A stretch of DNA of 46,906 nucleotides, from positions 1 through 46,906 of IMG/VR virus record IMGVR_UViG_3300022932_000005. One strand, written 5' to 3'. Shown here in pieces: positions 1 to 46,906 of the stretch. The notes beneath the pieces are model-generated. The model worked only from the letters and a program-made list of their open reading frames with translations. It was not told the DNA's origin and ran no database searches. The translations under genes and the position numbers were made by a program. The DNA comes from a virus. The stretch's first letter is position 1; each line of letters starts with the position of its first letter.

Positions 1-127
1 CGACGGTATTAACTTGGTCGCGCACTCTATCTGGGCCTGCGTAGACGGCGGTACCGACCTCGCGGTCGCCCAGGCGATACGTCGCGCAAAGAGTGCAGGC
101 GCAAACTATAACGGCGCGGTCGTCGTA
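1..127. repeat. Terminal overlap, left copy
   Basis: These 127 bases are identical to positions 46780-46906. Joining the copies restores one uninterrupted baseplate J reading frame across the junction. A length of 127 is a common largest k-mer size in short-read assemblers. I therefore read it as the overlap of a circular contig and not as a biological terminal repeat. The unit genome is 46,779 bp. Confidence 0.93.
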
Positions 128-496
128 CCTGTAACAGACGAGTTTAGCGGGCAGACTCAGAACGTAAAGTTCGACCGGCCGGACCCGATAGCCATTAATG
201 CCGAGGTTACTATCCGCTCCTCGGGAAGCGTGGCCGACCCGGTCGCTGCAGTTAAAGAGGCTATCGTCGCGTACGCCGCTGGGCTACAAGATGGGGAGCC
301 GGGCTTTACGGTCGGTACTGACGTATCGAGCTGGGAGCTGGGAGGCGCTGTAAACCGCGCTACGCCTAGTATCTTTATCGTCGGTATCCGCATTAAGAAG
401 TCCTCTGGCGGGGCGTACTCCCCGGATACTATCGTCATCGCCCTAGACGAGATAGCGACCATTACCTCCGGCCTGATTGACGTTATCCAGGTATGA
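1..496 (+). CDS. Baseplate J-like protein, C-terminal part (gene continues from 46082)
   Basis: This is the 3' part of the gene that starts at 46082 and runs through the circular junction. The frame enters with the first full codon at position 2. An ATG at 14 lies inside the gene and is not its start. Once the 127-bp overlap is removed, the whole protein is 397 aa, in the usual range for phage baseplate J/gp47-like proteins. In contractile tails this protein joins the baseplate wedge to the fibre network. Its stop overlaps the next start as ATGA (493-496), which fits the translationally coupled gp25-like, J-like, DUF2612 series. The ending, a mixed alpha/beta stretch with no low complexity, is ordinary for the family. 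The product name rests on the conserved N-terminal half and gene order. Confidence 0.85.
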   Translation, partial: DGINLVAHSIWACVDGGTDLAVAQAIRRAKSAGANYNGAVVVPVTDEFSGQTQNVKFDRPDPIAINAEVTIRSSGSVADPVAAVKEAIVAYAAGLQDGEPGFTVGTDVSSWELGGAVNRATPSIFIVGIRIKKSSGGAYSPDTIVIALDEIATITSGLIDVIQV

Positions 497-1146
497 GGAT
501 TCAAGCCCTAGATTTTAACGTTAACCTATTGCAAGCGCTGCTTTGGCAATATAACGAAGCGCTACGCCTGCAATCCCTACTCGAGCAGAAGCAGGCCTGG
601 TATGACGAAAACCAGACCGAGTTCTGGGAGAGCTGGTACCGCGATGTGTTCGACCTGCGTACCGCGAACGACTTCGGGCTGGCGGTCTGGGCGGTCATTC
701 TCAATATACCGCTGACAATTACTTCGGGCGGAGTAGCGTCTACCCGGCTATGGGGCTTCGGCCAGTATCGCCGTAACTTTAATCGCGGTAACTTCGCTCC
801 GTCTACCTCGGGCATTCGGTTGACGACCGCCCAGAAGCGCCTAGTCCTGCAGCTCCGATATTATCAGCTCGTCACCCGTGGCGATATCCCGGACATAAAC
901 CGTTTTCTTAATTATGTTTTCGCCGGTTATGGTAAAGTCTACGCAGTTGACGGCCTCACAATGACCATGAGCTACGTATTTACTTTTGCGATACCGTCGT
1001 CGCTACGTTTTGTATTAGAGAATTACGACGTATTGCCTCGCCCTGCTGGCGTAGGCGTGAACTATGTAGAGCTTATCCGGGACGTTTTCGGCTTCGGCCC
1101 TGTTCATTTAAATTTCAATCGCGGCGGGTTCGCGGGGAGTAACTAG
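493..1146 (+). CDS. DUF2612 baseplate/tail protein
   Basis: The 217-aa protein matches the DUF2612 family as I know it. It has an N-terminal helix rich in Leu, Gln and Tyr, then W-x-x-V-F-D-L-R-T-A and G-L-x-V-W-A-x-I-L motifs around residues 45-75, then an aromatic-rich C-terminal half. Two short Asn/Arg/Gly motifs (residues about 95-103 and 205-213, both of the form F-N-R-G-x-F) repeat within it. It starts at an ATGA overlap with the baseplate J gene. DUF2612 genes sit between baseplate J and fibre genes in many myoviruses and are taken to be gpI-like parts linking baseplate to fibre. Exact role is inferred from position. Confidence 0.8.
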   Translation: MRIQALDFNVNLLQALLWQYNEALRLQSLLEQKQAWYDENQTEFWESWYRDVFDLRTANDFGLAVWAVILNIPLTITSGGVASTRLWGFGQYRRNFNRGNFAPSTSGIRLTTAQKRLVLQLRYYQLVTRGDIPDINRFLNYVFAGYGKVYAVDGLTMTMSYVFTFAIPSSLRFVLENYDVLPRPAGVGVNYVELIRDVFGFGPVHLNFNRGGFAGSN

Positions 1147-1148
1147 AG

Positions 1149-2261
1149 ATGCCTCTTAATAAATTCTTTAAAGTACCGTTCGCGCTCAGTGGCGACAAGG
1201 CGGCTATCCCGGACGCGGCAGAACCCGACGGTAGCGTCAGCTATACCGAAGGCTTCACCGTGGATTATGAGCAGGACCCGGCGGTTAACCCAGCCACGGC
1301 GAAGGACGTCCCGCGCGATGAAACGAATCAGCTTTATTTTGATATTACGACCGCGTTGCTCGAGTACCAAACTAACGGTATACCGGACTGGATTACCAAC
1401 GCCCAAAACGGGGGTACGCCTTTCTCGTATGGTATTTATGCCAGGGTGCGTTATACCAACGGTAAGACCTACGAGTCCCGTAAGGCGGCGAACACGTCTC
1501 TACCGACCGTATACGCTGACTGGCGCCCTCTTGCAGACGACGACTATCTTACTATCGGTACTACGGCGTTCGAGGGAAGCGTGGCCGACGGCGAGGCGGT
1601 TTACTGGGACGCGGCTAACAGTCGATTCGACGAGGCTATCGCAGACGGTACCGGTAAGCAGAACGTTATCGGCTTTGCTGACGTAACGAACGGCCGGGTC
1701 TTTGTAGCTGGCGTAATGCCTGGGCTACTTACAGGTATGACTGGTAACGTAGTCATGTATCTGTCGGCCTCTGTTGCCGGGGCTATCACGCCTACGCAGC
1801 CCCCTACGAATACCGTAAAAATAGGTGTGGCCCGTAACGCTACCGACCTTTTTATTAATATCTCCTCCGGTACTCTGTCCGTAGCGTCTCAGGCTCAGGT
1901 AAACGCCCGCGCCGATAACGCTACCGCAGTTACTCCGCTTACTTTAGGTAACGGCTATGCGGAGAATACCGGCGCTCATGCGGGCTTTAATCTCCCCTCC
2001 TGGTTGGGCGGTTGGCGCTTCCGTTTTGGTAAAGCGACTACGCCCGCCGGCGGTTCGCTCGCTATCGCTTTCGCTACGGATATGGGCGCTGCGCCTCTCT
2101 GCTTACTTGCTTTTGTGGCCCAGTCCGGAGGCGTCGGCCGAGGAATTACGACACCTGATTCTAGCGTAACCTCCGCAGGGTTTACCGCAAACACTTTCGT
2201 TACCTCTTCCGGCGGCTCTACAGGCGAGCCTTTTTACTACCTGGCAATTACAAAGGTCTAA
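1149..2261 (+). CDS. Tail fibre protein
   Basis: This 370-aa protein begins two bases after the DUF2612 stop. Residues 1-125 form an attachment-like domain. Residues about 130-235 are Gly/Ala/Val/Thr-rich beta structure. The last about 90 residues (from G-x-x-L-P-S-W-L-G-G-W onwards, with repeated F-A and small residues and ending in a Y-L-A-I-T segment) look like the gp53-like C-terminal fibre domain that meets the receptor. It lies immediately upstream of a small fibre-assembly-type gene. It could be a short fibre adaptor that works with the much larger tailspike at 5412-7679. Receptor unknown. Confidence 0.72.
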   Translation: MPLNKFFKVPFALSGDKAAIPDAAEPDGSVSYTEGFTVDYEQDPAVNPATAKDVPRDETNQLYFDITTALLEYQTNGIPDWITNAQNGGTPFSYGIYARVRYTNGKTYESRKAANTSLPTVYADWRPLADDDYLTIGTTAFEGSVADGEAVYWDAANSRFDEAIADGTGKQNVIGFADVTNGRVFVAGVMPGLLTGMTGNVVMYLSASVAGAITPTQPPTNTVKIGVARNATDLFINISSGTLSVASQAQVNARADNATAVTPLTLGNGYAENTGAHAGFNLPSWLGGWRFRFGKATTPAGGSLAIAFATDMGAAPLCLLAFVAQSGGVGRGITTPDSSVTSAGFTANTFVTSSGGSTGEPFYYLAITKV

Positions 2262-2692
2262 TGATGGCAACTACTAAAGCTAAGTTTTCCCCGAATAAAG
2301 GCGGCATCTACCTGGTAGAAGAGGGCGCAGAGTATCCGCTCGACGCCGTAGATATCCCGAACTCGGTATACGAAAAGTACATAAACGGTGACGCGCCAGG
2401 TAAAGCGCTGGCTGTCGAGGACGGCGTAGTTAAGCTCGTCTCGCCGCCCGAAGTACCTGCAGCGCCCCAGTCGGTATTCTCCTCGCTGGAATTTATCGAG
2501 AAGTTTACCGACGAGGAGCAACTGGCTATCGTGACGGCCACGCTTGCGAATCCCACCGTTAAGCTCTGGTACGATAAGCTCCTGGCCGCTGACTCGATTA
2601 ACCTCGAGGACGCGCGCCTTATCGCCGGCATGGATGCTCTGGTAGCGGCTAGTTTGCTGACAGCCGAACGGAAAGATGCAATAATGCCGTAA
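2261..2692 (+). CDS. Putative tail fibre assembly/chaperone-like protein
   Basis: A 143-aa acidic protein whose start overlaps the fibre stop (TAATGATG). Either of two consecutive ATGs (2261 or 2264) could be used. An N-terminal module of about 65 residues is followed by a Pro/Ala linker (residues 66-75) and a helical C-terminal module with the pattern F-T-D-E-E-Q-L-A-I-V-T-A and L-W-Y-D-K-L-L-A-A. I recall similar C-terminal modules in small proteins encoded straight after tail fibres. Function as a fibre-folding helper is inferred from that position only. Confidence 0.5.
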   Translation: MMATTKAKFSPNKGGIYLVEEGAEYPLDAVDIPNSVYEKYINGDAPGKALAVEDGVVKLVSPPEVPAAPQSVFSSLEFIEKFTDEEQLAIVTATLANPTVKLWYDKLLAADSINLEDARLIAGMDALVAASLLTAERKDAIMP

Positions 2693-2731
2693 GACATTTA
2701 TCTACATACAATTATCTTTAAGGGGCGTAGC

Positions 2732-3127
2732 ATGGTTTTAGATATTACTCTCGGCCCTACTCTCTTAAAGGTACTCGATGTGGTCGGAGCATTAGCCCCG
2801 GCGCTTGTAGGCTCAGGTTTTTATATGTACCGCGGCCCGTTTGAGTGTGGCTGGAACTGGAAAACCTTCTGGACGTTTTTCTTTTCGGTCCTCTTCGGGT
2901 ATGCCGGCGGCGAGCTAGGGCAGGAAACGTCAAAGTATATAATAGCGGGGAGCTGGGCTAAGGCGGTATTGTCCGCCATAGTGAGTATGTTCTCGGTTGA
3001 ATTTTTCGAGCGCGGATACGACCGAATACCGGCTCTATGGGATAAACTTTTTGCCATGATACCGAGCTGGGAGCAACTGCGCGAACTCCTCAGTAAAGGG
3101 AAACCTAATAATGAAACTGATAAGTAA
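2732..3127 (+). CDS. Putative holin, multi-pass membrane protein
   Basis: A 131-aa protein with three likely membrane segments, at about residues 9-31, 43-61 and 67-90, and a charged C-terminal tail that includes K-G-K and N-E-T-D-K. It opens the lysis cassette, followed by a second membrane protein and the endolysin. Holins form inner-membrane lesions that release a cytoplasmic endolysin, and the endolysin here has no signal peptide. An AAGGGG ribosome-binding site lies upstream of the ATG. Its last 17 bases overlap the next gene. Family assignment is by topology and context, not by a signature motif. Confidence 0.65.
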   Translation: MVLDITLGPTLLKVLDVVGALAPALVGSGFYMYRGPFECGWNWKTFWTFFFSVLFGYAGGELGQETSKYIIAGSWAKAVLSAIVSMFSVEFFERGYDRIPALWDKLFAMIPSWEQLRELLSKGKPNNETDK

Positions 3128-3476
3128 GTTTATATTTTATATCTTGTTTATCGGGCTTATCGCCCTCTCCGTAGCGTACTGGTCGGAAGAGGTAAAAGCG
3201 TATCTCTGCTCCCTGCCGAACCCGCTAGAGCGCTTGGCGTATTTTGTGCTCTTCCTGGTCTCCGGCGCCGTCTACGTCATTAAACGAATCTGCATACCCC
3301 ACGCGCTTTATATCCTGGCGCTCTGCGGGTTCTGCGTGGCTGGCTTTTTAGGGTCTATCGGCGACCAGCCTATACTCATACTGGCGTTAAGCGCTACTTT
3401 GTTTTTAATGGTCTACGGCTACCGCATGTTCGATACGCACCGCCAGGGCCGCAAAGCCCGCCGGGTAGCCTACTAA
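3111..3476 (+). CDS. Small membrane protein of the lysis cassette (second holin or antiholin candidate)
   Basis: A 121-aa protein with about four hydrophobic segments (residues about 5-23, 43-61, 66-84 and 90-107) and a strongly basic C-terminus containing two Arg/Lys clusters. It begins inside the end of the putative holin gene and its stop touches the endolysin start (TAATG). Pairs of membrane proteins ahead of an endolysin are often a holin and its regulator. I see no periplasmic coiled coil or lipobox, so it is not an obvious spanin. Confidence 0.5.
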   Translation: MKLISKFIFYILFIGLIALSVAYWSEEVKAYLCSLPNPLERLAYFVLFLVSGAVYVIKRICIPHALYILALCGFCVAGFLGSIGDQPILILALSATLFLMVYGYRMFDTHRQGRKARRVAY

Positions 3477-3949
3477 TGGCTGCGATATCCGGGATAAGCG
3501 CGAATCTCTCCGCGTTCCTCGATATGCTGGCGAGTCCAGAAGCCGAGGGCACGGTCCTCCACGGTATGGCGAACGGCTATAACGTTATCGTCGGTGGCGA
3601 GACTTTTAGCAATTATTCCGACCACCCTCGCAAACTGGTAAGCCTGCCAAAACTGGGGATTAAATCAACGGCGGCCGGCCGCTACCAGATACTCGAGAAG
3701 AATTACGACTTCTATAAAAACGAGCTGGGCCTCCACGATTTTAGCCCGGTTGCCCAGGACGCTATCGCTATCCGGCTAATACGTGAATGCGGAGCCCTGG
3801 ACGAGATAGAGCGCGGCGAGATAGTGAAGGCTATCGCTCTCTGTAAAAGTCGCTGGGCGTCGCTTCCAGGGGCGGGCTATGGTCAACGCGAAGGCAAGCT
3901 CCCGAGCCTGCTTATCTACTACAAGAACAGCGGCGGTAAGCTTGCATGA
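3476..3949 (+). CDS. Endolysin, lambda R-type lytic transglycosylase
   Basis: A 157-aa cytoplasmic muralytic enzyme. From about residue 11 to the end it can be aligned by eye to lambda R: F-L-D-M-L-A, then E-G-T, then G-Y-x-V-I-V-G-G-E, F-x-x-Y-S-D-H-P-R-K-L-V, K-S-T-A-A-G-R-Y-Q-I-L, and W-A-S-L-P-G-A-G-Y-G-Q. Glu24 corresponds to the catalytic Glu19 of lambda R. The enzyme cleaves the MurNAc-GlcNAc bond and leaves 1,6-anhydro ends. It has no signal peptide, so it relies on the upstream holin. It overlaps the membrane protein by one base and the DUF1353 gene by four. Confidence 0.93.
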   Translation: MAAISGISANLSAFLDMLASPEAEGTVLHGMANGYNVIVGGETFSNYSDHPRKLVSLPKLGIKSTAAGRYQILEKNYDFYKNELGLHDFSPVAQDAIAIRLIRECGALDEIERGEIVKAIALCKSRWASLPGAGYGQREGKLPSLLIYYKNSGGKLA

Positions 3950-4410
3950 ACGTCGTGTTCGTCTCTCGCTACATCGACGCTACCCAGCTCGCGCCGGGCG
4001 TATGGCAGACTAACAGGGCCATGTACTACCATCTGCTCGAGGACGGCAAGCCGACGATTGAGATAGTCATCGGCGCGAACTTCGTTACGGACTTCTGCAG
4101 CGTCCCGCGTATCCCGTTCGCGTACCTCATGTTCGGCGGCCTGGCCGACTGGGCCGGTATGCTCCACGACTCGCTGTATAGCCCCTGGACTGGCGTATGC
4201 GTGAATGAGCTGGTATCGCGTAAGGTCATCGAGATAACGCGGTCCTGGGCGGACGACGTACTCGAAGCTGCATTAAAAGCGTGCGGCATCGACTGGTTTT
4301 CGCGTAAGATGATGTACGCAGCCGTTAGGCTTAAAGGCGGGGACTATTATAAAAAACCTCCGCTGTACGAGCAGGGCGTTCAACACTGGGGCTTAGATGA
4401 TAACGTATAA
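3946..4410 (+). CDS. DUF1353 protein
   Basis: A 154-aa protein with the DUF1353 hallmarks: F-V-T-D-F-C-S-V-P-R-I-P (residues about 47-58; usually T-D-F-A-S-V-P-R), then G-x-L-H-D-x-L-Y (about 72-79). The conserved His-Asp pair has been noted in this uncharacterised phage family. It starts at an ATGA overlap with the endolysin and overlaps the next gene by 14 bases. It stands where a spanin gene is often found, but has no membrane segment or lipobox. Function unknown. Confidence 0.75.
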   Translation: MNVVFVSRYIDATQLAPGVWQTNRAMYYHLLEDGKPTIEIVIGANFVTDFCSVPRIPFAYLMFGGLADWAGMLHDSLYSPWTGVCVNELVSRKVIEITRSWADDVLEAALKACGIDWFSRKMMYAAVRLKGGDYYKKPPLYEQGVQHWGLDDNV

Positions 4411-4714
4411 GCAGGGCGACACGTTCGCACCTACCGCGCAGTACCTACAGGACGACGGCGAGACCCCGGCGTCACTGGCCGGCTATACGATTACCTCCCA
4501 GATTCGCGACCAGAAGTATAACCTCGTCGAGACCCTTACGGCCACGATTACCGACGCTGCGCTGGGTCAGTTTATTTTTACACCAGTCCAGACCGACGGC
4601 TGGCCGCTCGGGACGCTACTCTGGGATATCCGCTACAACCTCGATGATGTCATAATGCACACTGAAACGGCGCATATTAAGATTGTCCGGGAAGTTACCG
4701 AGGTCATAGTATGA
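4397..4714 (+). CDS. Small beta-rich structural protein (fibre/adaptor type)
   Basis: A 105-aa protein of the kind beginning M-x-T-Y-K-Q-G-D-T-F, with G-Y-T-I-T-S-Q-I-R around residues 29-37 and P-L-G-T-L-L-W-D-I-R-Y near residues 70-80. This pattern recurs in small phage structural proteins that look like an immunoglobulin-like or BppU-type N-terminal domain. It overlaps both neighbours by a few bases and sits among tail genes, so a virion accessory role is likely. No enzymatic motif is visible. Confidence 0.5.
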   Translation: MITYKQGDTFAPTAQYLQDDGETPASLAGYTITSQIRDQKYNLVETLTATITDAALGQFIFTPVQTDGWPLGTLLWDIRYNLDDVIMHTETAHIKIVREVTEVIV

Positions 4715-5028
4715 TTACCAATATTACGACGCCCTGCGGTAGCGTTAAGCTGACTTCGATTAATGTCGGCATCTCGAGCGGCATACTTATCCCCGCTATC
4801 GTGGCCGACGACGGGCAGTACGTTATGCAGGTATCCGCAGCCAGTACCGGGCAGTACGCCCAGTTTATCGGCTGGTACTATGGTCCTGCTGGGCTCGTCG
4901 AGGATGTAGCCGACGCTACCCATTTTGGCGGGAGTAGTTCGCCAGTCGTGGGGGATACTCTTTTTATCAATAGTGGCGGGGACCGGTTACTTATTAACGG
5001 TGCTGGCGACTATTTACTTATTCAATAA
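4711..5028 (+). CDS. Small tail-associated protein
   Basis: A 105-aa protein, mostly beta-prone. Its last 25 residues contain two near-copies of an L-x-I-N-x-x-G-D motif (L-F-I-N-S-G-G-D and L-L-I-N-G-A-G-D). Such short repeats often end phage tail accessory proteins. Start is an ATGA-type overlap with the previous gene. No recognised domain. Confidence 0.45.
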   Translation: MITNITTPCGSVKLTSINVGISSGILIPAIVADDGQYVMQVSAASTGQYAQFIGWYYGPAGLVEDVADATHFGGSSSPVVGDTLFINSGGDRLLINGAGDYLLIQ

Positions 5029-5039
5029 CGGGGCGAATA

Positions 5040-5402
5040 ATGGCTAACTCAACTATAGGCGGTTTACCGGATTTTTCGGCCTCTCTTCCTTTTCTGGATT
5101 CCGACCTGGTCGCCGTCAGTCGCGGGGGCGTAGACCTTAAACGGCTGACTTACGGCCAATTAAAGGCACAGCTTAATCGCTTCTCAGGCGAAGAGGTACC
5201 CGCCGGAGCCCAGGACGGCGCGAATAAAACGTTCGTCCTATCTCGCGACCCGCTAGACGGCTCGCTTATGCTGTTTTTTAACGGTATGATTCTCACGGTT
5301 GCGGCGGGGGACTATACTCGGGTAGACGACACGTTGACCCTGATTACCTACGCGCCCAATGCCGTTAATGGTGACTCGCTAATCGCTTTCTATCAGTACT
5401 AA
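5040..5402 (+). CDS. Tail fibre accessory/trimerisation-type protein
   Basis: A 120-aa protein. The C-terminal half follows a pattern seen at the ends of many fibre proteins: A-x-D-G-x-N-K-T-F-V-L at residues about 59-69, then G-S-L-M-L-F-F-N-G, D-Y-T, and a closing G-D-S-L-I-A-F-Y-Q-Y. The N-terminal part (I-G-G-L-P and D-L-V-A-V-S-R-G-G) resembles fibre stem modules. It directly precedes the tailspike gene by nine bases and may cap or organise it. Inferred role only. Confidence 0.5.
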   Translation: MANSTIGGLPDFSASLPFLDSDLVAVSRGGVDLKRLTYGQLKAQLNRFSGEEVPAGAQDGANKTFVLSRDPLDGSLMLFFNGMILTVAAGDYTRVDDTLTLITYAPNAVNGDSLIAFYQY

Positions 5403-5411
5403 GGATTAATC

Positions 5412-7679
5412 ATGTTTAAAAAACTACTAGCGATACTCCCGTTCTTGTTTAGTACGGTCGCCCCGGCGGCCACGCAGATAGACCTCGCTACCCAGGTAAA
5501 GGGCAATCTTTCCCCGTCCCACTTAAACAGCGGAACGAACGCGAGCTCGACTACCTTCTGGACCGGCGCCGGTACGTGGCAATTACCGCCCGTTCAATCG
5601 GTAGCAGGTAAGACCGGGGCGGTAACGCTTGTACCTGGCGACGTCGGCCTGGGTAACGTCAACAATACCAGCGATTTAAATAAGCCCGTCTCAACCGCTA
5701 CGCAGACCGCGCTAGACGGTAAAAAAGATATCGTACCCCGTAAGCTGCCCGCTTCATGGCGTAATATTGCTAGTGAGACCTGCTTCCCGACAAGTAAGAC
5801 CGGCGCGCAGGCTCTATCGGTTTCGATTCATAAAAACTTTGATGACTCTTTATCTCAGGTAAAACTCGTCTACGTGAACGCGATGCGCTACGACGAGAGC
5901 GGTAGCGTCAATCCGTACAGCGTCCAGTCTAAAATCGAGTACCCGATAGGCTCTACTCCTCAAAACGTTCTATGGTCTGGGGCTACCACCGGTACTGTAC
6001 CCGGCACCGGATTAAAAACGCTAGAGAGTGACGCCGCTACGCTATCGACTCCTATCCCAAGGGGTGCTGACTTTAAGGTATGGACGTTTCATAGCGGTAC
6101 GGGGGGAATCCCTGCTTGCACCGGCGGCGACTTTAGTAGCTTTTATGAACAAGGGAGCGAGCTATTTTTACAAAATGATAACGCTGCAAACACGCATTTA
6201 AACCTGTACAACCTCAACGCGACACAACGGTCTTTATTGGCTATGTCGCCCGCTACTCTAATTTCCACTGGCGCAACGTGGGTCGGCGGGACTTTGACTA
6301 TCGCACTACCTAACCATAAACGCACCGATACAACTAACATACGGGCGATTGTGTCCGGGTTTACCCCCTCGGCCATAAACGGGACGTACGTGGCTACTTT
6401 GTCCGGTACGAACGCTATTACCGTTCCGCTGGCGGCTGACCCAGGCGCAGTAACCGAGGCCGGCATAGTACAGTTCGTCCCCATTCCCAGCGCTGCCCCA
6501 ACGTATAACGCAGGAACCGGGCTAGTCACCGTTACGCGCTCTAACGGCATTTCGGGCTTTTTATCCGGGCAGATGGTAGAAATAGTGAACGCTGTGCCGA
6601 CCGGATATAACGGCAAGTTCCGCGTCTCCCGCGTTGACGCGAACACGTTTACCTACCCCGTGGCTAGCGACCCAGGCGCTAATACTAGCGTTGGGTACTA
6701 TCGCGCAGTATCCCCTTCTAATATATACCACATTCGCCCGGCCGCCGTTATCGGGTTGTCTACGATTGATTCACCCGCCGGCGTAGGTGACTCCCGCTCA
6801 AGCCGCGGCGAGGTAGACGGGCCAAGCGATATATCTCGGCGCACCGGCGTAGCAGAGCGTTCTGTAGGGGCCGCTTACCCCCTGCTTAATCTTTCGGCAG
6901 CTAATGACCGTCTCGAGTATTACGTAACAGGCGCGGCTACAGACCACGCTATCCGCACGAATCTAGCTGCTCAATACGCTACGTCGGCCATGCTGGCGCT
7001 AGGTACAAACGACTATACAAACTACGTGGCGGGTACGTTTTCAACGCTGCAAGGCTACTATAATAGCTTCTGGAATCTGCCGCCGTGGTCTACTTTTAAA
7101 ACAGACGCTAAAAACTTTGTAGCTACTATCCCCAGCGCAAATACTGGTAGTCGCGACCAGTATTCTACGCTCGAAGGGCAGTCAACGTCGGCAACCTCTG
7201 AGGCAGTGCGTAAGCTATACAACAACATGCTACTCGCAGACGTGGGGGTCAAATATCAAAAACCTTTTGACGTCTCAACGCTATATGAGGACAAGGTAGG
7301 AACGGGCATAATGAAAGTTAGCACTAAAGCCGCTCGGAACGTAATCGTTTCAGCTACGGCAGGAGACTCGTTAATTACTTTCGACGCTTCGACACCTTTA
7401 AGCCCCACGGACCACGGCTCTAAGATATCCATAGCTGGGGCGGGCGGAGGGGCGGCTACTACATTTGGATACTTGTATTACATAAGTCCGACCCAAGCCT
7501 GGTATTTTACGACTGGAACTTTTATTGCGCCCAATACTATAGGAACTACGGTCTCCTCTGTGACGGCAAGGATTAATGTAAGGCAGCAAGTAATATTTGC
7601 TAACTCAGGGAATACTGTCCACGAATCGCCGGAGGCTTTCCAGAGTATCGACACTATCGCTTTACCCTCTCCGTTCTAG
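5412..7679 (+). CDS. Tailspike/tail fibre with SGNH-type esterase domain and signal-peptide-like N-terminus
   Basis: A 755-aa protein. Residues 1-20 look like a Sec signal: two Lys, a hydrophobic core and A-P-A-A-T. A stem follows with G-K-T-G-A-V-T-L and G-L-G-N-V-N-N-T-S-D, common in fibres. Two related beta modules lie near residues 291-350 and 360-425, each ending in A-x-D-P-G-A. An SGNH hydrolase is suggested by G-D-S (Ser461), G-T-N-D (Asn533) and a C-terminal His737. The usual Asp three residues before His is Asn734. A 90-residue beta-rich insertion (about 636-725) splits blocks III and V. I infer deacetylation of an O-acetylated surface polysaccharide. The gene converges on the - strand cluster with a hairpin between them. 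Confidence 0.72.
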   Translation: MFKKLLAILPFLFSTVAPAATQIDLATQVKGNLSPSHLNSGTNASSTTFWTGAGTWQLPPVQSVAGKTGAVTLVPGDVGLGNVNNTSDLNKPVSTATQTALDGKKDIVPRKLPASWRNIASETCFPTSKTGAQALSVSIHKNFDDSLSQVKLVYVNAMRYDESGSVNPYSVQSKIEYPIGSTPQNVLWSGATTGTVPGTGLKTLESDAATLSTPIPRGADFKVWTFHSGTGGIPACTGGDFSSFYEQGSELFLQNDNAANTHLNLYNLNATQRSLLAMSPATLISTGATWVGGTLTIALPNHKRTDTTNIRAIVSGFTPSAINGTYVATLSGTNAITVPLAADPGAVTEAGIVQFVPIPSAAPTYNAGTGLVTVTRSNGISGFLSGQMVEIVNAVPTGYNGKFRVSRVDANTFTYPVASDPGANTSVGYYRAVSPSNIYHIRPAAVIGLSTIDSPAGVGDSRSSRGEVDGPSDISRRTGVAERSVGAAYPLLNLSAANDRLEYYVTGAATDHAIRTNLAAQYATSAMLALGTNDYTNYVAGTFSTLQGYYNSFWNLPPWSTFKTDAKNFVATIPSANTGSRDQYSTLEGQSTSATSEAVRKLYNNMLLADVGVKYQKPFDVSTLYEDKVGTGIMKVSTKAARNVIVSATAGDSLITFDASTPLSPTDHGSKISIAGAGGGAATTFGYLYYISPTQAWYFTTGTFIAPNTIGTTVSSVTARINVRQQVIFANSGNTVHESPEAFQSIDTIALPSPF

Positions 7680-7690
7680 GAATCTACAAA

Positions 7691-7737
7691 TAGCCGGGTC
7701 ATTACCATAACTATTTTTATGAGTATTAATCCGGCTA
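7691..7737. terminator. Bidirectional hairpin between convergent operons
   Basis: TAGCCGG at 7691-7697 pairs with CCGGCTA at 7731-7737. Inside it, CATAA (7706-7710) pairs with TTATG (7717-7721) around an AT loop. It lies in the 64-bp gap between the rightward tailspike gene and the leftward early cluster. A clean U-run is absent on both sides, so efficiency is uncertain. Confidence 0.55.
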
Positions 7738-7743
7738 TCGTAG

Positions 7744-8082
7744 TCATACCGTCCCCCTAGTTTGATTTAATTGATATACCAGGCTCAGCGCTTCCCGCTC
7801 GGCTAACTGGTGCTCGATATTGTACTGGTCGAACTCCTCCGGCATACGCGCAAACCACTCACCGCGCTCAAAGTAGATATGCGGTTTAATCCGCTTCCAG
7901 GTAAGACGGCCGAGGTCCAGCGAGACGGCGGTATTCTGCTTACGTGGAATAGGTACCGTACGGCTATCCGTCAGTATCGCCCACAAATGGGCCAGGTAGT
8001 AGCCGACGGTTTTCTCGCCCACGTTGAGCGTGGCGACCGACTGGATGAACTGCCGGCGCTGCGGTAATTGAAAGTCTAGCAT
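7744..8082 (-). CDS. Hypothetical protein, last gene of the leftward early cluster
   Basis: A 112-aa protein with a basic, aromatic middle (W-K-R-I-K-P-H-I-Y-F around residue 61) and a helical end. I do not recognise a family. Its ATG shares one base with the stop of the upstream 66-aa gene (TAATG), so the two are coupled and depend on the operator-promoter at 8327-8354. No signal peptide or membrane segment. Confidence 0.7.
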   Translation of the reverse strand: MLDFQLPQRRQFIQSVATLNVGEKTVGYYLAHLWAILTDSRTVPIPRKQNTAVSLDLGRLTWKRIKPHIYFERGEWFARMPEEFDQYNIEHQLAEREALSLVYQLNQTRGTV

Positions 8083-8282
8083 TATTCCCCCGCCATTAAA
8101 TCGCTAAGAGCCAGTTGTAGTTTACCGAGGTCGGTAAGTTCAGGGGCATCTGTACTGCCGCCAATAGTGCCGGCTTCTTCGGTAGTATGACGAGACAGCA
8201 GTACCGACAGACAAAGAGCCGTATCGTAGTCAACAGTAATTACGATAAGGGGCTTAGGGTTTACTTTCTCTAGTTTTACCAT
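8082..8282 (-). CDS. Hypothetical small protein
   Basis: A 66-aa protein starting M-V-K-L-E-K. I chose the ATG at 8282 because GGAG sits eight bases upstream. A longer frame to 8354 would begin inside the operator and the -35 box. Residues 12-32 are hydrophobic/beta (L-I-V-I-T-V-D-Y) and the end is acidic. No known family. First gene after the promoter at 8327-8354. Confidence 0.75.
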   Translation of the reverse strand: MVKLEKVNPKPLIVITVDYDTALCLSVLLSRHTTEEAGTIGGSTDAPELTDLGKLQLALSDLMAGE

Positions 8283-8326
8283 TTTATTATCTCCGATTAC
8301 GACCCCGAAATAGAGTCGATAGAGAT

Positions 8327-8354
8327 ATATTACTCTTCCTGACCGAGCAGTCAA
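8327..8354 (-). promoter_or_regulatory. Leftward early promoter with overlapping 14-bp operator
   Basis: On the - strand, TTGACT (8349-8354) and TAATAT (8327-8332) are 16 bases apart. The operator TGACCGAGCAGTCA occupies 8340-8353 on the + strand and covers the -35 box. A 34-bp stretch (8331-8364) is the exact reverse complement of 23590-23623, which holds another early promoter. It drives the genes at 8282 and 8082. Confidence 0.75.
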
Positions 8355-8363
8355 GAACTATTT

Positions 8364-8534
8364 TTAATGGCCCAGGTGCCAGGCTCCACAAAATTTACAC
8401 TGGTAGACGTTGAGGTACGCCGTCAAGCCAGTAGCCTTCTTAAATTTGTGCATGGCTTTAAACCCCTCGGCGTACGTCTCGTAGCGCTTTTTCTTACCGC
8501 AGGCGTTGCGCCGTATACGTCGTTTACTTGCCAC
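8364..8534 (-). CDS. Small zinc-finger-like phage protein (56 aa)
   Basis: A 56-aa protein with a GTG start at 8534, preceded by AGGGG at suitable spacing. It is very basic at the N-terminus (K-R-R-I-R-R) and has a Cys at 12, then a C-K-F-C-G-A-W-H-L-G-H ending. This layout, a basic start with a C-terminal C-x-x-C and two His, is familiar from very small proteins in many phages and is likely to bind one zinc ion. It follows the polymerase gene by 40 bases and ends at the edge of the early promoter. Function unknown, possibly nucleic acid binding. Confidence 0.75.
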   Translation of the reverse strand: MASKRRIRRNACGKKKRYETYAEGFKAMHKFKKATGLTAYLNVYQCKFCGAWHLGH

Positions 8535-8574
8535 TATGCGCCCCTTTAAGTATTCAGTATTCGCGAATTGCGAA

Positions 8575-10887
8575 TTAGTCTTTACGGTAGCGTTTACCGA
8601 CCCAGCCGCCGCTCGCGTTAATCGGCCAGCCTGCGGCCCAGGGCGGCATCGTTTTCATAATACGCTCGAACTCTTCCAGGCTGCCGTAATCCTCCGGGAC
8701 CTCCGCTACGTTCTCGTCGTAGACGTGGAGGACAATCGGGTAGCCGGCCGCTTTGAGCTGTAGCCCGGCGTAGCGCTGGATATCCCGCGCCGTTGCCTGT
8801 ACGACATTCTCGGCGAGCTGACCGCCGTAGGTATGCTTCGATACCCAGCCGACGGCGCCGTACTTCGGGTTCGTATTCCACGTACTATAGCTGAGGTTAA
8901 GCGTAGGGTACTCAGGGCGGTTAAACAGCGTCCCCGGCGATAACCTGGGCTTCTGGTAGTCAATGGTACGGCCGGACGGTAATCGGCAGTACAGGACGTC
9001 GTTATGCGTTAAATAGCTGATATCCCGATACGTGAATACCTGGCCTGGATAGAGGACGGCATTAATCGCTGCCCCCTCGAGGCCGTGAAATTCTGCCGTG
9101 CAATAGGGTTTACCGTTGCGGTTCGGGTCGTCCCAGGGTAGCCCCCGGTACTGGCCGCCCCAGAGCTCGACTATCATCGGCGACGCTTCACGCCAGGCGA
9201 CAATCGCGTCTTTCATCTCCTGTTCATTTAGGAACTCGTCCGCCCCGAAATTGACCATAGCGTTAACCCAGCCGCCGAAGCCCAGGGCCAGCTCCGCGAA
9301 CTTACCGATTTTATTTCGCATAGGGTGATGCGACCCGGTACGCTTGCGGTATTCCATCATCTCCTCGAACGGGACGCCAGTAATCTTGGCCGCGCTCATT
9401 TCGTAAATCTTACCGTGCGTACGGAACACCTCGAGCCGCCATTCCTCACCCGCTAGCTGGGCCGTTACAACGCCCTCGATTGCGTTAAAGTCAGAACATA
9501 TCAGCTTATGCCCTGGGGCGGCCACGAAGAGCCCGCGCAAGCATCCAGAGACGGCGAACATAGCCTGGCCGTAGTAGTGCTCTAAAGCGTGGTAGCTTCG
9601 CTGTTTGCAGACCTCGAGCACCTCCTCGACGATATCCGAGGACCATTCGACGGGCTTACTGGCGGGCGGTACCGGGAAGCCGCACCACGGGCAGAACGTA
9701 CGGCCAGGGGCGTGATGCTTCCCGCAGATACACGCCAGTAGCTTAGGGCCTGTTTTGGGTAAGTTCGTCGGCTGGGGGCCTTCACCCGTCGGGCGGCCAG
9801 TGCGAGCACCGTGGTAGTTAAATAGGTCATGCAAGCGACCGGCGCGCGTCAACTGGTTACGCATGGCGAAAACCTTTTTAACGCTGGCCGACGCTACCGC
9901 CGCGCGTATCTCGAGCACTCGCCGGACCTCGGGTACCAGGTCGGTACGTTTAAGCGTAGTCTCGACCTCCTCGGCTTCCATGCTGGGCTGGAAAATACCG
10001 TGCTTGATTAGGAGCCATTCGATTAGCTGCTTATTCTCGCTGGCTTTGATACCGCCCGTTATCTGCCCGAGCTCGACGTTATACTGGGCGTGGGCCTGCT
10101 CAATGATGGCGATACAGTTTAGGATACCCTCGCGGTCCACGGCCACGCCTCGGCGGTTAATCTCCTGGTCCATTATCCAGTACTCGAGCTCCTCGCCGTC
10201 CAGGTCCGGGGTACGCGCTGACGCCTCGCTCTCGCTGACGGTATCGAGTACGCAGTAGTCGAGCAGTTTAATCCCGTCTACCGGTTCCTCGTGGATATGA
10301 TGCCGGAGCCGACGGTCTTTCTTCGTCGGCTTCTGGGGTACGCTAAATTTATCGAGCAGGCGCTTACCCTCTTTATCTTTCTGGTTAACGAGCTGCAGGA
10401 CCTCGCCGAGATTACCCAGCGCGCCGGGCAGACCGTGGGCGCGCGCTTTCGCCATACTGCAGCGGCATTGCGCTATCTGTAGCGGCGGCCAGCCGTGCCG
10501 AGGTACTCCCACGTAATTCCATATCCACCACTCAAACCCGGAGTTATGCGCCTCTACCAGTCCGCCGCGGTAGATGTGGTCGAGAAGGTCGAGCGGCGGA
10601 GGCATGCCTGGGCGCCATACGCGCACCCCTCGGCCGTCTTTCAGGTTATAGGCGAGGCAGAGTATCTCCGTACTCGGATGCTGGGCGTAGACGGCCGCGC
10701 CGACGATACCGAGGCCTTTCGCAGTACCGGTCGCATTCGGCAGCCGGTCGAACTTGTAGGCCTCGGCGTTGAATACGTAGCCCGCCTCGCTAAAGGTTTC
10801 GAAGTCCATATCAGCGAGGACGGTAGAGACGCCGAGACCTGCCGCTAGACGGGTACCAGCGGGGAGTAAATGCGGGGGCGTACTCAT
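8575..10887 (-). CDS. DNA polymerase, family A, with 3'-5' exonuclease
   Basis: A 770-aa replicative polymerase. The exonuclease domain has D-F-E-T (Asp28, Glu30), a H-N-S-G-F-E segment near 114, and Y-C-V-L-D (Tyr211, Asp215). The polymerase domain has motif A S-D-F-N-A-I-E (Asp466), motif B R-x-x-x-x-K-F-A-E-L-A-L-G-F-G-G (Arg524 to Gly539) and motif C Y-D-E (Asp724, Glu725) where many family members have H-D-E. A zinc-ribbon-like insertion with Cys386, Cys388, Cys399 and Cys402 lies between the exonuclease and the palm. It overlaps the 46-aa gene upstream by four bases. It would copy the phage genome with the primase-helicase and SSB encoded nearby. Confidence 0.93.
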   Translation of the reverse strand: MSTPPHLLPAGTRLAAGLGVSTVLADMDFETFSEAGYVFNAEAYKFDRLPNATGTAKGLGIVGAAVYAQHPSTEILCLAYNLKDGRGVRVWRPGMPPPLDLLDHIYRGGLVEAHNSGFEWWIWNYVGVPRHGWPPLQIAQCRCSMAKARAHGLPGALGNLGEVLQLVNQKDKEGKRLLDKFSVPQKPTKKDRRLRHHIHEEPVDGIKLLDYCVLDTVSESEASARTPDLDGEELEYWIMDQEINRRGVAVDREGILNCIAIIEQAHAQYNVELGQITGGIKASENKQLIEWLLIKHGIFQPSMEAEEVETTLKRTDLVPEVRRVLEIRAAVASASVKKVFAMRNQLTRAGRLHDLFNYHGARTGRPTGEGPQPTNLPKTGPKLLACICGKHHAPGRTFCPWCGFPVPPASKPVEWSSDIVEEVLEVCKQRSYHALEHYYGQAMFAVSGCLRGLFVAAPGHKLICSDFNAIEGVVTAQLAGEEWRLEVFRTHGKIYEMSAAKITGVPFEEMMEYRKRTGSHHPMRNKIGKFAELALGFGGWVNAMVNFGADEFLNEQEMKDAIVAWREASPMIVELWGGQYRGLPWDDPNRNGKPYCTAEFHGLEGAAINAVLYPGQVFTYRDISYLTHNDVLYCRLPSGRTIDYQKPRLSPGTLFNRPEYPTLNLSYSTWNTNPKYGAVGWVSKHTYGGQLAENVVQATARDIQRYAGLQLKAAGYPIVLHVYDENVAEVPEDYGSLEEFERIMKTMPPWAAGWPINASGGWVGKRYRKD

Positions 10888-11024
10888 TTAAAGGTAACTC
10901 CGGCGGTACAGCCGAATGCGCCAAGCCAGTAAAGGCCTTGCATGCGGTCGCCCGAATAAAAGTAACAGGCGCTAAGAATTGAGAACTGTATTAACAGTCC
11001 GTAATTTAGGATTATAGGACTCAT
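10884..11024 (-). CDS. Tiny membrane-like protein (46 aa)
   Basis: A 46-aa gene between DUF1643 and the polymerase, joined to both by ATGA overlaps, which is strong evidence that it is translated. It is hydrophobic and aromatic, with segments at about residues 4-22 and 30-43 separated by S-G-D-R. It is probably an inner-membrane peptide. No homologue recognised. Confidence 0.7.
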   Translation of the reverse strand: MSPIILNYGLLIQFSILSACYFYSGDRMQGLYWLGAFGCTAGVTFK

Positions 11025-11497
11025 TCGTCGATACAGCTATACGGCAGCATAAGCGGATGCGCGGGCGTTCCGTCAGCCAGCAGGCGAAGGGCTCGGTACC
11101 TAACTCCTGATAGCTTTATGTTATTTAGCATTCTTTCCGCGTGTTCATGGTGACGGGCGTTAGCTCCCCAGGCAAGTATAACCATGCCGTCCTCGAGTTT
11201 AGCGTTATTAATCGCTTCCCTGACATAGTCGTTATTTGCTTCCCCTTGCGGCCAGCCTATGCTCTGTATATCTGCCGGGAACCTAGAACGATACGCGTAC
11301 AGGTTAACTACCTGGATACCGGTAAACAGCATCCGGCGCGCGAAGCCGATACACTTGCGGATAGTCGGGTCGTCTACGTCCGCGTCGGCCGTACTGGGAT
11401 TAAGCATGATAAAGACCAGCGTTTTACCGTCGCCCCATTTACGGGTAAGGCTATAGCGGAACTGCCCGCAGGGGGATATAACGGCGCTCTTAATCAT
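11021..11497 (-). CDS. DUF1643 family protein
   Basis: A 158-aa protein with the DUF1643 signature. It begins with Y-S-L-T-R-x-W, then F-I-M-L-N-P-S-T-A-D-A and D-D-P-T-I-R-K-C-I-G-F-A-R-R (residues about 29-56), V-V-N-L-Y-A-Y-R, a central L-A-W-G, and ends with G-T-P-A-H-P-L. Biochemical function of the family is unproven. It is often found in phages and near DNA-modification or defence genes. Here it sits in the polymerase operon. Confidence 0.88.
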   Translation of the reverse strand: MIKSAVISPCGQFRYSLTRKWGDGKTLVFIMLNPSTADADVDDPTIRKCIGFARRMLFTGIQVVNLYAYRSRFPADIQSIGWPQGEANNDYVREAINNAKLEDGMVILAWGANARHHEHAERMLNNIKLSGVRYRALRLLADGTPAHPLMLPYSCIDE

Positions 11498-11673
11498 TGT
11501 TTGCTCTGCTCCTGCAGTTGTTTAACGCGGCGGTCGAATTGTAGCTTCGCCTCGGGATTGTGGAATATCAGGGCGTCTACTTCCCTCGGTACCTGCAGCT
11601 CGGCGGCCACAATGGTAGCGACGGCTGGGTACGTACAGATATCGACGCGCTGAGGTTTCCGGCGGGCTGTCAT
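11494..11673 (-). CDS. Hypothetical small protein (59 aa)
   Basis: A 59-aa gene coupled on both sides: TAATG with the 137-aa gene upstream and ATGA with DUF1643 downstream. It begins M-T-A-R-R-K and has a helical, charged C-terminus rich in Gln and Lys. No recognised domain. Confidence 0.72.
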   Translation of the reverse strand: MTARRKPQRVDICTYPAVATIVAAELQVPREVDALIFHNPEAKLQFDRRVKQLQEQSKQ

Positions 11674-12086
11674 TATTTAAAGGATACTAGCGCGCCTATT
11701 ACGCCGGAGGGCATAGTTTCGAGCTCTACGCCGAACTCTAAGCCTTCGAACTGGGCAAACGTCTTAGTCACGTATTCGCGTACCGCACGTTCTACACCCT
11801 GCTGGCTCAAACTGATAGACATAAACCCGAGGCTACCGGCCGCGGGCGGTTCTTCTGTCGCTTTAAAGAGGCCGGGCGCTGGGGTCACTCGCTCGGGGGC
11901 TTCCTCTAATATCATAAAGCTACTGCCGTTACCTATGCGAATCGTTTCGGAGTCATGCGTCCCCGGAATTTTCCCTAAGTACTCGCCGCTAGGGGTTTTA
12001 CTGACTATCCGAAAATTAGTACCGCGCTTCTCGTTTCCTACATCTTTCGTTAAACAAACCAGCGTATTTTTAGGTAAGTCTTCCAT
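11673..12086 (-). CDS. Hypothetical protein
   Basis: A 137-aa protein with a strong AGGAGG ribosome-binding site. The N-terminal half is basic and beta-prone. A Pro-rich linker (residues about 63-82) leads to a C-terminal domain of about 55 residues with R-A-V-R-E-Y-V. It follows the SSB-like gene after a hairpin, so it may be expressed less than SSB. No known family. Confidence 0.72.
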   Translation of the reverse strand: MEDLPKNTLVCLTKDVGNEKRGTNFRIVSKTPSGEYLGKIPGTHDSETIRIGNGSSFMILEEAPERVTPAPGLFKATEEPPAAGSLGFMSISLSQQGVERAVREYVTKTFAQFEGLEFGVELETMPSGVIGALVSFK

Positions 12087-12105
12087 GCTTTAAACCTCCT
12101 GTAAA

Positions 12106-12125
12106 CCCCGCCCCGTAAGGCGGGG
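12106..12125 (-). terminator. Hairpin after the SSB-like gene
   Basis: On the - strand CCCCGCC, a six-base loop and GGCGGGG form a seven-pair GC stem, followed by TTTAC. The T-run is short, so it probably attenuates rather than stops transcription between the abundant SSB-like protein and the downstream replication genes. Confidence 0.6.
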
Positions 12126-12133
12126 AGTCCTTC

Positions 12134-13174
12134 TTAGTTAAGTAAAATACCCGCCGCGCGTAGCGTCTCGGCCGTCCATTGTCCGGACGCGATTAAATTC
12201 TCGTACGTCCAGCCGTTCGACTTAGCCGGGTCCATTTGCGGCACCCATTGGTTAGAAGGGGATATCATCAGCCCAGCAGAGGGGGGCATGCTTGCCGGGC
12301 TGGGGATACCCGCATTCGGAGCAGGGAACCCCGGTGCGGGCTGTTGCTGGGGGAAGCCGGGCGCCTGCGCTGGCTGCTGACCCTGTACGTTCAATACGCC
12401 GGGGTACGGCTGTACCTGCTGCATAGGTTGACCTGGCGCGGGGAAGCTCGGGGCCGGTTGCTGTTGCTGAGCAGGGAAACCGCCCGGCGCCGGAGCACCA
12501 GGAAAGCCGCCGGGAGCTGGCTGATTCTGGGCCATGTTACCGAACGCAGGGTTAGCGGGCGGCATCGTGGAGGCTCCTGCAGGCAGCGGGCCGCCTACCT
12601 GGAAGCCGGCGCTTTGAGCATCCGGGCCGGTCGTGATACGCTCGCCGTACGCCTGGAAGGCGACCATGCTATGGTTTAGGAAAATGCCCGGTTGTTGCGC
12701 TGAGCCATTGCCCGCCACGCTTCCAGATACTTGGATATAGTCGCCCAAGTTTACGAAGTCCTCCTGGATAACGGCTGCCAGATTATTACGGGCGTCGAAT
12801 ACTCTCGGCTTATATCCGCCGGAGAACCCTAATACCCAATGGCCCGGATGGCCTTCGCGGTCGCAAGGCTTGTTACCGTTACGGTTCGGTATCTGACTGT
12901 CGCCATCCGTGATTTTCCAGGCGAAGGCGGGGCTCTGGTAAGCATTTGGGAAGTCAGCCATACCGACCTGGGCTATCTTGGCCGCCCATTGCTCCTGCGA
13001 CCAGTGCGTAACGCCTGGGGTCTTAGGAATGGCGATAGCGAAGTAGTACTCGACGCGAGGCGTTACGCCGTCTTTCGCTGTCAGCGGCTTGCCCTCAGCG
13101 TTCTTGTCATTGGCGCGGTACAGCGAGCCCCGGACGAGGCGCCCTATCGGGGTTAAAATATCTTCTCTACTCAT
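12134..13174 (-). CDS. Single-stranded DNA-binding-like protein with long disordered tail
   Basis: A 346-aa protein. Residues 1-180 resemble the DUF2815/T7 gp2.5-like OB-fold group: R-G-S-L-Y, Y-Y-F-A-I-A-I-P-K, D-G-D-S, G-H-W-V-L-G-F and G-D-Y-I-Q-V-S-G-S-V. Residues about 190-315 are a Pro/Gln/Gly/Ala-rich low-complexity linker. The last 30 residues carry a small folded motif, W-T-Y-E-N-L-I-A-S-G-Q-W-T-A-E-T-L. It would coat single strands during replication and recombination, next to the polymerase and a RecB-like nuclease. AGGAG lies upstream of the ATG. Transcription likely starts at the operator near 13219. Confidence 0.72.
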   Translation of the reverse strand: MSREDILTPIGRLVRGSLYRANDKNAEGKPLTAKDGVTPRVEYYFAIAIPKTPGVTHWSQEQWAAKIAQVGMADFPNAYQSPAFAWKITDGDSQIPNRNGNKPCDREGHPGHWVLGFSGGYKPRVFDARNNLAAVIQEDFVNLGDYIQVSGSVAGNGSAQQPGIFLNHSMVAFQAYGERITTGPDAQSAGFQVGGPLPAGASTMPPANPAFGNMAQNQPAPGGFPGAPAPGGFPAQQQQPAPSFPAPGQPMQQVQPYPGVLNVQGQQPAQAPGFPQQQPAPGFPAPNAGIPSPASMPPSAGLMISPSNQWVPQMDPAKSNGWTYENLIASGQWTAETLRAAGILLN

Positions 13175-13218
13175 GGTACGTTTACTCCTGGTTAATGGTC
13201 TTACAGGTTAATTACTAC

Positions 13219-13233
13219 TGACTGAATAGTCAA
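13219..13233 (-). promoter_or_regulatory. Operator with -35 box upstream of the SSB-polymerase operon
   Basis: TGACTGAATAGTCA occupies 13219-13232. On the - strand it overlaps a TTGACT -35 box (13228-13233). No good -10 is visible at 16-17 bases, so the promoter may be weak or need activation. The site also covers the stop codon of the upstream nuclease gene. Confidence 0.6.
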
Positions 13234-14387
13234 CTACTAAATACTTTACGCGCGGCGCTACCGTCGTCGGGTTTAAGTTTCGTCTCACCTTTCGGTACCT
13301 CGGAGAAGCCGCGCACCAGCTCAGCGTCCAGCCCGAGGCTTATCGCCTGCTTAGGCGTGACTAGTTTTGCCTTGGTCAACTGCTTACCCATGAGCGCCCC
13401 GAATGATATTATCTCCTCGTCCGGACGCGCCCAGCGCTCGCGGCCCATACTTTGCTGCAGGGAGTAGAACGGTATCCCTTTCCCTAGCTTCAAGTGTTTA
13501 AGCGCCTGCTCCTCGAGACCAGTACGACGCGCGGTTAACGCCTCAATGGCCTTGTCCACGAAGCGCAACTCGACGCCCAGGGCATCCGGCGGCAGGTCGA
13601 ACGGTACGGCCGTATAAGCCGTATCCATTCCTGCATAGGCCGCTACCTGGATAGCTTTACATAGCGACCGGCCTCGGCAATCCCTACAGCCTGGGTTCGG
13701 AGTACAAAGCGCCCCCGGCTGACTCGCGGCATACTCCGCCGCCTGCAGTACGTTAAACGCCCCGCGTAGTGCTCGAGCGGTCGTTACCCAGTTACGTATC
13801 GGCGAGCCTCCGGAGAAGCAACGAGGCTGGATAATCCCCATATCGACGTCTACGTACTCGTCGCTTATGCCGTCCACGCCTACCGCTACCAGGATACCTG
13901 CCACGTACTCGATTAACTGCCAGTTCTCGAATTCGTCTACGTACCGGTGGCCGAACTTATAGTCGCGGATAGTAAGGCGGCCGCGCTGAGTTACGACCAG
14001 TTGCGACATATCGACAATAGGCGGACGGTATACCCAGAAGTCGGGTGTCCCTCCGCATTCCGGATGAATCCAACTGATATCCACGTACTCCTCGACGTGT
14101 GGTACGCAGCCGGGGAAGTCGGCCATAATCCGGCGTAACTCCTCGACGTACATATCCGCGCCCTCGACCATTTCGTCCGTCAGCATAATATCGTTAGGCG
14201 CGATAAGCCCGGTATCAATCGTCCGCCCGTAGAGTATCTCGGCGGCGACCCAGTGCGCGGCGTCCCCTTCGAGCGTCGGCCGTTCCGGTTCTTTCTCCGG
14301 GTTCGCCAGCTCGAGCGCCAAGGAGCCGGCACACGCTACCCGGAGCGCCGCCGAGCTGGGGGCGTGTTTAGCGTGGCCGTTACTCAT
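13230..14387 (-). CDS. DUF2800 PD-(D/E)XK nuclease, RecB/Cas4/AddB-like with predicted Fe-S cluster
   Basis: A 385-aa exonuclease-type protein. Nuclease motifs: G-T-P-D-F (Asp116), I-R-D-Y-K (Asp142, Lys144) and Q-L-I-E-Y (Gln157). Four cysteines, Cys19, Cys234, Cys237 and Cys243, have the C-(n)-C-x2-C-x5-C spacing of the iron-sulfur cluster in AddB and Cas4. I chose the ATG at 14387, with GGGGG eight bases upstream. A start at 14402 lacks a ribosome site. It overlaps the preceding gene by eight bases. With the SSB-like protein it could process DNA ends for recombination. Confidence 0.82.
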   Translation of the reverse strand: MSNGHAKHAPSSAALRVACAGSLALELANPEKEPERPTLEGDAAHWVAAEILYGRTIDTGLIAPNDIMLTDEMVEGADMYVEELRRIMADFPGCVPHVEEYVDISWIHPECGGTPDFWVYRPPIVDMSQLVVTQRGRLTIRDYKFGHRYVDEFENWQLIEYVAGILVAVGVDGISDEYVDVDMGIIQPRCFSGGSPIRNWVTTARALRGAFNVLQAAEYAASQPGALCTPNPGCRDCRGRSLCKAIQVAAYAGMDTAYTAVPFDLPPDALGVELRFVDKAIEALTARRTGLEEQALKHLKLGKGIPFYSLQQSMGRERWARPDEEIISFGALMGKQLTKAKLVTPKQAISLGLDAELVRGFSEVPKGETKLKPDDGSAARKVFSS

Positions 14388-14700
14388 GGACTGGACCCCC
14401 ATCTACTGAAATAGCCACGCTAAGCCCGGTTACGTTTCGGATAGCTTCGGCAATATTATCCTGGACTACCGGCGTTATCTCGTAAGGTATGCTCTCCTCA
14501 GGGACGATAATACTCGCTGATAGCTGCGGCTTCATAAACAGTGCCGAGGGGACCGAAACGCAGAGTTTAATCGCGACTTCGTTCGTATCTAGCGCTGGTT
14601 TATGTTTAGTGATACGCGCCGCAGGGGTACCGATAGCGCTACCGTTTTCTCGAACTTTAGCGCCGACGATTAGATAAACTTCTACGTCTACGGTACTCAC
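14380..14700 (-). CDS. Hypothetical protein of the recombination operon
   Basis: A 106-aa protein of alternating beta strands, with no Cys-rich or membrane region. It overlaps the nuclease and the 306-aa gene by a few bases and so is translated with them. Not recognised. Confidence 0.72.
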   Translation of the reverse strand: MSTVDVEVYLIVGAKVRENGSAIGTPAARITKHKPALDTNEVAIKLCVSVPSALFMKPQLSASIIVPEESIPYEITPVVQDNIAEAIRNVTGLSVAISVDGGPVHE

Positions 14701-15617
14701 GCAGGCAGACCGCCGGCTGCTATGTTCTGTACGATAACGGCGTCTACTGCGTTACTGATAGAATCGCAGAGGTCCATGCGAGAGGCGATATCGGTTACGC
14801 CGTTGAGACCATGCGCTTTGATAATCCCTTGGAATTGGTCGGGGTTTATATGCTTATCTGTCGTCGCCTTCGATACCTTTTTCATCAGCGTAACGAACGG
14901 GCTCTCGCCGTTAGAAGGGCTCGCAGTCGTCGCAGAAGTAATCGCTGCCGCTGCTGGTTGACCGGCGGCGGGCTGGACGCCAGCAACCGCGGCAGACGGC
15001 AAATTTTGCGGCGTCGGCATAGCGAGCGGGGCGTTCAAGGCGGCGCGTAAGTTCGCTTCGACCTGGGCCTTAAGCTCCGGCGTTACGCCACGCTTAGCGG
15101 TCCATTCGCCAGATTTCATTTTGCTCTTCCCGCTACTATGGATATCGGGCGACCACGGTAAGCCCTTGCTATCCACCTCGACCCCGGCAGGGTTCGCCGT
15201 AGGGAGTGCAGCAACTGTGCCCGAGGCGTCGGAGCTCGCTGCAGGCTGTAACCCGGCGACTGGCGGCTGGGTCGAAATAGCTACCTGCGTATCCGAGGGG
15301 ACAGTCCAGGACGCTTCGGCAGCCACAGTAAAGCCCGCAGCTAAAGGGTTTTCAGTACCCGGCGCTTCTGAGAAGGCTACCTCCGGCGACTTGTCTATCG
15401 TGGCCGCTTCGCTGAGTTCCGCGGAGTTAAACGGGGTAAGATGGCCGGATGCTACAAGACCCTCTATAGCTTTATCCGAGATATTAGAGATGACGTTTTC
15501 TACGCGGGTAGGTAGACCGGTAATCTCAGGTACGATATCCCCTGCCAGCGCGAGCAGATACGACGCGGTAATGCGTAGCGTACGTACGTCACTAGGGTCA
15601 AATTCAAGTTTAATCAT
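14697..15617 (-). CDS. Hypothetical phage early protein, modular
   Basis: A 306-aa protein in three parts: a helical N-terminus (1-70), an Ala/Pro/Thr-rich linker (70-145 and 185-235), and a short conserved box between them, D-S-K-G-L-P-W-S-P-D-I-H-S-S-G-K near 148-163. I recall that box from early proteins of related phages. The C-terminal about 65 residues are helical. First gene of the leftward recombination operon, with GGAG before the ATG and the divergent operators just upstream. Function unknown. Confidence 0.7.
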   Translation of the reverse strand: MIKLEFDPSDVRTLRITASYLLALAGDIVPEITGLPTRVENVISNISDKAIEGLVASGHLTPFNSAELSEAATIDKSPEVAFSEAPGTENPLAAGFTVAAEASWTVPSDTQVAISTQPPVAGLQPAASSDASGTVAALPTANPAGVEVDSKGLPWSPDIHSSGKSKMKSGEWTAKRGVTPELKAQVEANLRAALNAPLAMPTPQNLPSAAVAGVQPAAGQPAAAAITSATTASPSNGESPFVTLMKKVSKATTDKHINPDQFQGIIKAHGLNGVTDIASRMDLCDSISNAVDAVIVQNIAAGGLPA

Positions 15618-15642
15618 TTTAGTAAATCTCCGTAGGTTTATG

Positions 15643-15670
15643 TTGACTGAATGGTCAATATAGATAATAC
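15643..15670 (+). promoter_or_regulatory. Rightward early promoter, half of a divergent operator pair
   Basis: TTGACT at 15643-15648 and TAATAC at 15665-15670 are 16 bases apart. Operator TGACTGAATGGTCA (15644-15657) covers the -35 box. A second operator begins at 15671, right at the expected start site. Drives the genes from 15710 onward. Confidence 0.68.
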
Positions 15671-15685
15671 TGATTGAACAGTCAA
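15657..15685 (-). promoter_or_regulatory. Leftward early promoter, other half of the divergent pair
   Basis: On the - strand TTGACT (15680-15685) and TATATT (15657-15662) are 17 bases apart, a near-consensus sigma-70 promoter. Operator TGATTGAACAGTCA (15671-15684) covers the -35 box, and the 15644-15657 operator lies at the start site. Drives the leftward recombination genes from 15617. Confidence 0.72.
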
Positions 15686-15709
15686 CAACTATTTTAAAGA
15701 GGTCACACT

Positions 15710-16018
15710 ATGAGTATCGAAGGCTTAAATAAAACCCTTAAAGTGACGGCGCTAGAGATAGCTATAGAAGTTATGGCTATTCATCTTAAAGGGCCGACCG
15801 AGCTCGGAGCGCATGAAATACTTAAAGATATGCTCGAGGAATTGCAGAACCCGCCGCCTAACGAGCGTATCGTAACGGTCGGGCCGCAGGGCGTACAGTT
15901 CGGCAAAGCATGGATTAGCCACGAGAAAATAACCGGTCGTACTGCTGCGGAGTTAGGGGGCGAGACCGGCGGCATAATCGCTAAAAATTATACGGACTGG
16001 CTGCAGGGGACGGTATGA
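15710..16018 (+). CDS. Hypothetical early protein
   Basis: A 102-aa protein with an amphipathic helical N-terminus (residues 5-50) and a short beta-prone end. First gene of the rightward replication operon, with AGAGG upstream. It overlaps the next gene by four bases. No recognised family. Confidence 0.75.
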   Translation: MSIEGLNKTLKVTALEIAIEVMAIHLKGPTELGAHEILKDMLEELQNPPPNERIVTVGPQGVQFGKAWISHEKITGRTAAELGGETGGIIAKNYTDWLQGTV

Positions 16019-16233
16019 AACTTACCCCCGCGCAATACAAAATTCTCCTCCTCGTAGCGTCCGGCCATCTCTACCGCGAGGACGGCGCGTACCTGGTTAA
16101 CGGGAACCGGCCGATACCTGCCGCCGACGTTAAGGTACTCGAGGACCGGGGGCTAGTTATAGATACGACTATTGTAAAGGGCGCCCAGTCCTGCCGAGTC
16201 GTATTAACCGAGAAAGGGCGTAAGCTGCTATGA
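16015..16233 (+). CDS. Small winged-helix-like protein
   Basis: A 72-aa protein. The pattern M-K-L-T-P-A-Q-Y-K-I-L-L-L-V-A, a short hairpin, then L-E-D-R-G-L-V and a closing V-V-L-T-E-K-G-R-K-L-L resembles a minimal winged helix such as those that end L-T-x-x-G. ATGA overlaps tie it to both neighbours. It may bind DNA. Fold assignment by pattern only. Confidence 0.6.
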   Translation: MKLTPAQYKILLLVASGHLYREDGAYLVNGNRPIPAADVKVLEDRGLVIDTTIVKGAQSCRVVLTEKGRKLL

Positions 16234-16937
16234 CTATCCGCCACGTAGTAGGGCTCTCAGGCGGGAAAGACTCTACCGCTTTAGCGTTGCGCCTGGCGGA
16301 GCTTAATCCGGACGTAGACTACGAGTATATCTGCAATGAGACCGGCGACGAGCTGCCCGAGATGGTCGAGCACTGGCGCAAACTTGAGGAGCTTCTAGGT
16401 AAGCCATTAATCCGGGTCCGGTATAAGCTGGACCTTTACGGTACTATCGAAGAGATAGGCATGGTACCTAACGTTTTTCAGCGCTGGTGCACTCGTATTT
16501 TAAAAATAGAGCCGACGCTCGATTACTTTGATTCGCTGCCGGCAGACTCGATACTGTACGTCGGCCTGCGGGCGGACGAGGAGGAACGCGTCGGGCTGTA
16601 CGGCGATGACGTTACATGCAGCTTTCCAATGCGTGACTGGGGCTGGACAGAGGCCGACGTATGGGCGTACCTGCAGGAGCGAGGCGTAACTATTCCGGAG
16701 CGTACCGACTGCGCCCTTTGCCCTTACCAGCGTCTAGGAGAATGGCGAGCCCTGTACTTTAACTACCCCCTCCGTTACGCCCAAGGTATCGCTATAGAGG
16801 AAAAATACGGCCATACGTTCAGGTCGGACGGTCGCGATACGTGGCCAGCAGCGCTTAAAGACCTCGCCGTCGAGTTCGATAACGGCCGTAAACTACGTAA
16901 TTTTAAGAACCCTAAACGTTGTCAGGTGTGCAAATGA
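16230..16937 (+). CDS. PAPS reductase-like PP-loop ATPase
   Basis: A 235-aa protein. The PP-loop S-G-G-K-D-S is at residues 10-15 and binds ATP in this superfamily. R-W-C-T-R-I-L-K near residue 89, D-C-A-L-C-P-Y near 158 and C-Q-V-C at the very end supply cysteines that could hold a metal or an Fe-S cluster. Members adenylylate a substrate for sulfur transfer, reduction or base modification. In phages the substrate is usually unknown. It is placed with a helicase, an Nmad5-like protein and a DNA methyltransferase, so a nucleic acid modification role deserves thought. Confidence 0.85.
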   Translation: MTIRHVVGLSGGKDSTALALRLAELNPDVDYEYICNETGDELPEMVEHWRKLEELLGKPLIRVRYKLDLYGTIEEIGMVPNVFQRWCTRILKIEPTLDYFDSLPADSILYVGLRADEEERVGLYGDDVTCSFPMRDWGWTEADVWAYLQERGVTIPERTDCALCPYQRLGEWRALYFNYPLRYAQGIAIEEKYGHTFRSDGRDTWPAALKDLAVEFDNGRKLRNFKNPKRCQVCK

Positions 16938-18685
16938 CCCCGCTCCGCCCCTTCCAGTCTGCCGTCCGAACGGCTATCTATCAAGCGTGGGAGAACCCGA
17001 CGGTACGTAACGTTATGCCCGTGCTACCGACCGGCGGCGGTAAGACGGTCCTATTCGGGAATATCCTCGCTGAGATTAAACGCCCTGCCGCCGCTATCGC
17101 CCATAGGCAGGAGTTAACCAGCCAGATATCCCTCGCACTGGCGCGTAATAATATCCGCCATAGAGTTATCGGCCCGAAAGCGCTCGTTAAGGATATCGTC
17201 TCTATCCATATGGACGCGGTTGGCCGCGACTATACGAATCAGCAAGCCCAGATAGCCGTCTGCGGTATCGACACGCTGCTAAACCATGACCCGAAAGACC
17301 CCTGGTTTAGTCAGGTCGCGCTCGTAGTCCAGGACGAGGGCCACCACGTACTCGCTGAGAATAAATGGGGGCGGGCCATGAGCATGTTCCCGAATGCTTA
17401 CGGCCTATTCCCTACAGCGACGCCCATACGCGCCGACGGTCGAGGGCTTGGCCGCCACGCTGATGGGCTGACCGACGCGTTCGTCCTCGGGCCGTCCATG
17501 CGCGAATTGATAGATATGGGCTATCTAACCGATTACCGGATATTCGCCCCACCCTGCGACGTGGATATGAGCCACGTAAATATATCCGACGCGACCGGGG
17601 ACTTTAACCAGGCCCAGCTCCGTAACGTGATGCATGAGAGTAAAACTATCGTCGGTGACGTGGTCAAGCATTACCTTAAAATCGCTCGCGGCAAGCTCGG
17701 GATTACGTTCGCGGTAGACGTGGAGGAGGCAACTAAAATCGCCGTCGAGTTTCGCAGGAACGGTATCCCCGCCGAGGTCGTTAGCGCTAAGACGCCGAGC
17801 CTTGCGCGCTCTCAGATACTCAAGCGGTACCGGAACCGGGAGATACTGCAGCTCGTTAACGTGGACCTGTTCGGCGAGGGCTTCGACCTGCCGGCGGTCG
17901 AGGTCGTCAGCATGGCCCGGCCGACTATGAGCTTCTCGCTATTCTGCCAGCAATTCGGGCGAGCGCTCCGTCTCATGATACCCGACGTACTGGCCGGCGC
18001 CTGGGATACGTTTACCGACGCCCAGCGCGTACAATTCATTCGCGAGTCTGCGAAGCCCTCGGCTATCATCATCGACCACGTATCTAACGTCCTGGTCCAC
18101 GGTTTGCCGGATGCTGCCCGCGACTGGTCGCTGGACCGCCGGGACCGTAAGAGCCGCGCGAAGCCGACCGACGTTATCCCGACGCGCCGCTGCTTAAACC
18201 CCGTATGTATCCGGGTATACGAGCGGACATTCCAATGCTGCCCATTTTGTGGACTACGCGCCGAGCCTCCGGGCCGCTCAAGCCCCGACCAGGTAGACGG
18301 CGATTTACTCGAGCTGGACCCGGCAGCGCTGAAACTGCTCCGCGGCCAGATAAGCAAGATAGATGGCCCAGGGCATATACCGGAGCACCTAAAGGGAACG
18401 CCAGCCGAGACGAATATCGCCCGTAACCATGCAGCGCGGCAGACCGCCCAGAACGCGCTACGCGACACTATGCAGCTATGGGCGGGCTATCATCATTTCA
18501 TCAAAGGCCGCCAGGACAGCGAGATTCATAAGCGGTTCTACTTCATGTTCGGCGTCGATACGGCCACGGCTCAGACGCTCAACGCTGAGGATGCTACTGA
18601 GCTGGATAATAGAATTAAAAATAAGTTGCTAGCTGACCGCATAGTCAGGTATTCTACTGAGACTTTATACGACATGGAGACTTAA
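16934..18685 (+). CDS. Superfamily 2 DNA helicase with zinc ribbon
   Basis: A 583-aa helicase. Motif I is L-P-T-G-G-G-K-T (31-38), motif II D-E-G-H (134-137), motif III P-T-A-T-P (160-164) and motif VI Q-Q-F-G-R-A-L-R (339-346). A zinc ribbon (Cys420, Cys425, Cys435 or Cys436, Cys439) and a helical C-terminus follow. I start at the ATG overlapping the previous stop (ATGA at 16934). A start 15 bases earlier is possible. It resembles phage UvsW/DEAD-type helicases that act on forks or recombination intermediates. Confidence 0.9.
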   Translation: MTPLRPFQSAVRTAIYQAWENPTVRNVMPVLPTGGGKTVLFGNILAEIKRPAAAIAHRQELTSQISLALARNNIRHRVIGPKALVKDIVSIHMDAVGRDYTNQQAQIAVCGIDTLLNHDPKDPWFSQVALVVQDEGHHVLAENKWGRAMSMFPNAYGLFPTATPIRADGRGLGRHADGLTDAFVLGPSMRELIDMGYLTDYRIFAPPCDVDMSHVNISDATGDFNQAQLRNVMHESKTIVGDVVKHYLKIARGKLGITFAVDVEEATKIAVEFRRNGIPAEVVSAKTPSLARSQILKRYRNREILQLVNVDLFGEGFDLPAVEVVSMARPTMSFSLFCQQFGRALRLMIPDVLAGAWDTFTDAQRVQFIRESAKPSAIIIDHVSNVLVHGLPDAARDWSLDRRDRKSRAKPTDVIPTRRCLNPVCIRVYERTFQCCPFCGLRAEPPGRSSPDQVDGDLLELDPAALKLLRGQISKIDGPGHIPEHLKGTPAETNIARNHAARQTAQNALRDTMQLWAGYHHFIKGRQDSEIHKRFYFMFGVDTATAQTLNAEDATELDNRIKNKLLADRIVRYSTETLYDMET

Positions 18686-18687
18686 AA

Positions 18688-19182
18688 ATGAAACTTTCTA
18701 ACTATATCCGCGACTCTTTTGTACGTGCTGTTATGCAGGATGTGCCTACTGTTGACCACTCCGAGGAAGCCCGCAAGTTAATCCAGGCCGACGCGTTTGC
18801 CCAGCTACCTAAGCCTATCGCAGATATCGTCAAAAAAGGCGAATTAACCGATTACTTAAACTCCCATTACTACTATGTAGATGACTGCCGCTGCCTCGGT
18901 ACGGTATCCGTTTATAACCTGCGCGGCTTTGAGGTCGGCGACGATACCCGCGCTAAAGTAGAGGCGCTGCACGCTGCGCATGAAGCAGACAAGGAAACCC
19001 GCAACGCGCTCGAGTCTAAGCTCAAAGCGGCTATCTATTCCGTTACGACACTGAAAGCTGCGCAGGACTTGCTGCCCGACTTGGTTAAATACCTCCCGAC
19101 GGAAACCGCTGACACCGTCGGCGTACCTGCTGTCGCTAATTTGGTGGCCGATTTAAAGGCGTCGGGCTGGGCAGGTAAGTGA
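18688..19182 (+). CDS. Nmad5-like protein (putative nucleotide modification-associated)
   Basis: A 164-aa protein. The start, M-K-L-S-N-Y-I-R-D-S-F-V-R-A-V-M, then D-V-P, the central A-I-Y-S-V-T-T-L-K-A-A, L-P-x-L-V-K-Y-L-P and the ending V-A-N-L-V-A-D-L-K-A-S-G-W fit my memory of the Nmad5 family. That family was named for its association with nucleotide-modifying systems, but its chemistry is not established. Located between the helicase and the VRR-NUC gene, three bases after the helicase stop. Confidence 0.7.
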   Translation: MKLSNYIRDSFVRAVMQDVPTVDHSEEARKLIQADAFAQLPKPIADIVKKGELTDYLNSHYYYVDDCRCLGTVSVYNLRGFEVGDDTRAKVEALHAAHEADKETRNALESKLKAAIYSVTTLKAAQDLLPDLVKYLPTETADTVGVPAVANLVADLKASGWAGK

Positions 19183-19652
19183 TTCTCTACGAATGGGCGA
19201 CGCGCTGGGGTATCCCCTTCGCTGCGATACGCGACCTCGAGCAACTGTACGGCGTCGTAGAGCGTGACCGCTTACCCGTGGCCGGACTGTCCGAGGCGGC
19301 GGTCCAGGCGAACCTGTTCCTCGAGGGCTCGCGTAAAGACTACCGGCTGTTCCGGAATAACGTCGGGGTACTTAAAGACGATACGGGACGGCCGGTACGC
19401 TACGGGCTGGGGAACGAATCACCGCAGGTTAACAAGGTCATCAAGTCGGGCGATATTATCGGTATCCGTAAGGTCCTGATACTCCCCCAGCATGTAGGCT
19501 TTACTATCGGCCAGTTCGTCAGCATCGAGGCGAAAGAGAGCGCATGGAGCTACTCGCACACTGAGCGGGAGCAAGCGCAATTAAACTGGATACAGCTTAT
19601 TACAGCGAATGGCGGCCACGCTATGTTCGCTAATCGAGAGGGGTTAATTTAG
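19179..19652 (+). CDS. VRR-NUC domain nuclease
   Basis: A 157-aa nuclease with GTG start in a GTGA overlap. VRR-NUC motifs: S-G-D-I-I-G (Asp92), V-S-I-E-A-K (Glu117, Lys119) and a following Q-A-Q-L-N-W-I. Stand-alone phage VRR-NUC enzymes are PD-(D/E)XK nucleases linked to branched DNA processing. Next to a helicase and methyltransferase it may act in replication or recombination, perhaps as a Holliday junction resolvase. Confidence 0.87.
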   Translation: MILYEWATRWGIPFAAIRDLEQLYGVVERDRLPVAGLSEAAVQANLFLEGSRKDYRLFRNNVGVLKDDTGRPVRYGLGNESPQVNKVIKSGDIIGIRKVLILPQHVGFTIGQFVSIEAKESAWSYSHTEREQAQLNWIQLITANGGHAMFANREGLI

Positions 19653-20707
19653 TGACGGTAGTTAATTTGGATTGTATTTTCGGCATGAAGCTAACGCCGG
19701 ATAACTCGGTAGATGCAATTGTCACCGACCCGCCGTACGAGCTGGGCTTTATGGGCAAGTCCTGGGACTCTACCGGTATCGCCTATAACGTCGAGATGTG
19801 GCGTCATGCGCTCCGCGTACTTAAACCCGGCGGCCATCTCTTAGCGTTCTCCGGGTCTCGCACCTATCATCGCATGGTATGCGCCATCGAGGACGCAGGC
19901 TTTGAGATACGCGATCAGATTATGTGGGTGTATGGAAGTGGGTTTCCGAAATCGTTGGATGTTAGCAAGGCTATTGACAAGGCGGCGGGGGCGGTGCGCG
20001 AACAAACTGGCGTGAGCTACAGGCCAGAAGGCCGTGCATTTGCTGAAGGCGGCAGTGGATTTGCAAAGGGTGAAACAATATTGAAAGACAAGCCAGCAAC
20101 GGAAGATGCGGCGAAATGGCAAGGCTGGGGAACCGCGCTAAAACCCGCCCACGAACCGATAGTAGTCGCGCGTAAGCCTCTAGTCGGTACGGTCGCGGCT
20201 AACGTATTGGAGTACGGTACAGGGGCGTTAAATATTGATGCGTCCCGTATAGGACACGAAAAAATAGAAAGCGGGCGCGCGGGCAGAGGGCCAAACGGGG
20301 GCGGGTGGGGAATGTCTGGTGAGGAGACGCAACGATGGCAGACCGGCAGATGGCCTGCTAACGTAATACACGACGGCAGCGTCGAGGTACTGGCCGCGTT
20401 CCCGGATGCTATCGAACTAGAAAAATCGGCGGCCCGGTTCTTTTACTGCGCTAAGGCCTCAAAAGACGACCGAGGCGAAGGCAATATTCATCCTACTGTT
20501 AAACCCTCCGACCTCATGCGTTACCTGGTGCGGCTTGTTACGCCTCCAGGCGGGACCGTGCTCGACCCGTTTACCGGCTCCGGGTCTACCGGCGTAGCAG
20601 CGGTCTCCCAAGGCTTTAAGTTTATCGGCTTCGAGAGCGATATCGAGCACGGGTACGCTGAGATAGCGCAACGGCGTATCGACGCGGCGCGCTTAAATAC
20701 TTATTGA
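19652..20707 (+). CDS. Adenine-type (N6/N4) DNA methyltransferase, beta-type motif order
   Basis: A 351-aa methyltransferase with GTG start overlapping the previous stop by one base. Catalytic motif IV D-P-P-Y is at 26-29, with G-F-M-G-K-S-W-D after it. The AdoMet-binding motif I, D-P-F-T-G-S-G-S-T-G, comes late (from 305), which is the beta order. The D-P-P-Y form suggests N6-adenine. Target unknown. Bases about 19911-20140 use codons unlike the rest (GGG, AGG, GAA and GTG frequent) and contain one of only two GATC sites in the genome, suggesting a recombined patch. The last codons overlap an operator. Confidence 0.9.
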   Translation: MTVVNLDCIFGMKLTPDNSVDAIVTDPPYELGFMGKSWDSTGIAYNVEMWRHALRVLKPGGHLLAFSGSRTYHRMVCAIEDAGFEIRDQIMWVYGSGFPKSLDVSKAIDKAAGAVREQTGVSYRPEGRAFAEGGSGFAKGETILKDKPATEDAAKWQGWGTALKPAHEPIVVARKPLVGTVAANVLEYGTGALNIDASRIGHEKIESGRAGRGPNGGGWGMSGEETQRWQTGRWPANVIHDGSVEVLAAFPDAIELEKSAARFFYCAKASKDDRGEGNIHPTVKPSDLMRYLVRLVTPPGGTVLDPFTGSGSTGVAAVSQGFKFIGFESDIEHGYAEIAQRRIDAARLNTY

Positions 20708-20732
20708 CTTGTCAGTCAGGACAGCCTAATAA
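20704..20732 (+). promoter_or_regulatory. Promoter with operator in front of the mini TetR gene
   Basis: TTGACT (20704-20709) and TAATAA (20727-20732) are 17 bases apart. Operator TGACTTGTCAGTCA (20705-20718) overlaps the -35 box. The position suggests autoregulation of the regulator gene at 20762 and control of the primase-helicase after it. Confidence 0.7.
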
Positions 20733-20761
20733 TACAGGCACTATTAACCAGGGCTTTAAAC

Positions 20762-21073
20762 ATGAATACTAAATACAATCGGCAGACCAAAGACGTACGT
20801 AAAGAGGATATTATTTTATCCGCTATGAAAATCGCGGAAAAAGTAGGCCTCGCGGGGGTACGTCTCGCCGCAGTCGCCGCGGCCTGCGGGGTCTCCCGTG
20901 GGCTCGTTATGTACCACTTTAGCACCATGACCCAGCTTAACCGCGACATTATCCGCCACGCTATTAAAGCCGAGGTATTGCCGATAGTCGCCCAGGCGCT
21001 CGCCATGAAAGACCCCCAGGCCCAGAAGGCCCCCGAGGATTTAAAGACCCGCGCCCTTGCTACGCTGAGTTAA
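20762..21073 (+). CDS. Truncated TetR-family DNA-binding regulator
   Basis: A 103-aa protein. Residues about 14-63 form a TetR-type helix-turn-helix: I-L-S-A-M-K-I-A-E-K-V-G, then V-R-L-A-A-V-A-A-A-C-G-V-S-R-G-L-V-M-Y-H-F, and L-N-R-D-I-I. Full-length TetR proteins are about 190-210 aa with a large C-terminal dimerisation and ligand domain. Here only about 40 residues follow the DNA-binding part. TetR proteins bind palindromes much like the TGACTGNNCAGTCA sites found at the early promoters. I infer that this is their repressor, without an inducer pocket. Confidence 0.85.
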   Translation: MNTKYNRQTKDVRKEDIILSAMKIAEKVGLAGVRLAAVAAACGVSRGLVMYHFSTMTQLNRDIIRHAIKAEVLPIVAQALAMKDPQAQKAPEDLKTRALATLS

Positions 21074-21077
21074 GCGT

Positions 21078-23450
21078 ATGCAACAATTACCCCCCGCACT
21101 GGCGCCGCTTGCAGCGTACGCCCAGTTTATCGTCTATAAGCTCGCTCCAAAGAAAGACGAGCCCGGTAAGATGACGAAGCTCCCTATCGACGTACGCACC
21201 GGTAGGATGCCATTAAAAGATAGCGGCGCCTCCTCGATATGGACAGACGCAGAGACGGCCCTCGCCGCCGCCCAGGTATTCGGCCCGAGCTATGGCGTCG
21301 GCTTTAGCTTCGCCGAGAGTGACCCGTTCTACTTCCTGGATATAGATAACTGCCTGCTCCCTAATAATACGTGGAGCCCGCTCGCCCAGCATCTTATGGC
21401 GACCCTGCCCGGCGCCGCTATCGAGATATCGCAGTCGGGTCGAGGCCTCCATATCATCGGGACCGGAACGCCCCCGGAACATGGCTGCAAGAACGAACAT
21501 TTAGGTTTAGAGTTCTATCACACTGAACGCTTCGTAGCCCTTACCGGATACAGCGCCCAGGGCGACGTCCGTACCGACCATAGCCACGTATTACCGTGGC
21601 TGGTAAGCACCTATTTTAATGGCTCCGATGGTATGGGTAGCTCGAGCAAGTTACAAGCCTGGGAGGCCCACCTTAATGGACCGGTACCAGAATGGAATGG
21701 GCCAAAAGATAACGCCGAGCTGGTTAAGCGAGCTATCGGCTCGAAGTCAGCGGTCGCAACGTTCGGCGGTAAAGCGTCGTTCGCGGACCTCTGGTACGCC
21801 CAGGAGGAGGCCCTGGCGGCCACGTATCCGGATGGCAATACGTACGACGCCTCGAGCGCCGACGCTGCCCTGGCTCAGCATCTGGCATTCTGGACAGGTA
21901 GGGACGCCCAGCGTATCCATGACATTATGCAAGGCTCGAGTCTCCGCCGGGATAAATGGGAGGAGCGGGCCGATTACTACCTGCCGGTTACTATCGGCGC
22001 CGCATGCGCCAGGCAAAGGGAAGTACTGCAGGATAAAGCGCCCCAGGCTCTCACGATTGAATACGATACGCCTGACGGTACGCTCGAGACGGCCGCTACC
22101 CTGGTGAACGGGGCGACTTACCTAAGTATCGAGAATCAGCTCGACCTCTTCAAAGGATGTACCTATGTTACCGACGCGCATAAGATACTTATACCTGGCG
22201 GCGATATGCTTAACGCAGAGCGATTTAGGGTTAGGTACGGCGGCTTTACCTTTCCGATGGACAACGGCAACGAGCGACACGTCCGCAACGCCTGGGAGTG
22301 CTTTACCGAATCCCAAGCCTTCCGCGGTCCTCGAGCGGACTCGACCTGCTTCCGCCCCGCGCTGCCCCCTGGCGCTGTCGTACGCGAAGCCGGGCGACTC
22401 CTGGTTAATGCCTGGTGGCCCATTGATACGCCCAGGGCTCAGGGCGACGCTACGCCGTTCCTGCTCCACTTAACGAAAGTACTCCCAGATACCCGCGACC
22501 AGACGATACTCCTCTCGTACATGGCCGCCTGCGTACAGCATAAGGGCGTCAAATTCCAATGGGCGCCGCTCCTGCAAGGCGTAGAGGGTAACGGTAAGAC
22601 GCTGTTTACCCGCTGCGTGGCCGAGGCTATCGGCGCCAGGTATACGCACTTCCCGCCAGCGCATGAGATTAACGAGAAGTTCAACTCCTGGCTGTTCAAT
22701 ATGCTCTTTATCGGCGTCGAGGATATCTACGTCCCCGAGCATAAAATGGACATATTCGAGATACTGAAAGGCATGATAACCGGCGACCGGCTGGCGAAGC
22801 GCGCCATGCAGACCGACCAGGTCATGCACGACGTATGCTGCAATTTTCTATTCAATTCGAATCATAAGGCAGCGATACGTAAGACCCGAAACGACCGGCG
22901 TATCGCCCCGTTCTATACCGCCCAGCAGTCCGCCGAGGACCTACGCCGCGACGGTATGGTAGACGACTACTTCCCGGAGCTGTACGCCTGGCTACGTGGC
23001 GGCGGGTATGCCATCGTGACCGAACTCCTCTATACCTACCAGATACCCCCGGAGTTCAATCCGGCCGGTAGTTGCAACCGCGCACCGAACACGTCAGCCA
23101 CGGAATTAGCTATCGAGAACGGTCTAGGCCGCGTCGAGCAGGAAGTACTCGAAGCCATCGACCGCGAGGATATGGGCTTTAGGGGCGGCTGGATATCGTC
23201 GATATTCTTCGAGCGCCTGCTGGACCGTATCGGTAGCTCTCGGTTCGTACCGCCTAACAAGCGCCGGGAGCTCCTGCAGAATATCGGCTACGACTGGGTC
23301 GCCGGGCTACCGAACGGGAAAGTAAACAATATCCTCATGCCAGACGCCGGGAAGCCGAAACTCTACGTAAAGAAAGACTCCCCGCTTAACAACATCCATA
23401 GCCCTGCGGAGATTGCGCGCGCCTACTCTGACGCCCAGCAGGAGACGTGA
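21078..23450 (+). CDS. Primase-helicase (archaeo-eukaryotic-type primase plus SF3/D5-like helicase)
   Basis: A 790-aa replication protein. The N-terminal domain has F-L-D-I-D-N-C (Asp88, Asp90) and S-Q-S-G-R-G-L-H-I (about 118-126), typical of primase-polymerase folds. A linker domain follows. The helicase has Walker A G-V-E-G-N-G-K-T (about 500-507) and, some 40 residues later, L-F-I-G-V-E-D-I as the likely Walker B, then L-F-N-S-N-H-K-A. It would unwind and prime the origin for the family A polymerase. Starts four bases after the regulator stop. Confidence 0.88.
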   Translation: MQQLPPALAPLAAYAQFIVYKLAPKKDEPGKMTKLPIDVRTGRMPLKDSGASSIWTDAETALAAAQVFGPSYGVGFSFAESDPFYFLDIDNCLLPNNTWSPLAQHLMATLPGAAIEISQSGRGLHIIGTGTPPEHGCKNEHLGLEFYHTERFVALTGYSAQGDVRTDHSHVLPWLVSTYFNGSDGMGSSSKLQAWEAHLNGPVPEWNGPKDNAELVKRAIGSKSAVATFGGKASFADLWYAQEEALAATYPDGNTYDASSADAALAQHLAFWTGRDAQRIHDIMQGSSLRRDKWEERADYYLPVTIGAACARQREVLQDKAPQALTIEYDTPDGTLETAATLVNGATYLSIENQLDLFKGCTYVTDAHKILIPGGDMLNAERFRVRYGGFTFPMDNGNERHVRNAWECFTESQAFRGPRADSTCFRPALPPGAVVREAGRLLVNAWWPIDTPRAQGDATPFLLHLTKVLPDTRDQTILLSYMAACVQHKGVKFQWAPLLQGVEGNGKTLFTRCVAEAIGARYTHFPPAHEINEKFNSWLFNMLFIGVEDIYVPEHKMDIFEILKGMITGDRLAKRAMQTDQVMHDVCCNFLFNSNHKAAIRKTRNDRRIAPFYTAQQSAEDLRRDGMVDDYFPELYAWLRGGGYAIVTELLYTYQIPPEFNPAGSCNRAPNTSATELAIENGLGRVEQEVLEAIDREDMGFRGGWISSIFFERLLDRIGSSRFVPPNKRRELLQNIGYDWVAGLPNGKVNNILMPDAGKPKLYVKKDSPLNNIHSPAEIARAYSDAQQET

Positions 23451-23452
23451 AA

Positions 23453-23488
23453 AAGCCCGCATACTCCGTAAGGGTTGATAGCGGGCTT
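23453..23488. terminator. Hairpin after the primase-helicase gene
   Basis: AAGCCCGC (23453-23460) pairs with GCGGGCTT (23481-23488), loop 20 bases, directly after the stop codon. The run of A before it gives a U-run only on the - strand. Rightward termination may be partial. Confidence 0.5.
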
Positions 23489-23599
23489 AGTACGGGTCAG
23501 TAATCCCGCTGCGTAGGGTTTCTATCCTCTCGGAAAGCCACTACCTGAACCGCCAGTATATCCCAACTAAAATATATTTGTAAATAGTTAAAATAGTTC

Positions 23600-23627
23600 T
23601 TGACTGCTCGGTCAGGAAGAGTATTAT
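23600..23627 (+). promoter_or_regulatory. Rightward early promoter with operator for the small-gene array
   Basis: TTGACT (23600-23605) and TATTAT (23622-23627) are 16 bases apart. Operator TGACTGCTCGGTCA (23601-23614) overlaps the -35 box. Bases 23590-23623 are the exact reverse complement of 8331-8364. The best-looking promoter in the genome. It serves the genes from 23667 to 26931. Confidence 0.8.
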
Positions 23628-23666
23628 TTGCATATCGACAACGTATTTTAATTAGGAGATACGACA

Positions 23667-23855
23667 ATGTTTTACGCATACATAAAAGGCCTTGGATTTA
23701 TTCGCTACCTCAGCACTGACGGCGGCGTTACGCACTTAGTATTTTTTACTCTTGACCCAGAAGAGGCGACTAAATGGCCGACAGAGAAGAGCCTCGTCGA
23801 AGAGATAAACGGCGATATAACCGACGTTCAAGTACTACGCATAGAATTTATTTAA
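23667..23855 (+). CDS. Hypothetical small early protein
   Basis: A 62-aa protein, beta-prone with a helical centre (E-E-A-T-K-W near 33-38). AGGAG lies upstream of the ATG. First gene of the array behind the strong operator-promoter, so probably among the earliest and most abundant phage proteins and a fair candidate for host takeover. No family recognised. Confidence 0.78.
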   Translation: MFYAYIKGLGFIRYLSTDGGVTHLVFFTLDPEEATKWPTEKSLVEEINGDITDVQVLRIEFI

Positions 23856-24067
23856 TGGCCGCTAACCTAATCCCCCTCGCGCGTAACTTACGCCAGATGC
23901 TTAAAGGCGACTTCCTGGTCGCGCAGACGACTCTACACCGGTCGGCGCTAGAGCGTGGCGAGGAGCTGGGCTACGTACTGCGGGTCTACTACCGCTCGAC
24001 GGGCGTAACGACGTATTCGATAACTGATGACGGACTGGAATTACTGAGGAGGCTTAATTATGTCTAA
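23855..24067 (+). CDS. Small winged-helix-like protein
   Basis: A 70-aa protein, start chosen at the TAATG overlap. The upstream in-frame ATG at 23774 lies deep inside the previous gene. Helical N-terminus, then Y-V-L-R-V-Y-Y-R-S-T-G and Y-S-I-T-D-D-G-L-E-L-L-R-R-L, like the wing and closing helix of a winged-helix domain. Possibly DNA binding. Confidence 0.68.
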   Translation: MAANLIPLARNLRQMLKGDFLVAQTTLHRSALERGEELGYVLRVYYRSTGVTTYSITDDGLELLRRLNYV

Positions 24068-24464
24068 CGATAATAGGAACTGGACCCCCGTACTTAAAGG
24101 TGCTATCTATTGCTCGCCCGCATGCGGTGGTAAATGTACTAAGGATAAATTCGACGAGGCGACCGACCGCGCTAAATGGCTGGCGGATAAGCTTGGCCCA
24201 GGATGGAAACCTCGCGTACATGAGAACCTGGGATGGCATTGGGGGGTAGTTAAAGGCGACGGTCTGCCTGGCCGCCATCGGTCGCTACTCGAGGTATCGG
24301 AGCGTAACGGAAAGTATAATGTCATGCTCAATACGAACCCGCAGTTCGTCCGTAGTGGCCCTGACGTTAACGAGTGTATCGAGGACTGCTTAACTGCGCT
24401 ACATAAGCATATAGCCGAGCTTAATCAAGCCTTCGGTATCTGTACGGATACGGCGGTAGAGTGA
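24060..24464 (+). CDS. Hypothetical protein with N-terminal cysteine cluster
   Basis: A 134-aa protein. Cys18, Cys22 and Cys26 (Y-C-S-P-A-C-G-G-K-C) could hold a metal. Trp-rich H-E-N-L-G-W-H-W-G follows at about 54-62, and the C-terminal 40 residues are helical. I recall similar phage proteins of unknown role. Overlaps both neighbours. Confidence 0.72.
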   Translation: MSNDNRNWTPVLKGAIYCSPACGGKCTKDKFDEATDRAKWLADKLGPGWKPRVHENLGWHWGVVKGDGLPGRHRSLLEVSERNGKYNVMLNTNPQFVRSGPDVNECIEDCLTALHKHIAELNQAFGICTDTAVE

Positions 24465-24682
24465 CACTCGCCGCCTGGTATACGCACCGTTACGGGGGCC
24501 GCTGGCGTACAGCGCGGAAACCTCGACGTTGCGACCGGTCACTGGTCGGCGGGTACCGCTGCAATACGTGGACGCAACCAGGCGAGAAGTATTTCGAGGT
24601 CGAGCTGACTAGCCCGAACGCGAGACATCAGTTCGACAAAATGAAACTATGCGCCGAGTGCGCTAATACTGAGGGGTTTTAA
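24461..24682 (+). CDS. Small zinc-binding-like protein
   Basis: A 73-aa basic protein, GTG start in a GTGA overlap. Cys24, Cys34, Cys64 and Cys67 (the last two in L-C-A-E-C-A) suggest a zinc finger. The N-terminus is rich in Arg and Trp. Nucleic acid binding is possible. Confidence 0.68.
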   Translation: MTLAAWYTHRYGGRWRTARKPRRCDRSLVGGYRCNTWTQPGEKYFEVELTSPNARHQFDKMKLCAECANTEGF

Positions 24683-24683
24683 C

Positions 24684-25112
24684 ATGGATACATTAGAGAT
24701 AGAGCTACGTAATCTCATTAAAGAAAATGAGACGAATAGACGCCACGAGGGCAACAAACGCCCGGAACTGCGAAATTATGAAAAGGAGGTAGCTGCGCAT
24801 TTAGCCTTAAATAACTTAAAAGCTAAACCCGCCCGGTTCCGTTTCACCGCTGAGGAGATGACGCTTTTACTCCTCGATGACCGGCGCTATTGCACATATG
24901 AAGCCTGGGGTAAAGCGGTCCAGCTATGGCACGTAATGCGCGCTACCGTGGAGAGCACTGTCTGGGCTCGTAGCCTCTCGCACGGGTTCTGGGAGGGGGC
25001 GAGTAAGGCCCTGCTCTATAAGCGCCTGGAAGAGATTAACGAGCTGTCCTGCCTGCAGGGGTTACAGCATCATATCTGCTTAATTAAAGAGGCTGGCTAT
25101 GTACACGCCTGA
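24684..25112 (+). CDS. Hypothetical helical protein
   Basis: A 142-aa predominantly helical, charged protein. It has W-G-K-A-V-Q-L-W-H-V-M around residue 75 and several His and Cys near the end. Overlaps the next gene by 14 bases. No recognised domain. Confidence 0.7.
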   Translation: MDTLEIELRNLIKENETNRRHEGNKRPELRNYEKEVAAHLALNNLKAKPARFRFTAEEMTLLLLDDRRYCTYEAWGKAVQLWHVMRATVESTVWARSLSHGFWEGASKALLYKRLEEINELSCLQGLQHHICLIKEAGYVHA

Positions 25113-25239
25113 GCAAATAAAACAGGCCTTCATGCTGGCCGGGATACCCGTAAACGTAGCCGGAACTATAGGGCCAGTTACTTTCGCTATGTTGCAGATA
25201 GCACTGGATAGACTACCAAAGCCGGAGGCGACAAAATGA
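25099..25239 (+). CDS. Hypothetical small protein (46 aa)
   Basis: A 46-aa gene starting inside the end of the previous one, with AAAGAGG upstream, and ending in an ATGA overlap with the following start. Mixed hydrophobic helix (A-F-M-L-A-G-I-P) and a Lys/Pro end. No family recognised. Translational coupling is the main evidence. Confidence 0.6.
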   Translation: MYTPEQIKQAFMLAGIPVNVAGTIGPVTFAMLQIALDRLPKPEATK

Positions 25240-25502
25240 ATTTTACGATAGCTCAAGTAAACATGCTGATTAGCCGGGCGTTTCATAAAAGCGTTATAGC
25301 TGAAATGGACGAGAAAGAGATAGCCGAATTTACAGGGCTTCTCAATATGAGGGACGTCGCTGCAGGTAAGCTGATAAAGCTCGGCGATATCGTACAGTGT
25401 ACCGAGAGCATGGCGACCGTTCGATTATCGTCGGTCGGCCAGGCGTACGTGGTTAACCATATGTCACAACATGACGACGCGCTCGAGGTATTTACCAAAT
25501 GA
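25236..25502 (+). CDS. Hypothetical small protein
   Basis: An 88-aa protein. Helical N-terminal half, then I-K-L-G-D-I-V-Q-C and V-R-L-S-S-V-G-Q-A-Y, a short beta domain. ATGA overlaps on both sides. Not recognised. Confidence 0.7.
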   Translation: MNFTIAQVNMLISRAFHKSVIAEMDEKEIAEFTGLLNMRDVAAGKLIKLGDIVQCTESMATVRLSSVGQAYVVNHMSQHDDALEVFTK

Positions 25503-25612
25503 AAAGCTTTCTAATTGGAGTAGCTCTTACCATCGCGTGGATAGTTTTCTGCCTTATATTTATCGTCGGGCTCTCCCGCTTTATTGACTTTGCAAAGGTA
25601 GTACAGCCATGA
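25499..25612 (+). CDS. Single-span membrane micropeptide (37 aa)
   Basis: A 37-aa gene linked by ATGA overlaps to both neighbours. Basic M-K-S start, then a hydrophobic span at residues 4-25, then a short charged tail. A probable inner-membrane peptide made early, of the kind that can alter host membrane proteins or block superinfection. That role is speculation. Confidence 0.65.
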   Translation: MKSFLIGVALTIAWIVFCLIFIVGLSRFIDFAKVVQP

Positions 25613-25923
25613 GTATAAAACTACGCAGGGAACAGGTAATAGCGGCGCTCTACCGGGCGGGCTTAGAGCCAGCGAAAGACGTCCTCGAGCAACTTATCGC
25701 GGACTTGGCGGTTATCTATCTGCCGCCGCCTACTGAGGTACCGGCGCTGGCTCCACATAAAAAGCGCTGTCAGTTTATTCTAAACAATTTCAACTCACCG
25801 GATAAAATTAACGTCTGGGAGTGCGACTTCGTAACTACGCTACATAGGTCGGAGTCCTGCAGCCAGTCGCAGCATGACGTACTTTATAAACTTGAACGTA
25901 GATTAGGGATACGGACAACATGA
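25609..25923 (+). CDS. Hypothetical protein
   Basis: A 104-aa protein with a helical N-terminus, a Pro-rich bend (L-P-P-P-T-E-V-P) near residue 38-45, and a C-terminal part with three Cys. ATGA overlaps on both sides. No known family. Confidence 0.68.
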   Translation: MSIKLRREQVIAALYRAGLEPAKDVLEQLIADLAVIYLPPPTEVPALAPHKKRCQFILNNFNSPDKINVWECDFVTTLHRSESCSQSQHDVLYKLERRLGIRTT

Positions 25924-26099
25924 TTAAGCATCTATTTTTAATACTCCTGGCCGTCGCGCTAGCGTGGCTAATGCCGTTTATCTATAACCTGTTCCCTGAG
26001 TCTATCGGGCTGGTTATCTGCGGCCTGCTTCACCTCATAGCAGCATTCCTGATAGGTATGCGGGGCGTTCTGGGGATATTCGGGGAGCTTTCGTCATGA
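25920..26099 (+). CDS. Two-span membrane protein (59 aa)
   Basis: A 59-aa gene, ATGA-coupled to both neighbours. Two hydrophobic spans at about residues 4-22 and 30-50, separated by Y-N-L-F-P-E-S. Second membrane peptide of the array, separated from the first by one soluble gene. Function unknown. Confidence 0.65.
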   Translation: MIKHLFLILLAVALAWLMPFIYNLFPESIGLVICGLLHLIAAFLIGMRGVLGIFGELSS

Positions 26100-26320
26100 G
26101 CACGATTATAGTTAACCGAGAGGACTACGAAGCGCTCCGCGAGGTCTACCTTTGCGTAACTGCTGTCCGCGATACGGTCGGGTATCGGAAGTCGCAAATG
26201 GCATACGGGCATCTATGGAAAGCGGTAGACGCTGTCAATGACGAAGCGCCCGACCCGTTACCTGGGTACTGCGACAAGTGCGCGCATAAACTCCGGCCCT
26301 ATAAGGAGCCTGTAAAATAA
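26096..26320 (+). CDS. Hypothetical small protein with C-terminal zinc knuckle-like motif
   Basis: A 74-aa protein. N-terminal I-I-V-N-R-E-D-Y-E-A-L, a helix, then Y-C-D-K-C-A-H-K-L at residues about 58-66, which supplies C-x-x-C and His for a possible metal site. Coupled to both neighbours. Confidence 0.65.
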   Translation: MSTIIVNREDYEALREVYLCVTAVRDTVGYRKSQMAYGHLWKAVDAVNDEAPDPLPGYCDKCAHKLRPYKEPVK

Positions 26321-26529
26321 TGTACGCAATCTCCGCTAAACCGCTCCCCAAGGGGTTCCTACGCAAACGGCTCTATGTTGTCCGGGCCTGCGTAAAGGCT
26401 TGTTGCCGCGTCCGGCCGGCGGCATTACGGCAAGGGCTGGTAATGAACGTAGACCGCTATATCCGACCTGGGGTGGTCATCAATCCAACCAGGGAATTAA
26501 AGAGGTTTTTAAATGGCAAAACGTACTAA
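26320..26529 (+). CDS. Hypothetical small basic protein
   Basis: A 69-aa strongly basic protein with Cys-Cys near residue 28 and many Arg/Lys. Start at a TAATG overlap. Its last 17 bases lie inside the next gene. A nucleic acid or ribosome partner is possible from charge alone. Confidence 0.62.
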   Translation: MYAISAKPLPKGFLRKRLYVVRACVKACCRVRPAALRQGLVMNVDRYIRPGVVINPTRELKRFLNGKTY

Positions 26530-26749
26530 TAGTCAATTAATTTGGCGGGCTATGAACTTAGCCGTAGAGTACGAGCGGTCATTTATTGACGCTCTAAAAG
26601 GCTGTAATAGTCCTTCGGATATTGAAGCCCGTCAGCATGCCGAGCAGTTCATTAAAGAGGCCCGAGAGTATTTGAAAAAGCATTACACTACACCTAAAGA
26701 CCCGATGGCTGGTGCTGAGAGTATAAATATTACCGAGCTGATATCATGA
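26513..26749 (+). CDS. Hypothetical helical protein
   Basis: A 78-aa protein, helical and charged, with A-R-Q-H-A-E-Q-F-I-K-E-A at about 39-50. AGAGG lies upstream of the ATG. Overlaps the next gene by ATGA. Not recognised. Confidence 0.66.
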   Translation: MAKRTNSQLIWRAMNLAVEYERSFIDALKGCNSPSDIEARQHAEQFIKEAREYLKKHYTTPKDPMAGAESINITELIS

Positions 26750-26931
26750 GCGAGCGCGAGGTACAGCAGAAGCGTATGCAGGCGCTCAAAATAGAGAAAG
26801 AGGGCGCCAAGGCCTGGAAGAAAGGCATATCTAAATCGCAGAATCCGTATCACGGTAAATCGTTCGACGCGTTCCACTGGGCGAAAGGCTGGGATATGAA
26901 GCAGGCGCGATGGGTGGACTCTGTAGTATAA
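26746..26931 (+). CDS. RMF/CrpP-like small protein
   Basis: A 61-aa basic protein. E-G-A-K-A-W-K-K-G, then N-P-Y near residue 33, then W-A-K-G-W follow the spacing of the ribosome modulation factor/CrpP-like fold (A-x-x-G, N-P-Y, W-x-x-G-W). RMF makes inactive ribosome dimers in enteric bacteria, and CrpP-like proteins are common in phages with unclear jobs. Last gene of the array, followed by a terminator. Confidence 0.62.
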   Translation: MSEREVQQKRMQALKIEKEGAKAWKKGISKSQNPYHGKSFDAFHWAKGWDMKQARWVDSVV

Positions 26932-26941
26932 AGGTTTACGG

Positions 26942-26976
26942 CCGGCTCGCTCCTCCCCTTGCGGCGCCGGTCTTTT
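26942..26976 (+). terminator. Terminator after the small-gene array
   Basis: CCGGC (26942-26946) pairs with GCCGG (26966-26970), with extra CGC/GCG pairing inside, followed by TCTTTTTATT. It closes the array before the separate unit at 27001. Confidence 0.72.
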
Positions 26977-27000
26977 TATTCTCGGTACTTTAGTGTATCG

Positions 27001-27014
27001 TGAATGTTCAGTAG
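27001..27014 (+). promoter_or_regulatory. Degenerate operator upstream of the exported protein gene
   Basis: TGAATGTTCAGTAG matches the early operator consensus in its core (TG, two bases, CAGT) but loses the outer bases and the TTGACT -35. It may be a weakened or decayed site, or chance. No firm promoter boxes are assigned. Confidence 0.35.
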
Positions 27015-27051
27015 TAGATTTATTTTATCAACCATTAAGAAAGGGTTCACC

Positions 27052-27339
27052 ATGAGAAAGCTATCTCTAGGTATTGTCGGTTTATTCCTAGCTCTAACGC
27101 TCAGTGTGGCACCGGCTTACGCCGATACTGCAGAGGGCGCAAAGGCTACGGGCTACATCGCACATACCGTTGCTGTACATGATGTATTACCCGCTCTGCC
27201 AGCAGCTACTAATGCGACTGTACCGGCCACGACTGCCGCGTATACGTTGAATGATGTAGTTGCGAAGCATGGCGTAACGCTGGTTTATCGTGACTTCCGC
27301 ACTGTAGCGGATAGCGGCGGCCTGGTAACTACCTCATAG
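27052..27339 (+). CDS. Exported small protein, single-gene moron-like unit
   Basis: A 95-aa protein. I chose the ATG at 27052 with AAGAAAGGG upstream. The longer frame to 27004 has no ribosome site. Residues 1-24 form a clear Sec signal peptide: M-R-K, a Leu/Gly/Val core, and A-Y-A before Asp25. The mature 71 residues are Ala/Thr/Val-rich with no Cys and no lipobox. The gene stands alone between two terminators and uses codons unlike its neighbours, as cargo genes do. Superinfection exclusion or envelope modification are guesses. Family not recognised. Confidence 0.72.
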   Translation: MRKLSLGIVGLFLALTLSVAPAYADTAEGAKATGYIAHTVAVHDVLPALPAATNATVPATTAAYTLNDVVAKHGVTLVYRDFRTVADSGGLVTTS

Positions 27340-27368
27340 CAAATTAAACCACGATCTGAAATATAGAA

Positions 27369-27394
27369 AACCCGGCTTAACCTCCGGGTTTTTT
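27369..27394 (+). terminator. Strong intrinsic terminator
   Basis: AACCCGG (27369-27375), eight-base loop, CCGGGTT (27384-27390), then a T-run to 27394. Textbook form. It ends the exported protein unit. One of two GATC sites of the genome is 16 bases upstream (27353-27356). Confidence 0.9.
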
Positions 27395-27411
27395 ACGTCT
27401 ATACTACGGGA

Positions 27412-27753
27412 ATGGACGAACCTCTACCGTACGGCATTATCGACCCAGACTACGCTAGGGTCTACACAAAAGCGCGTTGTACTGCGTGGTCTTATGGCTA
27501 TGCCTGCGTGATGCACGGCTCATTTACGCGCGACCTGGACCTATTGCTAGTACCGTGGGCGGACCATTGCTTCGCGGACCCTGAGCATATCGTACAGGTC
27601 ATCGCTGGCCGCTGCGACTTAGAGATATCAAAAGGCTCTACCGATAAACCTCATGGCCGCGTCGCGTTTACGCTAATGTTTAAAGAGTTCGGCGACCCGA
27701 GGTTTATCGACGTATCAGTTATGCCTATGATACCTAGGCATGAGATAGGTTAG
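27412..27753 (+). CDS. Nucleotidyltransferase-like phage protein
   Basis: A 113-aa protein. M-H-G-S-F-T-R-D-L-D-L near residues 34-44 resembles the G-S-x-x-R-D-x-D core of polymerase beta-type nucleotidyltransferases, and I-D-V-S-V-M-P near the end supplies a further Asp. I recall stand-alone versions in many phages, with no known substrate. Its start is 18 bases past the preceding terminator. It converges with the zinc protein and overlaps it by four bases. Confidence 0.6.
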   Translation: MDEPLPYGIIDPDYARVYTKARCTAWSYGYACVMHGSFTRDLDLLLVPWADHCFADPEHIVQVIAGRCDLEISKGSTDKPHGRVAFTLMFKEFGDPRFIDVSVMPMIPRHEIG

Positions 27754-28085
27754 CGACGGATATCGTCTAACGTCCATTGCAGCGCCGTAGGCTTCTCTTC
27801 TACCGCCGGGCGTAAGGTTTTACCCGAGTCAAAGATTCGCGCCAGCTCGAGGGCCGCTACGTAGTCTCGAATGAGTTGTTCATCGTGAGGGTGGACAATG
27901 AAATTGAGCTCTTTCATGCCTGACTCTTTTATCATAGTTCCGCGTTGGAATCGCTTCTGGGCCTCCCTCCCGCATGCTACGCAGCCTCCAGTAGAGACGA
28001 ATCGCTCGCCGTTATGTCCTCGTAGGCAGGGATTGCCCGTCGTGTAGCGCTTTAAGCCAGCGTTTAAGGCCTCGGTTCTGGTCAT
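27750..28085 (-). CDS. Zinc-binding protein related to HNH-type N-termini
   Basis: A 111-aa protein on the - strand. N-P-C-L-R-G-H, then G-G-C-V-A-C-G-R-E within residues 18-42 form a Cys/His metal site like those at the start of phage HNH endonucleases. No HNH catalytic core follows. The C-terminal half is helical. GAGG lies upstream of the ATG. An isolated leftward gene beside the terminase, where HNH proteins often take part in packaging, but this one lacks the nuclease part. Confidence 0.6.
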   Translation of the reverse strand: MTRTEALNAGLKRYTTGNPCLRGHNGERFVSTGGCVACGREAQKRFQRGTMIKESGMKELNFIVHPHDEQLIRDYVAALELARIFDSGKTLRPAVEEKPTALQWTLDDIRR

Positions 28086-28155
28086 TATGTAGCCCTCAAG
28101 AGATTAGATATACTACAATATACAGGAGATAGAGCGCTAAGTCTACCCCGCGACT

Positions 28156-28220
28156 GATAGTTTACCCCGCACGGGGTATCGCTGTAAGCCTACTGCCGCA
28201 AGGGTTTCGATAGTTTACCC
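28156..28220. repeat. Pair of 12-bp direct repeats
   Basis: GATAGTTTACCC occurs at 28156-28167 and 28209-28220. Start-to-start distance is 53 bases, close to five helical turns, so both lie on one face of the DNA. A related CTACCCC is at 28143-28149. Confidence 0.75.
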
Positions 28221-28267
28221 AAAATACCACGCATGGGGGTATCTTACCTAGATAAATGATATATGTA

Positions 28268-28296
28268 TTAAGATAAGACAGTACAGTACTTATACA
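28268..28296 (+). promoter_or_regulatory. Candidate late promoter
   Basis: TTAAGA (28268-28273) and TATACA (28291-28296) are separated by 17 bases, upstream of the terminase and all late genes. Each box matches four of six consensus bases. No early operator is nearby. Confidence 0.4.
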
Positions 28297-28335
28297 TACT
28301 CTATCTATATTCCTAGCTCTGAAATATATTAATAG

Positions 28336-28353
28336 TTAAGGGTATTAAGGGTA
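28336..28353. repeat. Tandem 9-bp repeat
   Basis: TTAAGGGTA occurs twice back to back (28336-28344, 28345-28353). It carries the GGGTA core seen again in the repeats at 28401-28430 and, in reverse complement, in the left repeats. Confidence 0.7.
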
Positions 28354-28400
28354 AAGTACTATAGAGTATTGATTTATATAGATATTAAATACCCCCTAGT

Positions 28401-28430
28401 TAGAGGTAAATAGAGGGTAATAGAGGGTAA
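28401..28430. repeat. Three helically phased 10-bp repeats upstream of terS
   Basis: TAGAGGTAAA, TAGAGGGTAA and TAGAGGGTAA stand head to tail with exactly 10-bp period. This is the arrangement expected for a ring-shaped TerS binding its pac site, or for an iteron. The third copy also contains GAGGG, a possible ribosome site for a TTG start at 28438. Confidence 0.75.
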
Positions 28431-28467
28431 CGTTGCGTTGCTCGGCGTTATCGTGGATACTCAGCGT

Positions 28468-29244
28468 ATGTCTAAGCCATTGACCCTTAAACAATTGAAG
28501 TACTGTAACGAGCTCTTCCGTACAGAGGACCGCTCGGCGTCTTATCGTGCGTGCTACAACGCTGAAAACATGGCAGATTCTAGCGTACAGTCCGCTTGCT
28601 CAGAGCTACACCGTAACCCATTGATAGAAGCTAGGCTCGAAGAGCTCAAAGAAAACGCCGCGTACGTAGCGCAGCTTGATGTAGCGTGGGTGCTCAAGCA
28701 GTACATGCGGATAGCTACAGCCGACCCTAACGCCCTGGTCGAGAGCCGCGTCGTCTGCTGCCGGCACTGTCATGGCGTGGGCCATGCCTACCAATGGAAA
28801 GACGAGAACGAATGGGCGGCCGCACTGGCAGCGACGCTCGAGTACAATGCGCGGCTGCAGGAGGCGCGAGGCAAAGATAGGCCAGCCCCCCGCTCCCTCC
28901 CGACTATCGACGGCGGCGTCGGCTTCTGGGCGACAAAGCCCCCGGTCGATACGTGTACCGAATGCTTCGGCCAGGGTACGCATGAGACCGTACTCCACGA
29001 CTCGAAGAAAGCGAACAGCCCACTCTATGCCGGCGTTAAGCCAACCTCAGCCGGCCCCCAGATTATCCTACGCGACCAGGCCGGGGCGCTCGAGTACTTG
29101 GCGAAGTATCTCGGCATCGACAAGAAGACGCTCGAGGTATCAGGGCCAGGCGGCGGGCCGCTGCAGTCCATTACTAGCATGACGAACGACCCCCTCGAGG
29201 CGGCGAAAATATACATGGCGGCTATGGGCGGGGCTAAGCCCTAG
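28468..29244 (+). CDS. Terminase small subunit with zinc insertion
   Basis: A 258-aa protein from the ATG at 28468. A TTG at 28438 with GAGGG upstream would add ten residues. Residues 1-60 match the terminase small subunit helix-turn-helix family (L-T-x-K-Q-L-K-Y-C, then A-S-Y-R-A-C-Y-N). Residues 97-101 and 163-170 carry C-C-R-H-C-H-G-V-G and C-T-E-C-F-G-Q-G, two C-x-x-C-x-G-x-G halves as in DnaJ zinc domains. It recognises phage DNA and activates the large subunit, whose start overlaps its stop. Confidence 0.85.
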
Positions 29245-30860
29245 TGAGTCTACCGTTCGAGTTCGACTTCCAGAAGCCCGACTACGTGGCCGTATTCGCG
29301 CACCGTATCGAGGTCTTAAAGTGGATACGCGCTAACCCGGCGCAACTGCCCGCACTGCGGCTTTACTACCGCGATAACCCAGCCGACTTTATCAACGACT
29401 GGGGCGTAACGTTCGACCCGCGTAACGTTGACCTGGGGCTCCCCGCGCTTATCCCGTTTATCCTATTCCCGAAGCAACGGGAGTTCATCGACTACTGCGT
29501 ACGTAAATGGAAAGCCCGCGAGGAGGGGCTGGCTGAGAAGTCCCGCGATATGGGCGCCTCCTGGCTGGCCGTTGCGCTCGCCTCGACGCTCTGTATTTTC
29601 TACCAGGGCATGGTCGTCGGCTTCGGGTCACGCAAGCAGGAGTACGTCGATTTAAAAGACGGTACGAAATCCCTGTTCTGGAAGGCCCGCCAGTTTATTA
29701 AATTCCTCCCTCCGGAGTTTCGCGGTATCTGGGACGAGAATAAGCATGCGCCCTTTATGCGTATCAACTTCCCGGAGACAGGGAGCTATATCTCAGGTGA
29801 GGCGGGCGATAGCATCGGGCGGGGCGACCGTACCGGTATCTACTTCGTTGACGAGGCGGCCCACATCGAACGCCCGGAGCTGGTAGACGCCGCGCTCTCA
29901 CAAACAACCAATTGCCGGATAGACCTCTCGAGCGTAGCGGGTATGGCGAACTCATTCGCTATCAAGCGCCACTCTGGAAAGGTCGAGGTATTTACCTTCC
30001 ACTGGCGCGACGACCCGCGTAAGGATGACGCTTGGTATGCGGCCCAGGTAGAGAAGTATACGGCCGTCGTCGTCGCTCAGGAGATAGACATAAACTACAG
30101 CGCTTCGGTCGAGGGTATCGTCATACCGAGCGACTGGGTCCAGGCCGCCATCGACGCCCACATAAAACTCGGCTTAACCCCGAGCGGCGTACGCAAGGGA
30201 GCGCTAGACGTGGCCGACGAGGGCGTCGATATGAACGCATTCTGCGGGGCGTACGGTATCCTCGTTGAGTACTTGGAAGCGTGGAGCGGTAAAGGGACGG
30301 ACATATTCGTCACGACGGAGAAGGCCTTCGATATATGCGATATCCAGGACTACGAAGCGTTTGACTATGACGCCGACGGACTGGGGACGGGCGTACGCGG
30401 CGATGCGCGCGTCATCAACGACCGGCGAGCCCTGGCTAAGCAGCGCGCGCTACTGGTCGAACCGTTCCGTGGCTCGGGCGCGGTAGTAGACCCCGACAAG
30501 CCGGTACCGGACCCGAACCCAGACGCCGAGCGCGACGCTAAAGCGCGTACGAATCAGGACTTTTTCGCTAACGCCAAGGCGCAGGCCTGGTGGTCCTTGC
30601 GGCTACGGTTCCTCGCTACGTACCGTGCCGTCGTTAAGGGAATGCCCTACGACCCGGACAGTATTATCAGCCTGTCGAGTAACATACCGAAGCTGCAGGC
30701 GGCGGTCATGGAGTTAAGCCAGCCCACGTACAGCATCAACGGAGCAGGCAAGGTACTGATTAACAAAACGCCCGATGGCGCTAAAAGTCCTAACTATGCA
30801 GATGCAATCATGATACGATTTGCACCAGCTAAGAAAATACCACGGGGATTCTTTTCGTAA
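29244..30860 (+). CDS. Terminase large subunit
   Basis: A 538-aa packaging motor, GTG start overlapping the terS stop (TAGTG). The ATPase has a Walker A variant, K-S-R-D-M-G-A-S-W (99-107), and Walker B I-Y-F-V-D-E (199-204). The RNase H-like nuclease includes L-D-V-A-D-E-G-V-D (Asp322, Asp325) and Y-A-D-A-I near residue 520. A Pro/Asp-rich loop near 415-430 is typical of the subgroup with K-S-R-x-x-G-x-S-W. It cuts concatemers and pumps DNA through the portal encoded downstream. Confidence 0.93.
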
Positions 30861-30871
30861 CGGGGGCGATA

Positions 30872-31333
30872 ATGCAATTCAAAGGCGTAGCGATAGACCA
30901 GGCCGGGGGCCGCATAACGCGAGCATACGCCCAGCTAAAGAACAACATGTGGGCGCAAGCGGTCGTCAACTTCTCGGCGACGGAGGTAGACGACCTCGAG
31001 TTTAATTACACCAGCGGCCTAGCGCCTCTAACCGGGACGCCTGCCGCCGTAATCATCGCGGCGGTACCGGGCGTACGGCATAGCGTTACGAGTTTGCAGA
31101 TGCAGAACACGAATGCGCTAGTATCGTCAGACGTTACGCTACTCTCAGGTACGACGGTTATCTGGTCGGGGCGGTTAGCCGGCCTTGCATCAATAGGCGA
31201 CGCTCGCGATATCGTGTTCCCTAAGCCATTACGCACGGCACCGAATGAAGCCCTCAGCATCAAGTTAGCGAACGGGCTCGCGACGGTACTCTGGAATGTC
31301 CAGGGCTACGAGTCTGCGGTACTGGCTCCATAA
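30872..31333 (+). CDS. Putative virion structural/decoration protein
   Basis: A 153-aa beta-rich protein between terminase and portal. V-R-H-S-V-T-S-L-Q-M-Q-N-T-N and T-V-I-W-S-G-R-L resemble small head-associated proteins that end fibres or decorate capsids. GGGGGCG lies upstream. No enzymatic motif. Position supports a head role. Confidence 0.5.
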   Translation: MQFKGVAIDQAGGRITRAYAQLKNNMWAQAVVNFSATEVDDLEFNYTSGLAPLTGTPAAVIIAAVPGVRHSVTSLQMQNTNALVSSDVTLLSGTTVIWSGRLAGLASIGDARDIVFPKPLRTAPNEALSIKLANGLATVLWNVQGYESAVLAP

Positions 31334-31348
31334 AAAGGCGGTAGATAT

Positions 31349-32866
31349 ATGCTCAACTGGTTTCGTAAAAAGCAAGGCGTAGACACCTACGAGGACAAGC
31401 CCGAAGTCGAGGAAGAGAAAGAGGTACGCGACTCTGAGGTAACGTTCCGCACTGGCGCGACCAGGCTTAAACGCGCGAAGCTCATAGACTCCATACGCCA
31501 GTCGAACTTCCAGTTAACGGCTGCAAACTTCTCGCCTAGTGACGGTACGGCGATGGACGATGCTACCTCGGTCGCCTTTTCGGGCATCAAGTCCGCTTAC
31601 GCATTCCGCGGCATGAACATAACCGACAATCAGCTCGCCTACTTCGGCTCTCAGGGCTTTATCGGCTACCAGATAATGGCGATACTCTCGCAGAACTGGC
31701 TGATAAACAAAGCTTGCCTGCAGCCTGCCGAGGATGCCGTCCGTAACGGGTTTAATCTTACCGTCAACGACGGGACGGAGCTCGACCCCGAGGTCATCAA
31801 ATACCTAGAGAAGCGTAACAAAGCGTACGGGCTTACTGAGGCGCTAAAGAACTACGTCTATTACGGGCGCATGTTCGGTATTCGTATCGTCATGTTCGAC
31901 GTAGAGAGCGCCGACCCCGAGTACTATGAGAAGCCATTCAACATAGACGGCGTAACGCCCGGTAGCTACAAGGGCATGAGCCAGATAGACCCGTACTGGA
32001 TTACCCCCGAGCTCTCCATGCGCGCCTCGAGCGACCCGAGCGCTCAACGCTTCTATGAGCCTACCTGGTGGCGCGTGAATGGTAAGCGCGTCCACTGGTC
32101 GCACCTGGTTATTTATAAAGGCGCCGAGGTAGCGGACGTACTGAAACCGACCTACCTCTACGGCGGCCTCTCTATTCCCCAGCTCATATTCGAGCGCGTC
32201 TACGCGGCTGAGCGTACTGCTAACGAGGCCCCTATGCTCGCCCAGTCGAAGCGCGAGACGGTTATCCACGTCGATATGGATAAGGCGATGGCGAACGAAG
32301 CCGCGTTGACCGAGAAGCTATCCTGGTGGTCTGAGCTACGGAATAATTGGGGTATCAAAGTCCTCGGCCTCGAGGAGACAATGGAGCAATACGATACCAG
32401 CCTGGCCGACTTTGACGACGTCATCATGACTCAGTACCAGCTCGTCGCGTCCATTGCCGGCATGCCTGTTACGAAGCTCCTCGGCATGGTACCGAAGGGG
32501 TTTAACGCGACCGGCGAGTACGACGAGGCTAGCTACCACGAAGGCCTCGAGACCGTACAGGCGCATAAAATGACGCCGCTAGTAGACCGTCATAACCAGC
32601 TTGTTATCAAGTCCGACATCGCCCCTAAGTTCGGCATTAAGCCGTTTAGCGTAGAGGTAGACTGGAAGACGCTAGACACGATGACCGCGAAAGAGGAGGC
32701 GGATATCGCTAAGACGAAGGCCGAGACCGGCCAGGTACTTATAAACTCCGGGGCCATCGACGGCGCTGACGAACGCGCTCGAATCGTGGCCGACCCTACA
32801 AGCGGCTATGACGGCCTGCCAGACGCTGAGCCCGAGCTACCGATAGACGAGGAGCCCCCGGTCTAA
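31349..32866 (+). CDS. Portal protein, DUF1073 family
   Basis: A 505-aa portal. It has a charged N-terminus, Y-x-A-x-R-G-M-N-I-T around residue 85-94, G-F-I-G-Y-Q-I-M-A near 104-112, W-x-I-N-K-A-C, and a long helical C-terminal region with K-L-L-G-M-V-P-K-G-F-N-A-T-G-E, a strong DUF1073 marker. An acidic Pro-rich tail ends the protein. Forms the dodecameric gate at the packaging vertex. The next gene starts at the following base. Confidence 0.9.
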   Translation: MLNWFRKKQGVDTYEDKPEVEEEKEVRDSEVTFRTGATRLKRAKLIDSIRQSNFQLTAANFSPSDGTAMDDATSVAFSGIKSAYAFRGMNITDNQLAYFGSQGFIGYQIMAILSQNWLINKACLQPAEDAVRNGFNLTVNDGTELDPEVIKYLEKRNKAYGLTEALKNYVYYGRMFGIRIVMFDVESADPEYYEKPFNIDGVTPGSYKGMSQIDPYWITPELSMRASSDPSAQRFYEPTWWRVNGKRVHWSHLVIYKGAEVADVLKPTYLYGGLSIPQLIFERVYAAERTANEAPMLAQSKRETVIHVDMDKAMANEAALTEKLSWWSELRNNWGIKVLGLEETMEQYDTSLADFDDVIMTQYQLVASIAGMPVTKLLGMVPKGFNATGEYDEASYHEGLETVQAHKMTPLVDRHNQLVIKSDIAPKFGIKPFSVEVDWKTLDTMTAKEEADIAKTKAETGQVLINSGAIDGADERARIVADPTSGYDGLPDAEPELPIDEEPPV

Positions 32867-33733
32867 ATGGTAGCTCTCGTTACGAAGAAGCGGGCCGGCT
32901 GGGCGGAGTCTCGAGGGGGCGCTACGTTCAAAGGTACGCGCCTCAACTACAACGCCTCGAGTCAGGACAAATACGTCGCGGCGCTAACGGCCCTCGTTAA
33001 GCAGATGACCGCCCAGACGTTGCGCGACGTTAAAAACCTATTCGAAGCGCATGCTCTCGACGGCATAGCGATGGATGCAGACCCGGCCAGCCAGGCGCGT
33101 ATCCTCGCCAATAAACTAACCGCTAAGTTTGACGCGCTCTTCGGACGCCGGGCTAAAGAGCTGGCGGACAGGATGGTCGCCGCGGCCGACGCGAACAGTA
33201 AGACAGCGCTACACGTAAGCCTGAAAGAACTCTCCGGCGGGCTATCGCTTAAAACCAGTATGATAACCGGCCAGCTCCGGACGACATTGACCGCCACGGT
33301 AGCCGAGAACGTATCGCTAATTAAATCTCTACCTACTGACTTTCTTTTTCAGGTAAAAGGTACTATCCTGCGGGCTATCGCGAACGGTAACGGCCTGGCG
33401 GATATCGTCCCTCAGCTCGAGAAGTACGAGGGCGTCACGCTCAGGCGCGCGAAGAATATAGCGCTCGACCAGACGCGCAAGGCCTACAACAATATCAACA
33501 AGGCGCGTATGCAAGCGGTAGGCGTTAAAAAGTTCGAATGGATACACTCAGGCGGAGGGCAGACGCCCCGCCCGGACCACGTAGAGATGGACGGGAACGT
33601 TTACAGCTTTGACGACCTGCCGGTTATCGACGAGAATACCGGAGAGCGTGGAATCCCCGGCCAGGCGGTTAACTGCCGTTGTACGATGGTACCGGTAGTC
33701 GAGTTCGGCAACGAGGAAGAGGCGGCAGCATGA
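32867..33733 (+). CDS. Head morphogenesis protein, Mu F/SPP1 gp7-like
   Basis: A 288-aa protein. The C-terminal third has the family pattern: A-x-D-Q-T-R-K-A-Y-N-N-I-N-K-A-R, F-E-W-I-H-S-G-G, P-R-P-D-H-V-E-M-D-G and P-G-Q-A-V-N-C-R-C-T. These are minor head proteins that enter the capsid with the portal. Its stop overlaps the Nudix-protease start by four bases. Confidence 0.9.
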   Translation: MVALVTKKRAGWAESRGGATFKGTRLNYNASSQDKYVAALTALVKQMTAQTLRDVKNLFEAHALDGIAMDADPASQARILANKLTAKFDALFGRRAKELADRMVAAADANSKTALHVSLKELSGGLSLKTSMITGQLRTTLTATVAENVSLIKSLPTDFLFQVKGTILRAIANGNGLADIVPQLEKYEGVTLRRAKNIALDQTRKAYNNINKARMQAVGVKKFEWIHSGGGQTPRPDHVEMDGNVYSFDDLPVIDENTGERGIPGQAVNCRCTMVPVVEFGNEEEAAA

Positions 33734-35226
33734 GCGCAGCGGGAATACTCTACGTAAACGACGATAAGGTCCTCCTCGTCCGGCGCTCCTTAGACTCTGT
33801 AAACCCCGGCCTATGGGGCTTTCCAGGCGGTAAGGTAGAAGCAGGCGAGACAGACGAACAGGCCGCCAAGCGGGAGGCGCTCGAGGAAGTCGGCCACGTA
33901 GCAACGGATTTAATGCGGCTCAATAGTACGAACGGCTTTACCGCGTACCTATGCGAGACAGAAAAGTTTACGCCTGTCCTCAATGACGAGCATACTGCGT
34001 ACGGATGGTTCAAAACATTACCTGCCGGGCTTCACCCTGGCGTAGAGGAAACGGTAGCTATGGTACGTACAGGCATGGACGCGGCGCCCTCGAAGCGCGT
34101 AGCAGACGTCAACGGATTCATTGAGGTAAAAGATAATCCTATCTCAAAAGTAGGGGTGTTCCAGTACTCCGGTCGCGCTATAGGCAAAGGCGACCCGAAT
34201 AAAATGTACATGGTCTACCGCCCCGAGGAAGAGCTAAACAACCCGGAGACTATCGAGTCTTTTCGGCTACTACCCTTCGTGGATGAACACCCTGCCGACT
34301 TGCTAGGCTCAGAGGATAACGACCGCCCTAACGTGGACGGAAAGCCTGCTGATGGGGTTATCGGAGAACAGATTTATTTTAAAGACGGTTATCTCTATGG
34401 TAATCTAAAGTTCTTTACCGACCGGATAATGCGGCAGCTTGCTAAAAAGAAGCGCGAGATATCCGCCGGTTTTCGTTGTATGTATGAAGAAGCTGCAGGC
34501 CAATATAAGGGCTTGCGCTATGATTATATTCAGCGCAACATACGAGGCAACCACGGTGCGCTCGTACATCAAGGCCGAGCAGGCCCAGAGGTTGCGGTAA
34601 TGGACCACTTAACTATGACATTTGACGCTAAGGAGTTTTTCATGGCTGACCCAGTAGAAAACGAAGACAAAGGCGGCGAGGCCAGTATGACCCTAGCCGA
34701 AATTACCGCAACGCTAAAGGCTATCGGCCCTCAGATTGTGGCCCTCAATACTGCTATGGCGGCAATGGCCCCCAGCGCTGCAGCGGCTCCTGCCGTTGAC
34801 GCTGACCCAGCCGCTCTCTCAGATACTACCGTATCTCCTGCCGCGCTTGACGCTGTTAAGTCAGGTATGGATGCGTTAGAAAAGACTATCAAAGTTATCG
34901 GCGTAAGCGTCGAGAAGCTGGAAGCCCAGGGTAAAGGCATGGACGCGAAAGAAGTACTCGCGACTATCGCCGAGCGCGACGAACTCTATAAGGGCGTATC
35001 CGCTGTAGTCGGCGCATTCGACCATAAAGAGATGACCGCCCAGGATATCGCGGTATATGGCGCTGAGAAGTTCGGCCTAAAGGTCGAAGCGAAAGACGCG
35101 CGCGTAGCTGTAGCTTCCTTCCTGGCTGCTAAGCCTGCCGCTAAGAAGGCTGGTTTCGCACTGGACTCCGCGGCCGAGCAGAAGCCTAGCGCCATCCGTC
35201 AACACGTAAACGCCCAAGCCGCCTAA
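33730..35226 (+). CDS. Nudix hydrolase - DUF2213 prohead protease - scaffold fusion
   Basis: A 498-aa three-part protein from the ATGA overlap at 33730. An earlier in-frame start at 33679 would lie in the previous gene. Residues 5-110 are a Nudix domain, with a perfect box from Gly34 (G-x5-E-x7-R-E-A-x-E-E-x-G) to His56. Residues about 118-300 are DUF2213, the capsid maturation protease family, with V-F-Q-Y-S-G-R, D-E-H-P-A-D-L and E-I-S-A-G-F-R-C. Residues 305-498 are helical and Ala-rich like scaffolds. The scaffold part has its own ribosome site. Nudix substrate unknown. Confidence 0.85.
   Translation: MSAAGILYVNDDKVLLVRRSLDSVNPGLWGFPGGKVEAGETDEQAAKREALEEVGHVATDLMRLNSTNGFTAYLCETEKFTPVLNDEHTAYGWFKTLPAGLHPGVEETVAMVRTGMDAAPSKRVADVNGFIEVKDNPISKVGVFQYSGRAIGKGDPNKMYMVYRPEEELNNPETIESFRLLPFVDEHPADLLGSEDNDRPNVDGKPADGVIGEQIYFKDGYLYGNLKFFTDRIMRQLAKKKREISAGFRCMYEEAAGQYKGLRYDYIQRNIRGNHGALVHQGRAGPEVAVMDHLTMTFDAKEFFMADPVENEDKGGEASMTLAEITATLKAIGPQIVALNTAMAAMAPSAAAAPAVDADPAALSDTTVSPAALDAVKSGMDALEKTIKVIGVSVEKLEAQGKGMDAKEVLATIAERDELYKGVSAVVGAFDHKEMTAQDIAVYGAEKFGLKVEAKDARVAVASFLAAKPAAKKAGFALDSAAEQKPSAIRQHVNAQAA
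34629..34635 (+). promoter_or_regulatory. Internal ribosome-binding site for the nested scaffold
   Basis: TAAGGAG lies six bases before an in-frame ATG (34642) inside the protease gene. This is among the strongest Shine-Dalgarno matches in the late region and marks a second start. Confidence 0.75.
34642..35226 (+). CDS. Nested in-frame scaffold protein (internal start)
   Basis: A 194-aa product beginning M-A-D-P-V-E-N-E-D, in frame with the large fusion gene and sharing its stop. Sequence is Ala-rich, acidic and helical with coiled-coil tendency (residues about 90-115 of the nested product), as expected for a scaffold. In lambda the scaffold Nu3 is made from an internal start of protease gene C in the same way. 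Evidence is the ribosome site at 34629 and the abrupt change from protease to scaffold composition. Not proven. Confidence 0.68.
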   Translation: MADPVENEDKGGEASMTLAEITATLKAIGPQIVALNTAMAAMAPSAAAAPAVDADPAALSDTTVSPAALDAVKSGMDALEKTIKVIGVSVEKLEAQGKGMDAKEVLATIAERDELYKGVSAVVGAFDHKEMTAQDIAVYGAEKFGLKVEAKDARVAVASFLAAKPAAKKAGFALDSAAEQKPSAIRQHVNAQAA

Positions 35227-35267
35227 AGCGACGAAGCCCCGTTTAATAATATTTAGGAGTATATGAA

Positions 35268-35789
35268 ATGCCTCCATTTCAAAGTACAGTTACAAGCAAT
35301 ATGGGCCTTGGCGTTGTCGGGGACATTTTCGACGACGGCCCGCGCCGTTGCCAGCCTTTCATCCTGGTAGCTGACGGCGACGCTACTAACCTTATCGGCC
35401 GCGCCTTCACTATGAAAGCAGGCCTCGAGGGTGTAGCCGAGCCTGGCCGCGATGGCGTACAGCCGTTCGCCGGTATTCTGGTGAACTCGAAAGAGTACGC
35501 GCTGTATGGCGTGCCAGGTAATGCGTTCGGCGCCAGCCTGACGCTCGCGGATAACGTCATCGGCGAGCTGCTGAGCGAAGGCTCCATTATCGTATCAGTT
35601 CCGGCCGCTGCAGGTATCGGCGACGCGGTATTCTTCGACCTCATTACCGGCGCAATCTCTACGGCTCTGCAGGCTGCAGCAACGCCCGCGGGAACCGCTA
35701 AAATTGTGGGTGCGTATGTAGACCGCTTTATCCCTACCGCCGCCGGCCTGGCCGTTATCACCTTGTCGCCTAGCTCACGCTCGGCTTAA
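35268..35789 (+). CDS. Capsid cement/decoration protein
   Basis: A 173-aa beta-rich protein just ahead of the major capsid gene. Motifs such as G-x-V-G-D-I-F-D-D-G-P, F-A-G-I-L-V-N, and a Gly/Ala/Val-rich barrel-like middle suit the gp24-type structural cement group. TTTAGGAG precedes the ATG. It probably stabilises the expanded capsid, likely in high copy. Confidence 0.72.
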   Translation: MPPFQSTVTSNMGLGVVGDIFDDGPRRCQPFILVADGDATNLIGRAFTMKAGLEGVAEPGRDGVQPFAGILVNSKEYALYGVPGNAFGASLTLADNVIGELLSEGSIIVSVPAAAGIGDAVFFDLITGAISTALQAAATPAGTAKIVGAYVDRFIPTAAGLAVITLSPSSRSA

Positions 35790-35826
35790 TCTTAACGTTA
35801 CCACCTAATAGACTGGGGATTTTAAA

Positions 35827-36957
35827 ATGACACCAAGTAAAGAAGTAGCATATTTAGGCCCGCGTAACGTTAAGGCTCTCGCGCTAGTCGCGGCAGGGCT
35901 TAACGGACAAGCGGCAATGGACGCCGTCGAGATGGGGTTTAACGACCTCAAACTGCTGGGCGTTGAAATCAGCGAGCGCCAGCTCGGCCAGATGATGGAG
36001 GGTTTAGGCTTCGACGCCATCGAGCCATCCATTACTCCGGGCTCAATCGCGACGCCTATCCAGTTCTTACAGACTTGGCTGCCTGGCTTCGTCTACATGA
36101 TTACTGCGGCTCGCAAGATTGACGAGCTTATCGGTATCTCAACGGTAGGCGCCTGGGAAGACGAGGAAGTCGTACAGGGTATCCTGGAATTGCTGGGTAC
36201 CTCCGTCCCTTACGGCGACGTGACGAATATCCCGCTGTCTAGCTGGAATAATAGTTACGAGCGCCGTACGGTAGTTCGCTTTGAAGAGGGCATGATGGTT
36301 GGCCGTCTGGAAGAAGCACGTACCGCCCGCGCAAATATCAACTCGGCGGACACGAAGCGCCGCGCTGCTACCGTAGCGCTGGAAATTCAACGTAACCGTA
36401 TCGGCTTCTTCGGCTACAACGCTGGCGCAAACCGTACGTATGGCTTCTTGAATGACCCAGGCCTACCAGCGTATACGAACGTTGCTGCAGGCGTAGGCGG
36501 TCTGCCTTGGTCTACTAAGACGTTCCTCGAAATTACGGCGGATATCCGTACCATGCTGGCGCTTCTGCGTACACAATCGCAGGACACTATCGACCCTGAA
36601 ACTACCCAGATTACACTGGCGCTGGCTTCTAACGTGGTCGATTACCTGACCGTAACCTCGGTTTATGGTAACTCTGTCCGCGACTGGTTGACTGAGACAT
36701 ACCCTAAAGTCCGCGTCGTATCCGCTCCGGAACTGAACGGTGCGAACGGTGGCGCGAACGTTGCCTACATGTACGCTGAGTCGCTCGACGACGGCTCTAC
36801 AGATGACGGCCGCGTTATTACGCAGATTGTACCGACGAAGTTTAAGGTACTGGGCGTAGAGCAGAAAGCCAAGGGCTATATTGAGGACTTCTCGAACGCG
36901 ACTGCCGGGGTACTTGTAAAACGCCCCTACGCAATCGTCCGTAAGTCCGGCCTGTAA
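35827..36957 (+). CDS. Major capsid protein, DUF2184 family
   Basis: A 376-aa HK97-fold-type capsid protein of the DUF2184 group. Markers are F-L-Q-T-W-L-P-G-F-V near residue 81-90, I-G-I-S-T-V-G-A-W-E-D-E near 101-112, and G-F-F-G-Y-N-A-G-A-N-R-T-Y-G-F-L-N-D-P-G-L-P near 194-215. Codons are strongly biased toward those of highly expressed genes. A UUCG-capped terminator follows, so its message can be more abundant than downstream genes. Confidence 0.92.
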   Translation: MTPSKEVAYLGPRNVKALALVAAGLNGQAAMDAVEMGFNDLKLLGVEISERQLGQMMEGLGFDAIEPSITPGSIATPIQFLQTWLPGFVYMITAARKIDELIGISTVGAWEDEEVVQGILELLGTSVPYGDVTNIPLSSWNNSYERRTVVRFEEGMMVGRLEEARTARANINSADTKRRAATVALEIQRNRIGFFGYNAGANRTYGFLNDPGLPAYTNVAAGVGGLPWSTKTFLEITADIRTMLALLRTQSQDTIDPETTQITLALASNVVDYLTVTSVYGNSVRDWLTETYPKVRVVSAPELNGANGGANVAYMYAESLDDGSTDDGRVITQIVPTKFKVLGVEQKAKGYIEDFSNATAGVLVKRPYAIVRKSGL

Positions 36958-36970
36958 GTAGTACCAAGTT

Positions 36971-37000
36971 CGGGGGCCTTCGGGTCCCCGCTTTCGTTTT
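36971..37000 (+). terminator. Hairpin after the capsid gene
   Basis: CGGGGGCC, loop TTCG, GGTCCCCG (36971-36990) with one G-U pair, followed by CTTTCGTTTT. A stable tetraloop hairpin, probably a partial terminator or mRNA end stabiliser. Confidence 0.72.
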
Positions 37001-37021
37001 ACCTTTCGGAGATTTAAAAAT

Positions 37022-37444
37022 ATGTCTAGTAAAGATAAAAGCATTTACATCTATTCGACCCTGGCAGCACCAGTGCGTTACGAATCCCATACTAAAGGCG
37101 GCGGCGATATTCCTACCGTAGCGTCTAGCGTTCTCATTAACGGCGGCGCAGGCGTGGCCGATAAGCACTTCATTACCCCCCGCGGCGTAGTGACCCCCGT
37201 TACTGAGGAAGAGTTCGCAGCGTTGCAAGAAAACGACCTGTTTAAGCTCCACGTCACGAACGGTTATATCACTCACGAGAAGAAGCAGAAGAGCGTCGAG
37301 GATGCCGTAGCGGATATGGAAGCGCGCGACGTTTCCGACCCGGTCCAGCCTGCCGACTATATCGCTGAGGGTATCGAGCCGCCTACTACTGCAGGCGAGA
37401 CTGTAGTAAACAAGGGCGGACGCCCAGCTAAAGCAAGTAAGTAA
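37022..37444 (+). CDS. Hypothetical head protein
   Basis: A 140-aa protein between capsid and the neck genes. Globular N-terminal 90 residues, then a flexible Pro/Glu-rich tail ending G-R-P-A-K-A-S-K. Such proteins in this place are usually minor virion or connector-associated proteins. No direct evidence. Confidence 0.6.
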
Positions 37445-37448
37445 TAAA

Positions 37449-37874
37449 ATGGCCGAGGTCCTGACATTCGACCCTGACGCGTTTCGCGTATCGTACACGT
37501 CATTTAGCGACGAGTCGAAATACCCGAACGATACGCTGCAAGGGTTTTGGGACTTCGCCACTGTCTACATTACCGACGAGAATTATCAGTTCGTTACGCT
37601 GAAAAACTCGGCTCGGTCGCGCGCGATAAACCTCATGGCCGCGCACCTGGGAACCCTGCAAGCGATGATTGACTCCGGCGAGACCCCAGGCCAGGTACAA
37701 AGCTCCACGATAGATAAAATCAGCGTTACCTTAACGCCCCCGCCCGCCGGTTCGCAGTTCTCCTGGTGGCTCGGGCTGACTGGCTACGGCCAGCAACTAC
37801 TCGCACTCTTGCAGCTCCTCGGAGTCGGCGGTCTGTTTATCCCTGGCTGCCGAGGCCCGCGTGGCATCCGTTAG
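37449..37874 (+). CDS. DUF4054 head-tail connector protein
   Basis: A 141-aa helical protein. F-R-V-S-Y-T-S-F at the start, [36 protein letters not shown] and [16 protein letters not shown] match DUF4054, a gp6-like adaptor ring under the portal. Overlaps the next gene by 14 bases. Confidence 0.85.
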
Positions 37875-38355
37875 GCGTACGCCTGGCCCTGGTGCGGAGC
37901 GCTTACGGTTACTGCTTGCTGGCGTAGAGAATAAGGTCGGCAAGGTCGGGTTTTTCGAGACCTCAAAATATCCAGACGGTACCCCCGTCGCTTACGTGGC
38001 GACTATCCACGAGTTTGGCGCCCCCTCCGAAGGTATCCCGCCTCGTCCCTTTATGCGCCCGACCATTCAAGCGAATCAGGCGGTATGGCAGAGTATCGCG
38101 CTACAGGGGGCTAAGTCCATTCTCGACGGCAGTATGACTAGCGAGGATATCCTCGAGGTTATCGGGCTCAAAGCGGCCGGCGATATCCGCAAGATGATTG
38201 CCAGTATCCAGGCGCCGCCATTAAAAGACGCTACCGTCGCAGCCAGGCTACGAGGTAAGGCAGACAAACAGACCGTCGGTAATCTTACTAAACCGCTCGT
38301 CGATACTGCTACAATGCTAAATGCGGTAACGAATACCGTCGAGGATAAAGCGTAA
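37861..38355 (+). CDS. HK97 gp10-like neck/tail completion protein
   Basis: A 164-aa protein, GTG start inside the previous gene. [11 protein letters not shown], then [10 protein letters not shown] are typical of the HK97 gp10-like group, which completes tails or joins tail to head. Ends in a TAATG overlap. Confidence 0.75.
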
Positions 38356-38738
38356 TGAGCATACCCGGTTCTAACCTATTAAAAATGGCATTGCGCGCCA
38401 TCAAGCCGCAGGAGGTCCAGTACTTCCAGGCGACCTCGCGTACGTTAAATGACGTAGGGCAATGGGATACCACCTATGATAAGGGTGAAACGATTCTAGG
38501 GAGCTTCCAGGCCGTACCGCGCTCCATGTATTCCTACCTCGGTCTCGACTTCGCAAAGAACTACGTTAATTTTTACAGCTCGACGCCGGTTAAAGACGTC
38601 GGGCGTAACCGCACTGGCGACCAGCTCGCGTTCGGCGGCCAGCGCTTCGAGGTCGAGAGTAAAAACAACTGGGATAAAATAGACGGCTGGAATGCGGTGT
38701 TATGCGTCGAGATAGCGCTCGAGCCGGAGAACTGCTAA
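38355..38738 (+). CDS. Head-tail joining/neck protein
   Basis: A 127-aa beta-rich protein in the third connector position. Q-Y-F-Q-A-T-S-R-T-L-N-D-V-G-Q-W, Y-V-N-F-Y-S and D-Q-L-A-F-G-G-Q-R-F-E-V resemble collar/neck proteins of similar myoviruses. One-base overlaps with both neighbours. Role inferred from order. Confidence 0.62.
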   Translation: MSIPGSNLLKMALRAIKPQEVQYFQATSRTLNDVGQWDTTYDKGETILGSFQAVPRSMYSYLGLDFAKNYVNFYSSTPVKDVGRNRTGDQLAFGGQRFEVESKNNWDKIDGWNAVLCVEIALEPENC

Positions 38739-39277
38739 TGACCGAGAACGAGCAATATAAAATCCTGCTCCCGCTGATACGTGGCGGCCTGGCGTTGCGC
38801 GGCGTACAGAATGCGACGGTATTCCAGGGCTACCAGCCCACGCAGCAAGGCGCGCCGTCCGGGGCGTTCGTCTACCTATTCAAGCTGCCCGAAGTACCTC
38901 GCGGCCAGGTCTACCGGGATACCGTGTACGAGCAGGCGTCGGGTACGATGGTCGATAAAGAGATACAGAAGTACGAGGTATCCTACCAGGTCAATACCCA
39001 GTTTATCCAGGACCCGAAGAATACCTCCACACTGACTGCCGGCGACCTGCTTAAAAAAGTTCACCAGGTGATGCAGAGCTCCGCTACAATTAGTACGCTT
39101 TTAGCCAGCGGAATAGGTATACTACGCGTTAACGAACTCCGTAATACCCCGTTCGTAAACGATAAAAACCGGCATGAGTTTAACGGTTCTTTCGATTTTA
39201 CGATAACTTATGACGAGCTCTGGGTCGGTACCGCTCCGGTCGTAGAGACGTTCGAATACAATATTAACCGAGTATAG
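38738..39277 (+). CDS. Tail terminator/neck gateway protein
   Basis: A 179-aa protein. Start taken at the TAATG overlap (38738). A longer frame from 38702 overlaps the previous gene. Motifs V-F-Q-G-Y-Q-P-T-Q-Q-G, Y-E-V-S-Y-Q-V-N-T-Q-F and F-D-F-T-I-T-Y-D-E fit the neck terminator group directly before sheath genes. It would cap the tail tube for joining to the head. Confidence 0.65.
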   Translation: MTENEQYKILLPLIRGGLALRGVQNATVFQGYQPTQQGAPSGAFVYLFKLPEVPRGQVYRDTVYEQASGTMVDKEIQKYEVSYQVNTQFIQDPKNTSTLTAGDLLKKVHQVMQSSATISTLLASGIGILRVNELRNTPFVNDKNRHEFNGSFDFTITYDELWVGTAPVVETFEYNINRV

Positions 39278-39289
39278 GAGCCGCATAAA

Positions 39290-40795
39290 ATGGCAATCTC
39301 AATATTAAAATACGTAAATATCGTATCGGGCGTCGGGGCGGGTACTACCGTCCGTAAGCGCGATTTTATCGGCCGTATATTTACCGAGAATCTACTCGTC
39401 CCCACTAAATCCCTTATCGAGTTCGACAATGCCGACCAGGTCGGGGCCTACTTCGGTACCGCCTCCGAAGAGTACAAGCGCGCGGCGTTCTATTTCGGCT
39501 GGGTTAGCAAGCTGATTACCCGCGCGAAGAAGCTAGGGTTCGCTCGCTGGGTATCTGCCGCTGTCGCCGCGCGTATCTATGGCGATACTGCCGCAAAGGT
39601 ATTGGCGTCGTTTACCGCGATTACAACCGGCTCGTTCCGCCTGACTATCGGCGCGACTGGCTACGATATTACCGGGCTTAACCTGTCCGGCGCTGCCAGC
39701 CTGGCCGCTGTCGCCGCATTAGTCCAGACGGCCATCCAGGCGAAAGTCGGCGCTCAGTTCGCGACCGCTACCGTCTCGTATGACGCGACCCGCGGCTCGT
39801 TTAACTTCGTCTCCGGTGCGACCGGCCCGAACGCCCATATCACCGTGGGCGATGCGGCTACAGGCGTGGCTATCGGCGGCCTATTGGGCTGGACTACTCC
39901 GAGCGCTATCCTGTCGGACGGTGCGGCAGCGGAGAGTATTACCGACGTACTGACTGAGTCCTCGAGCGCGACGAATAACTTCGGTTCGTTCCTGTTTATT
40001 CCCGTGCTGTCTATCGGCCAAGTAACGGAGGCGGCCATCTGGAATACCGCCCAGAACGTTATGTATCAATATATGGTCCCCGTGCTGGGGGCCAGCGCTG
40101 CAGCATACTATGCGGCGCTCAAGAACTACGCCGGTATCGCCGTAACGCTCTCTGAGGTAGCGAACGAATACCCCGAGATGGCGCCCATGACTATCCTGGC
40201 AGCCACGGATTACAGTCGCCGTAACGCGGTCCAGAACTATATGTTCCAGATTTTCGCCCTGACTCCGGGCGTTACGACCGACGCGCTATCGAATACGTAT
40301 GACGCCGAGCGCGTCAACTACTACGGCCGTACGCAGACTGCCGGCCAGAACCTCGACTTCTACCAGCGTGGCGTTCTCATGGGCTTACCGGTTAACCCGG
40401 TCGATATGAATACGTACGCTAACGAGCAATGGCTTAAAGATGCTGCAGGCGCGGCTATCATGGAGTTACTGCTCGCCCTGGCCCGTATCTCGGCGAACGC
40501 TAAAGGCCGTATCCAGCTCATGAGCCAGATACAAAGCATTATCGACCAGGCGTTGTTTAACGGTACTATCTCCGTCGGTAAAGAGTTGACCAATACCCAA
40601 AAGGTCTACATTACCGAACTGACGGGCGACCCGGATGCGTGGCAGCAAATTAAGACTATCGGCTACTGGCTCGACTGCACGATGGTTCCGGTAACGCAGC
40701 AGAACGGCGCGACTGAGTACAAAGCGGTCTATACTCTGGTCTACAGCAAAGACGACGTTATCCGTAAGGTCGAAGGCTCTCACGTTCTGATATAA
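39290..40795 (+). CDS. Tail sheath protein, DUF3383 family
   Basis: A 501-aa contractile sheath. V-N-I-V-S-G-V-G-A-G at the start, G-A-Y-F-G-T-A-S-E-E-Y-K-R-A near 52-65, F-N-F-V-S-G and F-G-S-F-L-F-I-P match DUF3383. The C-terminal K-A-V-Y-T-L-V-Y-S-K-D-D-V-I-R-K-V-E-G contributes to sheath contacts. Proves a contractile tail. Followed by a tetraloop hairpin and the tube gene. Confidence 0.92.
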   Translation: MAISILKYVNIVSGVGAGTTVRKRDFIGRIFTENLLVPTKSLIEFDNADQVGAYFGTASEEYKRAAFYFGWVSKLITRAKKLGFARWVSAAVAARIYGDTAAKVLASFTAITTGSFRLTIGATGYDITGLNLSGAASLAAVAALVQTAIQAKVGAQFATATVSYDATRGSFNFVSGATGPNAHITVGDAATGVAIGGLLGWTTPSAILSDGAAAESITDVLTESSSATNNFGSFLFIPVLSIGQVTEAAIWNTAQNVMYQYMVPVLGASAAAYYAALKNYAGIAVTLSEVANEYPEMAPMTILAATDYSRRNAVQNYMFQIFALTPGVTTDALSNTYDAERVNYYGRTQTAGQNLDFYQRGVLMGLPVNPVDMNTYANEQWLKDAAGAAIMELLLALARISANAKGRIQLMSQIQSIIDQALFNGTISVGKELTNTQKVYITELTGDPDAWQQIKTIGYWLDCTMVPVTQQNGATEYKAVYTLVYSKDDVIRKVEGSHVLI

Positions 40796-40803
40796 CAAAC
40801 CCT

Positions 40804-40823
40804 GGGGCCTTCGGGCTCCGTTT
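40804..40823 (+). terminator. Hairpin after the sheath gene
   Basis: GGGGCC, loop TTCG, GGCTCC (40804-40819) then GTTT. Weak U-run. Likely a partial terminator or RNA stabiliser. Confidence 0.6.
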
Positions 40824-40839
40824 AATGGAGTAAAATAAA

Positions 40840-41301
40840 ATGCCCGATATCTCAGGTTTTGGTATACAGGTACAAGTTAAAGCAAGCAATACATTCCCGA
40901 GCGGATTCACTCTCTCGCAGTTTGCGGATGACGCCGACCCGTTCGACTTGCCGAGCCAACAAATAGCAGATAAAGCTATGGGCTTAAATGGCGACCTGAT
41001 TACCTGGTCGAAAGCGAACCCGCTTAATATTACGCTTAACGTCCTGCCGAATACGGACGACGATAAGAACATGAGTATTTTGCTCGAGGCGAATCGCGTC
41101 GGCAAAGGTAAGACCAGCGCCCGCGACGAGGTAACTATCGTAGCGGTATACCCTGACGGCGCCGTACTGACGCTATCCAAAGGCGTGATTACCGACGGTA
41201 TCCCCGGTAACTCTGTCGCCAGCGCCGGCCGCATGAAAACCAAGGCCTACCAGTTCTCATTCGAAAATAAGACCGATACCCGTAGCCAAGCTACAGCTTA
41301 A
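40840..41301 (+). CDS. Tail tube protein
   Basis: A 153-aa protein following the sheath, as tube genes do. Beta-rich with [28 protein letters not shown] and a conserved [11 protein letters not shown] near the end. Forms the inner tube through which DNA passes. A strong hairpin follows, in line with high expression. Confidence 0.85.
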
Positions 41302-41306
41302 CCGTT

Positions 41307-41330
41307 CGAGGACCCGAAGGTCCTCGCTTT
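41307..41330 (+). terminator. Hairpin after the tail tube gene
   Basis: CGAGGACC, loop CGAA, GGTCCTCG (41307-41326) then CTTT. Eight perfect pairs with a GNRA-like turn. Probably lowers transcription into the chaperone and tape measure genes. Confidence 0.72.
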
Positions 41331-41344
41331 AGAAGGATTTTATT

Positions 41345-41803
41345 ATGGCCCTGCTCGAACCGAAAACCGTACCTATCGCCCTGCCTGACGGGACGACAAA
41401 AGACTACATTCTCTCAAAGTTTCCGGCAGTAGCAGGCCGCGAGATTATCGCAAAGTACCCCGTATCGAACATGCCGAAGTTGGGCGACTATGCCGTCAGC
41501 GAGGAGACCATGCTTAAATTGATGGCGTTCGTAGCGGTACCCGTGGGCGATACCGAGCAGACGCTTTCTACCCGCGCACTGGTCGATAACCACGTACATA
41601 GCTGGGAGACCCTGGCGCGTATCGAGCTGGCGATGATGGAGTACAACTGCAGTTTTTTCGCGAGCGGGCGAATCTCGACTTTCTTCGACGGTATCGCCCA
41701 GAAGCTCCCTCAGTTGATTTCGCAAACGTTGACCAATTTATCGGCGCAATCGTCTCAGCGGACAAAGCAAAGCTCCACGAACTCAAAACAATCTACACCT
41801 TAG
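41345..41803 (+). CDS. Tail assembly chaperone, unshifted form
   Basis: A 152-aa protein located between tube and tape measure, where the paired tail assembly chaperones lie. N-terminal P-I-A-L-P-D-G-T and I-I-A-K-Y-P-V, a helical core with W-E-T-L-A-R-I-E-L-A-M-M-E-Y-N, then a low-complexity Ser/Gln/Thr ending. That ending is where a second frame takes over by -1 frameshift. Such proteins bind the tape measure protein during tail assembly. Confidence 0.82.
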   Translation: MALLEPKTVPIALPDGTTKDYILSKFPAVAGREIIAKYPVSNMPKLGDYAVSEETMLKLMAFVAVPVGDTEQTLSTRALVDNHVHSWETLARIELAMMEYNCSFFASGRISTFFDGIAQKLPQLISQTLTNLSAQSSQRTKQSSTNSKQSTP

Positions 41804-41892
41804 AAGAAGCGTTCGACCTTTGGGAGATTGTAGTAATCACGCGGTATAATGAACACCTTGCTATAGAACATTCAAAAACGAAAGGGAAGTAG
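41345..41892 (+). CDS. Tail assembly chaperone, predicted -1 frameshift fusion
   Basis: Reading slips back one base at 41653-41659 and continues in the other frame to TAG at 41890-41892, giving about 182 aa. The new end contains A-K-L-H-E-L-K-T-I-Y-T-L-E-E-A-F-D-L-W-E and R-Y-N-E-H-L-A-I-E-H, which look like real protein and like frameshifted chaperone endings. The -1 frame is open for all 77 codons. It stops two bases before the tape measure start. Confidence 0.75.
41653..41659 (+). other. Slippery heptamer TTTTTTC
   Basis: The frame here is T TTT TTC, the X-XXY-YYZ form for -1 slippage. P2-type tail chaperone genes use a similar T-run. It is the only good heptamer I see where both frames are open. 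Confidence 0.7.
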
Positions 41893-41893
41893 A

Positions 41894-43402
41894 GTGGCCT
41901 CGATACTTGAAACCTTTTTAATCTTATTCGAATCCGACGCGGACGACGTAGACAAAGGCGCGCGTAAGGCCGACCAGTCCACGAAGAAGCTCGAAGACAC
42001 CCTCAAAAATACCGACAAAGCCGCCAGCAGTGCGGGCGATTCATTTATTAAAATGGTTTCGTCTGCCACCGGTGCGCTAACGTCGCTCCTTTCTGTCGGC
42101 GCTGTAACCGCTGCCGTCCTAAATCAAGCCAATGTTAACGACGACCTCAACGACTTCACCGAACGGCTAGGCGTGAATATCGAGGAGGTCGGCGCCTGGG
42201 GCGAAGCTGTCGCTATGTCCGGAGGGACTGCGCTCGGCTTCCAGGGTACGCTCGATAGCTTGACCGAATCGTTCGCTATGTTTGCCGTAAAAGGTAGCTC
42301 CCGCAACGCCGCGTTCTTTAAAGAGCTGGGTGTCGATATGGTAGACGCGAACGGCAAGGCGCGGGACGTCATGGATGTACTGCCTGAGCTGGCCGGCGCA
42401 TTCGAAGGCCTCAGCCGGCAGGACTCCTCCGCGCTGGGTAAGAAAATCGGGCTAGACCAGGGGACTATCTCGCTCCTGCAGCAAGGTCGCCGCGAAGTCG
42501 AGGCTCAGATAGCCCTGCAGAAAGAGCTCGGCGTCACTAGCAAAAAAGACGCTGAGATAGCCGCGGCGTTCAATGACGAATACGACAAAACCAGCCACGT
42601 GTTCCGCTCTTTATTTACGGCGATAGGCTCGGCGGTTTTGCCGGCGTTAACTACGCTGTTCGGCTGGGTCGGCAAATTCGGTACGTTCCTCGCAAAGCAT
42701 AGTGACTTTGTTATTGGGTTATTAATTGCCCTGGGCGCTGCTGTCCTAGTCTATGCCGTACCGCCTTTCCTGACGCTTGCTGCCTCTGTTATTGCCGCTT
42801 TCGCTCCCTTCCTATTGATGGGGGCTTTAATCGCCGGCCTGGCGCTCGCATTCGCGCTTGCGTACGACGACATCATGAACTTCATAGACGGCAACGACTC
42901 GTTTATCGGGCAGATGGCCGAGAAGTACCCTATCGTCGCGTCGCTGATTGAGGGTATTAAAGCTGCGTTTATCGGGTTAGGGGACGCGCTGGCCGGCGTC
43001 GGGGGTTTCGTAGTAAGCGTATTCGACGGTATCATCGCCTCGGTAAGCGCGGCCATTGAATTTATCATGAATGCTATCGAGATGGTCATAGGCGCGTACG
43101 GCAAGGTTAAGGACTTTGTCGTCGGCGGTACCGATGGCGGCGAGGCCCGCACCCGGGCGAACATAGCGAACGGTAAATCGTCGCTAAGCGTGGCCGCCTC
43201 GACCCCTATCGCCTCGCAGACCTCTAACTCGATATCGAACTCTAACCGCTCCGCGAATCGCTCGCAGTCGGTCGTTACCGGCCCTATTACGGTTAATACC
43301 CAGGCGAAAGATGGCGAGGGCGTAGCAGGCGCGCTAGGCAAAGGCCTGGGCTCGCAGATTAAGCAGGCCGCCGATACATTCGACGACGGGGTAGCCGCAT
43401 AA
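41894..43402 (+). CDS. Tape measure protein
   Basis: A 502-aa protein, GTG start. N-terminal helical coiled-coil region (residues 20-50), then long helices. A strongly hydrophobic stretch lies at about 274-328 and a second at about 365-395. The Ser/Asn-rich C-terminus ends in a short helix. Sets tail length and helps DNA enter the cell. The short length implies a short tail, by the usual rule of about 0.15 nm per residue. Confidence 0.88.
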   Translation: MASILETFLILFESDADDVDKGARKADQSTKKLEDTLKNTDKAASSAGDSFIKMVSSATGALTSLLSVGAVTAAVLNQANVNDDLNDFTERLGVNIEEVGAWGEAVAMSGGTALGFQGTLDSLTESFAMFAVKGSSRNAAFFKELGVDMVDANGKARDVMDVLPELAGAFEGLSRQDSSALGKKIGLDQGTISLLQQGRREVEAQIALQKELGVTSKKDAEIAAAFNDEYDKTSHVFRSLFTAIGSAVLPALTTLFGWVGKFGTFLAKHSDFVIGLLIALGAAVLVYAVPPFLTLAASVIAAFAPFLLMGALIAGLALAFALAYDDIMNFIDGNDSFIGQMAEKYPIVASLIEGIKAAFIGLGDALAGVGGFVVSVFDGIIASVSAAIEFIMNAIEMVIGAYGKVKDFVVGGTDGGEARTRANIANGKSSLSVAASTPIASQTSNSISNSNRSANRSQSVVTGPITVNTQAKDGEGVAGALGKGLGSQIKQAADTFDDGVAA

Positions 43403-43917
43403 TGGATACCTCTGCAGCCGTAGACGTAGTCGGGGTATTTGACCAGAATTTTAACCAGTTGTTCGCCCTCGCGCGGCCGCTTAAAGCTGCCGTCAAAGAG
43501 GACGGTAAATTAATGGAGCATCCTCTCGAGACAGGGGCCTCCATAATCGACCACCGTATTACCCTGCCAGTCGAGATTGACCTCTCCCTTATCATGACTC
43601 GCGGCGAGTATCGCGACGTCTACCAGCGTATCCGCCAGGCGTTCCGTAACGGCGACCTCATGACAGTACAGACTAAAACCGGCACCTACGAGAATATGGT
43701 TATATCGGCCTGCCCTCATGACGAGGACCCGGAGCTATACGATACTATCTCGATGGGCTTAAAGCTGGTCGAGGCGCAATTCGTCCAGGCGCAATTCGGC
43801 AAGCTGACGCTAGCCAAGGTACGGAACCCGTCGAACGCGTCTACCGTAGACAAGGGCCAGCAACAACCGACCACGTCAACGCGACGCGGCTCTATCTTGT
43901 TTGGGGTATTCAATTGA
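43402..43917 (+). CDS. Dit-like distal tail/baseplate protein
   Basis: A 171-aa protein. F-A-L-A-R-P-L-K-A-A-V-K-E, M-E-H-P-L-E-T-G-A-S-I-I-D-H-R and R-I-R-Q-A-F-R-N-G-D match the Dit-like N-terminal domain seen in small-baseplate myoviruses. It starts the baseplate group immediately after the tape measure stop. Confidence 0.72.
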   Translation: MDTSAAVDVVGVFDQNFNQLFALARPLKAAVKEDGKLMEHPLETGASIIDHRITLPVEIDLSLIMTRGEYRDVYQRIRQAFRNGDLMTVQTKTGTYENMVISACPHDEDPELYDTISMGLKLVEAQFVQAQFGKLTLAKVRNPSNASTVDKGQQQPTTSTRRGSILFGVFN

Positions 43918-44225
43918 TAGATATACAGCTCGACCCTGTCCCGAATCAAACCGTCGGTATTCGTCTCGAGGACGAACTCTACTCGCTGACGATTAAAGAG
44001 ACGGCCGGCGTAATGTCAGTCGATATCAAGCGCGCCGACGTCTACATACTGCGGGGCGTTCGAATCGTGGCCGGTACGCCCTTGCTGCCTTATCGGTATC
44101 TCGAGATAGGTAACTTCGTACTGCTCACCGAGAACGAAGAGCTGCCGGAGTATCCCCTGTTCGGCGTCTCGCAAAGCCTGGTCTACGTAACAGCAGCGGA
44201 GATAGAGGCGCTCCGTAATGAATGA
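43914..44225 (+). CDS. Baseplate plug protein (Pam3 gp18-like)
   Basis: A 103-aa protein with an apparent TTG start in an overlap with the Dit-like gene. P-V-P-N-Q-T-V-G-I-R-L near the start, Y-I-L-R-G-V-R-I, E-I-G-N-F-V-L-L and P-E-Y-P-L-F-G fit the baseplate plug family described in cyanophage Pam3. Closes the central channel below the tape measure. Confidence 0.72.
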   Translation: MIDIQLDPVPNQTVGIRLEDELYSLTIKETAGVMSVDIKRADVYILRGVRIVAGTPLLPYRYLEIGNFVLLTENEELPEYPLFGVSQSLVYVTAAEIEALRNE

Positions 44226-45042
44226 GCTCGACCCCCGCCTAGTACGCGTCTCGGTTGAGGTAAACGGCCAGTTAAAGAGCTACGACGGCCTGGCGCTGGT
44301 CGCTACCGGTACGAAATACGCGAACGCTAACCAGAATGAATGCCAGGTTACGCTCACGAATTTGGACGAGGCTACCCGTAACTACATACTAACCGAAACC
44401 AGCCCGTTCAACGCAAATAAAACCCCCAAAAAGTTTATCGTCGAGGCTGGCCGCGTATCGTACGGACTGACTAAGATATATGAGGGGACTATCGCCAGCG
44501 CCACGCCCTCCCAGCCGCCTGATATAGCGGTCACGATAAAGGCTCTTACCGCGAACGATAAGAAGGGCGAGGTCGTAGCGCGCTCGCAGCCCGGCCAAGC
44601 GTCATTAAAAAAGATATCTGGACAGGTCGCTAAGGACCTGGGCGCGACGTTACGCTTCGAGGCGGACGATAAACAGATAGGAAACTACAATTACACCGGC
44701 GGCGCGCTGAAACAGGTAGACGCCCTGGGCGAAACCGGCACTGTGGACGCCTATGTAGACGACGGGGTACTGGTCGTAAAGAACTCGAGCCAGGCGTTAG
44801 CCGGGGAAGTGCGTATTCTTAACATAGATACCGGGCTTATCGGCATCCCCGAGGTGACGGAACACGGTGTTAAGGTGACGTACCTTCTCGATAATACGTC
44901 TAAACTTGGCGGTACCCTGCGTATCCAGAGTAAAATCTATCCGGCTATCGACGGCGACTATATAATCTATAAGCTCGGCTTCAATATTACGAACCGGGAT
45001 ACCCCTTTTTACTGGATTGCGGAGGCTAAACGTAGTGGTTGA
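44218..45042 (+). CDS. Baseplate hub protein (gp27-like)
   Basis: A 274-aa protein in the hub position. N-terminal N-E-C-Q-V-T-L-T-N-L, I-Y-E-G-T-I-A-S-A near residue 88-96, and beta-rich C-terminus. Gene order (Dit, plug, hub, spike) agrees with hub function. Recognition is by pattern and place. It overlaps both neighbours by eight bases. Confidence 0.75.
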   Translation: MNELDPRLVRVSVEVNGQLKSYDGLALVATGTKYANANQNECQVTLTNLDEATRNYILTETSPFNANKTPKKFIVEAGRVSYGLTKIYEGTIASATPSQPPDIAVTIKALTANDKKGEVVARSQPGQASLKKISGQVAKDLGATLRFEADDKQIGNYNYTGGALKQVDALGETGTVDAYVDDGVLVVKNSSQALAGEVRILNIDTGLIGIPEVTEHGVKVTYLLDNTSKLGGTLRIQSKIYPAIDGDYIIYKLGFNITNRDTPFYWIAEAKRSG

Positions 45043-45745
45043 TATCGCAAAGCCATCGCAGGACCCCGCTAACGACGATAGTATTACTGGATTACTGCGC
45101 CAGGTATTCGGTAAGATGATGCAGGACGTAAACGGCATGCTCCCCGCGCGTGTAGTGGCGTTTAATGGTGACCGGAATAACCCCCGCGTCACCGTTGAGC
45201 CGCTGATTATGCTTGTCACGACGGAGAATAAGCAGGTCACGCGCGCTCAGATTGCCAGTATCCCGGTTTTCCAGTTCGGCGCCGGCGGTATGATGCTCTC
45301 TTTCCCGATTAAAACTGGTGACTTAGGTTGGATAAAAGCGAACGACCGCGATATTTCGGTATTCCTGCAGGGCCATAAGAAGAGCCGGCCGCAGACGTTC
45401 CGCAAAAATAACTTCGCTGACGCTGTTTTCTTTCCTGATAGTATGCGGGGGTATTCGATAAACGCCGAGGACGAAGAGAATACAGTCCTGCAGACGGCGG
45501 ACGGCTCGAGTCGTCTCGCAGTATGGCTACAGTTCCTCAAAATAACTGCGCTTCGGGGCCTGGGGATTAACGTACAGCCTAACGCGAACGCGATATTCGA
45601 TATGGCGAGCACGACGAAAGCTAGTTTACCGTGGCCGCGTATGTCTCTCGCTCAGCGTAACGCTATCCCGGCGCCGGTCGAAGGAATGGCGGTATGGGTT
45701 ATCGGCGTAGGGCTATCAACATTTAACGGGATAATCTGGTCGTGA
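45035..45745 (+). CDS. Baseplate spike/puncturing protein, Gp138-like
   Basis: A 236-aa protein. I chose the GTG at 45035 because GGAGG lies nine bases upstream. A TTG at 45017 is possible. R-V-V-A-F-N-G-D-R-N-N-P-R-V-T-V-E-P-L, P-I-K-T-G-D-L-G-W and F-x-D-A-V-F-F-P match the Gp138 N-terminal family, an OB-fold spike base. The C-terminus lacks the usual metal-binding tip and instead ends in a Trp-rich module. Confidence 0.8.
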   Translation: MVDIAKPSQDPANDDSITGLLRQVFGKMMQDVNGMLPARVVAFNGDRNNPRVTVEPLIMLVTTENKQVTRAQIASIPVFQFGAGGMMLSFPIKTGDLGWIKANDRDISVFLQGHKKSRPQTFRKNNFADAVFFPDSMRGYSINAEDEENTVLQTADGSSRLAVWLQFLKITALRGLGINVQPNANAIFDMASTTKASLPWPRMSLAQRNAIPAPVEGMAVWVIGVGLSTFNGIIWS

Positions 45746-46095
45746 CTAAAGTATTTACAGTAGACGAAAATAACGACCTGGTTATCGCCAGCGACGGCAA
45801 ACTCGGGATATCCTCCGGGCTCGAGGCGGTGATGCAGGCCTGCGAGCATGCGGCGTACGCCCAGTTAACCGAGATGGTCCTCGCTGTAGACCAGGGTGTC
45901 CCCAATTTTCAAACGATATGGAACGGCTCGCCGAACGTTACGCAGTTTGAAGCCGCTCTACGCCGCCAGATAATGGCGGTAGCTGACGTCGTCGAGGTCG
46001 TCAGCGTGGTTATCACCGTCGCAAATAATGTTTTATCGTATACTGCTACCATTCGCACGATTTACGGACAGGATGATATCAATGGCCGACTATGA
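45742..46095 (+). CDS. Baseplate wedge protein, gp25/gpW-like (DUF2634-type)
   Basis: A 117-aa protein, GTG start. A-V-M-Q-A-C-E-H-A-A, L-A-V-D-Q-G-V-P-N-F-Q-T-I-W-N-G and L-R-R-Q-I-M-A-V-A-D-V-V-E-V match small wedge proteins that nucleate the sheath. Overlaps the baseplate J gene by 14 bases. Confidence 0.8.
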   Translation: MTKVFTVDENNDLVIASDGKLGISSGLEAVMQACEHAAYAQLTEMVLAVDQGVPNFQTIWNGSPNVTQFEAALRRQIMAVADVVEVVSVVITVANNVLSYTATIRTIYGQDDINGRL

Positions 46096-46906
46096 ATTTA
46101 TCACTACAACGGGCGTAATCGTCCCTGATACTGCGGATATCCTGGCCGACGTCCAGGACGAATACCGTAATGCGCTGGGCCTCGATTTAATCGTAACGCC
46201 TGATACCCCCCAGGGCGTTTTAATCACTGCTGAGACGCTCGCGCGTGACGCGGTAGTACGTAATAACGCGGCCCTCGCTAACCAGATTAATCCGAACCTG
46301 GCCGGCGGTATATTCCTCGACGCCATTATGGCGCTAACCGGTACCCAGCGCGACGTCGCTACTCCCTCCACGGTAACGGCCACGCTTGCGGGCGTACCGG
46401 GAACGACGATACCTGCAGGCGTACGGGCGGCTACGGCAGCCGGTGACGAGTTCGAGCTGACTACGGCCGTCTTATTGCCTGCCGGCGGCACCATAGAGGG
46501 GCTATTCCAGTCGGTCGAGCTCGGACCTATCCCCGCTATCGCAGCAGCGCTTAACGTTATCGTAGACGGCGTCCTCGGCTGGGAGACCGTAACGAATATG
46601 GTCGGCGCGGTATTGGGCAGCGAGACTCAAAGCGACCAAGGTGCGCGCATGTACCGAAAGAATACCCTCGCGCTGCAGGGCGTCAGCCTGGCCGAAGCGA
46701 TTACCTCCGAGCTGTACGCAATCGAGGGCGTTAGGAGCCTGACGTTTCGCGAGAACGTAACGAACGGGGCGCTCGTTATCGACGGTATTAACTTGGTCGC
46801 GCACTCTATCTGGGCCTGCGTAGACGGCGGTACCGACCTCGCGGTCGCCCAGGCGATACGTCGCGCAAAGAGTGCAGGCGCAAACTATAACGGCGCGGTC
46901 GTCGTA
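46082..46906 (+). CDS. Baseplate J-like protein, N-terminal part (continues at 1-496)
   Basis: The first 275 codons of the 397-aa baseplate J-like protein. T-P-D-T-P-Q-G-V-L-I near residue 39-48, R-D-V-A-T-P-S-T-V-T-A-T-L near 89-101, G-E-F/D-E-F-E-L-T-T type strand, and R-M-Y-R-K-N-T-L-A-L-Q-G near 191-202 are the family pattern. The frame ends exactly at the last base of the window and resumes at base 128. Together with the gp25-like and DUF2612 genes it forms the wedge operon. Confidence 0.88.
   Translation, partial: MADYEFITTTGVIVPDTADILADVQDEYRNALGLDLIVTPDTPQGVLITAETLARDAVVRNNAALANQINPNLAGGIFLDAIMALTGTQRDVATPSTVTATLAGVPGTTIPAGVRAATAAGDEFELTTAVLLPAGGTIEGLFQSVELGPIPAIAAALNVIVDGVLGWETVTNMVGAVLGSETQSDQGARMYRKNTLALQGVSLAEAITSELYAIEGVRSLTFRENVTNGALVIDGINLVAHSIWACVDGGTDLAVAQAIRRAKSAGANYNGAVVV
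46780..46906. repeat. Terminal overlap, right copy
   Basis: Identical to positions 1-127. See the left copy. Evidence that the contig closes as a circle. Confidence 0.93.

Follow-up and report, generated by a model that had tools for sequence, protein, structure and literature searches.

The window analysed here is a whole virus record of 46,906 bp, which ends as it begins, with an exact repeat of 127 nt (1-127 and 46780-46906); its map is therefore circular, and the repeat is probably a k-mer overlap left by the assembly. Where the early gene block gives way to the late one lies a conserved element of about 380 bp (28086-28467). It is bordered on the left by a divergent gene for a zinc-ribbon protein of 111 aa (27750-28085, minus strand; phrog_1081) and on the right by terS (28468-29244, plus strand; PF03592, Terminase_2), which encodes 258 aa from the ATG at 28468. 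The earlier note had ended the region at a TTG at 28438, which is also in frame, but the ATG is the better start. Further to the left, an NrS-1-type primase-polymerase is encoded (21078-23450, plus strand), in which the PrimPol, helix-bundle and DUF5906 helicase domains are all present (PF22763, PF19263) and whose PrimPol region, at the N-terminus, has matches among structures of NrS-1 polymerase (E ~1e-19). Directly upstream of it is the gene for a TetR-like HTH protein of 103 aa (20762-21073, plus strand). Searches for Rfam matches and tRNAs found none.

Several other features of the window were recorded along the way. Seven palindromes of the form TTGACTGnnCRGTCA (at 8340, 13219, 15643, 15671, 18634, 20705 and 23600) likely form a set of TetR operators; several of them overlap a -35-like TTGACT at early operons, and one lies just upstream of the TetR-like gene. 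A NUDIX domain is fused to a DUF2213 head protein (33679-35226), and there are genes resembling Nmad5 (18688-19182), DUF1643 (11021-11497), PAPS reductase (16230-16937) and, weakly, ribosome modulation factor (26746-26931).

Read from left to right, the element begins with a left module (28144-28241) that holds inverted boxes at 28144, 28163 and 28216, direct boxes at 28174 and 28237, and two copies of the 12-mer GATAGTTTACCC (28156-28167 and 28209-28220) which, as had been noticed earlier, are 53 bp apart. It is followed by an AT-rich core (28241-28339). This had been described as an AT-only centre; its A+T content is in fact 76%, and the longest A/T run anywhere in the element is 13 nt, while the element does include the genome's AT-richest 150 bp. 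At the right edge of the core stands box pair A, TTAAGGGTATTAAGGGTA (28336-28353, plus strand), where the previously reported tandem 9-mer TTAAGGGTA is indeed present. Its first box (28340) defines register zero and its second lies at +9. Then come an IHF-like site, TAGAGTATTGATT (28362-28374, minus strand), at +22 and with one mismatch to YAANNNNTTGATW, an inverted box TACCC (28390-28394, minus strand) at +50, and a triplet of 10-bp repeats (28401-28430, plus strand) with boxes at +64 (AGGTA), +75 and +85 (both GGGTA), so that the registers of the window read 0, 9, 22 (one mismatch), 50, 64, 75 and 85.

The position and the period of 10 bp given earlier for the triplet are correct (copies start at 28401, 28411 and 28421); copy 1 differs from the other two at 2 of its 10 positions. 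The right side contains four direct GGGTA boxes, the AGGTA at 28404 and the inverted box at 28390, and boxes of either orientation occur to the left and to the right of the core, contrary to the claim that the motif is read one way on the right and the other way on the left. Neither the IHF-like site nor the spacings that are conserved in relatives had figured in the earlier note. Just before terS, a promoter-like TTGCGT-17-GATACT (28433-28461, plus strand), which includes CGTGG at 28452-28456, may act as a promoter; a standard promoter scan did not find it and scored no sigma-70 promoter on the plus strand. The pattern YGTGG occurs within the last 75 nt at 27 of 31 element loci (3 of 45 controls).

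AT-rich intergenic DNA commonly holds short repeats, and one explanation of the boxes is chance or low-complexity sequence without any function. Ten copies of GGGTA/TACCC fall within the 298 bp of 28140-28437, the densest such stretch of the genome, where dinucleotide shuffles have a mean of 2.0 and none of 5000 reaches ten; the statement that the genome has nothing comparable elsewhere is borne out. The period-10 triplet is likewise reached by none of 2000 shuffles. In a register test the window scores five out of five sites, no position reaches three or more when 1.5 Mb of DNA from related phages is scanned and 20000 local shuffles never exceed three, although the tolerances were set after viewing the relatives and the window, so that the test measures rarity and is not a blind prediction. 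A held-out nhmmer model finds a single place in the window, namely the element, with a score that is weak (E 0.77) because the boxes are short; of the two, the register test carries more weight. The shuffle tests speak against repeats without function and the registers conserved across lineages refute them; this reading is given next to no weight.

When the whole region was searched against phage records, terS coding similarity alone was found, and the element was located in relatives by a motif-density scan over all fetched loci. The highest peaks lie between the zinc-ribbon gene and terS, first in record L085 and then in some 30 environmental phages. Registers across relatives are 0, 8-9, 50-51 (inverted), 74-77 and 82-86, and the IHF consensus, exact in many of them, stands at +22 when it is in minus orientation or at +34 when in plus orientation; in the 400 bp that precede terS, an exact consensus is found at 24 of 31 element loci, as opposed to 1 of 45 controls. 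The spacing is rigid, with the layout in distant relatives kept to within 1-2 bp. The repeats are clearly conserved, and this shared layout lends strong support to the general idea, raised earlier, of a nucleoprotein complex that occupies several sites around an AT-rich core. Copies of the left-module boxes are also present in relatives, where they are less regular, and of 16 phages with the element, 15 have the AT-richest 150 bp of their genome inside it. A single-strand hairpin exposing the boxes was considered as well and rejected: JD001 shows it clearly (z -1.85), whereas most other relatives do not.

Among cultured phages, blastn finds 160 places, some split by record ends, in 71 Jedunavirus-type records (Klebsiella JD001 and its relatives), usually as two copies per genome, upstream of terS and of the Neck1 tail gene. 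The two copies of JD001 are near-identical through the last box, with a -10-like hexamer at equal distance after each. Edwardsiella MSW-3 also has two copies, the second, as in JD001, directly before the Neck1 tail gene, and in both phages the separation is about 13-14 kb. Shewanella SppYZU01 has one copy, before a tail gene, together with a GpA-type terminase, which is unrelated. In Stenotrophomonas B2 the layout is similar and the boxes are altered to the form CTTGGGGTA; in L209 and L227, which belong to the element clade, they are degenerate. FtMidnight has only AAGTCTTTGATTTATAAGG in common with the element, without boxes. In L059 the right side of the element faces the primase-polymerase gene and not terS, and its TerS has no detectable similarity. 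The zinc-ribbon gene adjoins the element divergently in every genome examined, and in JD001, MSW-3, SppYZU01 and B2 this neighbour has the same zinc-ribbon domain as the 111-aa protein of the window. The element, present in some 70 public Klebsiella-type phage records, is described nowhere in the literature searched.

The position directly upstream of terS invites the guess of a packaging site, of pac or cosB-like type, at which TerS (in the earlier note, a TerS ring) would bind the boxes, with the intervening DNA bent by IHF on the model of lambda cosB. The likeness extends to an IHF site that has repeats of a short site to its left and right, at fixed spacing (registers 22/34 and 50, with the one mismatch in the window itself) and beside terS, an arrangement that resembles R3-I1-R2 of lambda (PMC4856287). 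Moreover, headful packaging has been reported for JD001 (PMC10269795), and a pac site should thus exist somewhere in that phage. However, the element is kept in SppYZU01 despite the unrelated terminase, it is carried by L059 with its dissimilar TerS, it is absent from phages whose TerS and TerL are equally similar, and the two distant copies in JD001 and MSW-3 weaken a packaging site further. The boxes also differ from cosB in being tandem at 8-10 bp, in accompanying an AT-rich core, in being independent of TerS type and in sometimes occurring twice per genome, and the lambda TerS is the winged-helix protein Nu1, whereas that of the window is not lambda-type. The pac region of SPP1, which precedes the gene for the small terminase, is similar in having a centre between two protein-binding regions, but those sites share no sequence, unlike the boxes, which are shared and terminase-independent. 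A packaging site is therefore unlikely. In L255 an apparent start inside the element had looked like a hint of a packaging end; that stretch begins at contig position 1797, and the start is meaningless.

The element tracks the primase-polymerase rather than the terminase type. A close full-length homologue of this enzyme is present wherever the element is found and the genome is searchable: in 15 of 15 environmental records of the element clade (47-59%, L209 and L227 included) and in the cultured phages JD001, MSW-3, SppYZU01 and B2 (40-58%). Among phages with an equally similar TerS, the element clade alone combines the full-length enzyme with the TetR-like gene and the zinc-ribbon neighbour, and phages in which TerS and TerL are equally similar but which lack the zinc-ribbon gene and the primase-polymerase have no element. 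The controls G017-G019, which have helicase, exonuclease and SSB in common, possess neither the full-length enzyme nor the element. The TetR-like gene also co-occurs with the element; BLAST misses it in MSW-3 and B2, yet it is annotated in B2. Since the zinc-ribbon, TetR-like and primase-polymerase genes travel together in one phage lineage, the protein that binds the boxes cannot be singled out from this co-occurrence.

The reading that best fits the boxes, the IHF site and the AT core taken together is that the element is the phage's origin of DNA replication, to which we would assign a probability of roughly 0.5. Of the two functions proposed in the earlier note, pac site or origin, the latter remains the best of several candidates. 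It is favoured by the registers common to the window and distant relatives, by the co-occurrence with the full-length primase-polymerase, by the gene that the right side faces in L059, and by the retention of the element in SppYZU01 despite the unrelated terminase. In such an origin, the tandem GGGTA boxes would be bound by the NrS-1-type primase-polymerase/helicase or by the adjacent zinc-ribbon protein, host IHF would introduce a bend between box pair A and the inverted box, and the strained complex would melt the AT-rich core, where the primase-polymerase/helicase could load and begin DNA synthesis; starts on both strands would be allowed by boxes that point towards one another from either side of the core. 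We infer all of these steps of binding, melting and initiation. If the element is an origin, it offers a defined DNA target for asking how NrS-1-type primase-polymerases choose the sites at which genome copying starts.

Iteron-type origins (pSC101, P1 oriR, P4 ori/crr) contain direct repeats, an IHF site and an AT-rich region, and the alpha protein of P4 is a primase-helicase that binds short repeats. The element likewise has repeated boxes, an IHF site and an AT-rich region, although its boxes are much closer together than plasmid iterons. The primase-polymerase family is common to NrS-1 and the window phage, and TTTGGTTA is a short site at which the NrS-1 polymerase begins primer-free synthesis; two copies of it, one per strand, have been proposed as the origin of that genome (PMC8718748, PMC7102993). 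These 8-nt sites are isolated, whereas the GGGTA-type boxes of the window, as candidate sites of the enzyme, stand in arrays, and the weak match between GGGTA and TTTGGTTA counts against an origin. A narrower version, in which the primase-polymerase/helicase itself recognises the tandem 8-10 bp boxes with IHF and the element serves as a primer-free (no RNA) bidirectional origin across the core, is a good deal more speculative, and we put it forward tentatively.

Other observations also weaken the case for an origin. The GC skew, for which the earlier note had listed a lack of change among the refuting signs, shows no switch at the element, though phage GC skew usually follows transcription and is uninformative here. 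Two copies in JD001 and MSW-3 sit badly with a single origin, the IHF site of the window has its mismatch, the co-occurrence stems from one lineage with inseparable linked genes, and the element is nearly always found at the start of a late operon.

This last position suggests a serious rival, less probable than an origin but well worth considering, namely a control region of the late operon at which a regulator of the phage, perhaps the zinc-ribbon protein encoded divergently, would bind the boxes and, helped by IHF, switch on a late promoter before terS and repress or activate the divergent gene. The element has the first late gene on its right in most genomes (in SppYZU01 this gene encodes a tail protein), and the second copies ahead of Neck1, the evenly placed -10-like hexamers of JD001 and the constant zinc-ribbon neighbour are all consistent with such a role. 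Nevertheless, the right module of L059 faces the primase-polymerase gene, the distance from box to promoter differs widely across relatives, KpV52 has further interrupted late segments without the element, a promoter needs no extreme AT core, and the plus strand lacks a scored sigma-70 promoter, as noted above. Were this reading to hold, the element would name the structural-gene switch of a widespread phage lineage. Either as origin or as late control region, it corrects the natural guess that repeats beside terS are a pac site.

A core flanked by IHF sites and short tandem repeats also recalls lambda attP, and the boxes could in principle be arm-type repeats of an integration site. A search of 15 records from the element clade found no tyrosine integrase (PF00589), and such a site is highly improbable.

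Some loci in the relatives deserve separate mention. An AT-rich non-coding gap of FtMidnight (L261, 4900-5060) contains TAAGTCATTGAT and GTAAGTCTTTGATTTATAAGG, resembling the IHF part of the element without its boxes. In gp52 of MSW-3 (L266, 33400-33560), in-frame tandem repeats mimic a GGGTA peak; they are coding and not a copy of the element. JD001 has an unannotated reading frame (L264, 17100-17700, minus strand) that begins with a zinc ribbon and ends in an HNH-like part, and in SppYZU01 the protein encoded upstream of the GpA-type large terminase (L263, 2364-3242) shows both an FtsK gamma domain and a weak match to TerS.
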